NCBI GenBank assembly: GCA_035631875.1
Contig: DASQHX010000010.1
Coordinates: forward strand, 280,708 to 332,633
DNA: 51,926 bases
Direction of reading: 5' to 3'
Source: Nitrosopumilaceae archaeon
GTDB taxonomy: Archaea; Thermoproteota; Nitrososphaeria; Nitrososphaerales; Nitrosopumilaceae
The position numbers and the translations under genes are program-made. This document shows positions 1 through 51,926 of the stretch, piece after piece. Each line of letters begins with the position of its first letter. Within the stretch, counting starts at the first letter, position 1. The notes under the pieces were generated by a model, which was given only the letters and a program-made list of their open reading frames with translations, was not told the DNA's origin and ran no database searches.

Positions 1-193
1 CTTGTTCTAGTTTCATAGAGTCTAACGCAAGAGCTTGACCTGCAACAGATGGGCTGATAATTCCACTGGAAGCCAAAAGACTATCACTCATAGTTGTTTT
101 TCCGTGGTCTACATGAGCTATAACTCCAAAGTTTCTAATGTTCTTCTTGTTTCCAATTATTTTCAGAATCTGATCTGTTGCCTTAAATTTCAT
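1..193 (-). CDS. fusA: Translation elongation factor EF-2, N-terminal part (gene runs off the window)
   Basis: This is the GTPase that translocates the ribosome during protein synthesis. The visible 64 residues begin MKFKATDQILKIIGNKKN and contain the P-loop/G1 motif AHVDHGKTT at residues 26-34, followed by MSDSLLASSG, which is the archaeal/eukaryotic EF-2 pattern rather than bacterial EF-G. The start is an ATG at 193 on the minus strand and the rest lies left of the window. It is divergent from the mqnD gene, so the 212-base gap holds both promoters. An EF-2-like paralogue cannot be excluded from this fragment, but the motif context is typical of the housekeeping gene. Confidence 0.93.
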   Translation of the reverse strand, partial: MKFKATDQILKIIGNKKNIRNFGVIAHVDHGKTTMSDSLLASSGIISPSVAGQALALDSMKLEQ

Positions 194-374
194 CTTTAAA
201 AAAAAATCCTTGTCTAGCCGGTATTAAACGTTTAGAACATCTTTTGATGATTTTACAAGATCAATAGATCATTTATGATCTTTGCATATCTGATCTTTTT
301 TGCTTTTACAAAACAGATATCTTTTTGATTTCTTTTTGAAATGCTAAAATTGTTCTCGTCTTTTTCACAACTTG

Positions 375-387
375 ATTTTTATAATAG
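375..387 (+). promoter_or_regulatory. TATA box of mqnD
   Basis: The sequence TTTTTATAATAG is centred about 25 bases before the ATG at 406. That is the archaeal TATA-to-start spacing expected for a leaderless transcript. The rest of the 194-405 gap shows repeated GATC-containing words but no gene. Confidence 0.6.
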
Positions 388-405
388 ACGCAAAAAATCA
401 TCATT

Positions 406-1227
406 ATGGAAATCACCCTAGGTCACACTCCTGACGCTGATGATGCTTTCATGTTTTATGGAATGCTTACAGGAAAGGTAACATCACCGCATTTTAAGGT
501 CAATCATGTTGTGGAGGATATTGAAACACTCAACAAAAGAGCTTTAAAGCATGAGCTTGATGTTACTGCCGTTTCCGTACATGCATGCGCATACATTCCA
601 AATTACACAATTTTACGTAGCGGTGGAAGCTTTGGCAAAGGATATGGCCCCATTGTAATCTCAAAGAAAAACTTGACAATAGATGAGCTAAAAAAGACAA
701 GAATTGCCATTCCTGGCAAGATGACCTCAGCATTTTTGCTTTTACAATTAATGATTGGCAAATTTGATTATGTTGAGATGAAATTTAGTGATATTACTGC
801 CGCTGTTGAAAAAGGAGAAGTTGGTGCTGGACTAGTAATACATGAAACCCAGATAACTTATGATAAGGAAAATTTATCAAAAATTCTTGATGTCGGTTCG
901 TGGTGGAGAGATTCTACAGGCGGTTTGCCAGTACCGCTTGGTATCAATGTGATGAGCAATCACTTTGAAAGCAATATTATAAAAAAATTTGACGAGTTTT
1001 TTCGCGAATCAATCATATACGGAATGGCGCGGGTAAACGAAGCATTAGATTATGCCATGGAATACAGCAGGGGTCAACCACGAGATCTTATTGAAAAATT
1101 TGTTAGAATGTATGTAAATGATATCACTATAGAAATGGGCATCTTGGGAGAAAGCGCAATCAGAGATCTCTTCAAGTTTGGCGTTGAAAAAGGATTTGTT
1201 CCTGAGTTTGATCTGCGCATAGCTTAA
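406..1227 (+). CDS. mqnD: 1,4-dihydroxy-6-naphthoate synthase family (futalosine menaquinone pathway)
   Basis: MqnD converts cyclic dehypoxanthine futalosine to 1,4-dihydroxy-6-naphthoate, a precursor of menaquinone. The 273-residue protein matches the family length. It opens with the MqnA/MqnD signature LGHTPDADDAFMFYGMLTGK, where bacteria have SPCPNDTF. It also has the late MqnD block VGSWWRDSTGGLPVPLGIN, which separates it from MqnA. It has no signal peptide or membrane segment, so it is a cytosolic, periplasmic-binding-protein-like fold. A radical-SAM mqnE lies 310 bases downstream on the other strand, which supports the pathway call. The start ATG is placed by the TATA box 25 bases upstream. 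A plain substrate-binding protein annotation is the weaker alternative. Confidence 0.85.
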   Translation: MEITLGHTPDADDAFMFYGMLTGKVTSPHFKVNHVVEDIETLNKRALKHELDVTAVSVHACAYIPNYTILRSGGSFGKGYGPIVISKKNLTIDELKKTRIAIPGKMTSAFLLLQLMIGKFDYVEMKFSDITAAVEKGEVGAGLVIHETQITYDKENLSKILDVGSWWRDSTGGLPVPLGINVMSNHFESNIIKKFDEFFRESIIYGMARVNEALDYAMEYSRGQPRDLIEKFVRMYVNDITIEMGILGESAIRDLFKFGVEKGFVPEFDLRIA

Positions 1228-1260
1228 CGATTATAGGTTTCTAAATCACATATCATAACA

Positions 1261-1539
1261 ATGGACAAGCGCATATTTTTTTCAGGAATTGCAATTCTTG
1301 CTGTCGGTATTACAATCTCATTATATCTTAATTCTACAATACCACTTGGTAAACCCGGCATGACAGATGCTGAAATATCTCAGTTTTACCTAGATGAGGC
1401 AACACACACTAGCTTGTCAATGCTCTTTCAAATTGTTGCAGGAATAGGGTTTTTCTTATTATTAATTAGCATTGGTCTGAAGAGAAAACAAAAGGGCAGT
1501 ACAGGAAAACCAATAACGCAAAAGCCTGCAGAGACCTAG
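1261..1539 (+). CDS. Small membrane protein with two transmembrane helices
   Basis: This is a 92-residue protein of unknown function. A hydrophobic segment at residues 5-24 (FFSGIAILAVGITISLYL) and another at about 53-72 flank a polar loop. The C-terminus is basic and low in complexity (KRKQKGSTGKPITQKP). It starts 33 bases after mqnD on the same strand, so it may be co-transcribed. Its stop overlaps the stop of the convergent mqnE gene by four bases, which leaves no room for separate terminators. Confidence 0.75.
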   Translation: MDKRIFFSGIAILAVGITISLYLNSTIPLGKPGMTDAEISQFYLDEATHTSLSMLFQIVAGIGFFLLLISIGLKRKQKGSTGKPITQKPAET

Positions 1540-2633
1540 AAGGTTTTCAATATATTGAAGAAAGTATCCCTCTGAGCTGGCTTTCTACCAATTTCTTTTA
1601 CCATGTTTGCAAGCTCCAAGAGAGAGGAGTTTGTTCCCTTTCCTGCAGCTTTATAGATTTCTTCAGAAAAAGCAGTACCTACCAAATCGTTTCCGCCATG
1701 TGTTAGCGCTACCTGAGCAAGTTTTTTTCCAAGAGCTACCCAATATACAGAAATATTATCAAGTGCACCTGCAAGCATAAGTCTTGAAATCGCAATCACT
1801 CTAAGGTCATATGTTGAAGCACTTTCCGCATTTATCAATCCCTTTTGTTCAAGCTCCGTATTCTCTAAACTAAATTTTAATGGAATCAAAGTGATAAATC
1901 CTTTAGTTCTTTTCTGTACATCTCTTAATTTTATCAAATGATCTACAATGTGCTCTGGTTTTTCGATATGGCCAAAGAGCATTGTTGCATTGCTTTTGAT
2001 TCCAAGATTGTGAGCCTGTTCTATGGTATCAAGCCATTCTTGTCCAGAACACTTTCCGCGAACTATCTGGTTTCTAATGTCAGGATGAAATAGCTCAGCT
2101 CCTCCACCAGGCATTGAATCAAGCCCGGCTGACTTTAATCTCAATAATACTTCTTTGACAGAATTATGCGTTAATCTTGCAATAAAGAAAATTTCTGCAG
2201 CAGTTAGTGCTTTAATGTTCATTTCAGGATGACTCTTCTTAATAGTTCTAAACATCTCTTCATAATATTCAAGAGGAAGTTCTGGATGAAAACCTCCAAC
2301 AATGTGTACTTCAGTTGCACCAAGTTCTTTTGCTATTCCAACTCTAGATTCAATGTCTTTTGTGGACAGGGTATAGGCATCACTTTCATTTCCCTTCCTG
2401 TAAAAGGCACACATTTGACAGCTTGCAGCACATACATTTGTATAATTAAGATAGTAGGAAGCTGCAAAAGTAACCGTATCACCAACACGTTGTTGACGAA
2501 TTAAATCGGCAGCAGCACCAATCATATACAAATTATCATACGACATTAATTCCAAGCCGTCATTGTATGAAAGTTCTTCACCGGCAATTACTTTCTCAAG
2601 AGCTTTGGAGTCTTTGATTAATTTTTCCAGCAC
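1536..2633 (-). CDS. mqnE: Aminofutalosine synthase, radical SAM (MqnE)
   Basis: MqnE joins a chorismate-derived enolpyruvyl benzoate to SAM to make aminofutalosine, the entry step of futalosine-dependent menaquinone synthesis. The 4Fe-4S motif CAASCQMC (CxxxCxxC) sits at about residues 68-75. It is followed by HIVGGFHPELPLEYYEEM, MPGGGAELF and NISVYWVALG, all typical of MqnE rather than CofH or MqnC. The open frame extends to a TTG at 2672, but that extension (MLAFILISNT) runs across a good TATA box at 2651-2664. A GTG at 2633 lies 25 bases beyond the box and gives the usual MqnE N-terminus, so I chose it. MqnC is the main alternative. Confidence 0.85.
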   Translation of the reverse strand: MLEKLIKDSKALEKVIAGEELSYNDGLELMSYDNLYMIGAAADLIRQQRVGDTVTFAASYYLNYTNVCAASCQMCAFYRKGNESDAYTLSTKDIESRVGIAKELGATEVHIVGGFHPELPLEYYEEMFRTIKKSHPEMNIKALTAAEIFFIARLTHNSVKEVLLRLKSAGLDSMPGGGAELFHPDIRNQIVRGKCSGQEWLDTIEQAHNLGIKSNATMLFGHIEKPEHIVDHLIKLRDVQKRTKGFITLIPLKFSLENTELEQKGLINAESASTYDLRVIAISRLMLAGALDNISVYWVALGKKLAQVALTHGGNDLVGTAFSEEIYKAAGKGTNSSLLELANMVKEIGRKPAQRDTFFNILKTF

Positions 2634-2650
2634 GTTTCTTTGTGTATTTG

Positions 2651-2664
2651 ATATCAATATAAAA
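2651..2664 (-). promoter_or_regulatory. TATA box of mqnE
   Basis: The minus-strand sequence TTTTATATTGATAT lies 25 bases before the GTG at 2633. This decides against the longer reading frame that begins at 2672. Confidence 0.5.
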
Positions 2665-2802
2665 GCTAACAAAACGTATGTTATAATTTTTAAAATTCTA
2701 TGTTGTATAATCCTGTAAAACTCATCAACTTTAGGGAGGTATTTTGAATCAAACTATTTGTCGCCTGTATTTATTGGAATATCTGAACTGTTAAATCAGT
2801 GG

Positions 2803-3036
2803 TTATTTTTTGACCTGTAAATTTTTGGCGAATTCACCCATTCTTCTCTTTTTTTCAATATATTCATGCAGCCGTCTGACTGTTTCCACATCTCTATTCT
2901 TGTCCCTTTCCATAATCCAATTATACATTTCAATGATCTTTTCATCTGTGGGTTTAGATTGGCTTAAAATTTTTCTCTCACTCCCATAGCGCTCTATTAC
3001 CTTTTTCATTTCTTCAATTGAGATTTTGTCAGTCAT
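2803..3036 (-). CDS. Small charged helical protein, paralogue of the gene at 24516
   Basis: This 77-residue protein has no signal peptide or membrane segment. It is lysine- and glutamate-rich and almost certainly helical. The layout IEEMKKVIERYGSERKIL, then MYNWIMERDK, then RRLHEYIEKKRR is repeated in the protein at 24516-24734 (LEEMIKVIETYGIKRETL, LYNLIKQKKR, KLLEEYIEKI). The two are therefore members of one small family in this genome. The function is unknown. The spacing of the helices would suit an oligomeric or nucleic-acid-associated protein, but no known domain is visible. Confidence 0.7.
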   Translation of the reverse strand: MTDKISIEEMKKVIERYGSERKILSQSKPTDEKIIEMYNWIMERDKNRDVETVRRLHEYIEKKRRMGEFAKNLQVKK

Positions 3037-3162
3037 TCATTAGCACCTAGATCTAAAATGATGATGAATTGCAGTGTGTAACAAAATATTACATATCAAT
3101 ATAAAAGAATCAAAAATGCAAATTTTCGTTAGATTATTGTAGCCTATTTCATAAAATCACGT

Positions 3163-3570
3163 ATGAAACTACACCACATTGGTATTGTCGTGCCTAAGAT
3201 CAAAGAATCCATGGGAGAAATTACAAATTATATCAAATTTGAAACAATTAGTACTACAATCCCAGTCCAAAGTCAAAAAGTAAACATTTGTTTCTTAAAA
3301 ATTGGTGAACCCTTTTTAGAATTGATTGAACCTGTAGAAAAAGACTCTCCTGTCTATGATTTTGCAAAAAATGGAGGAGGAATACATCACCTTTGTTTTG
3401 AGGTAAATGACATTCATAGTGAACTAGTAAGTATGGAAAAAAAAGGAGCCACCATTCTTGTCAAGCCAGTAATTGGATTTGATAATAGATTAATTGCTTT
3501 TGTAGATTTGAACATGAAAAATATAAAATGCGGTTTGATTGAACTTTTAGAATCTAAAACTAGAGAATAA
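3163..3570 (+). CDS. VOC (glyoxalase/epimerase-like) metalloprotein
   Basis: This 135-residue protein has two beta-alpha-beta-beta-beta modules. The first opens with KLHHIGIVVPKI and continues with PFLELIEP. The second contains GGGIHHLCFEVNDI and closes with CGLIELLE. This is the layout of methylmalonyl-CoA epimerase and related VOC enzymes. Likely metal ligands are H5, E53 (or Q38), H76 and E127. Methylmalonyl-CoA epimerase is needed in the thaumarchaeal hydroxypropionate/hydroxybutyrate cycle, but the usual mutase neighbours are absent, so I name only the superfamily. It is a stand-alone gene, convergent with the next one at a 14-base gap. Confidence 0.75.
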   Translation: MKLHHIGIVVPKIKESMGEITNYIKFETISTTIPVQSQKVNICFLKIGEPFLELIEPVEKDSPVYDFAKNGGGIHHLCFEVNDIHSELVSMEKKGATILVKPVIGFDNRLIAFVDLNMKNIKCGLIELLESKTRE

Positions 3571-3584
3571 ACTGATCACTGTCT

Positions 3585-4994
3585 CTAGTTTATCTTTAAT
3601 CTCGTCATTGTTTTTGTGTAAATTATTATTGAGATCAGTGCCACTATTAGCACCAACGGTGCAAGCGCACCAAATTCTGGTACAAATGTTGTACTTTTTG
3701 CAAAGAGTACATTATGTTGATTTGAGGTACCATCATGCCATACTAGATAGACACTATCATTGGTGGCAACCATTTGTTTGAAAGCAGAATCTTCAGTAGT
3801 GTTGCTTACATTAACAGGAGTACCAAATGTAGAACCGCCGTCATTGCTCTTTGCTATCAATATGTCATAATTTCCAGTAGTACTGTCTTCCCATACAACA
3901 TAGATATTGTTTGATGCATCTACTAGTGCCCATCCTGATGGTCCCATATTATTACTTATATTAATTGGAGTACCAAAGGTAGAACCGCCGTCATTGCTTT
4001 TTGCAAAAAATACATCATAGTTTTTATTTAAAATTGTTTCAGTCCACACCACATAGACATTATTTCCAGACATGGTGATTTGTGGATAGCCAGAGTCTTT
4101 TGCAGTATTACTGACATTAACTGGCGTGCCAAAAGTAGAACCTGCGTCATTGCTTTTTGCTACAAATATATCATAATTTTCAGGAGTTTTATCCATCCAA
4201 ACTACATAGACATTGTTTCCAGATGCTGCAATTTTAGGTGCACCAGAGGGGGCGGCGTTATTACTAATGTTAACTGGAATAGCAAACGTATTACCATTGT
4301 CGGTGCTTTTTGCTACAAATACTTCAAAATTACCCAAGCCATTATTCTCCCATGTTACATAGACATTATTTCCAGACACAACCATTTGTGGCAGACCCGA
4401 ATCTCCTAAATTATTGCTGATATTAACAGGGGTGCTAAAGGTGACTCCACCATCAGTACTTTTTGTAAAAAGTACATCATAGTCTTTGTTTGTGGCAGTA
4501 TATGACCATACGATGTAGATATTATTTCCAGATATAGCAATTTTTGGATAGCTTGAATCACCAGTACTGTTGCTAAGATTACCAGGAATGCTAAAGGTAG
4601 CTCCACCGTCAGTGCTTTTTGCAAATATTATTTGGTAATTTCCTGTAGTTTTTGCTTGCCACACAGCATACACGTCGTTTCCTGATACTGCAAATTGTGG
4701 TGAGCCAGAAGTGCCAATACCTCTACTAATATCAACAAGCGTACCAAAGGTAGTACCACCATCATTGCTTTTTGTAAAAAGTATACCATATTTTCCTGTA
4801 GAATTATCATCCCATATCACGTATACATTATTCCCAGATACAGCCATTTGTGGCAAGATAGAGTCACCTTGATCGGGGCTTATGTTTATTGGAGTACTAA
4901 ATCCTGAAGAGGCAGCCTCAACTGATCTGAAATTAACGGATAAAACTAGAAATGTTAAAATCACAAACAGACTTAGTATGTGGATTTTTTTCAC
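3585..4994 (-). CDS. Exported Asp-box (sialidase-like) beta-propeller with PEFG-type C-terminal anchor
   Basis: This is a surface protein of 469 residues. It has a signal peptide at residues 1-27 ending SVEAA. Tandem units of about 47 residues follow, each with NVYVxW and an Asp-box such as SNDGGTTF, STDGGATF, STDNGNTF or SNDAGSTF. I count seven clear Asp-boxes, enough for a closed propeller. The sialidase catalytic arginine triad is not evident, so a binding rather than hydrolytic role is likely. The C-terminus is VPEFGALAPLVLIVALISII followed by a short basic tail, the thaumarchaeal PEFG sorting type. The start is a GTG at 4994. The repeated units are also visible at the DNA level. Confidence 0.85.
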   Translation of the reverse strand: MKKIHILSLFVILTFLVLSVNFRSVEAASSGFSTPINISPDQGDSILPQMAVSGNNVYVIWDDNSTGKYGILFTKSNDGGTTFGTLVDISRGIGTSGSPQFAVSGNDVYAVWQAKTTGNYQIIFAKSTDGGATFSIPGNLSNSTGDSSYPKIAISGNNIYIVWSYTATNKDYDVLFTKSTDGGVTFSTPVNISNNLGDSGLPQMVVSGNNVYVTWENNGLGNFEVFVAKSTDNGNTFAIPVNISNNAAPSGAPKIAASGNNVYVVWMDKTPENYDIFVAKSNDAGSTFGTPVNVSNTAKDSGYPQITMSGNNVYVVWTETILNKNYDVFFAKSNDGGSTFGTPINISNNMGPSGWALVDASNNIYVVWEDSTTGNYDILIAKSNDGGSTFGTPVNVSNTTEDSAFKQMVATNDSVYLVWHDGTSNQHNVLFAKSTTFVPEFGALAPLVLIVALISIIIYTKTMTRLKIN

Positions 4995-5093
4995 ATTCTA
5001 GTCCTAACTTACACCTATAAGATAGTTTCAGTTAATCAAAAACCTGTAACAAAATAATGATGTGATAACCAGTACATTTTATCTACATTATTT

Positions 5094-5489
5094 CTACTCT
5101 AATTTTGTTTTGTCAACTATAAGATGTAATTCTAATTTTGTACTACTATTCATTGTGTTTGTAAGATGAGTTGTGAGGATCACGTTATGTTTTTTTCCAT
5201 CAATATTTAGATTAGTTTTGATTTCAAGTGGTTTAAAATCTGTGTTTGGTCCTAACATTACTTTGGATATCAATGGAATAAGGGACAGATCATTTGTACT
5301 AGCTTTGATTTTGTATGCCATAGTATCAGAAAAATATACACCACCTCTAGTAGTTGGTCTTCTAACTGGGATAGATGATTTTGCCATATCGACTTGTTCT
5401 AAATGATATTCTTTACCATCAAGATACAAACTGTATTTTGTGTCATTGGCTTCAGTTAATTTTGATAAAATCTTCTCATCTACTTCCAT
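5094..5489 (-). CDS. Hypothetical protein, beta-rich, conserved-looking
   Basis: This 131-residue cytosolic protein has no recognisable domain. It has a short N-terminal helix (DEKILSKLTEAND) and then alternating beta-type segments (YSLYLDGKEYHLEQV, VYFSDTMAYKIKAS, HNVILTTHLTNT, KLELHLIVDKTKL). A proline-rich turn IPVRRPTTRGG lies at about 41-51. It is monocistronic between a surface protein and a transporter operon. I cannot assign a function. Confidence 0.65.
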   Translation of the reverse strand: MEVDEKILSKLTEANDTKYSLYLDGKEYHLEQVDMAKSSIPVRRPTTRGGVYFSDTMAYKIKASTNDLSLIPLISKVMLGPNTDFKPLEIKTNLNIDGKKHNVILTTHLTNTMNSSTKLELHLIVDKTKLE

Positions 5490-5563
5490 GTCAAACTTGT
5501 GTTATGATTAATATTCTAAATGTTGCTTTTTTGAATATTCAATATCGTATCAATATGATGAAT

Positions 5564-5576
5564 GCTTATATTTTTG
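5564..5576 (+). promoter_or_regulatory. TATA box of the DUF3311/symporter operon
   Basis: GCTTATATTTTTG is centred about 26 bases before the ATG at 5597, which fits a leaderless operon start. Confidence 0.5.
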
Positions 5577-5596
5577 CGATCTAATTCAACAAAGGT

Positions 5597-5800
5597 ATGA
5601 AAATCAAAGTGCGATACATTGTACTTGCACTTTTTATCCTAATACCATCAGCGGTAAATCTGTACGTACCTCTATACAACAGAGATGTTCCTGAGCTTTT
5701 TGGGCTGCCTTTCTTTTACTGGTTTCAGATGATTTGGCTTGTTGCTTGTTCTGGATTTTATCTATCTTTTTCATATTTAATGAATAGGAGTACAAAGTGA
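5597..5800 (+). CDS. DUF3311-like small membrane subunit of a solute symporter
   Basis: This 67-residue protein has two transmembrane helices (residues 7-25 and 43-61) joined by [17 protein letters not shown], the DUF3311 pattern. In bacteria this family is encoded directly before sodium:solute symporters of the MctP type and is thought to act with them. The same arrangement is seen here, because its stop overlaps the symporter start by four bases (GTGA), implying translational coupling. It lies in the cell membrane. Confidence 0.85.
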
Positions 5801-7290
5801 TAGGACTAGATAGTCTAATTCCATTTGTATGCCTCTTTGTTGTATTTATCGCACTTGGCTTTTATGGGAAATATTGGAGAAGAGGAGATCTCAATAATGT
5901 GCACGAGTGGTCATTAGCTGGAAGGAAGCTTGGTACTACACTTGTCTTCTTTTTGATTGGTGCTGATCTATACACTGCATACACATTTGTTGCAATTCCT
6001 TCAGGGGTTTTTGCTAAAGGATCACTTTACTTTTTTGCAATTCCATATGTCATGTTGACTTTTGCCGTAGCACTTGTAACAATGCCAAGACTCTGGTCTC
6101 TTTCACGAGAAAAAGGATACATCACTGCGTCTGATTTTGTCAAGGATAGATTCAGCAGTTTGGCACTAGCTGTTATGATAGCAATAACTGGTATTGTTGC
6201 AGAATTACCATACATTGCATTACAGATAGTTGGAATGCAGTCTGTCCTCACTGTCATGCTTGCAGGTACTAGTAACTCTCAGGTAGTAGAAGAGATTGCA
6301 TTATTGTTATCTTTTGCAATTTTGGCAGCATTTACTTTTACTAGTGGTCTGCGAGGAGCAACATTAACTGCAATATTCAAGGACGTATTGATTTGGATTA
6401 CTGTGATTGCAGTCATTGTAGTTGTACCAATCAGTATAGGCGGATTTGGTAATGTTTTCAAAGAAATCAAACCAAACTATGTCACTCTTTCTGATTCTCT
6501 TGTACCAGCTTATGCAACACTAGTACTTGGAAGTGCGTTAGCATTGTATCTTTATCCACATGCGATAAATGGTGTTTTGAGTGCGGAAAGTGCAAAAAAA
6601 CTTAGAACCAGCACAGGATTACTCCCTCTATATGGAATTGGCCTTGCAATAATGGCCTTGATGGGAGTATTGGTTTATGCCGTACCTTCTGCAATGAATT
6701 TCTTATCTGGTTTTCCTGAGAGTTCACGTGGCATACTTGTTGTGCCTTCTCTGATTTTGTATTCTATGCCAGGTTGGTTTTCAGGAATAGCGTTACTTGG
6801 CATATTTGTCGGTGGCCTAGTGCCAGCTGCAATTATGGCAATGGCGCAAGCAAACTTGCTTACAAGAAACATCATCAAAGAGATAAAACCAAACCTGACA
6901 CCAAAATCTGAAATTCGAATTACAAAAATTTCATCAACTATTTTCAAGTTTGTAGCCCTGGGATTTGTGTTTACAGTGCCAGCTACTTATGCAATATCAC
7001 TTCAGCTTTTAGGTGGAATTCTGATTGCACAAATTTTGCCTGCGGTTTTTTTTGGAATGTATGTGAAATCATTAAGAAAAGAACCATTAATTGCAGGTTT
7101 GGTAACAGGTATATTTTTAGGAATTTTCATGGTAGAATCTGTAAATAATTTTGGGCCGTTATCTAGTTCACTTTTTAATACTATGTTTGGATCCCTTTAC
7201 ATAGCAGTGATAGCTTTGGCAGTGAATCTAGTTATTTCATTTGTTGGCAGTGCTATCTTAAACAAAAAACATCGACCTACAAATACGTGA
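5797..7290 (+). CDS. Sodium:solute symporter family transporter (SSS)
   Basis: This 497-residue integral membrane protein has about 12-13 hydrophobic helices. Family features are [16 protein letters not shown] near the N-terminus, [16 protein letters not shown] in helix 2, and the conserved core [20 protein letters not shown]-type segment at about 185. The SSS family moves organic acids, sugars, amino acids or urea with sodium. The DUF3311 partner upstream points to a monocarboxylate or similar organic-acid importer (MctP/ActP-like) rather than the DUR3-type urea carrier known from ammonia oxidisers. The start is a GTG coupled to the preceding gene. The exact substrate cannot be read from the sequence. 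Confidence 0.88.
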
Positions 7291-7324
7291 TCAAGATAAA
7301 TAAAACTCAAAACCAACATAAATC

Positions 7325-7468
7325 GTGAAAGAATTAATCTGCAGTGTATGTAATTTACCCATGCAGTACCAAGGAAAACGCGGAAATGATTTTGTGTGGC
7401 AGTGTTTTAAATGTGAGGCAAAATTCATTGACATAAAAGAAACAAATGATTTTATTGATATAGATTAG
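7325..7468 (+). CDS. 47-residue zinc-ribbon protein
   Basis: This short protein starts with a GTG. It has two knuckles, CSVC and CFKC, separated by 20 residues (NLPMQYQGKRGNDFVWQ between them), which form a rubredoxin-like zinc ribbon. It begins 34 bases after the symporter gene on the same strand and could be co-transcribed. Frame, stop and cysteine spacing make it a convincing small gene. The partner is unknown, and zinc ribbons of this size usually bind RNA, DNA or protein. Confidence 0.6.
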   Translation: MKELICSVCNLPMQYQGKRGNDFVWQCFKCEAKFIDIKETNDFIDID

Positions 7469-7594
7469 ATTTTTTTCAAATATTTGAGCGTATCAACTAG
7501 CTATACATCCTATGTCAATAGTATGCATTTTCTGTAGTTAATGAGAACTAGTTGGTACAATTATTAATTATCAAGTATGTAGATATATTATTCA

Positions 7595-7765
7595 ATGATA
7601 AAGAAGCAATTACCAAAAAAACGAATCATCCCAATAGAAATTGATGATCATTTTAGACTTTTTGGCAAAGAGCCATGGGAAGTGGAATATCTAGAAAAGT
7701 GCCCCTTTTGCAAGTCTAGGATAGATGAATATGGCTTTTGTTCTTGTGGTTCTAAGGGCGGTTAA
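7595..7765 (+). CDS. 56-residue zinc-binding protein
   Basis: The ATG-started frame encodes MIKKQLPKKRIIPIEIDDHF and later CPFCKSRIDEYGFCSCGSK, a compact four-cysteine cluster at the C-terminus after a basic N-terminus. The layout resembles small archaeal zinc-finger proteins that act with ribosomes or transcription. A TATA-like AGATATATTATT lies just upstream. Confidence 0.55.
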   Translation: MIKKQLPKKRIIPIEIDDHFRLFGKEPWEVEYLEKCPFCKSRIDEYGFCSCGSKGG

Positions 7766-7793
7766 AATTTAAATCAAAACCATTGATCAGATT

Positions 7794-7994
7794 TTAATTA
7801 ATCATATTCCATATACGCGAAAATCGAAATACGCCTACCCATCCGCTAATCATAAAAATCATTGCCAATCCAAAGATCAAATATAATTCTCTTTTACGAT
7901 GTGCTAGATCCAAATTTAGAAATAAAAAAGCACCTATTCCAATCAGACCAAGCCACAACACCACATGACTGCAGGATTTCCAATTCATCTTCAT
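7794..7994 (-). CDS. Small two-helix membrane protein
   Basis: This 66-residue protein has hydrophobic segments at residues 9-27 and 39-56 and a basic loop (DLAHRKREL) between them. That places both ends on the same side of the membrane. A related layout is seen at 28877 and 31142 (helix, basic or polar loop, helix), but sequence identity is low. The function is unknown. Confidence 0.6.
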   Translation of the reverse strand: MKMNWKSCSHVVLWLGLIGIGAFLFLNLDLAHRKRELYLIFGLAMIFMISGWVGVFRFSRIWNMIN

Positions 7995-8050
7995 AAGGAA
8001 CGATCAAAACTGTATAAAGTAAGCTTTGTGGTCAAATTAAAATTAAAAAA

Positions 8051-8353
8051 TTAGTTTATTTCCATGCATTCTGGCAATTTACCATTATGTTTTTTTGTAT
8101 AATCTTGAATGAGTTGTTCTTTTGTTTTTTCCCGTGAATCTGTAACCATATATCTAAACCTCTTTGCTTTTTCTAAACATTTTGTTGTTAATGATTCTAA
8201 AAGTGATGCTCTTAGGTTCTGAGCGCTGCCAATAAACTGTATCTTCATTGCTGTATGCATTACAAAAACTCCAGATGTCTCAGGAACAGATTTAGCAGTA
8301 TCTTGATTAAAATCTAGCCATTCTGACCATTGTTCCCCAGTTTCACTACTCAT
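8051..8353 (-). CDS. GIY-YIG-fold protein lacking the signature tyrosines
   Basis: The 100-residue protein matches the GIY-YIG nuclease fold. GVFVMH replaces GIYxI, and IQFIGSAQNLRASLLESL replaces YIGxSxNLxxRL. A strand RFRYMVTD follows, and then a helix with glutamate (KEQLIQDYTKKHNGKLP), like the family's E...LI..Y.P.LN end. The family arginine (in NLRASL) and the late glutamate are kept, but both signature tyrosines are replaced by phenylalanine or valine-phenylalanine. It may bind DNA without cutting it. I start it at the ATG at 8353 because a TATA box (ATGTTTAAAGC, 8378-8388) lies about 30 bases upstream. The frame is open to an ATG at 8374. Confidence 0.55.
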   Translation of the reverse strand: MSSETGEQWSEWLDFNQDTAKSVPETSGVFVMHTAMKIQFIGSAQNLRASLLESLTTKCLEKAKRFRYMVTDSREKTKEQLIQDYTKKHNGKLPECMEIN

Positions 8354-8480
8354 GATACAACAACAATTTTTCATGCTTTAAACATTGTTTGCATATGGTC
8401 ATGAGACAAAAGATCTAATAGTCACAATAGAAGATCGTAATGTTTACAATTATATTTTAGGTTAAAAATCCCTAAATTAA

Positions 8481-8843
8481 ATGGGTTTTAAGAAATTCTT
8501 TGGTCATAACAAAGATAGTGAAAAAAATCAGAATCAAATAGAGATTGAAAGAATAAAAAATGAGATAGAGAAAGAAGATAGAATTTTCCAACAGGAATTA
8601 CCTGACAAAGATAATCTATTAAACAAATTTGAACTTGATCAACTAAAACAACTTTGTATTGATATACTTGGCAGGGAACCAGAACCAGAATATTTTGAGG
8701 AAAGAGAAACTGGGAAACAGATAGAATTACCACTGTATAGAAATGATTACATTCATTTCATAATTGAAGAGTTACGATTGTCCCAAATCAAAGACTATGC
8801 ACTTAAAAATAAAATCATATCTGCTAGTTTCTTTGAAAAATAA
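8481..8843 (+). CDS. Hypothetical cytosolic protein with coiled-coil N-terminus
   Basis: This 120-residue protein begins MGFKKFFGHNKDSEKNQ. A highly charged helix follows (IEIERIKNEIEKEDRIF, residues 21-37), then a second helical part with LDQLKQLCIDILGREPEPEY and YIHFIIEELRLSQIKDYA. No known domain is recognised. A TATA box ATTATATTTTAGG at 8449-8461 is placed for a leaderless start at the ATG. Confidence 0.65.
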   Translation: MGFKKFFGHNKDSEKNQNQIEIERIKNEIEKEDRIFQQELPDKDNLLNKFELDQLKQLCIDILGREPEPEYFEERETGKQIELPLYRNDYIHFIIEELRLSQIKDYALKNKIISASFFEK

Positions 8844-8859
8844 AAACTGATTTAACCAA

Positions 8860-10332
8860 CTATCTTAGTATTTGCAGATCAAGAAAAATAGTTTTTGTCA
8901 TCATTCCATCAGATGCGCTAATTCCAAGTGTATAATTTCCTGGAAGTACAGAGTTATTTTGCAATAAAATCTGCACAGTATGCATCCTTGTTACATCAAT
9001 CACATTATTAGAAAACTTTACATCAAGATTTCCAAGTCCTGCGTTTGATTGTATAGAACTTGACGCATTAAGAAATACAAAGTTATTTTTAACAAGACCA
9101 TTTTTGGAAATTTCTATATCAAGTGTTTGTTGTTTGGATGAATCACTAAATACTATTTTGTTAATCTTGGAATGAATATCAAGTGGGGATGGAATTGTGT
9201 TAGTTATTACACCAAATTTATCGGTATTCCATTCAGAAAACCAGAGTTTGTTGCCATCAAACGGATCAGCTACAATATTTAGTGCATATACCAGATATCC
9301 ATCTGCTGGACGGGAAGGAATTTCATACTCTGTGAGAGTTTTATTTACCGTATCAAAAAAGGCAATTTTATTGCCTTCATGTTCATTTACCCACATTTCT
9401 TTGCCGCCATTTACTTCTCGTATCCAAAAAGGCAAAGTAGTGACGTGATATGCATTTTGTGATGTGGGAAATCTTGTTAGACTTTTAGAGTCTATCTGAT
9501 ATTCGGTGATAAAGCTTGTTCCATGTTCAGTTAACCAAATAGTGTCATTTAGTACAAAAAGATCTGTTGGGGAACCAAGTGAGATCTTTTCATCTGTTGG
9601 TACTTCAAGTGTTTTTTCAATATTTGTTACAATTCCACCATCAGATATGATATGATATTTCACAATTTTTTGTGTGGCAATCTCGGTAATCCATAAATAA
9701 TTATTTTCTAAAAACAACCCAGCAGGTTGAGTGTCATTTCCTATTTTAAATTCAGAAATCATGTATGGTTCAGTTTTGTTCTGAGTTTTTTGTATTATAC
9801 CAACTGTGTTGCTTGTAAGAGTGGTAAACCAGATGTTTCCATCTTTGTCTGATTTCATTTGAAAAGGTGCAGAGCGAATTAAGTGAAATGCAGTAAATTT
9901 ATCAGTATTAGGATCAAATTTCCAAATAGAGTTTGTTCCTAACTGCGAGAACCATATGAATCCATCACTGTCTTGCAACATGGTCCACACCATAAATGAA
10001 TTACTTGATGTATAATTTTGTGAATTTTCATCTCTGATTGGATATGATGATATTTTTCCCTGGTTTGTATCAAATCTAAATAATGAATCAGTTTTAGATC
10101 CCGCTATCCAAACAATTCCATTTTTATCAACCAATATACCGTTAGGCCAAGTTCCAGCAGGTAGAGAATATTCTTTTATGTATGGATTGTTATTTTGATT
10201 TTCATTATAGCTTTGAGGTAAGCTATTATCAGAGTTTTTTTCGTTTGATTTTAATACATTTTCCATAGTAAATGCGAGTGTTGCAACTGATGCAATCACG
10301 CCAACTAAAATAAGCCATTTTATTGAAGACAA
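8860..10332 (-). CDS. Exported Vgb-like (virginiamycin B lyase-type) beta-propeller
   Basis: This 490-residue protein has an N-terminal membrane anchor or signal at residues 4-26. A propeller follows with units such as PNGILVDKNGIVWIAGS, DSDGFIWFSQLGTNSIWKFD and DKDGNIWFTTLTSNTVG, the repeat type of Vgb lyase and NHL-like proteins. After about residue 400 comes a non-propeller beta domain (LDIEISKNGLVKNNFVF, YTLGISASDGMMTKTIFL). No PEFG tail is present, so it is held by the N-terminal helix or released. Catalytic Vgb activity is unlikely to be conserved outside bacteria, and a binding role is more cautious. The start is a TTG at 10332. Confidence 0.75.
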   Translation of the reverse strand: MSSIKWLILVGVIASVATLAFTMENVLKSNEKNSDNSLPQSYNENQNNNPYIKEYSLPAGTWPNGILVDKNGIVWIAGSKTDSLFRFDTNQGKISSYPIRDENSQNYTSSNSFMVWTMLQDSDGFIWFSQLGTNSIWKFDPNTDKFTAFHLIRSAPFQMKSDKDGNIWFTTLTSNTVGIIQKTQNKTEPYMISEFKIGNDTQPAGLFLENNYLWITEIATQKIVKYHIISDGGIVTNIEKTLEVPTDEKISLGSPTDLFVLNDTIWLTEHGTSFITEYQIDSKSLTRFPTSQNAYHVTTLPFWIREVNGGKEMWVNEHEGNKIAFFDTVNKTLTEYEIPSRPADGYLVYALNIVADPFDGNKLWFSEWNTDKFGVITNTIPSPLDIHSKINKIVFSDSSKQQTLDIEISKNGLVKNNFVFLNASSSIQSNAGLGNLDVKFSNNVIDVTRMHTVQILLQNNSVLPGNYTLGISASDGMMTKTIFLDLQILR

Positions 10333-10382
10333 TTTCCCTAGTTACTGCTAATCTATTTCTCGTTATTAGTATCTTGCAAAAA

Positions 10383-11306
10383 TTATCTGTTGATTATTCT
10401 TTTTGAGGAAAGAATAATTATTGACATTATTGATGCTGCAAGAACAATTGGTGCTAATTGACCAAATTCTGGTACAATTGTGGCGTTGTGGTTGGATTCA
10501 GGAGTATTATCACTAATTTGAGTAGGTGTCTTATCAATTTGAGAACTAGTTGTATTAAAAATCATCAAACTATTATAGGCAATGTCATTATTTTCGTTGG
10601 TATCACCTATTGTATTTGAAGGGTCTGCATCAAAAAACAGTTGATAGTTTCCAGGTTTTGTTGGCATCCAGTTGAAACTTATTGGTACAGTTTGTTTTGC
10701 ATCAATATTTGCATTGATAAAAGTATCATATACAAGAAGATTAGTACTGTTTGTTATTTTCAGTCTAAACATAATTGATCTGGCATCAGTACCGCCACTA
10801 TTGTAAACATCTTTTGTTATTATAATAGATTTACCTGAAACTGGGGATGTGGTATTTCCAAATTGATCAGAAATGTTTAACGAGCCATTAACCCATGCAA
10901 GCTCGGCATGATTAGCTTTACCAGATTGTACTACAATAATCCCAGTAACCAAAGGATTGATTTTATCATAATAAGGATATTTTCCTACTGTACCAAAAAA
11001 TTGTGTAAATGATTTACCTGGTTCAATTATACCGCTGTCAAAGGTTCCCATCGGTCCATAATTTGACGTTCCTGTTGTAGCAGTATGGGTTTTGTTGTCA
11101 AGATTTGTCCAAGTAATGGTACCTCCTGCAGAAACTGTTACTTGGTAAGGAAGAAAACATGGAGAGATAGATGGACAACTATTTGTGGAATTACCATTTG
11201 TTATGTAAACTTGGGCATTGCTAGCTAGTGCAGGCATGGTTGAGACAGATGTAAAAACAGCAATCAAAACGATAAGTAAAATGATTTCTTTTTGCAACAA
11301 ATGCAA
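10383..11306 (-). CDS. Exported cupredoxin-fold plus CARDB-like protein with PEFG tail; copper ligands lost
   Basis: This 307-residue surface protein has a signal peptide (to about residue 29, PALAS). A plastocyanin-like domain lies at about 31-128 (VTVSAGGTITWTNLD, THTATTG, PGKSFTQFFGTVGKYPY). A CARDB/Ig-like domain follows at about 133-250, then a Ser/Thr linker and the anchor VPEFGQLAPIVLAAS with a basic end. The first copper histidine (H74) is present. The usual Cys-xx-His-xx-Met cluster near the C-terminal end of the cupredoxin domain is replaced by D114, N117 and V120 in YDKINPLVTG. Type-1 copper binding is therefore unlikely, unlike the many blue copper proteins of ammonia-oxidising archaea. 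The start is a TTG. Confidence 0.8.
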   Translation of the reverse strand: MHLLQKEIILLIVLIAVFTSVSTMPALASNAQVYITNGNSTNSCPSISPCFLPYQVTVSAGGTITWTNLDNKTHTATTGTSNYGPMGTFDSGIIEPGKSFTQFFGTVGKYPYYDKINPLVTGIIVVQSGKANHAELAWVNGSLNISDQFGNTTSPVSGKSIIITKDVYNSGGTDARSIMFRLKITNSTNLLVYDTFINANIDAKQTVPISFNWMPTKPGNYQLFFDADPSNTIGDTNENNDIAYNSLMIFNTTSSQIDKTPTQISDNTPESNHNATIVPEFGQLAPIVLAASIMSIIILSSKRIINR

Positions 11307-11377
11307 TATGTGAATTTTTCAAATAAATCAAGTGTAGTTATGCTACGTAATGCTTATGAGATAGGTTTTAGCGGAGA

Positions 11378-12490
11378 TTAAAATTTGTACAGATACTTTG
11401 TAATGTGTTGTCTTGAAGCAAATATCACAAACAAGCCAATTGCTGCAGCCATAACCAATATTGCAGTTGGAAATTCAGGGACCGCGTTTGTTCCTACTAT
11501 CTCAATTGTGTGTGTGCTATGATGATAGTTGATTTCAAGCGTAGTTTCATCTTGTGTATTAGCTGTTTCAATGACATCAGCTTGTGACATAACCTGACCG
11601 TCTATCATCACACTAATGTTACCACTTAGTAATGATTTTGGAATGGTGATGTCTGTTGTTCCTTTTGTACCAGTTTCACCAGAGACTGTAAAAGAGATCT
11701 TTTTTGCTTGCTCATCAAATTGCAGATTGCTTACATTAGAATTACTTGTTAACTTTACATCAAAATCTTTTCCTTCTGCTTTTATTGCAAATGCATTAGG
11801 ACTGACAACTACAAACTTTGCAGAGGATTGTAGGTTTGCCTGGGTTTTTAGTGTCAAGCCACCTACCAAGTCTGCACTTACATCAATTTTTGCATTTATT
11901 GTATATGCGCCAGTTTTTGCATTGTCAGGCAAAGTAAAGTCTGCTCTGTATTGTCCATCTCCACCGACTTGAGCTTTTCCGTCATTAACTATAGTGCCGT
12001 TATTATCTAATACCTGTATCGAAATTAGGTTTGCACCGCCAAGTTCCGTAATCAAACCAGACCAAACTGATCCTTCAATTTTTACATCGTCACCCGGTTT
12101 GTAAAGATGCTTATCTGTTTCAACGGTAAATGAGTTTTCTGAATCTGCAGACATTTTTTCATAAGATGATTTGTAGTTTTCATGATATTCTGCTTGCGTA
12201 TTTGTTTGTGATTGAGAATTTCCTTGTGATTGATAATTTTCATTAGATCCACCTGTTGTATTTTCACCTGAATTTTCTGCAGAAGCATTAGCTTGAGTTG
12301 TAGAGTTTGATGATATCTCTGTCTTTCCTAAATTAATTTTCGCAGAAGCATCAGCATTTATACCAACTTGATCTTTTTGTGCAAACACAAAAGAGGATGA
12401 AGAATTAACTAGTAATCCCGCAAGACAGAGCACAATTATGCTTGCAAGAAATTTTGATTGTTTATACGATTTAAAATTAATACACTTCAT
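11378..12490 (-). CDS. Exported MG2/Ig-like surface protein with PEF-type anchor
   Basis: This 370-residue protein has a signal peptide to about residue 38 (FVFAQ). A low-complexity Asn/Gln/Ser/Glu stretch (about 50-115) follows. Next is a macroglobulin MG2-like domain (TDKHLYKPGDDVKIEGSV to about 225). A membrane-proximal beta domain comes after it (FTVSGETGTKGTTDITIPKS, HHSTHTIEIVGTNAVPEF). The anchor is VPEFPTAILVMAAAIGLFVI with a basic tail. The membrane-proximal domain is also found in the protein at 23744. It is probably a cell-envelope structural or adhesive protein. Confidence 0.8.
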   Translation of the reverse strand: MKCINFKSYKQSKFLASIIVLCLAGLLVNSSSSFVFAQKDQVGINADASAKINLGKTEISSNSTTQANASAENSGENTTGGSNENYQSQGNSQSQTNTQAEYHENYKSSYEKMSADSENSFTVETDKHLYKPGDDVKIEGSVWSGLITELGGANLISIQVLDNNGTIVNDGKAQVGGDGQYRADFTLPDNAKTGAYTINAKIDVSADLVGGLTLKTQANLQSSAKFVVVSPNAFAIKAEGKDFDVKLTSNSNVSNLQFDEQAKKISFTVSGETGTKGTTDITIPKSLLSGNISVMIDGQVMSQADVIETANTQDETTLEINYHHSTHTIEIVGTNAVPEFPTAILVMAAAIGLFVIFASRQHITKYLYKF

Positions 12491-12609
12491 ATGGTATCAA
12501 TATATCAAAAAAGCAATAAATAAACAATACTACCCCTTTGCACTAAAATTTTGCATTCTAAAACCATGATTTAGGGTTACCTAGAAATTCTTCATGTTCA
12601 ATTCATTGT

Positions 12610-13254
12610 TTACTTTTTTGTTCTAGTCATTTTGTAACTTTCAATAATGGTAACTACAAGGGCAGCAGCAAACAAACCTAAGGGCATTGATAACCACATT
12701 GCTTGTCTAAAAAATGCCAGATTTACTGTTTCTGCTGTAAGTATGCATGCACTTTCCGCAGTAACTAAAATGTAAAGACTAGTCTTAATGACATATTTTA
12801 GATTTGGTAGCTTGTACAAATGCGGAATCTTCTTCATTCCAATACCGCAATATTGAAAAGTATTCTTGAGATTTGAAATAAAGCTGATATTACTTCCTTG
12901 TTCCAGAGCAGAACAGCATGCACCCAATCCTTGTTTTGAATTGTATCTTCCCATAATAGTACAAAATGTAGTCATACTTGCAAGACCATAACCAAGAGCA
13001 TACGACATGATTATTCCAAACACATCATGATAACCAAATAGTACAAATGATATGCCTTGTCCTATCTGTGATGAAAGTATGCACAGAACTATAATCCCAA
13101 CAGCAGAAGGGTATGATTTTTTTACTTGGTTGAAAAAAAACGTAGATTTTTTTATTTCTGGAGTTGAAATGCAACAACACGTTCCTGTAGGACAGATATC
13201 GCACATGGAATCTTCAGTGCATTTACAGTCAGCACATAAACAATTTGCCAACAT
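12610..13254 (-). CDS. Membrane protein with a cysteine-rich N-terminal cluster
   Basis: This 214-residue protein of unknown function begins with nine cysteines in its first 29 residues (CLCADCKC, CDIC, CCC), a likely metal-binding site that resembles a metallothionein or double zinc knuckle. Four hydrophobic segments follow at about 50-70, 75-98, 155-175 and 183-205. An internal GACCSALEQGSN adds two cysteines between helices. A metal-sensing or metal-handling membrane role is an inference. No family was recognised, and it is monocistronic. Confidence 0.65.
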   Translation of the reverse strand: MLANCLCADCKCTEDSMCDICPTGTCCCISTPEIKKSTFFFNQVKKSYPSAVGIIVLCILSSQIGQGISFVLFGYHDVFGIIMSYALGYGLASMTTFCTIMGRYNSKQGLGACCSALEQGSNISFISNLKNTFQYCGIGMKKIPHLYKLPNLKYVIKTSLYILVTAESACILTAETVNLAFFRQAMWLSMPLGLFAAALVVTIIESYKMTRTKK

Positions 13255-13381
13255 GTCACTATACCTGTAATCATATTTTAATGCTCTTGGAATGCTAATC
13301 TCATCAAATTCTCAAAAAGGAAAAAATTGATCTTTGACTCGCAGGTAAAATGAGTCACTACAACTTGAAATTGCTCAAAGG

Positions 13382-13642
13382 CTAGGGTGAACCATAGTAG
13401 TTGCCACTCAGAGCTGCACCAGACTTTGCAGTAGATGCAGATATGGCTCCGTTATTACCATTCGTACAACCTGTCTGAAATGAATAGCAATTCTTTGAAT
13501 CAGTAACTGTATTTGCTGCATTATGTGTTCCTGTATATTGACCAGGTGTTTCCCATCCAGCTCCTGCCATCATAGCAATTCCTATGACAATTACACATAG
13601 TACAAAAGATCCTACTATTATTCCGATTGTTTTAGAAGACAT
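13382..13642 (-). CDS. Small protein with N-terminal membrane helix and extracytoplasmic Gly/Ser/Asn-rich tail
   Basis: This 86-residue protein begins MSSKTIGIIVGSFVL, with a membrane helix at about residues 5-29. A polar exterior region follows with two cysteines (KNCYSFQTGCTNG) that could form a disulfide. A longer frame starts at 13675, but it overlaps a TATA-like GCTTAAATCATATC that sits about 25 bases before the ATG at 13642, so I prefer the shorter form. The function is unknown. Confidence 0.55.
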   Translation of the reverse strand: MSSKTIGIIVGSFVLCVIVIGIAMMAGAGWETPGQYTGTHNAANTVTDSKNCYSFQTGCTNGNNGAISASTAKSGAALSGNYYGSP

Positions 13643-13771
13643 TACTTGTGTTATGATCTGATATGATTTAAGCATTTCAGATTTTTAGTCAACTTGTAGA
13701 GATCAGCAAAGAATCTGAATAACTTTATTTTATTGAAACTCAATAGATTATCATGAAGAGGTATCTGTACA

Positions 13772-13870
13772 ATGAAAGAAATATGCAAACGTTGTAAGAA
13801 GCATAAAGAGTTGGCAATCTTAAAACCAAGGTTATGCCACGATTGTGCAATCGCAGAAGGCAAATCTTAA
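13772..13870 (+). CDS. 32-residue double-knuckle zinc protein
   Basis: The frame encodes MKEICKRCKKHKELAILKPR followed by LCHDCAIAEGKS. The two CxxC pairs (CKRC and CHDC) are 14 residues apart, an ideal small zinc ribbon. It is basic, which suits RNA or DNA contact. The length makes chance possible, but the cysteine layout argues for a real gene. Confidence 0.5.
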   Translation: MKEICKRCKKHKELAILKPRLCHDCAIAEGKS

Positions 13871-13988
13871 GATTTACAGTAGACAAAACTAACTAATTAT
13901 TACGTAAGAAATAGATCTGAATAAAGTCATCTTATTTTGGACCCACAGTAAAAATTTCATTTTTTGTCAAGAAATAATTTGTGCAATT

Positions 13989-14408
13989 CTAGCGAATGAC
14001 CATGACAGGGCAGCTAGCATGATGCATTACTTTTTGTGAGACGCTGCCAATTAACAATTCTTGAAAAGCACTCTTGCCACGAGTTCCCATAATAATCAAG
14101 TCATGTCTTTTGGTTTTTGCAAGCTCAATTATTACTTGGGCAGGATCGCCTTGTATTACCATTACTTCGATGGATACATTATTTTTTGCCGCTAGAGATT
14201 CATATTCATCTAGCATTTTCTTGGCTTTGGTTTTGAGTTCATCTATTAGCTCAAATGTTGTAGCACTATCACCGCCCAACTCACATGATACAACATGCAC
14301 CAAATCTAATTTTGAATTACATTTTTGTGCAAGGTAAATTGATTCTTCAAACGCCTTTTTTGCTGATTCTGATCCATCAATTGCAACAAGAATTCTTGTG
14401 AACAACAA
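13989..14408 (-). CDS. Universal stress protein, UspA family
   Basis: This 139-residue single-domain USP has the N-terminal strand RILVAIDGSESAKKAF with the nucleotide-binding aspartate D11. The ATP-binding motif G-x2-G-x9-GS is intact (GTRGKSAFQELLIGS, residues 108-122), and the protein ends in ASCPVMVIR. It therefore belongs to the ATP-binding subgroup. These cytosolic proteins form dimers and are common in multiple copies in ammonia-oxidising archaea. The gene stands alone, and its client or signal is not shown by context. Confidence 0.92.
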   Translation of the reverse strand: MLFTRILVAIDGSESAKKAFEESIYLAQKCNSKLDLVHVVSCELGGDSATTFELIDELKTKAKKMLDEYESLAAKNNVSIEVMVIQGDPAQVIIELAKTKRHDLIIMGTRGKSAFQELLIGSVSQKVMHHASCPVMVIR

Positions 14409-14464
14409 AATGATGACGTGATTGTTACTAATATTATTGACTTAAAAAAAGAAGAAAGGTTTGG

Positions 14465-15409
14465 TTAGTGATGTTTGTGATTCACTATCTGTAGTTGATG
14501 AATGAGGTCTGATGCAGCCTTGATGTCACCCCAAACAGTGCTTGATTGTGTTCCCTGATATTGGCTAGATCCTACTTGATTTAGCGCAGTCTGTGCATTG
14601 TTGATGTCAGTCTGTGCTTGGCCAACTAATCCTTGATATGAGGATGTTGTATTTTTTCCAGCAAGAACATTCAGCTTTGCTTGATCTGCCTGGATTGCAA
14701 CATTTGCTGCAAAGTGGAAGTTGTTGGCAGTCTTGCATCCATTGTATAAACAAAAGCTTTTCAATGCAGCTTGAAGCTGTGTACTGTTCTGTGCATTGTT
14801 TATTGCTGTTTGAAATGCCTGAATCTGGTTACTTGCAAGATTAATTGTCTGAGTGAGTGCTGTTGTATTTACGCCATGTGAACCAAGCTTATTTGTCATG
14901 TTCTGAACACGTGATAGGGATGTGTTAAACATCTGCATCTTGTGCTGAGCTTGTTGTTGTTTTGTTGCATAGAGACAACTCTTTTCGGTTAAATGTAGAG
15001 GACCAATCTCTGATTTTAAAGTAGAGTAAATGGTTCTGTTATGTGCAATCTTGATAGCAGTCATCGTATCATGGTTATCAGTCCTTGTATCAGCATTGTA
15101 TGTTTGTGCATCTGTCTTGAACTGAGCTACGTTATTAGCAGTTGCATCTGCCTGTAGAGCGGCAAAGTCAGTGCCAAGTTTCGGTATGTCTGTGTTTGTT
15201 AGAGTGGATGTGATTGTTGAATTGTTTATTGCACTAACAACGTCGTTAAGGTAACCTGTGGCGTATGTGTTGATACATGTCAGAGAAGACAGTTGTATTT
15301 GCATATTTTGGGAAGCATATTGAGTAGATCCTTGGTCTGCATATGCTGCGTATGGTAACACCAGAATTAACGATGCAATAAATGCACTGTATTTTACGGT
15401 TGGATTCAT
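14465..15409 (-). CDS. Exported helical Gln/Asn/Ala/Thr-rich protein
   Basis: From the ATG at 15409 the protein has 314 residues. A signal peptide ends at about residue 25 (AAYADQ), and long amphipathic helices rich in Gln, Asn, Ala and Thr follow (TNTDIPKLGTDFAALQADAT, QAQTDINNAQTALNQVG). Paired cysteines occur in LTCINTYATG, KSCLYAT and FCLYNGCKT. The protein ends HKHH. The frame is open to 15442, but that part covers the TATA box, so it is not coding. It shares promoter words and general architecture with the gene at 21489. It has no anchor, so it is probably released or held by partners. The function is unknown. Confidence 0.75.
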   Translation of the reverse strand: MNPTVKYSAFIASLILVLPYAAYADQGSTQYASQNMQIQLSSLTCINTYATGYLNDVVSAINNSTITSTLTNTDIPKLGTDFAALQADATANNVAQFKTDAQTYNADTRTDNHDTMTAIKIAHNRTIYSTLKSEIGPLHLTEKSCLYATKQQQAQHKMQMFNTSLSRVQNMTNKLGSHGVNTTALTQTINLASNQIQAFQTAINNAQNSTQLQAALKSFCLYNGCKTANNFHFAANVAIQADQAKLNVLAGKNTTSSYQGLVGQAQTDINNAQTALNQVGSSQYQGTQSSTVWGDIKAASDLIHQLQIVNHKHH

Positions 15410-15430
15410 TATAGGTCGATATTTTTTTAT

Positions 15431-15456
15431 CATATAAAACATTGCGTAGCTTTGTT
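15431..15456 (-). promoter_or_regulatory. Promoter with motif AACAAAGCTACGCAAT plus TATA
   Basis: On the minus strand AACAAAGCTACGCAAT is followed directly by GTTTTATATG. The TATA part is about 25 bases before the ATG at 15409. The same 16-base word, with one change, precedes the TATA box of the gene starting at 22532. Confidence 0.6.
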
Positions 15457-15516
15457 CACTAACAAAGTTAACTTGATGTATGTAAAAAATAAAACATACA
15501 TTACATTTAGTAAAAT

Positions 15517-17535
15517 TTACTTTTTGTTGTTATTGTTTTTGTCGTTATTATTGTCATTATGATGACTGCCACTGTCTGACTTGTCATCTTTGTCTACAAA
15601 CTTGTGTATCTCAATGTGTCCCTTTACATTTCCAGAATTGTGATACAATACCTTTCCAGAACTATCAGTTATTGTAATTGAAAAAACATCATGATCTCCT
15701 GTCTTGTCAGGATCAATTATACTTGCGATAAATGTATAGCCATGGTGATTAACATCATTTTTTGATTTGTCGTCATTCTTGTTATTGTCATTATTGTGAT
15801 TGTCAAGGGTTCCATTTCCCACAAATGTTGCTTGTGTTATAGTTGGGTCAACTGAAAGAAATGAAACCTTATTGCCATCTAGTGTGATCTTTGCAGACTT
15901 GTCGTGATATTCCAGATTACCTTTTGTTGAATGTTTAGTTCCTATATCTGACGTTACCTCAAATGAAAAGTCGGTGCCCTTTCCAATGTTTCCTTCTCCT
16001 GTTACCCTACCATTTGTTGGGGTAGCAATAGTACCAGGGTCTGAGATCACACCAGATGTCGGATTGCTATCCAATGGACCATTGTCTATTATTGTGATTG
16101 TCATTTTATTTCCGCTAATTGTTATAGGTGAAATGCTTACCCAATTTCCTCCAATCAGCTTAAAGTATTTTGCATTACTGTCAAGTGTTGCAGGAGATGT
16201 GATTGTTACAGTACCAGATGTTGGCGGCAAAAATCCTGAAATTGACCATGAGAAAAAGCCAAGAGGGTATGACCCTCCAGCTGGAGGAGATGTTGTAAGG
16301 TTTGGTGGCAGTATGGAATTAAGCGATATGAATCCTCCACTTTTTGAGTTAAATATTATCTGTCCAGTGCCAGATGGAGGTGATAGGGTAACTGTTGGGT
16401 TTGGCTTTACTTGGAGGAAATATTCTGAGCTGGTACTAGTGTTAAAATCAGGATCACCTTCGTATTTTGCAGTAATGGAATGAGTTCCTCCTAGTAATGA
16501 TGATGTGGTAAATGTTGCAGAACCTCCAGTTAGTGTAACAGGTGAACCAAGCTGAGTTACACCATCAAAGAAAACTATTGTACCACTAGGTGCTCCAGCT
16601 CCTGGAGATACTGGACTTACTGATCCAGTAAATGTTACAGACTGGGTAAATAACGATGGATTGAGACTGGATATTACAATAGTTGCAGTGTCTGCCTTGT
16701 TTACAGTTTGTTGTAATTGTGGACTGGTACTTGGATTAAAGTTGGAATCGCCAGAATATGTTGCAGTCTTGAAATCCAATCCTACAAGTAGTGATGATGT
16801 GGAAAATGTAGCAACACTACCTTTTGTAGTTCCTGTTCCAAGTATGGCGGTTCCATCAAGGAATGTTACTGTCTCGCCATCAGGAACAGATGGGCTTATA
16901 GTTGCAGTAAATGTTACAGACTGACCAAATGTGGATGGATTGGGACCAGATGTTAGAGTAGTGGTGGTGTCTAGTTTGCTGACGGTGCATATTTTGTTTC
17001 CAATATTATCCCAGCAGAATGCTATTGGCTGCCCCGTAGAACCATCAGCATTTTGTGGAAAAAATTCTGTCTGTAGTTTGCCATAATTGAAGCTGATACT
17101 TTCAGACGGCCTATCGCCTCCTGACGAAACGCTATATGCTGAAATTAATACATTTTCCAATGTATAGTGTGCAAATGTGAACAGTTTACCATTTTGATTC
17201 TTTGTCAGAAAAATTTCCATCTTGGGAATGGTGTTACCAGTAAGGAGTTTATTTACCAACGGGACTGATGATTTTTCCATCAGTTTTGTTACATCAAGAT
17301 CACTAACACTTGGTGCTCCTGCTGTTCGGTCACCAGTACCGGTAGGTGATGATATTGTTCTTGTTGAACCAAAATGAAAACTATCTAGCTGTATGTCATT
17401 TTGAAATCCTTGTGCTGTTACATCTCCGGGGATAGAGTCTATCTTTAGAAAGACATCTGCATAAGCATTGCATGTTGAAAAGGAAAACAGAGTCACGGCA
17501 ACAATTATCAAAAGAAGAAAAGTGTTTTTGATCAA
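15517..17535 (-). CDS. Exported Hcp-domain multidomain protein (Hcp + 2 Ig-like + choice-of-anchor-U-like + acidic tail)
   Basis: This 672-residue protein starts at a TTG. The signal peptide is residues 1-26 (NAYA/DVF). Residues 27-180 are an Hcp1-type domain: VFLKIDSIPGDV, VTKLMEKSSVPLVNKLL, LENVLISAYSVSSGGDRPSE, and FFPQNADGSTGQPIAFCWD. Residues 188-279 and 281-377 are two bacterial Ig-like (Big_3-type) domains with the TYSGDSNFNPST / KYEGDPDFNTST motif. Residues 378-505 look like a choice-of-anchor-U domain (YPLGFFSWSISGF, AKYFKLIGGNWVSIS). Residues 506-645 form another beta domain with YTFIASIIDPDKTGDHD, interrupted by an Asn/Asp run. The tail is Asp/Asn/Lys-rich. Hcp normally builds the type VI secretion tube, but here it is on a Sec-exported protein. 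The adjacent upstream gene at 17636 is a bare Hcp paralogue. Confidence 0.85.
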   Translation of the reverse strand: MIKNTFLLLIIVAVTLFSFSTCNAYADVFLKIDSIPGDVTAQGFQNDIQLDSFHFGSTRTISSPTGTGDRTAGAPSVSDLDVTKLMEKSSVPLVNKLLTGNTIPKMEIFLTKNQNGKLFTFAHYTLENVLISAYSVSSGGDRPSESISFNYGKLQTEFFPQNADGSTGQPIAFCWDNIGNKICTVSKLDTTTTLTSGPNPSTFGQSVTFTATISPSVPDGETVTFLDGTAILGTGTTKGSVATFSTSSLLVGLDFKTATYSGDSNFNPSTSPQLQQTVNKADTATIVISSLNPSLFTQSVTFTGSVSPVSPGAGAPSGTIVFFDGVTQLGSPVTLTGGSATFTTSSLLGGTHSITAKYEGDPDFNTSTSSEYFLQVKPNPTVTLSPPSGTGQIIFNSKSGGFISLNSILPPNLTTSPPAGGSYPLGFFSWSISGFLPPTSGTVTITSPATLDSNAKYFKLIGGNWVSISPITISGNKMTITIIDNGPLDSNPTSGVISDPGTIATPTNGRVTGEGNIGKGTDFSFEVTSDIGTKHSTKGNLEYHDKSAKITLDGNKVSFLSVDPTITQATFVGNGTLDNHNNDNNKNDDKSKNDVNHHGYTFIASIIDPDKTGDHDVFSITITDSSGKVLYHNSGNVKGHIEIHKFVDKDDKSDSGSHHNDNNNDKNNNNKK

Positions 17536-17635
17536 AGCCTATTACCCCACAATCGTAAATCTTTTTCAAAGGGGGCAGAAGTTATTTGAACAAAAAACAT
17601 AGACCCATACCCCCAAAATCAAAATCTAGTACAAA

Positions 17636-18220
17636 TTAGGACACTTTGGCTAGTGCAAGATCGTAAGTTACTTGGGATGGGGCTAAAGTTCCATCAGGAT
17701 TTTGAGAATTGAAGATAAATGTGATCTTGGTAAATGACAAAGAGATACTTTCAGATGGCCTATCGCCTCCTGACGAGACACTATATCCTGATATCAGCAC
17801 ATTTTCAAGTTTGTATTGAGCATAGACAACAAGATTTCCATTGTTCACCTTTACCAAATCAATTACAACAGGTTTTCCTTCTCCCGCCAAAGCTTGCTGT
17901 AACAACGATGGAGATGATTTATCCATTACTTTTGTTACAACTATTTCACTAACACTTGGTGCACTTCCTTGTCGGTCACCTGAACCACTTGTCGGTGATG
18001 ATATAGTTCTACCAACACCCCATTGAAAACTGTTAAGCTCAATCCAATCCTGATGTCCTGTTGCAGTTACCTCACCTTTGATACTCAAATTATCATAATT
18101 CATGTAAATTGGATCACCTGCAGAAAGAGGAGTTGGAGTACTAGTAACAGCAAAAGAGTTTGAACTTCCTACTAAGATTAATCCCAATAAAGCAGCAATG
18201 ATGATAAAGGAATTCTTCAT
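17636..18220 (-). CDS. Exported single-domain Hcp (type VI tube protein) homologue
   Basis: This 194-residue protein has a signal peptide (MKNSFIIIAALLGLILVGSS, cleavage near SFA). One Hcp domain follows: YMNYDNLSIKGEVTATGHQD, WIELNSFQWGVGRTISSP, VTKVMDKSSPSLLQQAL, YKLENVLISGYSVSSGGDRP, and NPDGTLAPSQVTYDL. It is closely related to the Hcp domain of the neighbour at 15517 (shared RTISSPT, SVSSGGDRPSESIS), so the two arose by duplication. They are 100 bases apart on one strand and may be co-transcribed. The frame is open to 18277, but the TATA box at 18241-18252 fixes the start at 18220. Hcp proteins form hexameric rings. Ring formation outside the cell is an inference. Confidence 0.87.
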   Translation of the reverse strand: MKNSFIIIAALLGLILVGSSNSFAVTSTPTPLSAGDPIYMNYDNLSIKGEVTATGHQDWIELNSFQWGVGRTISSPTSGSGDRQGSAPSVSEIVVTKVMDKSSPSLLQQALAGEGKPVVIDLVKVNNGNLVVYAQYKLENVLISGYSVSSGGDRPSESISLSFTKITFIFNSQNPDGTLAPSQVTYDLALAKVS

Positions 18221-18240
18221 TATAAGATTGATTTTTTTAG

Positions 18241-18252
18241 AATTATATAAAG
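18241..18252 (-). promoter_or_regulatory. TATA box of the exported Hcp gene
   Basis: The minus-strand CTTTATATAATT is centred about 26 bases before the ATG at 18220, supporting the short start and a leaderless message. Confidence 0.55.
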
Positions 18253-18442
18253 ATGATCCGTATTCTTTACATATCAAAATGATTTCCAGTTTTGGAAATT
18301 CCCAAAACCTTTTACAAATTTTAAAAATTTTTTTAAATAATGCACATGTGAAAAAAAAGATTCTAAAAGATACGGTAGTTTCAAATCAAGAGTTTGCCTA
18401 TCATTTACAAATAGGCATAAGACATTATTTTTTAATTAAATT

Positions 18443-19279
18443 TTATTTTATACATATGGGATGATTAAGACAGTGTAGGTCTGCACCGCTAATATCATCG
18501 CCCTTTATGTCAGCATCATGCAGATTTGCACCTGTGAGATTTGCATTGTGAAGATTTGCACCTTTGAGAAGAGCCTCAGATAGATCTGCCCCTGAAAGAT
18601 CAGCACCTGCAAAGTTCGCATCTGTCATGTCAGTATAACTGAGATTTGTCCCTGAAAGTGTTGCATTTGTTAGGGTAGCATTCATGAGTGCGCCATTTTG
18701 CAAATTAGCACCAGATAGGTCAGCACCTGCAAGAATAGCAGCGTTAAGATTAACGAATTTACCATTGGCATTTGTGAGATTAGCATATGACAGATTAGCT
18801 CCTGCTAGTTGTGCATTTATCATTTCAATATTTTGAAGATGTGCCCCAACTAGATTGACATGGAAAAGATATGCCTTGTCCATATTCGCATGTTCAAAAT
18901 CAGCATATGAGAGATTGGAATTATGAAGATTGATATGATTTAGATTAGCTTCTGAAAAATCACAGTTAGACCAATTCACAATTGGAAAATTTCTGTCCAT
19001 GCACTTGTCATCTGCGTCTGGCGTTAAATTTGGTTGTACTAGTTCTAAGAGTTCCTCTGCTGATTCTTGCGATATGAATCCTTGATTGAGAAGATATTTT
19101 ATGGTATGATCATATTCAGAATTACTAATCTTGCCTTGTACATTCCATCTAGTAATATGTGATATCCATGATGGGATGTGTTCTTCTTCACCATAAACAA
19201 AATTTAAAGCGAAATTTGGCATGGATGAAGCTGACAAAAGTATAATCACAAACGATGCAACCTTAACCTGACTTTTCAT
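18443..19279 (-). CDS. Exported pentapeptide-repeat protein
   Basis: This 278-residue protein has a signal peptide to about residue 30. A short helical module follows at 35-71 (IPSWISHITRWNVQGKIS, IKYLLNQGFIS), of the IPxWI...ISxxEY..I.YL...G.I type that recurs in thaumarchaeal secreted proteins. From about 103 to 270 there are tandem pentapeptides, A(D/N)LxX (ANLSY, ADLSG, ANLHN), forming a right-handed quadrilateral beta-helix. Three cysteines near the ends (KCMDRN, HCLNHPIC) may cap the helix. It has no C-terminal anchor. Pentapeptide helices mediate binding. The partner is unknown. Confidence 0.85.
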   Translation of the reverse strand: MKSQVKVASFVIILLSASSMPNFALNFVYGEEEHIPSWISHITRWNVQGKISNSEYDHTIKYLLNQGFISQESAEELLELVQPNLTPDADDKCMDRNFPIVNWSNCDFSEANLNHINLHNSNLSYADFEHANMDKAYLFHVNLVGAHLQNIEMINAQLAGANLSYANLTNANGKFVNLNAAILAGADLSGANLQNGALMNATLTNATLSGTNLSYTDMTDANFAGADLSGADLSEALLKGANLHNANLTGANLHDADIKGDDISGADLHCLNHPICIK

Positions 19280-19464
19280 TAGTGCAAGCTAATTTGCGCA
19301 ATATTTAGTTCCTCTAATGCTTACAAGAATCTATTCTATGATTTTAGAATCATCAGATGTGTGTTGAAACAATATTTCAAATAATCTTCTGTTTTTATCC
19401 AAACCATTTTTCAATTTTTCCTGTCTACACGTAAAAAGTTTTAACATACAAGCAACACCATGAT

Positions 19465-20235
19465 TTGTTGAGTACCGCACATTCCCCAATGCAAGAATCT
19501 CTTGATGATCTTTCAAAAAAATGGGAGATACCTCATGAGATTTATGATTTACACATGGGAAAACGAGATGACTTGACGGAAAAAATAGTTCAGGTTGGCG
19601 AAGTTCGTTTCCATATCCCATTTTTGGAAAAATCACAGCTTTATGTCCTTTGGAAATGTCTCTGGCCAGACTGCCACAATTGTTGCGAGAGACCAATAAG
19701 ATTGCCTATGACTGAAGACGATGTAGAACTAATGACAAAAAAGCTAGGTTACAAAACCAAATCTGATTTTATCAAAAACGAGACAAACGTGATAACATTT
19801 GATGACAAAATGAACAATGACATGTTGATAACTCATACAATGCTGTCTATGAAACGAAAAAAGGACGAAACCAAAGACGATGATGGGAAAAAAATGCCAT
19901 GCAGGTTTTTGACTTCGGGTAGTTGCGGTATCCACCCAGACAAACCTGGTGTTTGCTGGATGTATCCATTCCTCCCATGGCGGGTGCCTGTTGATAAATG
20001 GTGGAAGGTGGAATATCATGCAAAGTTTGTGTTTACAGGGGACTGTCCAGGATTTTATCTTGAAAAATCACTTGATCCTATAATGCCAACGTTGCAAGAT
20101 TATTCAAAAAAGATATACGATTATCTAATTTCCTGCCACAGGGCAGAGAGAAATAACTACATATCAACATCAAAGATTATCAAATATCGTTTTCTCTGTG
20201 ATGTTCAATCTGCTGTGGGTACGAACAAAAAATAA
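19465..20235 (+). CDS. YkgJ-type cysteine-cluster (metal-chelating) protein
   Basis: This 256-residue cytosolic protein has the cluster CLWPDCHNCCERPIRLP and then CRFLTSGSCGIHPDKPGVCW with MYPF, followed by GDCPGF. This is the zinc/iron-chelating YkgJ pattern (CxxxC..CC ... C..L...G.C.IH..RP..C..YPF). It is longer than the typical domain (about 100 residues), with an N-terminal segment and a C-terminal helix ending in a further cysteine (YLISCHRAERN). The start is a TTG at 19465, and an ATG at 19489 is possible. The family is linked to metal binding, but no reaction is established. Confidence 0.8.
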   Translation: MLSTAHSPMQESLDDLSKKWEIPHEIYDLHMGKRDDLTEKIVQVGEVRFHIPFLEKSQLYVLWKCLWPDCHNCCERPIRLPMTEDDVELMTKKLGYKTKSDFIKNETNVITFDDKMNNDMLITHTMLSMKRKKDETKDDDGKKMPCRFLTSGSCGIHPDKPGVCWMYPFLPWRVPVDKWWKVEYHAKFVFTGDCPGFYLEKSLDPIMPTLQDYSKKIYDYLISCHRAERNNYISTSKIIKYRFLCDVQSAVGTNKK

Positions 20236-20376
20236 CGCAAATTATTTCTCAATAAAACCATGTCTATGCGGAACATAATTAAAAATTTTAAAATTTTGTA
20301 ACATATAGATGAAAAAATGTAATACCTAAAAAATAATAGCATAGAAAATGACTGTATGGTAATAATATGTGAAATA

Positions 20377-20387
20377 CTTTTATAGTA
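20377..20387 (+). promoter_or_regulatory. TATA box of the FLKI-repeat protein
   Basis: CTTTTATAGTA is centred about 26 bases before the ATG at 20409. This favours that ATG over the in-frame ATG at 20400. Confidence 0.5.
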
Positions 20388-20408
20388 TTACTTTGAGTAA
20401 TGTATTTC

Positions 20409-21134
20409 ATGGGTGTGTCTGGGGACGAACCTACTGGTGATACTCAAGACGCCATTATTGACATAAACGAACCGATATCCAGATCAGATTTCTTAAAGAA
20501 GGTGGTTGCCGGAGGCGTTATTTCAGCAGTTGCAATAACCGGAATTGGAGGAGTGCAAAAGGTTTTTGGAGATAAAGATTCAGGCAAACATATAGAGTCT
20601 GGCGATAATTCTGACATTGCGAATCTAATACAAAAGGTAAATCAACTAAGCAAACAACTCGGTGATCTTCAAGGACAATTTGCAGATGTCATATCAGGAA
20701 AGATGAATGTTCCAGAGATGGCAGTTATAAAACTAACAGTTCCTGATAATGGTTTCCTGAAAATTAACGGTGAATCAACATTTCATAAGATGTCAATTCC
20801 TGAAGATGGTTTTCTGAAAATGGAAGGTCAATCTGCGTTTACTGGTGACTCTGCATTTCACAAACTATCAGTTCCTGAAAATGGTTTCTTAAAAATAGAA
20901 GGTGATTCTGCATTTTTAAAAATGACAATTCCTGAAAATGGTTTCCTGAAAATGAATGGCGATGCTACATTTCTAAAGCTGGATGTTCCTGATACTGGTT
21001 TTCTAAAAATAGAAGGTCAATCTGCATTTACCGGCGACGCTGCATTTCTAAAACTTGATGCCACAGATATTGTAGCACAAAAGATCGTGACTGGATCCAT
21101 CACTACAGGAAGTCCCAATACTACCGTAGGTTAG
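20409..21134 (+). CDS. Putative Tat-exported repeat protein with VPExGFLKIEG repeats
   Basis: From the ATG at 20409 the protein has 241 residues. Residues 24-50 form a Tat-like signal: SRSDFLKKVVAGGVISAVAI fits S-R-x-x-F-L-K, but with serine instead of the second arginine, followed by a weakly hydrophobic stretch. A coiled coil follows (IANLIQKVNQLSKQLGDLQG), then at least five units of the form VPExGFLKIEGxSAFxKL, two of them enlarged by TGDSAF/TGDAAF. The C-terminal part is KIVTGSITTGSPN. The units probably stack as beta hairpins or a beta-solenoid, perhaps trimerised by the coiled coil. The tatA gene lies 45 bases beyond its stop on the other strand. Confidence 0.7.
   Translation: MGVSGDEPTGDTQDAIIDINEPISRSDFLKKVVAGGVISAVAITGIGGVQKVFGDKDSGKHIESGDNSDIANLIQKVNQLSKQLGDLQGQFADVISGKMNVPEMAVIKLTVPDNGFLKINGESTFHKMSIPEDGFLKMEGQSAFTGDSAFHKLSVPENGFLKIEGDSAFLKMTIPENGFLKMNGDATFLKLDVPDTGFLKIEGQSAFTGDAAFLKLDATDIVAQKIVTGSITTGSPNTTVG
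20733..21065 (+). repeat. In-gene tandem repeat (FLKI units)
   Basis: About five copies of a 60-75 base unit coding for VPExGFLKIEGxSAFxKL. The DNA words GTTCCTGAAAATGGTTTCCT and CTGAAAATG recur with few changes, so the array looks recent or kept uniform. Confidence 0.75.
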
Positions 21135-21178
21135 TAAGTAATCTTCATTTCATAGATAATTGTGGTTAAAAATTCTAT

Positions 21179-21349
21179 CTAAGTCTCTTTATCCTTGAGG
21201 TCCCTGAGTTCTTTATCTGATTCTATTTTGCCCTTTTCAAATTCCCCTTTTGCTTTGCCAAGGGTGCGAGCAAGTTCTGGTATCTTTTTTGCGCCAATGA
21301 TAATTACCGCTATTGCTATTACAATAACAATTATACTTTCATATGCCAT
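21179..21349 (-). CDS. tatA: Sec-independent translocase subunit TatA/TatE
   Basis: This 56-residue protein has a short N-terminal membrane helix (ESIIVIVIAIAVIIIG). The conserved hinge and amphipathic helix KKIPELARTLGKAKGEFEKG follows, then a charged tail. This is the standard TatA layout: about 16 hydrophobic residues, G, then (K/P)KxPELARxxG. TatA forms the pore for folded, twin-arginine-signal cargo. No tatC is in the window. Its placement tail-to-tail with a protein that has a Tat-like signal is suggestive. The start is the ATG at 21349. Confidence 0.88.
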   Translation of the reverse strand: MAYESIIVIVIAIAVIIIGAKKIPELARTLGKAKGEFEKGKIESDKELRDLKDKET

Positions 21350-21488
21350 GTTGGATTAATTAACGCTCGAAGATTTAAGCTTGTTTATAATTCAGAAATC
21401 TGAATCTAATTAGTGTGAGCAATTCTCATAGATATGAGTCTTACAAGATTAATTCTTAAAATAAAAAAAGAGGAAGAGTTTTTGTGGA

Positions 21489-22532
21489 TTATGGGTATGC
21501 ACTTGCAATTGTGGCATACATCGCAGCTTCTGCATTTGCATCTGATTGATCTCTAGATTGTAATGCATTCCAATTGGCGGTTGCTCTAGCTTGTGCTGCC
21601 GTTCCTGCTGACTGATCAAATGCTACATTTGCATTTCCAGCAGCGGTTGCCATTGCGGCGTTATTTTGAGCATCTATCTTTGGATTTGTACTATATGCAC
21701 CGTCTCTAGTTTGATCTGCGCTTCCCATGGCAGTAATTCTTGTTTGCTGTGCAGCACCTATAGCTTGGTCAAAAGTCACAGTTGTGTTTCCGTCTGCATT
21801 GATTTTGGTCACTCGTGCAGCACCTATGGCTTGATCATATGTTACATGAGCATTCCAGATAGTCTGGTCTCTTGTAGTAATTGTGCTGTTTGCTCCAATT
21901 GCAGAATCATATGTTTGCCTGGCAGAACCATCGTTGGTATCTCTGGTTACTGCTGCTGCAATATCTGCATTGGCTTTTGCAGATTCTGCAGATGTAATTG
22001 CTTTGTCTCTTGTTACATCATTATTCATATCTGCAGATGCTCTTGTTAAAGTAGCAGCAGTGATTGTTGTGTCCCGTGCTTGCATTGCAGCAATTATTGC
22101 CTGAACATTTCCATGTGCACTTTTTATTGATGTCTTGTAGGTATCAAGTACACCGTCTCTTGCAGTCTTGAAAGTCTGCAAGATGTTTTGTTCAGTTTGC
22201 TGGTGGTTAAAGCGTGCAGTTTGTATGGATTGTTGGTAAGCATTTTGTGCAGATGTAGCAGCATCTTGATATGTTTGTCTATCAAGTTGGAAAGCTTGTT
22301 GTAGTGTCACCCAAGCTTGGTGGTTGACTTGTGCCTTTGCGTGAATGTCAGCACCGTTTGTACTTACACTACCTGAAATGGTAGTGTTGACTCCGACTTG
22401 AGCCAATACAGAATCTAATGGATGAGCTGCAAAACCAAGCAGTAATACTACGATTGCAAAGCCTGATACTGCTTTCAAACTCATTTTAGATTTGCTAGAT
22501 GTTATGTTGTTGTTTTGTGAGTTTTGCTTCAT
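21489..22532 (-). CDS. Exported Ala-rich helical repeat protein
   Basis: This 347-residue protein has a signal peptide ending at about residue 45 (DSVLAQ). A long Ala/Gln/Asp/Thr-rich helical region follows, with loose repeats of about 20 residues built on TRDxAI and TYDQAIGAA (for example TYDQAIGAARVTK, TFDQAIGAAQQTR). It has no cysteine and no anchor. Length, composition and promoter tie it to the gene at 14465. It may form a fibrous or coiled-coil layer, but that is inference. The ATG at 22532 lies about 25 bases after a TATA box. Confidence 0.75.
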   Translation of the reverse strand: MKQNSQNNNITSSKSKMSLKAVSGFAIVVLLLGFAAHPLDSVLAQVGVNTTISGSVSTNGADIHAKAQVNHQAWVTLQQAFQLDRQTYQDAATSAQNAYQQSIQTARFNHQQTEQNILQTFKTARDGVLDTYKTSIKSAHGNVQAIIAAMQARDTTITAATLTRASADMNNDVTRDKAITSAESAKANADIAAAVTRDTNDGSARQTYDSAIGANSTITTRDQTIWNAHVTYDQAIGAARVTKINADGNTTVTFDQAIGAAQQTRITAMGSADQTRDGAYSTNPKIDAQNNAAMATAAGNANVAFDQSAGTAAQARATANWNALQSRDQSDANAEAAMYATIASAYP

Positions 22533-22553
22533 TGCTGGAAATTATAATTTGCA

Positions 22554-22579
22554 GATATAATGTATTGCGTAACTTTGTT
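22554..22579 (-). promoter_or_regulatory. Promoter with motif AACAAAGTTACGCAAT plus TATA
   Basis: The minus-strand word AACAAAGTTACGCAAT runs directly into ACATTATATC, which is about 26 bases before the ATG at 22532. The same arrangement is found before the gene starting at 15409. Confidence 0.6.
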
Positions 22580-22693
22580 TAGTTTCAATCCTGAGAAATA
22601 TTTAAATGATGAAAAATTTATGTTTGACTTCTAATCTTGATTTTAGATTTTATTTGATGTATTACAATGTAATACATACCATTGTTAATCAAG

Positions 22694-22706
22694 TTTTAAA
22701 TATATT
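22694..22706 (+). promoter_or_regulatory. TATA box deciding the start at 22726
   Basis: TTTTAAATATATT is centred 26 bases before the ATG at 22726, so the upstream in-frame ATG at 22606 is not the start. Confidence 0.55.
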
Positions 22707-22725
22707 AACGAGAAGACACTTTCAT

Positions 22726-23172
22726 ATGATTTTGACAGCAAGAATTGCACTAGTTCTAAGCGCTGTCCTGGTTTTAGGTCTTGCAAATTACATGACTACA
22801 AACGAAAGTAACATTACAGATTTTATTCTTGGTTCTGCTTTTGCACAGACAGATGCCACTGGTGCAGGCAACCCATCTGATCCTAATGCAATCCCACAAA
22901 ACAATTCCACTGATCCTAATGCAATTTCACAATATAATTACACTGACTCTTCTGCAATGCCACAAGATAATTCCAGTAATCCTTATGCAATGCCACAAGA
23001 CAACTCGAGTAATCCTTTTGCAACTATACAAGATAATTCGACTGTAACAAGTACACAAAATCAGGCATCTACCCCAGAATTTGGACCAGTTTCAGTTCTG
23101 GTTTTGACAATAGGATTAATTTCGATAATACTTGTTTCCATTAGAAGCAAATTTAGCTGGAATATAAAATAA
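22726..23172 (+). CDS. Short exported repeat protein with PEFG tail
   Basis: This 148-residue protein has a signal peptide (MILTARIALVLSAVLVLGLA, cleavage near SAFAQ). The mature part is mostly five 13-residue units like NPYAMPQDNSS and DPNAIPQNNST, which carry many N-glycosylation sequons (NST, NSS). The anchor TPEFGPVSVLVLTIGLISII with a basic end follows. It looks like a glycosylated stalk or spacer on the cell surface. The frame is open to 22606, but the TATA box just upstream selects 22726. Confidence 0.75.
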   Translation: MILTARIALVLSAVLVLGLANYMTTNESNITDFILGSAFAQTDATGAGNPSDPNAIPQNNSTDPNAISQYNYTDSSAMPQDNSSNPYAMPQDNSSNPFATIQDNSTVTSTQNQASTPEFGPVSVLVLTIGLISIILVSIRSKFSWNIK

Positions 23173-23338
23173 ATACTTGGATTTTTCATTCTGATTCTTT
23201 AGACTAGCTACAAATTTTTTATTGCAAACATTAATTGACGAACATTTTAGATGAGAAGTTTAAGAATAATATTTTTAAAGCAAATGGAAAAAGGAATTGA
23301 TCTAAACCGTTTGTTAACCATTTTTTTCATATAATATC

Positions 23339-23581
23339 ATGTTTGTAATCAATATCGGATTAGTAATTTTGGGGATAGTAATTCCAATTGGAATGGCAAT
23401 TTTTTGGTCAAGGGTTGCAAAAATACTTCACGCCCAGATTGAGAACAAATCTCATGATATAATTTTAAACGGAAATACCTACAAATTCACAGAGTGGGCA
23501 TATCATCACAGGTCAAAATTTAACATCTTTATGATATGCATAGTATCCATAATTGAATTTCTTGCGCTAATACCATTTTAG
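23339..23581 (+). CDS. Small two-helix membrane protein
   Basis: This 80-residue protein has membrane helices at residues 3-25 and 59-79. Between them is a polar loop of about 33 residues with HAQIENKSHDIILNGNTYKF and a WAYHHRSKF motif that has neighbouring histidines. The function is unknown. It is monocistronic. Confidence 0.6.
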   Translation: MFVINIGLVILGIVIPIGMAIFWSRVAKILHAQIENKSHDIILNGNTYKFTEWAYHHRSKFNIFMICIVSIIEFLALIPF

Positions 23582-23743
23582 ATATGAATTGGTTAAATTA
23601 AAGTTAATCATAAATTTTTGTACTGGATTTTGTTTTGTCTAGTAACAATAATTTTGTTTTAGTCTAAATTATGATGTTATGATTTCTGTCCAAAAGTAGA
23701 ATTACATCCAAATACTTTTGAGTCTGCAAATCCTCTTACCTTC

Positions 23744-24286
23744 ATGTCATTTTCTTGGCTTGTCGCTATTGGTATTTTAATTTCAGTAGCGGTGTTTTTG
23801 TCTAGTAATGTATCTGCTCAGGAGCAAGCAAATACGGCTCCAAATAAGGTCGTCAATGTGACATACACAAATTTTTCAATTCAGTACAGCAATACAGGAA
23901 TTGCCAAAATTTTATCTGCTAAAACAGATGTACAAGCCAAATCTCTTGTTATTACTGTGCAAGCAACAAAAGACGGTCTTTTGACAATAACTCTACCAAG
24001 AGAATTGATAGACAGAAAGGACCGTGGTATTGATAGCCCATTCTTTTTTGTAATTGGCGGTTACATATCAGGAGATGCTAAAGAAAATTCAGAAACATCA
24101 ACTGAAAGAACTATTACAATTCCCTTCATAGATGGGACTCATGTGGTAGTAATTAGTGGTACACAAATAGTTCCAGAGTTTGGCCCTGTGGCTGAAATGA
24201 TCATACTTGTAGGCATTATCGGTGTGGTAGTAATGTCAAGAATATTTTTCAGATCTTATTTTTTTCAAAATAATTCAATGAGATAG
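23744..24286 (+). CDS. Exported small beta-domain protein with PEFG tail
   Basis: This 180-residue protein has a signal peptide to about residue 24 (NVSAQ). One beta domain follows (FSIQYSNTGIAKILSAKTD, LTITLPRELIDRKDRGID, RTITIPFIDGTHVVVISGT). The anchor VPEFGPVAEMIILVGIIGVV ends in a basic tail. The beta domain matches the membrane-proximal domain of the larger protein at 11378 (ITIPKS...HTIEIVGTNAVPEF), so this is a minimal version of that class. The role is probably structural at the cell surface. Confidence 0.8.
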   Translation: MSFSWLVAIGILISVAVFLSSNVSAQEQANTAPNKVVNVTYTNFSIQYSNTGIAKILSAKTDVQAKSLVITVQATKDGLLTITLPRELIDRKDRGIDSPFFFVIGGYISGDAKENSETSTERTITIPFIDGTHVVVISGTQIVPEFGPVAEMIILVGIIGVVVMSRIFFRSYFFQNNSMR

Positions 24287-24515
24287 TCGCAAATTCATTC
24301 ATAATTTTAGAATTAACCAAATGGATCATCTTTATCTTTTTGCTTGTTATGATAATCTCATAATAGGTTTTCTTCACATGTATGTATCAAAAGTATAATT
24401 TATTAAACAAAATAACTGGCAGAGAAGAAGGAAAAAAAATAGAGTATGAAATGTGTTATTAATATGGAGGTAGGAAGAAATAATTTAGACTGTGTAATTA
24501 TTTCCTATAGTTACC

Positions 24516-24734
24516 TTGTATAAGCGAAAAGAACCATCGCTAGAAGAAATGATAAAAGTCATAGAAACATACGGAATTAAGCGAGAAACATTAGAGACAT
24601 CCCATACAACTAACAAAGATATTTCTATACTGTATAATCTTATTAAACAAAAAAAACGTCAAAAAAGAGAACAGGAAATGATTAAACTTTTAGAAGAATA
24701 TATTGAAAAAATAAAGAAACACAACAAATCATGA
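24516..24734 (+). CDS. Small charged helical protein, paralogue of the gene at 2803
   Basis: This 72-residue protein starts at a TTG. Its charged helices LEEMIKVIETYGIKRETL, LYNLIKQKKRQKREQEM and LLEEYIEKIKK align with the protein at 2803-3036 along nearly the whole length. It is cytosolic and of unknown function. Two diverged copies in one 52-kb window suggest a lineage-specific family. Confidence 0.65.
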   Translation: MYKRKEPSLEEMIKVIETYGIKRETLETSHTTNKDISILYNLIKQKKRQKREQEMIKLLEEYIEKIKKHNKS

Positions 24735-24880
24735 ACATGCCTAACTTGTAAAAACTGAACCTAACAGCGTAATATGGAATGTTATGATTTACTGGAAATC
24801 CATGACATAATGCCAAAAAGGAAGGCATTTTTTCACAAAAATTCCAGCCTGCTTATGTGTTCATGTGATGAATTACAATT

Positions 24881-25291
24881 GTGAGTCAAACACACAAAAT
24901 GCATGAACGCGTTGAGAACCCGTTTTTAAAAGACATCATTGCACATGATTCAAAAACTCCAAATTCAGATTGGATTACGATACAAGATCCATCTTACGTC
25001 AAATTAATTTTCAATGCCTTGGGAGATAGAGATACGAAAAACATTCTAAATGCTGTTTTAGATCAGCCAAGAATTATTTCAGAAATCCTTCAAATTGCAG
25101 AGATGCCACAAACCTCTGGTTATAGAAAAGTAAACGCCTTGATTGATAATGGTTTGCTAATAGTTCAAGGATATGTAACCATGTTTGATAGAACAAGGGT
25201 AAAAAAATACAGATCAATTTTTGAAAATGTAGAAATTAACATAGAAAAAAACAATATTGTTATTAAAATTCTGCCTTCAAAAAAACCATAG
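24881..25291 (+). CDS. Winged-helix transcription regulator-like protein
   Basis: This 136-residue protein starts at a GTG. The centre has an ArsR-like helix-turn-helix: VKLIFNALGDRDTKNILNAV, then RIISEILQIAEMPQTSGYRK with VNALIDNGLL, followed by a beta wing (VQGYVTMFDRTRVKKYRSIF). The C-terminus is a beta extension. The protein lacks metal-binding cysteines. Related thaumarchaeal HTH proteins act as local repressors or activators. The nearest candidate target is the secreted protein at 25494, but nothing in the sequence proves this. Confidence 0.75.
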   Translation: MSQTHKMHERVENPFLKDIIAHDSKTPNSDWITIQDPSYVKLIFNALGDRDTKNILNAVLDQPRIISEILQIAEMPQTSGYRKVNALIDNGLLIVQGYVTMFDRTRVKKYRSIFENVEINIEKNNIVIKILPSKKP

Positions 25292-25493
25292 TCAACCTAA
25301 TCCGGATTTGAATCCGGTAAGACTTGTTATTGTAAGAATCTAGTTTGTGTATGTATAAAGCCCGATCTTGTTTTGGACCCAAAATCAAAACAGTATTCAC
25401 CTGAAATAATATGATGACAAAGCTGTTAGTTAACCATGTTAGTGAACAATGTGTCGCAATTCTTTATTAATCAACTGTAGTAGCAATGATGAA

Positions 25494-26009
25494 ATGAACA
25501 CAAAACATCTAAACAGCAATACAAAGTTGCTTGCAATGATTCTAGGTGTAGCAGTGATTGCTACAGTTGGAACAACATTAGCATTTGCACAGACTGCTGG
25601 AACAACTTCTGGGACAACTTCCCCAACTACACCCCTACAGATACAAGGATCTGTTAATCTTCAACAGATGCTTTTGTCTAGTGTCCATACAAAGTTCACC
25701 GATGCGGCAAACACTGCTGCAGGCGCTGTAACTAATGGACAGGTGTTAGGAGGAAGTTTGACAGTGATCCAAGGATCTGTCGTCTACAGCTTTAGAGTGT
25801 TTGATGGTACAAACATCTACTCTGTAATAGTAGACGCAGGAGACGGCAAAGTGTTAAACACTTCGCTAGGCCATCCAATGCATCTAGGAGAACTTCTTGG
25901 TGGTGGACATGAAATGCGTGGACACCACATGGGAGGCAATGCATGGAAATCACAACAACCATCCACCACAACACCATCTACTACAGCTCCATCAACAGGA
26001 ACTCAGTAG
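25494..26009 (+). CDS. Exported PepSY-like protein with His/Met-rich tail
   Basis: This 171-residue protein has a signal peptide to about residue 33 (TLAFAQ). A linker rich in Thr/Ser/Gly follows, and then a PepSY-like domain (FTDAANTAAGAVTNGQVLGG, VYSFRVFDGTNIYSVIVDAG, DGKVL). The C-terminal part is His/Met-rich (HPMHLGELLGGGHEMRGHHM), a plausible metal-binding site, and ends in a Thr/Pro linker with no anchor. The frame is open to 25449. I take the ATG at 25494 because TTCTTTATTAATC lies about 26 bases before it. Confidence 0.72.
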   Translation: MNTKHLNSNTKLLAMILGVAVIATVGTTLAFAQTAGTTSGTTSPTTPLQIQGSVNLQQMLLSSVHTKFTDAANTAAGAVTNGQVLGGSLTVIQGSVVYSFRVFDGTNIYSVIVDAGDGKVLNTSLGHPMHLGELLGGGHEMRGHHMGGNAWKSQQPSTTTPSTTAPSTGTQ

Positions 26010-26015
26010 ATCCAA

Positions 26016-26030
26016 TTTTTTTTATTTTAG
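26016..26030 (+). terminator. T-rich transcription terminator
   Basis: A run of eight T followed by ATTTTAG lies seven bases after the stop of the PepSY-like gene. The same TTTTTTTATTTTAG word follows the Hcp-collagen gene at 30361. Poly-T runs terminate archaeal transcription without a hairpin. Confidence 0.5.
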
Positions 26031-26085
26031 TATATGATTTGATGGATTAATTGGTCCTACTTTTCATAAAAACTAGTGAGAGTTT

Positions 26086-27411
26086 TCATTTGAGCGTACT
26101 TGCAACAGGAATTCCATCTGCCCAGTAAAATCCAGTCTGGCCAGACGGCAATATGTCATATGTATAGGTACCATTGTATGGCACCTGTTCTGCACTTTTT
26201 ATTTTAGAGCCATCAAGTGTATCTCCTACCAACAAATCTCCAAAGAGTCTGCCATCTGCTGTTGGATGATTTGGTGAGACGTACAGCTCTCTCTTGTCAG
26301 CCAAAACTAGATGAACCATGATATGATTTTGAGTAACCAGAGTTCTTCCTGTCTTTAATATTATTCCAGCTTGCTTGTGACCAGAATTATTTTGTGTCAA
26401 TACAGTCATTCCAACCTTTAGATCCTTGACATTGACAGGACCGTTTGGCGTATCAATTACAGTGTTTTCAGAAAGACAGATGGGGCATGGCCTATTTTGA
26501 TATTCTTTTTTAAGAAATGTAGCAGTACCGTTACTAATCTTGACAAGTGTCAGCTCAACAGTACAACCATTGCTTGCACTATCTCCAATGTGCAAAGTTA
26601 TCGGGTAACCAACATTTGTTGCAAGAGGATATTCTCGAAAATCCAAACCCTGAATATTATCTGGAAAGATCTTTTTCACAAGTAACGGACCTTCTCTTTG
26701 GCCTTCAATGAGCGTTACAAGGATTCCAGTATTTTCTTGGGTTTTTGCCCAGCCGAGTCTTACAAGTTTTGCAGCAGTTAATGATCGTACACAAGCTGGA
26801 GAACTGTCTTTGGTTTTGATAACTAGCTGAAGACCTTCTTTGCACTTTACATCTTGTGCTGCAATTCCTGATTTGAATTGCTTTAGTGGAGATAATACGT
26901 TTTCATTTACTATTTTGGTTCCTGTATTGTTATCAGATATTGTAAACAAGAATGATTTCGAGATGATTTTTACGGTTTCTGGCTGGTTTTGGTCTGCTTG
27001 ATTTCTCACGGTGTATGGAATCGTTACAGTTGCATTTGCAGTTCCAGCTACTGTTGCCCTATAGGTAAGGGCTGAACCAGGACTAGTTATTGTAATTTTC
27101 TCACCAGATTCAATTTTTTGTAACATGACAATCATTGGACATATTATTTGGTTTTGGTTAATTGTAACATGATTATCAAAGACTACAGAGAACGGTCCGT
27201 CACAAACGCCATGTTGAAGTAATATCTGATTTGGAGAATTGTTTGCTAGAGTTACATTGACTGTGAATGTGTCTCCGACTTTGATTGTAGGCGGTTGCAC
27301 TTGGATATTTTGAATCCCTACATTTTTTGTCACGTCAGCAAATGCGGTATTGCTAACAATAGCAAGACTTGAAGCAAGAATTACAATTATGTATAGATGT
27401 AGAGTTTTCAT
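26086..27411 (-). CDS. Exported protein with C-terminal Hint (Hedgehog/intein) domain
   Basis: This 441-residue protein has a signal peptide of the MKTLHLYIIVIL type (cleavage near AFAD). An Ig-like domain lies at about 30-160. The thaumarchaeal module SGIAAQDVKCKEGLQLVIKT...SPACV occupies about 173-223, with another region at 225-305. The Hint domain runs from C312 to the end. It has CLSENTVIDTPNGPVNVKDL, then VGMTVLT, ELYVSPNHPTADG, LLVGDTLDG and TYDILPSGQTGFYWADGIPV. The catalytic N-terminal cysteine and the NHP block are present. The usual final His-Asn is missing and the protein ends VASTLK, so splicing is not expected, only N-terminal cleavage or transfer. This suggests Hedgehog-like self-processing of the exported N-terminal part. 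Confidence 0.8.
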   Translation of the reverse strand: MKTLHLYIIVILASSLAIVSNTAFADVTKNVGIQNIQVQPPTIKVGDTFTVNVTLANNSPNQILLQHGVCDGPFSVVFDNHVTINQNQIICPMIVMLQKIESGEKITITSPGSALTYRATVAGTANATVTIPYTVRNQADQNQPETVKIISKSFLFTISDNNTGTKIVNENVLSPLKQFKSGIAAQDVKCKEGLQLVIKTKDSSPACVRSLTAAKLVRLGWAKTQENTGILVTLIEGQREGPLLVKKIFPDNIQGLDFREYPLATNVGYPITLHIGDSASNGCTVELTLVKISNGTATFLKKEYQNRPCPICLSENTVIDTPNGPVNVKDLKVGMTVLTQNNSGHKQAGIILKTGRTLVTQNHIMVHLVLADKRELYVSPNHPTADGRLFGDLLVGDTLDGSKIKSAEQVPYNGTYTYDILPSGQTGFYWADGIPVASTLK

Positions 27412-27437
27412 GTGTAAGAGATGGTACTGTTATCACG

Positions 27438-27500
27438 TTTAGGGATTGCTTACAAATTGTATTATTTGGCTTGGGTAAAACCCAGATATTATTCTGTAAT
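27438..27500. repeat. Copy of the approx. 68-base upstream element (weakest copy)
   Basis: The plus-strand TTTAGGGATTGCTTACAAAT matches elements at 37191, 45098 and 48821, each just upstream of a minus-strand gene. The rest of the 27412-27708 gap is AT-rich and shows nothing else clear apart from a short inverted repeat around CCAGATATTATTCTG. Confidence 0.4.
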
Positions 27501-27708
27501 AATTTCAAACCCACGCTAGTGACATCACTAGTGGGATTATACCACCCATAAGGGCTTTTGGACTCGGTTTATTCATAAAATCTGGGTTGTGCTGGTCAGA
27601 TGGTTTTTGAGATGACATTTAGATCTATTATTACCTAATTATTCATTACACACAAGCGAATCAGATTCAACCAATTCCCTTTTACAAAATTCAAATAAAA
27701 CCATAGGG

Positions 27709-28572
27709 TTGACAAAGGCTAAAAAAAAGAAACTCAGACGAGTCGCTAAAAGACGTACTGTCAGAAAGACAAGATACACGTCAAAGGTTTCCTATCGTTT
27801 AAAGGAGATTCCAATAAAACAGATTCAGGTCTGGAAAGAGGCTCAGGCAAGAAAGCTTGACAGGGCGGGAATTTCAGAACTATCAAAGTCAATTAGAACA
27901 GAGGGACTGCAAAATCCTCCAATGGTACAAAAAGAAGGAAATAGGTATCTTTTGATGTCAGGACAACGTAGATTGGCTGCACTGAAAAGACTGGGTGCAA
28001 AAAAGATTCCTGTTTTGGTTTTGACCAGAAAAACAGAATATGACACACCAGATGCCAAGGCGGCTTCTGTTGTTGAAAACATTCACCGCAAAAACATGAA
28101 TGTAAAGGAGATGGCTGATGCATGCGCATTTTTGGCAGAACAGATGGGCAAGTCAAAGGCTGCCCAGTCGTTAGGACTTTCAATGTCGACATTTAAGAAA
28201 TTCCATGGTTTTGCAGGAGTACCAGACAAGCTAAAAGAACTTGTGCCAAAGATAATCTCAAGGGATGCTGCAACAAAGTTGCATCAAATCATCCCAGATG
28301 TTTCAAAAGCAGTTAAAATTGCAAATCAAATATCAAAACTCGAATCGCAAATAAAAAAGCGATATCTTAAAGTTTTAGAACGCAATCCAAATTCATCCCA
28401 CAAAAAGATAATGAAAAAGGCAAGATCATTGGCATTACAACAAAATGTTTCATTAAGGCTGTCAAAGAGAAAAACACGTGGACTAGATGTACAATCAAGA
28501 CGTCAGGATCTACACCCAAATGAGCTTGCAAACAAAATCGTGTCAGACTGGCTTAGCAAGCGTGGGTACTAG
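27709..28572 (+). CDS. ParB/Srx-fold DNA-binding protein
   Basis: This 287-residue protein starts at a TTG. A very basic N-terminal arm (KKKKLRRVAKRRTVRK) is followed by a ParB N-terminal domain at about 30-125: IPIKQIQVW, ISELSKSIRTEGLQNPPMVQ, the GxRR box SGQRRLAALKRLGAKKIPV, and VVENIHRKNMNVKEMADAC. A helix-turn-helix follows (GKSAAQSLGLSMSTFKKFHG-like, about 145-165). The C-terminal third is helical and basic. No parA is nearby and no parS-like palindrome was found, so chromosome partition is not shown. It may be a nucleoid or regulatory protein using the ParB CTPase fold. Confidence 0.82.
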   Translation: MTKAKKKKLRRVAKRRTVRKTRYTSKVSYRLKEIPIKQIQVWKEAQARKLDRAGISELSKSIRTEGLQNPPMVQKEGNRYLLMSGQRRLAALKRLGAKKIPVLVLTRKTEYDTPDAKAASVVENIHRKNMNVKEMADACAFLAEQMGKSKAAQSLGLSMSTFKKFHGFAGVPDKLKELVPKIISRDAATKLHQIIPDVSKAVKIANQISKLESQIKKRYLKVLERNPNSSHKKIMKKARSLALQQNVSLRLSKRKTRGLDVQSRRQDLHPNELANKIVSDWLSKRGY

Positions 28573-28664
28573 TTTTAACACCAATAATTGAAGATCTAAG
28601 AACGTATTGCGTTTCTTTACTTTCCATAGTTTCTTATTTCACTTTTTTGATTTGATGAAAAGTA

Positions 28665-28826
28665 TCATGAAACGCTTCTTTCTATTCTTTGGTCTCCTTC
28701 ACCTGTATAATAGGCCTCATGACCAGTATTTTCAAAATGCGATGTGAAATTGATATCTAATTCGTCTAATGTGTTTCCCCGCACTTGAAATTCACATATG
28801 ATGCAGGTTCCTCTCATCTCTCCCAT
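28665..28826 (-). CDS. 53-residue zinc-finger protein (CxxC...H...H)
   Basis: The frame encodes MGEMRGTCIICEFQVRGNTL followed by DELDINFTSHFENTGHEAYY and ends RIERSVS. It has CIIC and then SHFENTGH, a C2H2-type arrangement with a 20-residue finger. A second ATG (MRGTC) could be the start. The frame is clean and lies on the same strand as the next upstream gene at 28877. Archaeal C2H2 mini-proteins of this kind may bind nucleic acid or protein. Confidence 0.6.
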   Translation of the reverse strand: MGEMRGTCIICEFQVRGNTLDELDINFTSHFENTGHEAYYTGEGDQRIERSVS

Positions 28827-28876
28827 GCTATTTTGTATAATTGTACTTGTTAATATTTATCTTGGAATTTGTTTCT

Positions 28877-29089
28877 TCAAGTTTTTTTAATTAGTATAAT
28901 CCCGGATATGATCAAAAGTGCAGTTACAAAATACTGGATGTACTCGTATGGATTGACATGTAGAGTTCCAGAGTTATTTGCAAGAAATATAGTATAATCA
29001 AATATTATAATTATTCCCAGTGCTATTCCTGCTATCAAAAGTGTCTTGCCTAACGTATGATAGATTGACATTGATTTCTTGATAGTCAT
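28877..29089 (-). CDS. Small two-helix membrane protein
   Basis: This 70-residue protein has membrane helices at residues 15-35 and 49-66, joined by a short loop (ANNSGTLHVNPYEY). The basic ends (MTIKKSMS, IKKT) place both termini in the cytoplasm. The function is unknown. It is of the same general type as the genes at 7794 and 31142. Confidence 0.55.
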   Translation of the reverse strand: MTIKKSMSIYHTLGKTLLIAGIALGIIIIFDYTIFLANNSGTLHVNPYEYIQYFVTALLIISGIILIKKT

Positions 29090-29323
29090 ATTTGGTTAAT
29101 TGTTTTATGTTAGCAATTTTAGGTAAACCGTCTTGCTTTGGAATCATTTTAGATGAGATTTTGGTTAATTCAAAGTGAAATGGTATTTTAATTATTAAGA
29201 AAGTTTTCTGAAACTGGTTTATTTTATATCATAATATTTCTGTATCAAGTTTATTTCCAAATTTGGTAAAACTAATTCTATAGAGATCATACGTAAATAC
29301 CCATTATTCCATAAACCCGTTTA

Positions 29324-30361
29324 ATGACATACAAAACAAACAAGACCATACTCATTCTGAGTATAGCAGCAACAATAATTCTAAGCGGAGTTATTCTTAC
29401 ATCAAACACACTTAGTACTGCACTAGCTCAAACATCACCACCTCCCACTACATCAGCATGTCCTCCAGGTGATCAAGTCCAACACTGGGACAAGATTGTC
29501 TTTATGATACAATCGTTTAGGGAAGGAAGTGATAATGGGCCACGTTCAATTGGAAATATTCCAGCACAGATGCTCAACACAGAGCTTGATCTGAAAATAT
29601 CTGATCAGCCAGGTGTTGTGGCAAACCTAAAACAGGAAATCAGTGATACCTTGGCAACTCAATTTTCTCTTACACCAGCACAGAAAGCAAGCTTGAACAT
29701 CAAGATAATTTCTGACAACTATGAGACCGTAAACTGTGGCATGACAGGCCCACAAGGTCCAGCAGGTCCAGCTAGCACAGTTCCAGGTCCAGCAGGTCCA
29801 CAAGGTCCCGCAGGTCCACAAGGTCCAGCAGGTTCATCTGGTACTGGCGGTTCTAGTGATGAGCAATCTCCACCAATAACAAAGTTCCTTAAAGTAACTG
29901 GACAAAAGCAGGGAGCTATCACAGGCAGTGTGACACAAAAAGGAAAAGAAGGCACGATTGCTGTAATTGCAGTAGAGCATGCGATAATAAGTCCAAGGGA
30001 TCCGGCATCTGGACTGCCAACTGGAAAGAGAGTGCATCAACCACTAGTGATTATAACACACATAGACAAGGCAACACCGCTACTTTACAACGCTATAACA
30101 AGTAACGAGAATCTTCCAACTGTTGAGCTTGATTATTATCAAACTGGACAGGACGGCAAGGAAACCTTGTACTTTAAAATAGAGTTAACCAACGCCAACA
30201 TTTCTTCACTCAGCCAGACTAGTCTAAATTCTGCAGATGATCCACACTTGAACATGTATGGAGAATATGAGGAGATCTCTTTCACATACCAGAAAATAAC
30301 ATGGACTTGGACTGATGGCGGAATCACCGCACAAGACGACTGGGAAGCTCCAGTAGTCTAA
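29324..30361 (+). CDS. Exported collagen-like/Hcp fusion protein
   Basis: This 345-residue protein has a signal peptide to about residue 36 (TALAQ). An N-terminal domain at 45-138 is bounded by two cysteines. A collagen-like segment at 141-170 consists of GPQGPAGPA, a break, and [18 protein letters not shown]. The C-terminal Hcp domain at about 187-342 is of the Vibrio/E. coli Hcp subfamily: [68 protein letters not shown] and a DDWEAPVV end. Hcp forms ring hexamers and collagen stretches form trimers, so a trimer-of-stalks or ring-bearing stalk is conceivable. It has no anchor tail. A poly-T terminator follows. It is a different Hcp type from the pair at 15517/17636. Confidence 0.88.
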
Positions 30362-30367
30362 ATTATT

Positions 30368-30384
30368 CCCCTTTTTTTATTTTA
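30368..30384 (+). terminator. T-rich transcription terminator
   Basis: CCCCTTTTTTTATTTTAG begins a few bases after the stop at 30361. It matches the terminator at 26016. Confidence 0.5.
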
Positions 30385-30583
30385 GAACAAATCATAACGT
30401 ACCGCAGCACAAAAATCATTTGCAGAATCTTGATTACAAAAAACTCTGGTTCAAGGTCCTATAAAATTGGAGATTGTCAAGTTGCAATTATCCATTTGAA
30501 ATACCTTTGAGGTCATCAGCAACGACAAAAAAATTTGATTCTTTTTACAATGTAATTATAAAAAAGAAAATGATGAAATTTGA

Positions 30584-30907
30584 TTATTCATCACAGTGAT
30601 GTTTGTACTTTTCATCATCCTGATGTTCACAATGTTTATGATGGTCGTCCTTGTCTTTGTCTTTTCTGTCTTTTTCTTTTCCTTCATTTTCATGATTATC
30701 CTTGTTGTTTTTTGTATTCTTTGGAGGATCATCCTTCTTTGGTTTCTCTTTGCCTGTATCTGCATAAGAGGATAAGGTTGGAACAAATATGGAACCAAGT
30801 AATACGAGCGCAATTAGAGACGCAAAAAGAAATTGTTTGCTTTCATGGATTTGGAGTGAGATGGTTTGCTTTTCTGCAACATTATAGAATATTTTACTAA
30901 ATTTCAT
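30584..30907 (-). CDS. Small exported Asp/Lys/His-rich protein
   Basis: This 107-residue protein has a basic N-terminal region of about 25 residues, a hydrophobic signal (FLFASLIALVLLGSIFVPTL), and a cleavage site near SSYAD. The mature part is almost entirely Lys, Asp, Glu, Asn and His (KDKDKDDHHKHCEHQDDEKY) with two cysteines. It is likely unstructured and able to bind divalent metals. The Asp/Asn/Lys/His tail resembles the tail of the Hcp fusion at 15517 in composition. Confidence 0.6.
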   Translation of the reverse strand: MKFSKIFYNVAEKQTISLQIHESKQFLFASLIALVLLGSIFVPTLSSYADTGKEKPKKDDPPKNTKNNKDNHENEGKEKDRKDKDKDDHHKHCEHQDDEKYKHHCDE

Positions 30908-31141
30908 TATAACATTAAATCAAAGGCCATCATAAAAATAAATTGTAACAATTGTCTAGAACATTTTTCTATTTTATACAAATCTTAGAGGTGTATTCAA
31001 GACAGGAGTCTTACAATGATGCAGATATTTCTTTCTAAATCGATAGTGTGTATTAGCTTTTTTCATAACACATTTTCCATAATTTGAATAAATTCCTAAT
31101 TAAATTAAAATAAAATTTGGGAAAGAGTTTTGTAGCAAGTC

Positions 31142-31363
31142 TTACACTTTCTGAATCCTTTTTCTGTCTCTAAAGAAGATCATGGCTCCTATCAATAAAA
31201 TAACCATTCCACCAAATAGTATAGGGTGTATTAGATTGCCAAGAACATCAAGTAACAAGTTATACGGAGCATGATAAAAGAAAATATGATAAATTAATAA
31301 ATTAAACAAAACAAAAAGTTCCATACTGCTTCCAATAATCAGAATTTTATAACTACGTCTCAC
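31142..31363 (-). CDS. Small two-helix membrane protein
   Basis: This 73-residue protein has helices at about residues 8-29 and 45-63 with a loop FYHAPYNLLLDVLGN. The C-terminus is basic (FRDRKRIQKV). The function is unknown. Confidence 0.55.
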   Translation of the reverse strand: MRRSYKILIIGSSMELFVLFNLLIYHIFFYHAPYNLLLDVLGNLIHPILFGGMVILLIGAMIFFRDRKRIQKV

Positions 31364-31578
31364 AACATCATAATTTTCATTATATGATCTTAAAGACTCT
31401 CTATCAAATCATAACACATGCCTTACAGGACCTAAAATCAAACTATGAAATCCTAATTGCCAATTTTAATGAATTATTTTGAGAAATACGAGATTTAAAA
31501 TACAAAGTTTGTACCTTTCAAAGTTGGAAGATCATCAATAAATACTTCTTATTTTTAATTAAATACGGGTCTGGGTAT

Positions 31579-32238
31579 TTGAAAAAGATATTAGTTTTAC
31601 CTGTAATTGCAGTCTTCATCGCTATTGCATCAGTTTCAACTCAACATGTCCTTGCAACTAGCACAATTACTTTTGACACTTTCCCATCTGGAACATTAAT
31701 TACTAATCAATATGAAAATGACGGCGTCTCCTTTACATCTGATGCACATATCTTTCTAGATTTATCCGAGGCAACTTCCAAGCCCAACATCCTTGTTCCT
31801 GCAATATGGGATCAAACCAGAAGTGGAGATCTTGACATCAATATTGTTGATCCAGTTTCACATTTACCAACTGATGCAAGTTCGATTTCATTTCAACTTA
31901 TTAGCATAGGCATGAATCCAGTAACTGTAACAGCAAAAGACTCTCTTGGTAATACATTATACACGCACACATTTGGACCACACTCACCAGACAGTGGTTT
32001 AAACAATATAGATCCCTTTAGTCTTACTGTTCCACATATCAGAACCATCATAATTCATGGGAATGGACAAGGTGGTGATGGATATGGTATTGATGATGTA
32101 CTGGTAGGAGGTCTCAATTCTCAAACATCAATTCCAGAATTTCCATTTTCCTTTAGCTTGGTAATTATTTTTGTCGCAGTAGCAGCTGTGTATATGGGTA
32201 TAAGACAGAAGATGATACCAGGCTTCAAGAGTTTTTAG
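31579..32238 (+). CDS. Exported jelly-roll-like surface protein with IPEFPF anchor
   Basis: This 219-residue protein starts at a TTG, placed by TTTTTAATTAAATAC upstream. The signal peptide is MKKILVLPVIAVFIAIASVS (cleavage near VLA). One beta-sandwich domain follows, of the type found in sortase-anchored proteins (ITFDTFPSGTLITNQYENDG, VSFTSDAHIFLD, GYGIDDVLVGGL). The anchor IPEFPFSFSLVIIFVAVAAV is followed by YMGIRQKMIPGFKSF. The anchor is nearly identical to those of the genes at 37884, 48900 and 50681. It is likely a carbohydrate- or surface-binding protein. Confidence 0.82.
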   Translation: MKKILVLPVIAVFIAIASVSTQHVLATSTITFDTFPSGTLITNQYENDGVSFTSDAHIFLDLSEATSKPNILVPAIWDQTRSGDLDINIVDPVSHLPTDASSISFQLISIGMNPVTVTAKDSLGNTLYTHTFGPHSPDSGLNNIDPFSLTVPHIRTIIIHGNGQGGDGYGIDDVLVGGLNSQTSIPEFPFSFSLVIIFVAVAAVYMGIRQKMIPGFKSF

Positions 32239-32261
32239 CGACAAAGAGTTTTAAAATCAGG

Positions 32262-32717
32262 CTATTCGCTTATTCCCTTCATAAAATCTACAATTTCTTT
32301 ATCATATTCAAATTCCTTTAGCTTTGATTTGATTGAACTGATGATGGAATTGTATATGTAAAAGCCATGTCGCATTAGTATACCCTTCAAATACTCTGGA
32401 TGATCAAAACAATCTTGCAAGGTACAATTTTGCATTGAAGCAAGTTGATTGATAACTGTAGCATAGGTACCTTTTCCCATGTTAACCAATGCATTTTCTA
32501 TAATGGATGTGACTAGTGTTTTTTTCATTAAACGGTTACGGATTTGATCGTTGGAATTATCATTACTACCATAGGAGTAATTTGAGATGTTCAAAAAATA
32601 TTGCTCATCTGAAGACTCGTCAGTTTTTCCAAAAAAATCATCCATATCATGTATGGCAAATAACGATAAAAACGATACAGCCGCAAAAGATGCCTTTTGC
32701 AAATTCGAGGTCTTCAT
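32262..32717 (-). CDS. Hypothetical protein
   Basis: This 151-residue protein has no recognised domain. A short N-terminal hydrophobic patch (AAVSFLSLFA) precedes an acidic part (DMDDFFGKTDESSDEQ). The last 85 residues look like a compact helical domain (LVTSIIENALVNMGKGTYAT, NCTLQDCFDHPEYLKGIL, IISSIKSKLKEFEYD). That domain holds two cysteines and resembles small thaumarchaeal regulators or sensors only in general layout. It is convergent with the preceding gene. Confidence 0.6.
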   Translation of the reverse strand: MKTSNLQKASFAAVSFLSLFAIHDMDDFFGKTDESSDEQYFLNISNYSYGSNDNSNDQIRNRLMKKTLVTSIIENALVNMGKGTYATVINQLASMQNCTLQDCFDHPEYLKGILMRHGFYIYNSIISSIKSKLKEFEYDKEIVDFMKGISE

Positions 32718-32898
32718 ATTATTTATAATAGATATTCTATTGTTGAAGTTAATAAAGTATAATCAGTATTCATTACTACTCTAGGATCTTTATATCTGAT
32801 ATTTTGGTTTTTTAAGAAATTTGATTTTCAAGATTCACGAGATGGTGAAACTCCATTGAGAAGTGACAAAGCTCCCTACCAATTTTTCTGTTTATAAT

Positions 32899-33192
32899 TT
32901 AAGGCGAATTATTTCTTACTTTTAGAACCAGTACTAGTAACGGGGAGCTGTATATCATACCATTAATGCCATAGAACATGGCCCAATGGAGATCGGTTTC
33001 TTGGTAACAATTTTGCTGCTTGTCTTCAATCGAACCTATTTTGATATGGCTTAATTCATGAGATTTTGACTCTGTACAATCAAAATTAGTTAGTGAGTCA
33101 TACCAAGCTATTGTAAATGGAATAAAAACAAAAATCATAGAAATAAGAATAATTACTTTTAATTTGTTGGATTTTTTATTTTGTTCCCACAT
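32899..33192 (-). CDS. Hypothetical membrane protein
   Basis: This 97-residue protein has helices at about residues 13-31 and 73-90. The loop between them has two cysteines (DCTESKSHELSHIKIG, QNCYQETDLHW) and several histidines. An exterior disulfide is possible. The function is unknown. Confidence 0.5.
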   Translation of the reverse strand: MWEQNKKSNKLKVIILISMIFVFIPFTIAWYDSLTNFDCTESKSHELSHIKIGSIEDKQQNCYQETDLHWAMFYGINGMIYSSPLLVLVLKVRNNSP

Positions 33193-33371
33193 GGTAATGA
33201 CAGTCTATCTGTTGTCTCCTTATTCAAACAACAATAGTATGTGGGTCATATAATATTTTAGTAGAAAAGAATCGTGTTTTAGTTCAAGAACAAATATACA
33301 AGTAATTTGGCTTTATATCAGATATATCTATGACAAAACCCGTATATCTTTGAATCACGTTATAATAGTTA

Positions 33372-33599
33372 ATGTCTATACATTCAGGATATTCCGAAAC
33401 TGCAAGGAAACACCACGAATTAATGCCAATAGGAGCTGCACTGATGGTTATCTGTACCCTGATAACCATCTTTGTAATAAATCCAGAACAGTACGGATAT
33501 GCAGGAGGTGCTCACCCGCTAGCTTTCTTTGAAGGAGCTGGCTTGATCTTGGGTAGCGTCCTTATCGGCTACATAGCACTAGTATTCAGATCAGCATAA
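33372..33599 (+). CDS. Small two-helix membrane protein
   Basis: This 75-residue protein begins with a polar, histidine-containing N-terminus (SGYSETARKHHELMP). It has helices at about residues 18-36 and 52-72 and a loop PEQYGYAGGAHPLAFFEGAG. The composition and well-kept reading frame suggest a conserved subunit of a larger membrane complex. I cannot name one, and I do not claim it is an ammonia monooxygenase or respiratory subunit. Confidence 0.65.
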   Translation: MSIHSGYSETARKHHELMPIGAALMVICTLITIFVINPEQYGYAGGAHPLAFFEGAGLILGSVLIGYIALVFRSA

Positions 33600-33723
33600 A
33601 AAGAAAAGTACGACTATCAGGATAATCTCCAGCTAAAGCTAAGCATCATCACATTAAGGATTCAACTAAAACTGATTCTAAATTTGTGCGAAATTTTATA
33701 TGAATAAAATGCGATAATATAAT

Positions 33724-33855
33724 ATGAAAAAGGAATTTTGTCATTTTTGCAAAGAAGGTGGCAAACAGTGTATCGAAGTAGATACCAAAGAACAAGTATA
33801 CATGGAAATGTTTCATATCAAATGCTCAAAATGTGGCAGACCATTAATATCATGA
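33724..33855 (+). CDS. 43-residue zinc-ribbon protein
   Basis: The frame MKKEFCHFCKEGGKQCIEVD continues to IKCSKCGRPLIS. It has two CxxC knuckles (CHFC and CSKC) about 25 residues apart plus one more cysteine. This is a classic small archaeal zinc ribbon. The ATG is preceded by AT-rich GCGATAATATAAT. Confidence 0.6.
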   Translation: MKKEFCHFCKEGGKQCIEVDTKEQVYMEMFHIKCSKCGRPLIS

Positions 33856-33934
33856 AATTACACTAACAACTTCAAAGATGAGTTCTGTAGGACAGATGTT
33901 TTGTTAAGTTAGTTTAGTTCTCTTTTTAAAAAAA

Positions 33935-35563
33935 TCAAGATTTGTCTTCCTTTTTCGTTTTATGATTTTGTTTGGAAATATTTTCACTAATAAGATGGGA
34001 AACACGTGGTGGGTCCTTTCCTATATGAAATGAAATGGCGTGTTGTTCTATGGCACGATCTGCTTTTGTTATGCGTTCATGTTGGCGTAAATGTTCAGTC
34101 CAGGATTCCGATGTAAACATCATAACATATCTACTTGGATTTTCAACATCATGGAATAATTCCCAATTGATTGCGCCATCACGTAACATTACAGAACGTA
34201 AGCCGTTCATTGCAGATTCAAACTCGTGCGAACGTGCCGGATCAATCTGAAATTCCATCTCTACTAGTACGGATCCCTCCTCGTGGTCATCAATGTCAAT
34301 CATCGCGCGCGGCATAGACCAATGCATTGATGGAGTCATATCTACATCTGTGAGCGGCTTTAATTTGTAACGAGTTGAGGTAACAAGACCAATTATCAAT
34401 CCAATAGATGCGGCAAGTAATGCAGTTGGAATTCCCCAGATTTCTGCAACAATTCCCCATATCATACTTCCAATAGCTACTCCGCCCCAATACACCAGCT
34501 GGTGAACTGAAACTACACGTGTTCTTACCCATGATGATACCGAATTGTATGCAATAAAATTCAAGCTAGATGTTATAATTATCAAGGCAGTTCCAACTGC
34601 AAATACCCCAATAAACACAATAATGATGTCATGCTGAAATGACAAGACAGCCAATGCAATAGCATACAAAATTGTTGCACTTGATACGCGCTTTTCTATT
34701 GAGATCTTTTTTATCCGCGGCACTATAACCAAACCGCTTATCATTCCGCCTATGCCAAACGCGCCCACCAGAATTCCAAAAAGAATAGAGTTTGATCCCG
34801 CTTGGTTACGAACCAAGAGAGGCAAGAGTGAAATCAGCGCACTGCCACAAATTGTCAATGCAAAGTCGCGAACAAAGAGTGCGCGTACATGCAAAGAGTG
34901 CCGCATGTATCTCAATCCTGTGCGAATAGCTCCAATTACCTGTTCAGGTGGAAGAAGCTTGCGTTCTTGCGGTTTGTGCCATCTGTGAAGAAAAACAATT
35001 ACTCCAACAAATGAAAGTGCGTTTAGCATAAACACGGCCCATGGTCCTGCTGCGGCAACTACCAAGCCACCAAGAAAGGGACCAACTGCAAGTCCAATGT
35101 AAATTGCTACACTAAACAAAGTCATTGCAGCAAGAGCTTTTTTCTTTGGCACAAGCTCAGTTTGAATTACAATATTTACAGGCAAGCTCATTGCATTGCC
35201 CAAGCCAAGCAATAAGGTAAACACGACAAGAATTGATGATGTTGTAAAACCTCCAAAGGTAAGGATGCTCAGTGTAGCAGCCACTGCAAGTGAAAAGTAT
35301 TGTGTGGCAAGAAAGAGCTTACGTCTGTCAACAATATCTGCAAGAGCTCCTGCAGGAAGTGCAAGCAGAAATATGGATAGGCTTGTCATCACTTGTAAAA
35401 GTGATACAACAAAAGGAGATGGGGCAAGCGATGTTATCAGCCAGCCAGATCCAACAGTTTGCATGGCAGCACCTATATCTGATGCAAACATTGTAACCCA
35501 TAGAAATCTATACAGCGTATTCTTCAGAGGGCTCTCTGACGCAGAATTTGTGCTATTACTCAT
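33935..35563 (-). CDS. MFS exporter of the MFS_3 (EntS-like) type with a C-terminal ABM-like domain
   Basis: This 542-residue protein has 12 membrane helices in the first 400 residues, with the MFS motif ALADIVDRRKLFLATQ between helices 2 and 3. The last 130 residues are soluble (VLVEMEFQIDPARSHEFESA, GAINWELFHDVENPSRYVMM, WTEHLRQHERITKADRAI). They form an antibiotic-monooxygenase-like ferredoxin fold that is typical of this family of transmembrane secretion effectors. The full length matches the family (about 520-550). It likely exports a siderophore, drug or metabolite. Richness in GC-containing codons and a bacterial-type sequence suggest transfer from bacteria. Confidence 0.85.
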   Translation of the reverse strand: MSNSTNSASESPLKNTLYRFLWVTMFASDIGAAMQTVGSGWLITSLAPSPFVVSLLQVMTSLSIFLLALPAGALADIVDRRKLFLATQYFSLAVAATLSILTFGGFTTSSILVVFTLLLGLGNAMSLPVNIVIQTELVPKKKALAAMTLFSVAIYIGLAVGPFLGGLVVAAAGPWAVFMLNALSFVGVIVFLHRWHKPQERKLLPPEQVIGAIRTGLRYMRHSLHVRALFVRDFALTICGSALISLLPLLVRNQAGSNSILFGILVGAFGIGGMISGLVIVPRIKKISIEKRVSSATILYAIALAVLSFQHDIIIVFIGVFAVGTALIIITSSLNFIAYNSVSSWVRTRVVSVHQLVYWGGVAIGSMIWGIVAEIWGIPTALLAASIGLIIGLVTSTRYKLKPLTDVDMTPSMHWSMPRAMIDIDDHEEGSVLVEMEFQIDPARSHEFESAMNGLRSVMLRDGAINWELFHDVENPSRYVMMFTSESWTEHLRQHERITKADRAIEQHAISFHIGKDPPRVSHLISENISKQNHKTKKEDKS

Positions 35564-35701
35564 GTAATATCATGCACAGATAATATTCTGTTAATCAAAT
35601 GTATAAATTAGTTCATTCCAATTCTTTATTTTCAATTCATACCCCATTTAGGAGAATTGTTCAGTTAGCTTTGTATCCTCTTTTCAAAGAGATGTAGAGT
35701 T

Positions 35702-37165
35702 TCAACTTGGAATGGTATTAGTTTTAGCTCTCATATTTTTTCGCAAAAAAATTACAAGAAAAACTGAAACTACAGATAACAATGCAGCAGTTAGAAATAT
35801 CTGATCATATGCTTGCGCAGACGGAAAGCTGCCAGAAAGGTTTGGTATCGTACTCCGATACATTTGCTGATACATGCCAGCAAGTGAAGGCCCAAGCGAG
35901 TTCCCTACAAGCATCAACAGCACACTCATGCCAAGAGATACTCCCTGTACCTTTTGCGGTGATGACATCAAAATTATGTTAAAACAACCTACAATAGTAA
36001 ATGACAGCCCCACAGAAATTATTGCCAATGTGACAGATATGGCATATTCGGTAAAATGAAATGTCAGTATGCTAAAAAATCCAACTGTACAAAACATTGT
36101 TCCAAGTGCTGTGAGCTTGAAATTACCAACTCTTGAGAGGAAAAAACCTCCTGCCGCAGATACTACAAGTGAGACAATCATGAAAGGCAGCTGAACTGTA
36201 GCTATTGTTAATACATCACCACCAAAGCCAAGAGGTTTTGGACTGCGTATCAGTATAGGAATTGTCTGGTATACCATAAAAGTAGAAACTCCAACTATAA
36301 TCATGATAACATTTGATGGTAATAGCACCTTGTCTGAAAGAACTTTGAGATCAATTAGAGGATGAGCAACTCTTTTTTCAAGAGTTGCAAAAATTATCAA
36401 TGATATGGCAGATCCTGCAAAAAATCCCAGAGAATCTAGATTCCCCGAACTAATCTCTTGAAGAAAAGATACGCCTATCAAAAACAAAATTACCGTAGAA
36501 GATAACGCCAGAGTGCCCTTGACATCTATTCCTATTGTCATGGTATCTTGTTCCGTTTTTTTTATTTTGATGAATCTGTTCATTATAAAGGCCAACCCTA
36601 TCGCAATAGGAAATACAGAAAAAAAAGTTGCGTGCCAGCCATAATCAGAAATTATTTTTGCTCCAGCTATCAAACCTATTACAGCGCCGCCAAAAAATGT
36701 TGAAGTAAATATTCCTTGAGCCATTCCAAGCTTTTGAATTGGAAAGATATCACGTACTATGCCAAACGCAATTGGGAACATCGATATCCCTATACCCTGT
36801 GCAATCCTAGCACTTAACAAAAAAGGCAAAGAGTTTGCAAATCCTCCAGTCAAAATTCCCACAGAATATATCATCATCACAATTAGCAGAATCTTCTTTT
36901 TGCCATAGATGTCTGAAAGCTTGCCTGCAATAGGCGTCATTACTGCGCCTGCTATCAAATATGAAGAAAGAATCCAGGACGATGTGTTATATGATATGCT
37001 AAAATCTTTGATAAAATCAGGAATAGCAGGCAGGACCATCGTTTCTCCATACATTGTCACAAGAGCTAGTCCGCATATGATGGAAAGGGCAAGCCATGCA
37101 GAAGGCGAAACAGAGTTTACAGAATTATTCTCACTTGGCTCTAAACCATCTTGATTTTTTTTCAT
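35702..37165 (-). CDS. MFS drug exporter, DHA2 (EmrB/QacA-like) type
   Basis: This 487-residue protein has about 14 membrane helices. It contains the MFS motif A GKLSDIYGKKKILLIVMMIY after helix 2 and the antiporter-type motif RIAQGIGISMFPIAFG in helices 4-5. That marks a proton-driven multidrug or metabolite exporter of the 14-helix class. It lies 139 bases upstream of the other MFS exporter on the same strand, with a separate promoter region between them. Its upstream side has a copy of the 68-base element (37191-37259). The substrate is unknown. Confidence 0.87.
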   Translation of the reverse strand: MKKNQDGLEPSENNSVNSVSPSAWLALSIICGLALVTMYGETMVLPAIPDFIKDFSISYNTSSWILSSYLIAGAVMTPIAGKLSDIYGKKKILLIVMMIYSVGILTGGFANSLPFLLSARIAQGIGISMFPIAFGIVRDIFPIQKLGMAQGIFTSTFFGGAVIGLIAGAKIISDYGWHATFFSVFPIAIGLAFIMNRFIKIKKTEQDTMTIGIDVKGTLALSSTVILFLIGVSFLQEISSGNLDSLGFFAGSAISLIIFATLEKRVAHPLIDLKVLSDKVLLPSNVIMIIVGVSTFMVYQTIPILIRSPKPLGFGGDVLTIATVQLPFMIVSLVVSAAGGFFLSRVGNFKLTALGTMFCTVGFFSILTFHFTEYAISVTLAIISVGLSFTIVGCFNIILMSSPQKVQGVSLGMSVLLMLVGNSLGPSLAGMYQQMYRSTIPNLSGSFPSAQAYDQIFLTAALLSVVSVFLVIFLRKNMRAKTNTIPS

Positions 37166-37190
37166 TATTTTTACCTAAAGTTGTGGTACT

Positions 37191-37259
37191 TTTAGAGCTT
37201 GCTGAGAAATTGAACGTTTGGAACTGGTAAGAGCAGTTATTATTTTGATTTTATTTTAG
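37191..37259. repeat. Approx. 68-base element upstream of the DHA2 exporter
   Basis: On the plus strand it begins TTTAGAGCTTGCTGAGAAAT and ends TGATTTTATTTTAG. Matching elements lie upstream of the minus-strand genes starting at 45070 and 48796, and partly at 27411. Either it is a shared upstream control region, or each copy is a short plus-strand transcript ending in a T-rich terminator. Confidence 0.45.
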
Positions 37260-37431
37260 ATCCATAGTGGAATTTGTCATTTGGTTTAAAAAAATTTGCA
37301 TAGAACTTCTAAACTGTACTGATCTTATGAAATAATTCTAGCTAGCAATCTAACTTACTGCAATAGTAAGCACGACTTAATAATCATAAAACCAAAACAA
37401 AATAAAATGACAAGATCATCTCAAATAAAAA

Positions 37432-37647
37432 ATGGAGTTGTGTAATTTGCCAGATCATTCGTGCAGAATATGCGGAGAAACTCTCACAAAATATTCCTTG
37501 TGTGCAATATGCAAGCAAGTTATGCAGCATATTTGTTTGCAATGTGGTTTTAGAACTGAAGCGGGGTTACACCGATGCCATTTGGAATCAGACGCATATC
37601 AAACAAGGCAGTCCATGATAGAAAACATGTATCCTGTCTTGGCATAA
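37432..37647 (+). CDS. Small cysteine-rich zinc-binding protein
   Basis: This 71-residue protein has eight cysteines in its first 60 residues (CNLPDHSCRICGE, CAICKQVMQHICLQCG, and RCHLESD). That is enough for two zinc sites of a treble-clef or RING-like fold. It has no membrane segment and no known domain name. Confidence 0.65.
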   Translation: MELCNLPDHSCRICGETLTKYSLCAICKQVMQHICLQCGFRTEAGLHRCHLESDAYQTRQSMIENMYPVLA

Positions 37648-37766
37648 CAAAACAACCAACTTGTCAAATTTTTAATATCATATAAAATTTGCTTACAAGG
37701 GAAACGAATTGTTCGTCTATAACAATCTCGAGCTGGTCATAAATAATTTTCAAAGTATGATATTTC

Positions 37767-37871
37767 ATGACAAACATTCCTGACTTTAACACAAAGCATC
37801 AAGGCAGTATAGAATATCTTGCAATAATTCGAGAAATACTTTGGGATGAAGTGACAGAAAACAGAATTTAG
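37767..37871 (+). CDS. Possible 34-residue protein
   Basis: The ATG-started frame reads MTNIPDFNTKHQGSIEYLAI and then IREILWDEVTENRI. Composition is protein-like with one amphipathic helix, and it lies in an otherwise empty gap. There is no homology evidence, so this is tentative. Confidence 0.3.
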   Translation: MTNIPDFNTKHQGSIEYLAIIREILWDEVTENRI

Positions 37872-37883
37872 ATATAGGTATGA

Positions 37884-39209
37884 CTAGTGGTTTTGTTCGC
37901 TTAGTTTAGTAATCATCTTTTGCCTTATACCAATATACACTGCTGCTACTGCAGCAAAAATAATTACCAAGTTAAGGGAAAATGGAAATTCTGGAATTGA
38001 TGTACAGGCATTTTGGACTTGGTTTCCATTGAGACGTCCGTTATTGGTAAAGGTTGCACCGCATCTATCTATGATTGTTCCAGCGTTGTTGATGATGCCA
38101 GAGAGGCTGTTCAAGACAGTACCGCTATTTATTATGGTACCAGAGTTTGAGATAGTGCCAGAATTTGAGATAGTGCCTGTGACCGTTAATGTTACACCTG
38201 AATCGATTGTTAGCAATTTCCCAGTATCAATAGTAAGATTGGCATTAATAGTACAAGTATTAGTACCAGAATCCCAAGTTCCACCTATCACTTGGCATGC
38301 TCCATTGGAATTATCAACTTGTAATTCTCCTAGTGTTGTTCCGGCTAAAGAAGAAAGATCAAAAAGATATTGGTTAAAGTATGATGGAAATACAGCATAT
38401 GGATTTGGTTCTGTCTTGTCTGTGATGTATATCCACTTGACATATTTTGTGGCCATATGAAGCCAAGCTGAATCATATGTTGGCTGAGTATGGATTTTGG
38501 CTTGAAACCCAACTACATCCTTTGAATATTGAGGATAAAAAGTTCTTGTTGCAAGTATTGACTCACTTGGATAACCCGCTGATTCGTATATCTCAATCAG
38601 GTTGAAGAGCGGCACATCTCCTTGATATATTGGACTTCCCGGGTTTGCTCCCATATATGAAAAACCTATCGACCTTGCATAGTCTGAGATTGTCTTGTAA
38701 TAGGTAAAGTTTGATTGAGATCCAGAGACTTGATCAAGTGATATACCGTCTAGCATATTTGGGTAGAACTGCTGATATGAGGATATCATACCTTCTACAT
38801 TTGTAACGCTCATTTTTCCATATCCTGTAGGCACATAACCCGTAACTACAGCCCCAACACTCTTTAGTTGGGTAATTGCATTTGTCCATTCTATTGAAGG
38901 TGCAGTTCCAGGTCCTGATGCAGGATTTATGTTTACACCAAATGGAACATTAGGGAAAGCAATCTTTGCTGCAAGCACTTGAGGAAGCTCGTTTAGGTCA
39001 TACAATGGATAATAGATGCCTGTGTCATTACCTCCAAGCCTTTTAGCCAAGTCTGCAGATATGGTTGTAACCTGTGTGGTCACAGGTGTAACTGTTACGG
39101 TGTATGCGAATGCATTATTGTTCACTACAATGACCAGTGATGACAATATAAGAAGCGAGACAAAAACTAGTGTTAGCCAACGATTACTATCATTGGTATT
39201 TTTTTCCAT
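37884..39209 (-). CDS. Exported spherulation-specific family 4 (glycosidase-like) protein with IPEFPF anchor
   Basis: This 441-residue protein has a signal peptide to about residue 36 (NNAFAY). A TIM-barrel-like domain at about 58-300 matches the spherulin-4 family: GIYYPLYD, FGVNINPASGPG, GAVVTGYVPTGYG, YPNMLDGISLDQV and YMGANPGSPIYQGD. These resemble endo-alpha-galactosaminidase-type enzymes that cleave polysaccharide matrices. A Cys-linked region (GACQVIGGTWDSGTNTCTIN) leads into a left-handed repeat LTIDSGVTLTVTGTISNSGT with several SGTI-NS steps, a beta-helix spacer. The anchor IPEFPFSLNLVIIFAAVAAV is followed by YIGIRQKM. Confidence 0.82.
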   Translation of the reverse strand: MEKNTNDSNRWLTLVFVSLLILSSLVIVVNNNAFAYTVTVTPVTTQVTTISADLAKRLGGNDTGIYYPLYDLNELPQVLAAKIAFPNVPFGVNINPASGPGTAPSIEWTNAITQLKSVGAVVTGYVPTGYGKMSVTNVEGMISSYQQFYPNMLDGISLDQVSGSQSNFTYYKTISDYARSIGFSYMGANPGSPIYQGDVPLFNLIEIYESAGYPSESILATRTFYPQYSKDVVGFQAKIHTQPTYDSAWLHMATKYVKWIYITDKTEPNPYAVFPSYFNQYLFDLSSLAGTTLGELQVDNSNGACQVIGGTWDSGTNTCTINANLTIDTGKLLTIDSGVTLTVTGTISNSGTISNSGTIINSGTVLNSLSGIINNAGTIIDRCGATFTNNGRLNGNQVQNACTSIPEFPFSLNLVIIFAAVAAVYIGIRQKMITKLSEQNH

Positions 39210-39352
39210 GTTTACAATCCATTACATATATGGATTCGATAACGTAAAGCAGTATAGATACAATTTTCTATTATAATCTACCAGATTGTAATGCATTATC
39301 TTAAAACGGTCCTGTCAAATCTATATCGGTCTTTCAAACTGTCAAAAATCGT

Positions 39353-39583
39353 CTACGACAATTCTTCGTGTATGATCCGTCTGTAGAGTTCTCTAATTAC
39401 TTGGATTTTTGTATCAATTTCTCTCAAAGATAAATTATAGAAATCAGATGGGAAGGTTGGATTCTGCTTGTACATTTCCATTATCTGGGTTTGGTTATAA
39501 TGAAGTTCATTTACCATCTCCATACAGTTGACATGTAGGATGGACTTGAATTCTTCTGATTGATGAATTTTATCTATGTCCAT
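39353..39583 (-). CDS. Hypothetical small helical protein
   Basis: This 76-residue protein is predicted to be all helical (EEFKSILHVNCMEMVNELHY, YNLSLREIDTKIQVIRELYR). It has no signal peptide and no known domain. It lies next to a response regulator, divergently, so it could be a partner, but this is only context. Confidence 0.5.
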   Translation of the reverse strand: MDIDKIHQSEEFKSILHVNCMEMVNELHYNQTQIMEMYKQNPTFPSDFYNLSLREIDTKIQVIRELYRRIIHEELS

Positions 39584-39739
39584 ATGAACGTCCTATTGAT
39601 CATACCAAACCCTAAAAACTAATTGTTTTGCAACTATTTATTATTATAAAAAAGGCGGCATATCATTTTACATCATGTCATTGTATACTATTGTTCTATC
39701 TGCCATTATTGATTTATACATCCTTCAAGGTTTTGAAGC

Positions 39740-40108
39740 GTGGCAAAAATTCTTGTCGTAGATGACGAACCTGATATTGCTTTATCCCTCAAAAATGGTT
39801 TAACAAATAATGGCTTTGAAGTTGATGCATATACTGAACCACTAAAAGCATTAGATGACTTTAAGCCAAATGTATACGATTTATCTCTCTTTGATATCAG
39901 AATGCCCAAAATGAATGGTTTTGAACTGTGTCGAGAGATAAAAAAGAAGGAAACCAATGCCAAGATCTGTTTGATGACGGCATTTGAAATATACCATGAT
40001 GAGTTCAGAAGAATATTTCCAACTCTTAATGTACAATGTTTTATTCGAAAACCAATCGGTATTAAGGATCTAATTTCACATATAAAATTAGAACTAAATA
40101 TTTCTTGA
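39740..40108 (+). CDS. Stand-alone response regulator receiver domain (CheY-like)
   Basis: This 122-residue protein starts at a GTG. The acidic pair is D8-D9 (ILVVDDEPD), the phospho-acceptor D52 is in SLFDIRMPKMNG, T80 is in CLMTAF, and K104 is in FIRKPIG. All receiver residues are present and there is no output domain. It should be phosphorylated by a histidine kinase and act by protein contact. GATTTATACATCC at about 39710 gives TATA spacing for a leaderless GTG. No kinase gene is in the window. Confidence 0.9.
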   Translation: MAKILVVDDEPDIALSLKNGLTNNGFEVDAYTEPLKALDDFKPNVYDLSLFDIRMPKMNGFELCREIKKKETNAKICLMTAFEIYHDEFRRIFPTLNVQCFIRKPIGIKDLISHIKLELNIS

Positions 40109-40230
40109 AAGCTTGATCAAGTGGGCTTCTCAAAAACAACGTTGATCTTGTTCTGTTCTAGTACCTTAAACCTCGAAAGTTAACACAACAAATTTCTAGT
40201 AAACAAATCTCGATAAGTTAACAGAAGTTA

Positions 40231-40479
40231 TCATAGTACGCTTATTCTCTTTGTTACGAAACCAAAGTTTAACATAAATTCCAAGATAAAAACCTGAATA
40301 GTATCATCAATACATCGAATGATATAGTCTCCATTATTGGCAATATCAAGATTCACGTTCTTGAAGATGTTTTGTGATGATATTTTTTGTTTAGCAAGTT
40401 TTTCCAGTATGAATTTCTCCTTATTTTCCTCCTGCAAACAATTTGGACTAATGAAAACTTTCTTTGAAGGGTTAAGCAT
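40231..40479 (-). CDS. Hypothetical protein
   Basis: This 82-residue protein has no recognised domain. The middle is helical and charged (NKEKFILEKLAKQKISSQNI) and the end is beta-like and hydrophobic (YIIRCIDDTIQVFILEFM). It contains two cysteines. It could be part of a sensory or regulatory pair with the receiver protein 120 bases away on the other strand, but nothing proves it. Confidence 0.45.
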   Translation of the reverse strand: MLNPSKKVFISPNCLQEENKEKFILEKLAKQKISSQNIFKNVNLDIANNGDYIIRCIDDTIQVFILEFMLNFGFVTKRISVL

Positions 40480-40592
40480 AACTCCACCTGACTCATTATA
40501 ATTTAGCTCTTAAACTATTTCTATTACTAGAAATAAAATAATAGCCTATTTTTTTGAGCTTAACTTTATCAAACTTTCAATCTTATTCTGCC

Positions 40593-40688
40593 CTAAATCA
40601 GCTTATTTTCTCTACTTTTTGTTTCAATCAGAGATAATTCTTCAAGATCTAATTCCAATTCCTTGAAACCTTTCCACCACGGATTCAA
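40593..40688 (-). CDS. 31-residue WW-motif small protein, copy A
   Basis: Translated from a TTG at 40688: MNPWWKGFKELELDLEELSL then IETKSRENKLI. A second copy lies at 44200-44295. The two agree almost perfectly from this TTG onward but differ in the eight codons before it, and copy B has a stop codon there. A TATAAA box (40715-40720) sits 29 bases before the TTG, preceded by GATCGACAGATC (40721-40732). An ATG at 40712 is in frame but lies within 3 bases of the TATA box. The protein is acidic and helical, with two adjacent tryptophans. The function is unknown. Confidence 0.6.
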   Translation of the reverse strand: MNPWWKGFKELELDLEELSLIETKSRENKLI

Positions 40689-40714
40689 TCCTTTTTGTAA
40701 TCTAGTCGTCATTC

Positions 40715-40732
40715 TTTATAGATCTGTCGATC
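40715..40732 (-). promoter_or_regulatory. GATCGACAGATC-TATAAA promoter, copy A
   Basis: The direct repeat GATC-GACA-GATC abuts TATAAA on the minus strand. The same 18-base layout is found before copy B at 44322-44339. GATCGACAGATC also occurs at 49565, nine bases before a TATATAAA. Confidence 0.5.
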
Positions 40733-40747
40733 CTTTTCAATGGAAAA

Positions 40748-40770
40748 TGTAGAGTTTTCACGTGTAAGAG
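40748..40770 (-). pseudogene. Orphan gene start of the MKTLH signal-peptide type
   Basis: The minus-strand CTCTTACACGTGAAAACTCT continuing ACAT matches the region around the start codon of the Hint gene (27411), including bases before the start. Here it reads VKTLHF and then loses all similarity to a signal peptide. It is a remnant of a duplicated gene start. Confidence 0.5.
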
Positions 40771-40807
40771 GATAAAGGAAATTACTGGATGTTGACTAGA
40801 TCTTTTA

Positions 40808-40987
40808 TTAGATTTTCTTTTTGTTAATGATGCAATTCATAGTATACAATATCTTGTCATCTCCATATGGAAATGGATCTGCGCAGTCACCACATTTTGG
40901 ACACAAAATTTCTGCATTTATATCAACTTCTCCAATAAACTTACCACATCTATAGCACGTGATCTGTTTGGTATCATAAAGATTCAA
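40808..40987 (-). CDS. 59-residue zinc-ribbon protein
   Basis: Read from a TTG at 40987: MNLYDTKQITCYRCGKFIGE, then ILCPKCGDCADPF and a short tail ending INKKKI. The motifs CYRCG and CPKCGDC form a zinc ribbon of the type found in small archaeal RNA-polymerase- or ribosome-associated proteins. The ribbon is convincing. The start is less certain because only non-ATG codons are available. Confidence 0.55.
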   Translation of the reverse strand: MNLYDTKQITCYRCGKFIGEVDINAEILCPKCGDCADPFPYGDDKILYTMNCIINKKKI

Positions 40988-41012
40988 TTTGTCGTTCCTC
41001 GTTCCAATATTT

Positions 41013-41396
41013 TCATGTCAAAAAGTGATTTTCGTTTTGTAATAATTGGTTATAGTTTTTTAGAAATTTTTTATGATCAAAATCCTTTTTGGATATAATC
41101 AGAACACTTTCGTCATCATCTATCGGGATTAAAATAAATTTTAAATTCTGACGCTGTAGCAGAATATAATTTATAGGTCCCATGTCTTCGTCATAGTCCT
41201 TTTGCATTGATCTGATAAGCGCAAATCCCATGAAAAACATCTCTTTCTTCTGATTGGACATGCCTGTTGAGACTGTTCCCATGGACTCTACCAATCTACC
41301 TTTTTTGTTAATAATACCAATTTGCATAATACTTGGATCAATCATTGTAGACTTTTGTAAGAGGAGTTGTTTGTTTTCAGGAATTTGAAGTAACAT
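41013..41396 (-). CDS. DUF6659-like thaumarchaeal protein (roadblock/profilin-like fold)
   Basis: This 127-residue protein has the order IMQIGIINKKGRLVESMG, then MFFMGFALIRSMQKDYDEDM, then GPINYILLQRQNLKFILIPI and DDESVLIISKKD. This matches a protein family expanded in ammonia-oxidising archaea (DUF6659), which resembles roadblock/profilin sensors. It is cytosolic. Many genomes carry dozens of copies near regulators. The role is probably in signalling, but it is unproven. Confidence 0.65.
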   Translation of the reverse strand: MLLQIPENKQLLLQKSTMIDPSIMQIGIINKKGRLVESMGTVSTGMSNQKKEMFFMGFALIRSMQKDYDEDMGPINYILLQRQNLKFILIPIDDDESVLIISKKDFDHKKFLKNYNQLLQNENHFLT

Positions 41397-41682
41397 AGTT
41401 ACCTTCCCACAATTTGATAGGAACTTCTATCATATTGCATATAGATTCTATAACAAACTAGCATTAAAATGAGTTGTAACAATGTTCTATGATATTCTTC
41501 TATTTTTATAAAATTGTCACGTTTTGATATATGATCTATCTTTAGTCCTGCTATGATCAAGACAGGTAATTAATTAGACCCGGCAAATCCCGCATCAGTT
41601 TTTCTGAATAATTATCTGTAAGACTTTTCTTGATGAAAATTGCTATCTCTTTAAAGACTATTTATCCTTATACTTAATTAAA

Positions 41683-41928
41683 TTGGAATATTCAATAAAC
41701 ACTCCAAAAGAGATACAAAGAAAAAACATGGAAATTAACTCACTTTATGATGAGGGTAATTTTCATTTATGTTCAGGTAAATATGAGGAAGCAATAAAAT
41801 ACTATGATAGAATTTTAAAACTAACCCCATATTCCAAAACTGCATTAGGTTACAAGGGATTTGCCCTTCTAAAATTAAATAAACGCAAGGAAGCCGTAAA
41901 CTGTTATGAGATGGCTCTGAATTGTTAA
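41683..41928 (+). CDS. Small TPR protein
   Basis: This 81-residue protein starts at a TTG and contains two TPR helices pairs: NSLYDEGNFHLCSGKYEEAI with KYYDRILKLTPYS, then ALGYKGFALLKLNKRKEAVN with CYEMALNC. The gene ends 10 bases before the stop of a convergent gene. It is a protein-protein interaction adaptor. The partner is unknown. Confidence 0.75.
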   Translation: MEYSINTPKEIQRKNMEINSLYDEGNFHLCSGKYEEAIKYYDRILKLTPYSKTALGYKGFALLKLNKRKEAVNCYEMALNC

Positions 41929-41938
41929 AAAATCAATT

Positions 41939-42184
41939 TCACAAACACTCTAGTATTCTGCCTGTATGAGCATCTACTTTTGTGCATACGATATGTTCAT
42001 CACGATGCCCCACATCAGTTATTACATTCCAAGTATTTTCTTCCAAGATTGCGTTTTTGAATATAATTAGCGAGTAAGACTGTTCAAGAAACCTTCTTGC
42101 AATTGATTTTGCATGTTGTGAGTCTATATTCATCTGGCTTTGGTCTCCAGCAACCATGGACATTTTGTTTTGTGTTGTAATCAA
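41939..42184 (-). CDS. PepSY-like small protein, paralogue of the gene at 43948
   Basis: This 81-residue protein starts at a TTG (an ATG at 42163 is possible). One PepSY-type unit is visible: HAKSIARRFLEQSYSLIIF, then ILEENTWNVITDV and VCTKVDAHTGRILECL. It aligns over its full domain with the protein at 43948-44160 (AEEIALGFLQQQYSMI, VLEEDGRTWLVDF, VKVNARTGLILGW). Neither has a signal peptide, so they act in the cytosol, unlike most PepSY proteins. Confidence 0.65.
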   Translation of the reverse strand: MITTQNKMSMVAGDQSQMNIDSQHAKSIARRFLEQSYSLIIFKNAILEENTWNVITDVGHRDEHIVCTKVDAHTGRILECL

Positions 42185-42356
42185 ATCATCATGACCTGTA
42201 GAATTATTGCAGTAATATCTTTCATATCACGATATTTCATAATGATAGATAGACAAGATATGCTAAAAACAGCTTGTACAAATGTTATAGTAAAATTGTA
42301 GTTTTCATGAATAGATTTCAATCTGGTCTATAATTTAAAAAATTGGCATAGAATTT

Positions 42357-42497
42357 CTAATCGGTATCAATAACATAGAAGAATCTTACAATGACTTTAT
42401 CAATAGCAGATCGGAATGAGGCGTGGTAGGTTGTGGGCATCCTACGAGCGCACATGATTGTGAACATATCCTCCCCCAGCAATGACCAAACCCACAT
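42357..42497 (-). other. GC-rich island: possible small ORF or structured RNA
   Basis: The gap 42185-42500 is mostly AT-rich, but about 42410-42490 is clearly richer in G and C. On the plus strand GTAGG and CCTAC enclose a 10-base loop, extended by outer GCG/CGC pairs, and a T-rich run follows near 42497. On the minus strand the same DNA has an open frame of 46 codons (MWVWSLLGEDMFTIMCARRM...). I cannot decide between an RNA and a protein. The 42185-42356 part shows nothing else. Confidence 0.3.
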
Positions 42498-42500
42498 TTT

Positions 42501-42695
42501 TTATATGCTATATTGAGTAGCAGTAGTTTTGGCTTCACCAGGCAGCCGAAAACTCAAGCCTCCATTGGTAGAGGCAACTCCATTACTGCTGCCACTTGTG
42601 ATTGTATAGGAGCAAGCGTTAAAATTTGTGCATTTTGTCGCAGTACCAGTTAGGGTAGATGCATATGCATTATTGTATAACAAGACGAGAACCAA
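42501..42695 (-). CDS. Small exported protein with doubtful start
   Basis: The mature part reads STLTGTATKCTNFNACSYTI, with one disulfide-type cysteine pair, and ends ATQYSI. The only standard start is a TTG at 42695, which gives a signal peptide without a basic N-terminal region (VLVLLYNNAYA). The frame stays open upstream to a stop at 42735-42737. It codes there for STKILILPVITVLVLVLLYN, a perfect signal peptide that begins at an ATA codon (42732-42734) where an ATG would be expected. The gene may therefore have a mutated start or use an unusual one. Confidence 0.5.
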   Translation of the reverse strand: MVLVLLYNNAYASTLTGTATKCTNFNACSYTITSGSSNGVASTNGGLSFRLPGEAKTTATQYSI

Positions 42696-42827
42696 AACTG
42701 TAATTACTGGAAGGATGAGAATTTTTGTTGATATTTAGCGAGTGAGAGGTAGTAGAACATTCATCTATTCTTTTAGGAGCAATCTACTAGAACAGTTATC
42801 ACATGATTCTGCTAGTTTTCAAATTTT

Positions 42828-43664
42828 TTATTTCAAAAACTCGAAAACAAGTTTTTGAAATTCTGAATCTGGTAGCTCTTTTCTTTTTTGTGCAAGCAAT
42901 GCAGCATCATCACCTACAGTATACCTTAGATTAGGATTAGGTGTTGTAATTGCATTTAATATTACTTCAGCAACCTTGGTAGGCGGTGTTCCATTCTTTA
43001 AAATTGAGTTCAGGGAATTTTGTAATTTCTGCATGTTCTTATAATAAGGCGAACTTGGATTTTGATTTTTTTGAGCCACTACCATGCCAGTGTCAAAATT
43101 GGTTTTAATTGCACCTGGTTCTATCATAACAACTTTGATTCCAAATGGTTCAAGATCATATGCAATAGATTCACTGAGGCCCTCAACTGCAAATTTTGTA
43201 CCAATGTATGGTGATGACAACGGCATTGCCATTTTTCCCCCTATGGAGCTGATATTTACAATAATGCCGCTTTTTTGTTCTCTCATAATAGGCAGAACTG
43301 CTTGAGTTACTCTTATCAGACCAAAGACATTTGTTTCATACTGTGCCTTTATCTCACTCATCAATAGATCTTCAAGAGATCCCATAAGACCATAGCCTGC
43401 GTTATTTACTAGTACATCAATTCTTCCTGCATCAGACTTGATGGTTTTGATAGCATCGTTTACAGATTTTTCATCTGTGACATCTAGCTTTATGGTATGT
43501 AATGAAAGTTTTTCTCTTTTTGCTACATCTGAAATAGCTTTTGCTTTTTCTAGATTTCTCATAGTTGCATATGTACGAAAACCATTTCTTGCAAGTACAA
43601 GTGCAGTCTCATATCCTATGCCACTTGAGCTGCCAGTAACAATAGCAACTTTTTGATTTGTCAT
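42828..43664 (-). CDS. Short-chain dehydrogenase/reductase (classical SDR)
   Basis: This 278-residue protein has the NAD(P)-binding TGSSSGIG at 10-17, the NNAG motif at 87-90, the active-site serine at 139-140 (NISSIGG), and YIGTK with Y153 and K157. ATMRN after the second strand has an arginine that favours NADPH. IEPGAIKTNF follows. It resembles broad-specificity oxidoreductases and 17-beta-HSD-like SDRs. The substrate is unknown. The frame is open to 43691, but the ATG at 43664 gives the normal N-terminus MTNQKVAIVTG. It is monocistronic. Confidence 0.88.
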   Translation of the reverse strand: MTNQKVAIVTGSSSGIGYETALVLARNGFRTYATMRNLEKAKAISDVAKREKLSLHTIKLDVTDEKSVNDAIKTIKSDAGRIDVLVNNAGYGLMGSLEDLLMSEIKAQYETNVFGLIRVTQAVLPIMREQKSGIIVNISSIGGKMAMPLSSPYIGTKFAVEGLSESIAYDLEPFGIKVVMIEPGAIKTNFDTGMVVAQKNQNPSSPYYKNMQKLQNSLNSILKNGTPPTKVAEVILNAITTPNPNLRYTVGDDAALLAQKRKELPDSEFQKLVFEFLK

Positions 43665-43792
43665 TTTTGTATATCCACTATACATCTGCAATCTATATAA
43701 ATTGGAAAGGGCATTTATGGAAAGCAGATTAACTTTTAGTAAGTAGAAATGTTAGGGTTGATTTGTTGAAAATTATTAAATTATAATAAAAA

Positions 43793-43873
43793 ATGTTGTC
43801 TGTATTAATTTTAGCATGTCAGATATGTAAAATGATGTTCAGAATATTTATCTGTAAAACATGCTCAAGATAG
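43793..43873 (+). CDS. Possible 26-residue four-cysteine protein
   Basis: The ATG-started frame reads MLSVLILACQICKMMFRIFI then CKTCSR, with CQIC and CKTC eight residues apart. The spacing suits a zinc knuckle, but the length is near chance level. The remainder of the 43692-43947 gap shows nothing. Confidence 0.2.
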   Translation: MLSVLILACQICKMMFRIFICKTCSR

Positions 43874-43947
43874 AGAGCAAAATAGAAGAGTTTTCTGTAA
43901 TAATATACCTAGAGCGTTAAATATCAATTCTAGGATCAAAATAGTAC

Positions 43948-44160
43948 ATGTTGCTATACAGCATGGAAGCAAAGCAAGCTGAGGAGATAGCACTAGGATT
44001 TTTACAACAACAATATTCAATGATCAAGCTGGAAAAGTCAGTCTTGGAAGAAGACGGCAGGACTTGGCTTGTTGATTTTCTAGTGACATCATTTGATAAG
44101 GAACGAACGATTACGGTTAAAGTAAATGCTAGGACTGGATTGATTCTAGGCTGGCAGTAA
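43948..44160 (+). CDS. PepSY-like small protein, paralogue of the gene at 41939
   Basis: This 70-residue protein starts at an ATG, with GCGTTAAATATC about 27 bases upstream as a TATA box. It consists of one PepSY-like unit (AEEIALGFLQQQYSMIKLEK, EEDGRTWLVDFLVTS, VKVNARTGLILGWQ) and no signal peptide. Homology to 41939-42184 covers the whole unit. It ends 40 bases before copy B of the WW-motif gene. Confidence 0.65.
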   Translation: MLLYSMEAKQAEEIALGFLQQQYSMIKLEKSVLEEDGRTWLVDFLVTSFDKERTITVKVNARTGLILGWQ

Positions 44161-44199
44161 AGAATAACAACCAAAAATCAACGATACATTATTAAAATA

Positions 44200-44295
44200 T
44201 CAATTAGTTTGCAATGTTTCATTGTCAGTTTCAACCAGAGATAATTCTTCGATATCTAATTCCAATTCCTTGAAACCTTTCCACCAGGGATTCAA
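44200..44295 (-). CDS. 31-residue WW-motif small protein, copy B
   Basis: Translated from a TTG at 44295: MNPWWKGFKELELDIEELSL then VETDNETLQTN. It is 90 percent or so identical by eye to copy A (40593-40688) in the first 22 residues. Upstream, in the same frame, the triplet before KE is TAG (44302-44304), so the longer ATG start seen for copy A cannot be used here. The TATAAA at 44322-44327 is exactly as far from the TTG as in copy A. Conserved sequence plus conserved promoter argue that both copies are expressed. Confidence 0.55.
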   Translation of the reverse strand: MNPWWKGFKELELDIEELSLVETDNETLQTN

Positions 44296-44321
44296 TTCTT
44301 TCTAGGTTAATGAGATCATTG

Positions 44322-44339
44322 TTTATAGATCTGTCGATC
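44322..44339 (-). promoter_or_regulatory. GATCGACAGATC-TATAAA promoter, copy B
   Basis: The same 18-base arrangement as at 40715-40732, within a duplicated unit of about 130 bases that includes the WW-motif gene. Confidence 0.5.
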
Positions 44340-44344
44340 CTTTT

Positions 44345-44361
44345 CTATGAAGAATTTTCAT
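44345..44361 (-). pseudogene. Orphan start-like sequence ATGAAAATTCTTCAT
   Basis: Two substitutions separate this from ATGAAAACTCTACAT, the start of the genes at 27411 and 48796. It lies just after the stop of the 44366 gene and runs into a frame that stops soon after. It sits in the same position relative to copy B as the orphan at 40748 does to copy A. Confidence 0.35.
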
Positions 44362-44365
44362 TTTC

Positions 44366-45070
44366 TTATAGATGTGACTTGAAGAATTTATTTACTATAC
44401 CAATGTGATGCTTGCCAGAACCAATTATATAAGTGATAAATCCATTTCTAATCTCAAAATTATGAAAAGAGACAGGGTACTCTTTTGCAAAACCTCCACT
44501 ATCAGAGAGTAATTGATTATATGGAAAATATGCTAAAGATTCTAAATCAGCATGGTCATTTATGCCATAGGCAAGATTTGATATTTCAACTTCATATCTT
44601 ACTGGATAGGGTATGTTTCCTACTCTGTTGTGCCATTCAAGACCTGTGAAATGTTTTGATATGGAAAAATCAAATGAATTTTCATCTATATCAAAAAAGA
44701 AGGAATCAGTCTGACCAGAAATTTCATCTTTTAGATGGTAACCAATTCTTTGTTTTGATGGTTCCATGATTATTTGACGCAGGTATGAATTTCCTATTGT
44801 TGGTTTTATCTTAAATTCGTATTTGTTTTCACCTTCAAATATTGCATGAAATTTGCCATCATCATTAAATGAACAAATGAGATTAAGTTCAACAGGAATG
44901 TGCTGTTTGTTAAAGAGCTCAAGAAGATAAAGCATCCATGATTTGTCTGGAATTTTATTTCCTAAATCTGAGACAACCGTAATAACATCCGATATTGCCA
45001 TATACTTTGAAAGATCCGATACGCCGCCCTCTCTGTCATCTAGACAATAATATCCTGACCAAAAATGCAA
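44366..45070 (-). CDS. Hypothetical protein
   Basis: This 234-residue protein has no known domain. The N-terminal third is mixed alpha/beta (SKYMAISDVITVVSDLGNKI, WMLYLLELFNKQHIPVELNL), followed by beta-rich segments (HAIFEGENKYEFKIKPTIG, DSFFFDIDENSFDFSIS) and many aromatic residues. It has no signal peptide. Its upstream side carries the 68-base element at 45098. The role is unknown. Confidence 0.6.
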   Translation of the reverse strand: MHFWSGYYCLDDREGGVSDLSKYMAISDVITVVSDLGNKIPDKSWMLYLLELFNKQHIPVELNLICSFNDDGKFHAIFEGENKYEFKIKPTIGNSYLRQIIMEPSKQRIGYHLKDEISGQTDSFFFDIDENSFDFSISKHFTGLEWHNRVGNIPYPVRYEVEISNLAYGINDHADLESLAYFPYNQLLSDSGGFAKEYPVSFHNFEIRNGFITYIIGSGKHHIGIVNKFFKSHL

Positions 45071-45097
45071 TCTAGGCTTAATTTGTATATCATGCCT

Positions 45098-45165
45098 TTA
45101 GAGATTGCTGATAAATGGGAGACTCGGATCTGTTAAGACCCATCTACTATGTTGACTTTTTATTT
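45098..45165. repeat. Approx. 68-base element upstream of the 44366 gene
   Basis: Plus strand: it begins TTAGAGATTGCTGATAAAT and ends GACTTTTTATTTTAAA. It matches the element at 48821 best. The remainder of the 45071-45335 gap holds no convincing gene. Confidence 0.5.
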
Positions 45166-45335
45166 TAAACCTAATCTATAGTCAGATAAGTTCAGGTCTA
45201 GTGAAAATAGAAAAATCATATGGAATCAAGATTAGTAACATTATTCTATTATAGCCTTTACCTTGTGAAGATCAAGCACATACACATGCTCTTTAATGAT
45301 TGTGAATAAGATAATGTGATAATAGTGATTTACAA

Positions 45336-45629
45336 ATGATGCGCACCCAATCTTCAACAAACATTGTAAACGAAATAAACTATGAACCAAAGAGTTACTT
45401 GGTTTTAGAAGAATATGAAACAAATAATTCAAAATGGGCACATAAATTCAACAAATACCTGTCAGATATTAGAATTGAAGTTGAGATCTTGAAGGTTAGA
45501 ACATCGCAGAGAGATAACAAAGGGGTTCAAGAACGTATTTTAAAGATAGACAGAGCAATTTCTGGCATTACAGACATGTTATTAGAATATGTCGAAGAGT
45601 CTGGCAAACGTGAAATCATCCTATCTTAA
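45336..45629 (+). CDS. Hypothetical small helical protein
   Basis: This 97-residue protein is largely helical (WAHKFNKYLSDIRIEVEILK, QERILKIDRAISGITDMLLE) after a short N-terminal part with EINYEPKSYLVLEEYE. It has no signal peptide or cysteine. The helices have coiled-coil character, suggesting a dimer. The function is unknown. Confidence 0.55.
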   Translation: MMRTQSSTNIVNEINYEPKSYLVLEEYETNNSKWAHKFNKYLSDIRIEVEILKVRTSQRDNKGVQERILKIDRAISGITDMLLEYVEESGKREIILS

Positions 45630-45644
45630 AATCACCAAATTATT

Positions 45645-45686
45645 TTAATTAAATTCTATAATAATTATTGAAAGTAGAGTTTTCAT
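45645..45686 (-). pseudogene. Orphan gene start, MKTLLSIIIIEFN, overlapping the stop of the 45683 gene
   Basis: The minus-strand sequence GAAATTTAGAAAATGAAAAC and the following TCTACTTTCAATAATTAT repeat the DNA around the start of the 45683-46735 gene (GGAATTTAGAAAATGAAAAC...). Here the frame stops after 13 codons. The ATG overlaps the TGA of the upstream gene (ATGA). It looks like the remains of a third tandem gene whose body has been deleted. Confidence 0.55.
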
Positions 45687-46735
45687 TTTCTAAATTTCAT
45701 CCTGTAAAATACAATCATTGATAATATACCAATCAACAAGACAGGAAGTGTGAGAGAAAATTCTGGAACCATTGCAGTTTTTTCTTCAGCAAAAGTCCAT
45801 TTATTTCCGTCATATTGCCACGTCCTCATGTCATTATAGTTATCAGACAAAGATGGCGTAGACACATTGTAATCTTTATTGTTATAATTGTATGAAATAT
45901 CCATTGCCATGTTATTCAAAGGCATGGCTAATGGTTCATTAACTGGAGAAAATGCAAAAGTACATTTTTCATGAGGTTTCAATTCCAAAACGATATCATA
46001 TGGTCCAATCTGTCCATAGAATTGCTGATTCCAATTTTCTACCACGGTAAAGTTTTGCAAATTAACTGTCGTATTTTGTGTATTATACACATCAAACCAT
46101 TGAGGTGCACTTGAGGTATCATGATTATTAAAACAATTGTGGTGGGTGCCAGTAGATTGGTGTATGGGTTCACACGTTTTGCTGCCAATAAAATATCCGC
46201 ATTGTACCTTTTTCCCTGGAATCAAATCTGCAAGACAGTTATTTATGAAACCTGGTTTTGCTGGCAAAGTGCATGTTCTGTTGTCAGGCATTATTAAAAA
46301 TGGGCTGTCAAGCTCTACTTTGGTGATTATAACAGGCGGCGTTTGTTTTACATTGAAATTGAAATATGTAGAAGAGCATCCATTGTGTATACACGCAAGA
46401 ACTTTGTATTGTCCTGTGACACCAAAATCGCCATTTATTTTTAAATTATATTTACCATTATTATCTACAGGAACTTGATAGTTTTTTACAATTACATTTG
46501 TGGGATTAAAAATTTGAATCACTACTGGCTTTCCATCATTAGCAGATTCTAATACACCTAGAATTGTAATCATGTCATTTGTTTCATAGGATGGACTATC
46601 AGTAACAACAGTAAGCGTTTCGCCCGGAGGAGGACCAGTTATAGCTTCCTGTGCAAATGCCAGACTAGTGTTTGCAAGTATATTGATGGCAAAAACAATT
46701 CCAGATATTACAATTATTGAGAGTAGAGTTTTCAT
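45683..46735 (-). CDS. Exported Ig/MG2-like surface protein with PEFS anchor
   Basis: This 350-residue protein has the signal peptide MKTLLSIIVISGIVFAINIL (cleavage near AFAQ). An MG2-like domain follows at about 40-130 (TVVTDSPSYETNDMITILG, GKPVVIQIFNPTNVIVKNY). A second domain with six cysteines (NRTCTLPAKPGFINNCLADL, VQCGYFIGSKTCEP, KCTFAFSP) covers about 140-300. The anchor VPEFSLTLPVLLIGILSMIV ends in MKFRK. It starts 12 bases after the upstream gene at 46748, so the two probably form an operon. Confidence 0.78.
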   Translation of the reverse strand: MKTLLSIIVISGIVFAINILANTSLAFAQEAITGPPPGETLTVVTDSPSYETNDMITILGVLESANDGKPVVIQIFNPTNVIVKNYQVPVDNNGKYNLKINGDFGVTGQYKVLACIHNGCSSTYFNFNVKQTPPVIITKVELDSPFLIMPDNRTCTLPAKPGFINNCLADLIPGKKVQCGYFIGSKTCEPIHQSTGTHHNCFNNHDTSSAPQWFDVYNTQNTTVNLQNFTVVENWNQQFYGQIGPYDIVLELKPHEKCTFAFSPVNEPLAMPLNNMAMDISYNYNNKDYNVSTPSLSDNYNDMRTWQYDGNKWTFAEEKTAMVPEFSLTLPVLLIGILSMIVFYRMKFRK

Positions 46736-46747
46736 TTTCTAAATTCC

Positions 46748-48796
46748 TTATGGTAAGACAACAAGTTTAGCTAGTACACCAGGACCGCACATACTTCTTT
46801 CAAGAGAGAGCCAGTAGATTCCTGGCATGGCATCAGAATTTGTATATACAGTAGCAGTAAAGGTGGGATTATTGTTTGGATAAAACATTACAGAATTTGG
46901 TTCAAACGAAGTGCTGATTCCAGGATGTAGTAATTTAGAGGCATCTGCCAGCTCCGATGTCGGAATGTCTCCTTTGTTATCTGAATTGCATGGTTCTTCG
47001 AATCCTCCATATGGCATACCATAATGACATATCTGTGAGTGATGCCCCGTCTCATCATTGTAGAGTGAGACAGCATATGATGTTATCATCTTACCATTGG
47101 TTACATTTGCCATGTAGAAAAGAGCAGCGCCATTAGTCATGTTGAAAGGTGCGTTACCATTGTTTTGGAACCAAGCTGCATTGGCAGGAGATGTGTATTG
47201 CACACTTATTGTTCCCTGCATTCCTGGATGTAAAAAGAAGAACGTATGACCATACTGAGTAGAATTATAATAGTTTGCAAAACCTGTCGAGTTTTTTATT
47301 GTCGTACCAAATTGGACTCCACTATACATCATTGGACAATTAGTGGTACCAAGATCTCCTGCAAATATCGTACTGTTAGTTACCACAAAATGTTCTATGG
47401 CAACATGACCCCACTCATCACTACCAACCAGAGTATAGATGCCAGACTTGAAGGGTTGAACCATGCCACTATCCCAGTAGCCATTGAACTTGTAATTTTG
47501 TCCCATTTGGTATGATCCAGTTTCACATTGCAAACCTTCGATTGGTTTGCACTGGACTTGTTTTACATCACCACTGTTAGGTTGGAATTTGTACACCTTG
47601 GCAGTCTCTTGAAAAACTGGACATAGAATACCAGGATTAAACAGATTCAAAATCTTTCCTTGTGTTACATTATTTTTATCATAAAATCCATCAAGGATAG
47701 AAATTCCATATCCAATTGTATCACATGGTCCTGTACTTACATTTGAATACGACCAATTATTTTGAGCTGGAATGTCTACAGGAGTTGCAAGTGTATTGTT
47801 GACTGAGATTGTAATCCCAATTGACTTTCCTGGTTGTATGATATCAGAATCAGCCGATAGGTAAAGCTTGAGGGCAGATGAAGCTTGATTGTCCGTACTG
47901 ACTAGAAGTTTTATTTTATCATTATAGATTGTCAACCCTGCTTGTGGATTTAGATGATTACTAAGAACAGTAGTTGAATTTGTAGCTAAATGAGGTCCAT
48001 ATTGTGTTGGAATTTCTATTCCACCTATGGCACCAGAACCATCAGGATTTTTTTTATTTTCTCCATAGATTTCTTGTGAACCATCTTGGAATTTTATATC
48101 AAGCATTATGAACGAACCACCTGGAGTATTCATAGTTCCCTCTGGAAATGCAAATGTAACGTTTTGAAACTGAATTGAGATTCCCTTTTTCAAATCATAA
48201 TCTGCATAATCAAGTGTGGTTTGATGGTATGTCTGATTGTTAATTGAAACTGTTGTGTTATCTTTGTATATTCCATCATAGTAATAATCATACAGTGTAA
48301 CCTTGGGATTCATGTGAGAATCAACATAGTAAAGCTCTTGTTTTGCCCATCCTCGTTCTACTAGTTTATTGATGTTGTAAGACGATACACATGCAGGAGA
48401 ATCATCTTCTGCTTTGATAATTAATTGAAGACCTTCTTTGCACGCAACATCTTTTGCCGCAATTCCTGATTTGGACTGTTGTAGAGGAGACAATTCTTGT
48501 TGCATATAAAGTACGGGGGAAATGTTTTGTGAATAATTCATTTGAATATTTGGCGGAGGACCCGGAGGCATGACAGAGCTTGAAACCTGAACACCTGTTT
48601 CATAATGTATGGTGAGGTTTTTGCCGTTTTGATCAGTTGTTTGAAGTGGTGTAATCCATCCTCCATTTGGTGTTCTGATTGCGTTTGGCGGCATGGAATT
48701 TGTAGAATTGGTTACATTCTGTGCTAATACATCATGTATTCCAAAGAAAGTAGTTACAAGCAAGATTACAATTATGGATAGATGTAGAGTTTTCAC
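46748..48796 (-). CDS. Large exported protein with the SGIAA/CKEGLQL/SPACV module
   Basis: This 682-residue protein starts at a GTG. The signal peptide MKTLHLSIIVILLVTTFFGI is nearly identical to that of the Hint protein at 26086. The module SGIAAKDVACKEGLQLIIKA...SPACV...GWAK lies at about 103-152. The remaining 500 residues are beta-rich with many Asn, Tyr and Cys residues and no named domain (IQFQNVTFAFPEGTMNTPGG, SIGITISVNNTLATPVDIPA, GYWDSGMVQPFKSGIYTLVG). The C-terminal 200 residues have pairs of Cys, His and Met that could bind metal (SQICHYGMPYGG, FFFLHPGMQGTI). It has no anchor tail and is followed by 45683 as a likely operon. Confidence 0.75.
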   Translation of the reverse strand: MKTLHLSIIVILLVTTFFGIHDVLAQNVTNSTNSMPPNAIRTPNGGWITPLQTTDQNGKNLTIHYETGVQVSSSVMPPGPPPNIQMNYSQNISPVLYMQQELSPLQQSKSGIAAKDVACKEGLQLIIKAEDDSPACVSSYNINKLVERGWAKQELYYVDSHMNPKVTLYDYYYDGIYKDNTTVSINNQTYHQTTLDYADYDLKKGISIQFQNVTFAFPEGTMNTPGGSFIMLDIKFQDGSQEIYGENKKNPDGSGAIGGIEIPTQYGPHLATNSTTVLSNHLNPQAGLTIYNDKIKLLVSTDNQASSALKLYLSADSDIIQPGKSIGITISVNNTLATPVDIPAQNNWSYSNVSTGPCDTIGYGISILDGFYDKNNVTQGKILNLFNPGILCPVFQETAKVYKFQPNSGDVKQVQCKPIEGLQCETGSYQMGQNYKFNGYWDSGMVQPFKSGIYTLVGSDEWGHVAIEHFVVTNSTIFAGDLGTTNCPMMYSGVQFGTTIKNSTGFANYYNSTQYGHTFFFLHPGMQGTISVQYTSPANAAWFQNNGNAPFNMTNGAALFYMANVTNGKMITSYAVSLYNDETGHHSQICHYGMPYGGFEEPCNSDNKGDIPTSELADASKLLHPGISTSFEPNSVMFYPNNNPTFTATVYTNSDAMPGIYWLSLERSMCGPGVLAKLVVLP

Positions 48797-48820
48797 ATTA
48801 ATTTTCAGTTTACAGTGTTT

Positions 48821-48887
48821 TTAGGGATTGCTGATAAATTGCATTGATTCGAGTCCTGTAATACTCTTACTGATTTTTTATTTTAAG
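48821..48887. repeat. Approx. 68-base element upstream of the 46748 gene
   Basis: Plus strand: TTAGGGATTGCTGATAAAT, then GATTCGAGTCCTGTAA, ending TGATTTTTTATTTTAAG. It combines the upstream element seen at 37191 and 45098 with the dispersed TCCTGTAA word seen at 25311, 50297 and 50640. Confidence 0.5.
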
Positions 48888-48899
48888 AATTATTTTTAG

Positions 48900-49550
48900 C
48901 TAGAAACTCTTAAAGTTGGTTGTCATCTTTTGTCTTATGCCCATATACACAGCTGCGACTGCACCAAATATGATTACCAAGCTAAATGGAAATGGAAAGT
49001 CTGGAATTGACGTTTGTCCAAGATCCGCAGTTACATGAACATCTAGGAAATCCACAACTCCTCTGTCATATGCTTTAATGGTAATTACGTTGTTGCCAGA
49101 TACCAAATCAGCATCTGGCGCGGTAAATGCAAAGTTATCCCGAAAAGCACAGCCATCACGAATTTGTTTTCCAGGTGTAATTTCATGGCCGTTAACAAAG
49201 ATATCGATGTCATTGTCAAGTGCACCAGCAACAACCAAGTTTTTAGTCCCTGGAGGAAGGATAACGGTTTTTTGTATATCAATCTCAGAATCAGGAGTCC
49301 AATATGTGTTAAAATCATAACCAGAACATGTAAAAGATCCAGTTCCTCCGGGTCCAGAACCAGCTTGATCACCTAAAGGCAAGGTCACTGGTCCACTGCC
49401 AGGAGAAATCTGTGTCCATACACTTCCATATGGAACAACTTCACTGGATGCACTTGCATTTTGAATTGAAAATGTTAAGAAGAAGGCTAGGGCAAAAAAT
49501 GAAACCATGAATACGGTCGTAAACTGATTAAATTTTTTTAACCCTACCAA
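48900..49550 (-). CDS. Exported carbohydrate-binding-like surface protein with IPDFPF anchor
   Basis: This 216-residue protein has a signal peptide to about residue 34 (QNASASS). A jelly-roll-type domain follows, of the kind that often accompanies glycan-binding proteins (NTYWTPDSEIDIQKTVILPP, LDNDIDIFVNGHEITPGKQI, NVITIKAYDRGVVDFLDVHV). It contains a pair of cysteines. The anchor IPDFPFPFSLVIIFGAVAAV is followed by YMGIRQKMTTNFKSF. Its 3-prime end and the DNA beyond it resemble those of the 50681 gene, consistent with shuffling of an anchor cassette. The first codon is not ATG in this frame. Confidence 0.8.
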   Translation of the reverse strand: MVGLKKFNQFTTVFMVSFFALAFFLTFSIQNASASSEVVPYGSVWTQISPGSGPVTLPLGDQAGSGPGGTGSFTCSGYDFNTYWTPDSEIDIQKTVILPPGTKNLVVAGALDNDIDIFVNGHEITPGKQIRDGCAFRDNFAFTAPDADLVSGNNVITIKAYDRGVVDFLDVHVTADLGQTSIPDFPFPFSLVIIFGAVAAVYMGIRQKMTTNFKSF

Positions 49551-49717
49551 ACCCCAAACCCGATGATCGACAGATCGCTAGAGTATATAAAATGATCTTC
49601 CACTTTTGGAAACTATTAAAATTTTGAAATTTAAATCTCATTTTTCTCAAAATAATTTAATGCAGTATGTATTGAATTATTCAAAGAAAAAAATGAGTCT
49701 TTGATATATTATATCAG

Positions 49718-49728
49718 ATTTTTAAATT
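49718..49728 (+). promoter_or_regulatory. TATA box of the RBBP9-like hydrolase
   Basis: TTTTTAAATTC is centred about 25 bases before the ATG at 49748. The 49551-49747 gap also holds GATCGACAGATC at 49565-49576 followed by TATATAAA, a promoter-like unit with no obvious gene after it. Confidence 0.5.
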
Positions 49729-49747
49729 CGGTTTACAATCAAAGAGC

Positions 49748-50284
49748 ATGCGCGCAATGATAATTCCTGGAAACAACAATACGGATATTTCGGAATCATG
49801 GTATCCATATGTAAAAAAGGAACTGGAGAAACTTGGTTTAGATGTCATAGCCAAAAATATGCCAGACCCTGATTTGGCAAGAAGTCAGTTTTGGTTGCCC
49901 TTTATTGAAGAACATGTAAAAAATCATAATTCCATACTTGTTGGCCATTCTTCTGGAGCCGTAGCAATATTGAGATATTTAGAAAAAAACAAAGCTGAAG
50001 GGATTGTGCTAGTTGGCACATCTCATACTGATTTAAACGATAAAAAGGAAAAAATCAGCGGCTATTTTGATGAGCCTTGGAACTGGGAAAAAATTAGAAA
50101 AAATGTAAAATGGATGATTCAGTTTGCCTCAACTGATGATCCTTACATACCAATATCCGAGGCACGTCATATTAATGGCAAATTAAATTCTGAATACTAT
50201 GAATTTACAAATCGCGGTCATTTCATGGAAGATGAATTTCCAGAACTTGTCGAATCTATAAGGAAAAAACTGAACCAGCACTGA
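49748..50284 (+). CDS. RBBP9/YdeN-type serine alpha/beta hydrolase
   Basis: This 178-residue protein has the nucleophile elbow GHSSG (residues 66-70, Ser68), the acid in ASTDDPYIP (D130 or D131), and the histidine in NRGHFMEDEF (H158). The length and the early MIIPGNNNTD strand match the RBBP9/YdeN family of small cytosolic serine hydrolases. The natural substrate is unknown for most members. It is leaderless by TATA spacing and stands alone. Confidence 0.88.
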   Translation: MRAMIIPGNNNTDISESWYPYVKKELEKLGLDVIAKNMPDPDLARSQFWLPFIEEHVKNHNSILVGHSSGAVAILRYLEKNKAEGIVLVGTSHTDLNDKKEKISGYFDEPWNWEKIRKNVKWMIQFASTDDPYIPISEARHINGKLNSEYYEFTNRGHFMEDEFPELVESIRKKLNQH

Positions 50285-50680
50285 ATTCACTGAAGATTCG
50301 AATCCTGTAAGACTCGTTACATTATGAGATACGTTATGATTTGTTGGGAAGATCTTATTTTCAAATGTGGAAACAGCATGTAACCACAAAAGACTCACTA
50401 GAGTTCATCATAGGCAGATTGTAATATAGTATGTGGAAAATAAACCCCAGAAAAACAATACGAACATACAAGCTCTAGAAATAGATACCTTTGATCTGCT
50501 GGATGGAAAAATGAGAGATCTTGCAATGGAACGCTTGCATAAACAAATTTGCTCCAAAACAATCTAGCAAATGTCAAAAATTATTCAGTGATACAGACAT
50601 GGTCATTCATAATTTTAGAATCAATATTTTCTAGTCCAGACCCTGTAAGACTCGTTTATGTTATGAATTATTTCTTGTAG
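50285..50680. other. 395-base gap with dispersed motifs and one possible small gene
   Basis: The gap holds two copies of a TCCTGTAAGACTCGTT-like word (about 50297 and 50640), a CATTCATAATTTTAGAAT word also seen at about 24297, and the possible small ORF at 50433. The second copy lies about 30 bases after the stop of the 50681 gene, and a similar word follows the stop of the 48900 gene. Nothing else is seen. Confidence 0.4.
50433..50567 (+). CDS. Possible 44-residue protein
   Basis: The GTG-started frame reads MENKPQKNNTNIQALEIDTF then DLLDGKMRDLAMERLHKQIC and SKTI. The second half would be an amphipathic helix. The composition is protein-like and the frame is clean in an otherwise empty gap. 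No homology can be shown. Confidence 0.35.
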   Translation: MENKPQKNNTNIQALEIDTFDLLDGKMRDLAMERLHKQICSKTI

Positions 50681-51926
50681 CTAAAATCGCTTGAAGTTTG
50701 GTATCATCTTTTGTCTTATACCCATATACACCGCTGCTACAACAACAAACATGATTACCAAGCTAAAGGAAAATGGAAAATCTGGAATTGATGTAGGACA
50801 TGTATTGATTGGAGATTTACCTTGAATGGGATTCCCTGTTATATTGGATCCACATTCTTCGTTAATGGTACCATAGTTGGTGATGGTACCAAAGTTGTTT
50901 AGGGTACTGGTAGAGTCAATCGTAATGGTACCAGAGTTATCGATGCTATGATCTGATAAGTTAGTGATGGTGCCACCTTTGTCAACTGTGATGGTGGTGC
51001 CTGAGCTGATAGTTTCTTTTCCATGACCACCTAAGGTAAGAGTGCCACCAGAACTGACAGTTTCTGTTTTGTGACCACCAACTGTGATGTTTTCGTTCTG
51101 GTCTACAGTTTCTGTTCTGTTGCCATGTATAGTGATGGTTTCGTTCTTGTCCACAGTTTCTGTTCTGTTGCCATGTATAGTGATGGTTTCGTTACCGTCA
51201 ACAGTCTCTGTTCTGTCGTGATGCACTGTTATGGTTTCGTCATGGTCTACGGTCTTTGTTCTAGAGCCACCTACAGTTATGGTTTGGTCATGGTCTACGG
51301 TCTCTGTTCTGGAACCATGTATAGTAATAGTTTCTTTACCGCTGACAGACTCTGTTCTGTCGCCATGTATTGTTATGGTTTCATCATGGTCTATGGTCTT
51401 TGTTCTCTGGCCAGTTATTGTGATCTTTTCGTTACCGTCAACAGTCTCTGTTCTTGAACCATGTATAGTAATGGTTTCTTTACCGCTCACCGACTCTGTT
51501 CTGTCGCCATGAACGATTATGGTTTCATCACCGCTGATAGTTTCTGTTCTCTGACCTGTTATGACGATATTTTCATTGCCGCTGACGGTTTTTTGGCTGT
51601 TACCAGTTATAGTGATGGTGTTGTCACCACTGAAAATTTCTTGAGTGTTGCCACTTAGGGTAACGAGTGAGTTACCGCTGATAGTTTCTTTGGCGTTGCC
51701 ACTCATGGTCATGGTTCCGCCGTTAAGGTTGAGAATTCCGCCGTTGATGTCAAGTAAACCAGTATCGCTCAGATTGATGGAGGCACCATTGACAGTAAGG
51801 GTGCCGCCGTTGACAAATGAGCCGTCGCCGTTGACATTAACGCCACCGCCGTTGAGAGGTGTGCCGGCACCGTTGACAGTAATGCTGCCACCGTTGACAA
51901 GTGTACCGCCACCGTTGACAGTAACG
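50681..51926 (-). CDS. Surface-anchored VgrG/gp5-like beta-helix repeat protein (5-prime end outside window)
   Basis: The frame is open from the right edge of the window to 50681, so at least 414 residues are visible and the N-terminus is missing. The first ATG inside (51712) is not the start. The visible part begins with NGGxLxV-type repeats (TVNGGGTLVNGGSITVNG). It continues with about 15 copies of a 16-residue unit such as TETVDGNETITIHGNR, made of two 8-residue VxVxGxxx steps. This is the pattern of the triple-stranded beta-helix of VgrG and phage gp5 spikes. A Ser/Asn-rich segment (TITIDSTSTLNNFGTITNYG) and a Cys pair precede the anchor IPDFPFSFSLVIMFVVVAAV with YMGIRQKM. It is probably a trimeric surface fibre. 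Confidence 0.8.
   Translation of the reverse strand, partial: VTVNGGGTLVNGGSITVNGAGTPLNGGGVNVNGDGSFVNGGTLTVNGASINLSDTGLLDINGGILNLNGGTMTMSGNAKETISGNSLVTLSGNTQEIFSGDNTITITGNSQKTVSGNENIVITGQRTETISGDETIIVHGDRTESVSGKETITIHGSRTETVDGNEKITITGQRTKTIDHDETITIHGDRTESVSGKETITIHGSRTETVDHDQTITVGGSRTKTVDHDETITVHHDRTETVDGNETITIHGNRTETVDKNETITIHGNRTETVDQNENITVGGHKTETVSSGGTLTLGGHGKETISSGTTITVDKGGTITNLSDHSIDNSGTITIDSTSTLNNFGTITNYGTINEECGSNITGNPIQGKSPINTCPTSIPDFPFSFSLVIMFVVVAAVYMGIRQKMIPNFKRF
51000..51720 (-). repeat. Coding tandem repeats of 48 bases (16 residues)
   Basis: About 15 imperfect copies of a 48-base unit, with runs such as ACGGTTTCTGTTCT on the plus strand recurring. The array also opens long but meaningless frames on the opposite strand. 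A second array of shorter NGG-type repeats occupies 51721-51926 and continues past the window. Confidence 0.75.

Follow-up and report, generated by a model that had tools for sequence, protein, structure and literature searches.

A type VI secretion tube domain behind a collagen-like segment in a predicted secreted archaeal protein

What a tube protein of the type VI secretion system (T6SS) might be doing in an archaeon, at the end of an apparently exported protein with a collagen-like segment, is the question raised by a gene of a soil ammonia-oxidising archaeon of the Nitrosotalea group. The gene (hereafter P0001) is a 345 aa open reading frame at 29324-30361 on the plus strand of the 51,926-nucleotide stretch of DNA analysed here (hereafter the window), and its coordinates and strand are as given in the original prediction, which had described a secreted protein with a Cys-bounded N-terminal domain, a collagen segment and a Vibrio-type Hcp domain. 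The host genome is rated 99.99% complete with 0.07% contamination. The gene comprises the following features:

29324..30361 (+): whole gene, 345 aa, with signal peptide, Cys-bounded domain, collagen-like stalk and Hcp head; orthologues at L040 6001-7038 and L041 4718-5725
29324..29431 (+): predicted Sec-type signal peptide, residues 1-36, identified by inspection and as the sole hydrophobic segment (hydropathy); nearly identical in the paralogue P0004 of the same genome
29459..29737 (+): N-terminal 'HWDK' domain bounded by Cys46 and Cys138, conserved in P0001-P0004 and also found, as homologous copies, in further exported proteins of archaea
29738..29851 (+): collagen-like Gly-X-Y stalk with one STVP break, residues 139-176; orthologue stalks vary in length and retain the Gly-X-Y phase
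29882..30358 (+): C-terminal Hcp head of the TssD subfamily, residues 187-345, placed by profile, structure and tree evidence
29984..30043 (+): extended loop L2,3 of the Hcp head, residues 221-240, the best kept segment (63% mean identity to bacterial tubes)

The presence of an Hcp domain at the C-terminus was confirmed by profile searches, in which residues 188-329 match the Pfam T6SS_HCP family (PF05638; 1.2e-33, 116.6 bits against a cut-off of 23.5) and residues 186-342 match the NCBI TssD model TIGR03344 (153.9 bits against a cut-off of 58.9), and the peptides originally quoted in its support are present. PDB sequence matches include Pseudomonas aeruginosa Hcp3 (1.2e-31), Vibrio cholerae Hcp (1.7e-28) and Escherichia coli EAEC Hcp1 (4hkh; 2e-25). 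The label 'Vibrio-type' fits only loosely: V. cholerae Hcp is the second-best of these matches, but the protein lacks the 9-residue loop of Hcp3 and V. cholerae Hcp, and is like EAEC Hcp1 in that respect. Most of the head is confidently predicted in an AlphaFold model (eight sequences), with many blocks at 81-95 pLDDT and weaker loops, and the modelled head is predicted to adopt the Hcp beta-barrel fold with one helix. A Foldseek search with this model retrieved the Hcp crystal structures 6a2v, 5mxn, 4hkh and 3he1 at E-values of about 1e-15 or better and target-normalised TM scores of 0.78-0.92, the best being 0.92 to 4hkh. PDB entry 7fcf, listed as 'Fimbrial protein', was considered as a lead to Hcp in fimbriae and rejected, as the oddly named molecule in it is the crystallised Hcp of a T6SS.

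The only hydrophobic segment identified in the protein by hydropathy (residues 5-30) reads as a signal peptide, predicted to be of Sec type, in agreement with the original claim that this archaeal protein is secreted and has its Hcp head after a collagen-like segment. The Cys-bounded domain that follows was likewise borne out, with Cys46 and Cys138 conserved in all four aligned sequences (P0001-P0004) and an HWDKIVF motif between them; this domain has no Pfam match and no significant PDB match, and a fold search with its model, which is of moderate confidence, returned nothing significant. Directly after it, the stalk consists of four Gly-X-Y triplets, the STVP break and a further eight triplets, (GPA/GPQ)x5 GSS GTG GSS. 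The collagen segment is real but short: its longest in-phase Gxx run (8 triplets) exceeds anything in 20,000 shuffles of P0001 itself, which yielded at most 6. Pfam Collagen scores 18.4 bits on P0001, below its cut-off of 27.2, so a triple helix is at most plausible for this stalk; on the similar stalk of the paralogue P0004 the same model reaches 28.0 bits and passes. The P0001 stalk also matches phage tail-fibre families and, weakly, SclB/Lcl models.

The domain order was sought in other genomes through a close-relative scan of genome contigs from 84,980 species, which returned two loci, both archaeal and both encoding the complete four-part order: one from a Thaumarchaeota archaeon (L040), 91% identical overall to P0001, and one from a Candidatus Nitrosotalea sp. 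(L041), 78% identical. The orthologue stalks differ in length and keep the Gly-X-Y phase, and one has no STVP break. Estimates of dN/dS among the orthologues (0.26-0.30 for the whole gene, 0.16-0.22 for the head) indicate that the protein is kept by purifying selection. A plastocyanin-like gene and succinyl-CoA synthetase-like genes flank the L040 orthologue, while L041 has different neighbours, and no shared operon or conserved neighbours were found around the orthologues; since these neighbourhoods differ, the P0001-type gene is a stand-alone unit. The L041 locus also encodes, 4 kb from the collagen-Hcp orthologue, another collagen-like protein (1-795, minus strand) in which Gly-X-Y runs alternate with repeated NDFYLD..GNYYKKITGTW units.

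A search of the host genome with the N-terminal domain identified a paralogue, P0004 (263 aa; contig C6, L046 216-1007, minus strand). Its signal peptide closely matches that of P0001, its Cys-bounded domain is the same and its collagen-like stalk is longer, but it ends in a different, Cys-containing head unrelated to Hcp. With the same kind of stalk bearing another head, Hcp is an exchangeable head on an archaeal stalk, and this head exchange is the strongest clue to function. Remoter archaeal copies of the N-terminal domain are stand-alone or belong to other exported proteins that have a membrane segment at the C-terminus. A further exported Hcp gene (L046 7352-8026) is situated about 6 kb from P0004.

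The window contains a second group of Hcp proteins, encoded by the adjacent genes 15517-17535 and 17636-18277 (both minus strand), which are exported and score below the TssD (TIGR03344) cut-off. One protein of the pair is short and the other long, with Big_3_5 and choice-of-anchor U domains in the long one, and such adjacent short/long pairs recur in seven genomes of the family. The 17636 protein is 47% identical to an Azospirillum tube adjoining tssH and vgrG. Phylogenetic inference with type Ia tubes of environmental Alphaproteobacteria included, and with types named after PMC5874247 but assigned by similarity to typed structures rather than from the tree in that work, groups the three collagen-Hcp proteins with type Ib/II-like bacterial tubes (support 100/100) and the other archaeal Hcps, including the 15517/17636 pair, with type Ia (support 100/100). 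A single group of all archaeal Hcps is rejected (AU p = 7e-8), upholding the view that the P0001 head belongs to a subfamily separate from the pair; the addition of the type Ia tubes made the test decisive, as an earlier AU test without them did not reject such a group (p = 0.41). The position of the collagen-Hcp trio beside L060, a single unannotated contig, is weakly supported. The original argument that two subfamilies within 15 kb indicate functional use rather than chance stands as far as purifying selection goes, but proximity carries little weight, because in the relative G493 the two subfamilies lie on different contigs.

Six further matches to PF05638 in this family, all weak, with an in-frame TAG and from one genus (loci L033-L038), were rejected as out-of-frame artefacts; in the four of these loci that were read (L033-L036) the matching stretch is covered in a different phase by the uninterrupted frame of another gene. 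The family-wide count of genomes with Hcp is consequently 22 of 250, not 28.

In the ring of Hcp3, helix a1 and strand b6 of one subunit contact b2 and b9 of the next (PMC13323088), and in another Hcp the extended loop is required for ring stacking (PMC4650826). Measured against nine bacterial tubes, with strands assigned only approximately to the numbering of PMC13323088, most interface segments of the P0001 head are about as conserved as among the bacterial tubes themselves: the extended loop (0.63 identity against 0.56 among bacteria), helix a1 (0.50 against 0.54), b2 (0.41 against 0.36) and the C-terminal strand (0.50 against 0.46). Less conserved are the strand region 278-300 (0.25 against 0.36) and the loop after it (0.21 against 0.32). 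The head retains 28 of 34 near-invariant positions of bacterial tubes. With a strong profile match and most interface segments preserved, the original prediction passes the refutation test that it had set, and ring formation by the P0001 head survives this comparison and is plausible.

The order of the domains, the subfamily of the head, the orthologues and the purifying selection on them, the head exchange and the absence of the T6SS families searched (see below) are computational findings. We consider P0001 most likely a secreted surface or extracellular structural or adhesive protein, operating outside any injection machine. In its full form this reading, to which we assign a probability of roughly 45%, holds that P0001 is a Sec-exported stalked protein whose bacterial-derived Hcp head self-associates into six-membered rings. 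The modular protein would be exported to the surface or extracellular space, where the N-terminal domain, bounded by a putative disulfide, probably anchors it or starts its trimer, with the Gly-X-Y segment serving as a short stalk. The TssD/Hcp head would have been acquired from bacteria and placed on a stalk that this lineage also pairs with another head; most likely still self-associating, it would draw the stalked heads into six-membered rings, and two trimers per ring would fit both symmetries. The product might be a multivalent adhesive or cross-linked layer. Counting against this explanation, the closest sampled bacterial tubes are only about 44% identical to the P0001 head, and the N-terminal domain occurs together with a TssD head sporadically, in 3 of 250 genomes of the host's family.

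A serious if tentative alternative is that the ring has been lost and the Hcp fold acts as a monomeric or trimeric binding head, that is, an adhesin domain, with the Gly-X-Y segment possibly a plain flexible spacer. The brevity of the Gly-X-Y run, its interruption, its score under the Pfam cut-off and the disorder of the stalk in the AlphaFold model would all suit a spacer, as the weaker conservation of region 278-300 would suit a lost ring, and since the P0004 stalk carries an unrelated head, the stalk does not require a hexamer. However, conservation is highest in the extended loop and the C-terminal strand, the parts of a tube protein that matter for stacking and ring contact, and orthologue stalks of unequal length retain the Gly-X-Y phase, both of which favor the ring-forming, stalked protein.

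A more elaborate version of that ring-forming protein, which we consider doubtful, has a type VI tube ring, gained by horizontal transfer, displayed on stalks of trimeric collagen, two trimers to a hexamer, yielding a ring-capped fibre or lattice of a kind so far undescribed for collagen or Hcp; such a structure may bind the type VI tubes or effectors of bacteria, or neutralise them. An anti-competitor device, in which a secreted stalked Hcp would protect the archaeon by binding, capping or sequestering bacterial type VI tubes or Hcp-chaperoned effectors, is improbable: the head does belong to a bacterial tube subfamily, and effector cargo is bound in the lumen of the Hcp ring (PMC13323088), but the known carriers are three archaeal species only and no immunity-like or effector gene was recognised beside the orthologues. 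A defence library queried with P0001 returned no match, and viral contigs scanned with the full protein showed collagen similarity in one phage and nothing else.

The possibility that an injection or secretion machine of archaea has gone unrecognised and that P0001 works in it is largely refuted and very improbable. The host genome does contain five Hcp-domain genes, but it has no match to the T6SS sheath families TssB/TssC (PF05591, PF05943), to the gpV OB-fold of the VgrG spike (PF04717) or to the phage-type sheath of extracellular contractile injection systems (PF04984), an absence that covers these named families, each of which was detected in an E. coli control. Whereas a T6SS tube gene is expected to have no cleavable signal and to lie among T6SS genes, P0001 has a hydrophobic signal and non-T6SS neighbours; neither a Sec signal nor an N-terminal stalk occurs in the bacterial tube genes read, and no operon is common to the orthologues. 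An assembly chimera or bacterial contamination, suggested by the bacterial type of the head, is refuted by the same fusion in three separate assemblies, by a signal peptide and N-terminal domain that match those of the archaeal paralogue P0004 on a separate contig (C6), and by the 0.07% contamination.

Set against known systems, the P0001 head resembles the TssD/Hcp tube of the T6SS (TIGR03344, PF05638; 3he1, 5mxn, 4hkh) in sequence, predicted fold, extended loop and C-terminal DDW motif, but P0001 adds a signal peptide, a Cys-bounded domain and a collagen-like stalk at the N-terminus, and is a stand-alone gene in an archaeal genome where the searches found neither the sheath nor the spike families. 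It shares with bacterial and phage collagen-like surface proteins (Scl1/Scl2, Lcl, phage tail fibres) a Gly-X-Y stalk that follows an N-terminal domain and leads to a C-terminal head, yet its stalk is much shorter, it has no LPXTG anchor and its head is Hcp. The exported Hcp-like proteins of Nitrososphaeria (the 15517/17636 pair and relatives) combine a signal peptide with the Hcp fold in the same genomes, but form a separate subfamily on the type Ia side, below the TssD cut-off. In specialised Hcp effectors, the toxin domain sits at the C-terminus. Hcp is one domain of a larger protein both in these effectors, where it is joined to a toxin domain (PMC13323088), and in P0001, where the extension is instead N-terminal and structural and the protein is predicted to be Sec-exported.

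Searches of an open-access literature collection yielded no relevant paper on Hcp in archaea or ammonia-oxidising archaea, on collagen in Nitrosotalea or Nitrososphaera, or on Hcp fused to collagen. The parts are known, and their combination in an archaeal, machine-free context is absent from the literature and collections searched; bacterial collagen-Hcp proteins may exist, as bacterial genomes were searched for close relatives only. P0001 is a type VI tube protein outside its machine, with a secretion signal and a collagen-like stalk, in which part of a weapon has apparently been reused as a surface or extracellular building block. It makes the idea of Hcp as a stand-alone extracellular assembly domain directly testable, and the fact that one archaeal stalk carries different heads offers a way to study how the little-known surfaces of ammonia-oxidising archaea are built. 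For annotation, 'type VI secretion tube protein' in an archaeal genome does not imply a secretion system.

Several other genes of the window deserve mention. An exported pentapeptide-repeat protein (18443-19279, minus strand) adjoins the Hcp pair. The exported product of 26086-27411 (minus strand) has a Hint domain of the intein/hedgehog type (PF13403, 3e-07) at its C-terminus, and upstream of P0001 lies a gene for a stand-alone protein with a ParB N-terminal domain (27709-28572, plus strand). At 50681-51712 (minus strand), a gene that runs off the contig end encodes octapeptide repeats ETITIHGDRTESVSGK and a C-terminal membrane anchor. These repeats match the needle beta-helix of T4 gp5/VgrG (PF06715, 5e-37; PF22178, 1e-35), and may be a spike-type beta-helix borne by a surface protein of the archaeon, or else reflect the convergence of a simple repeat.
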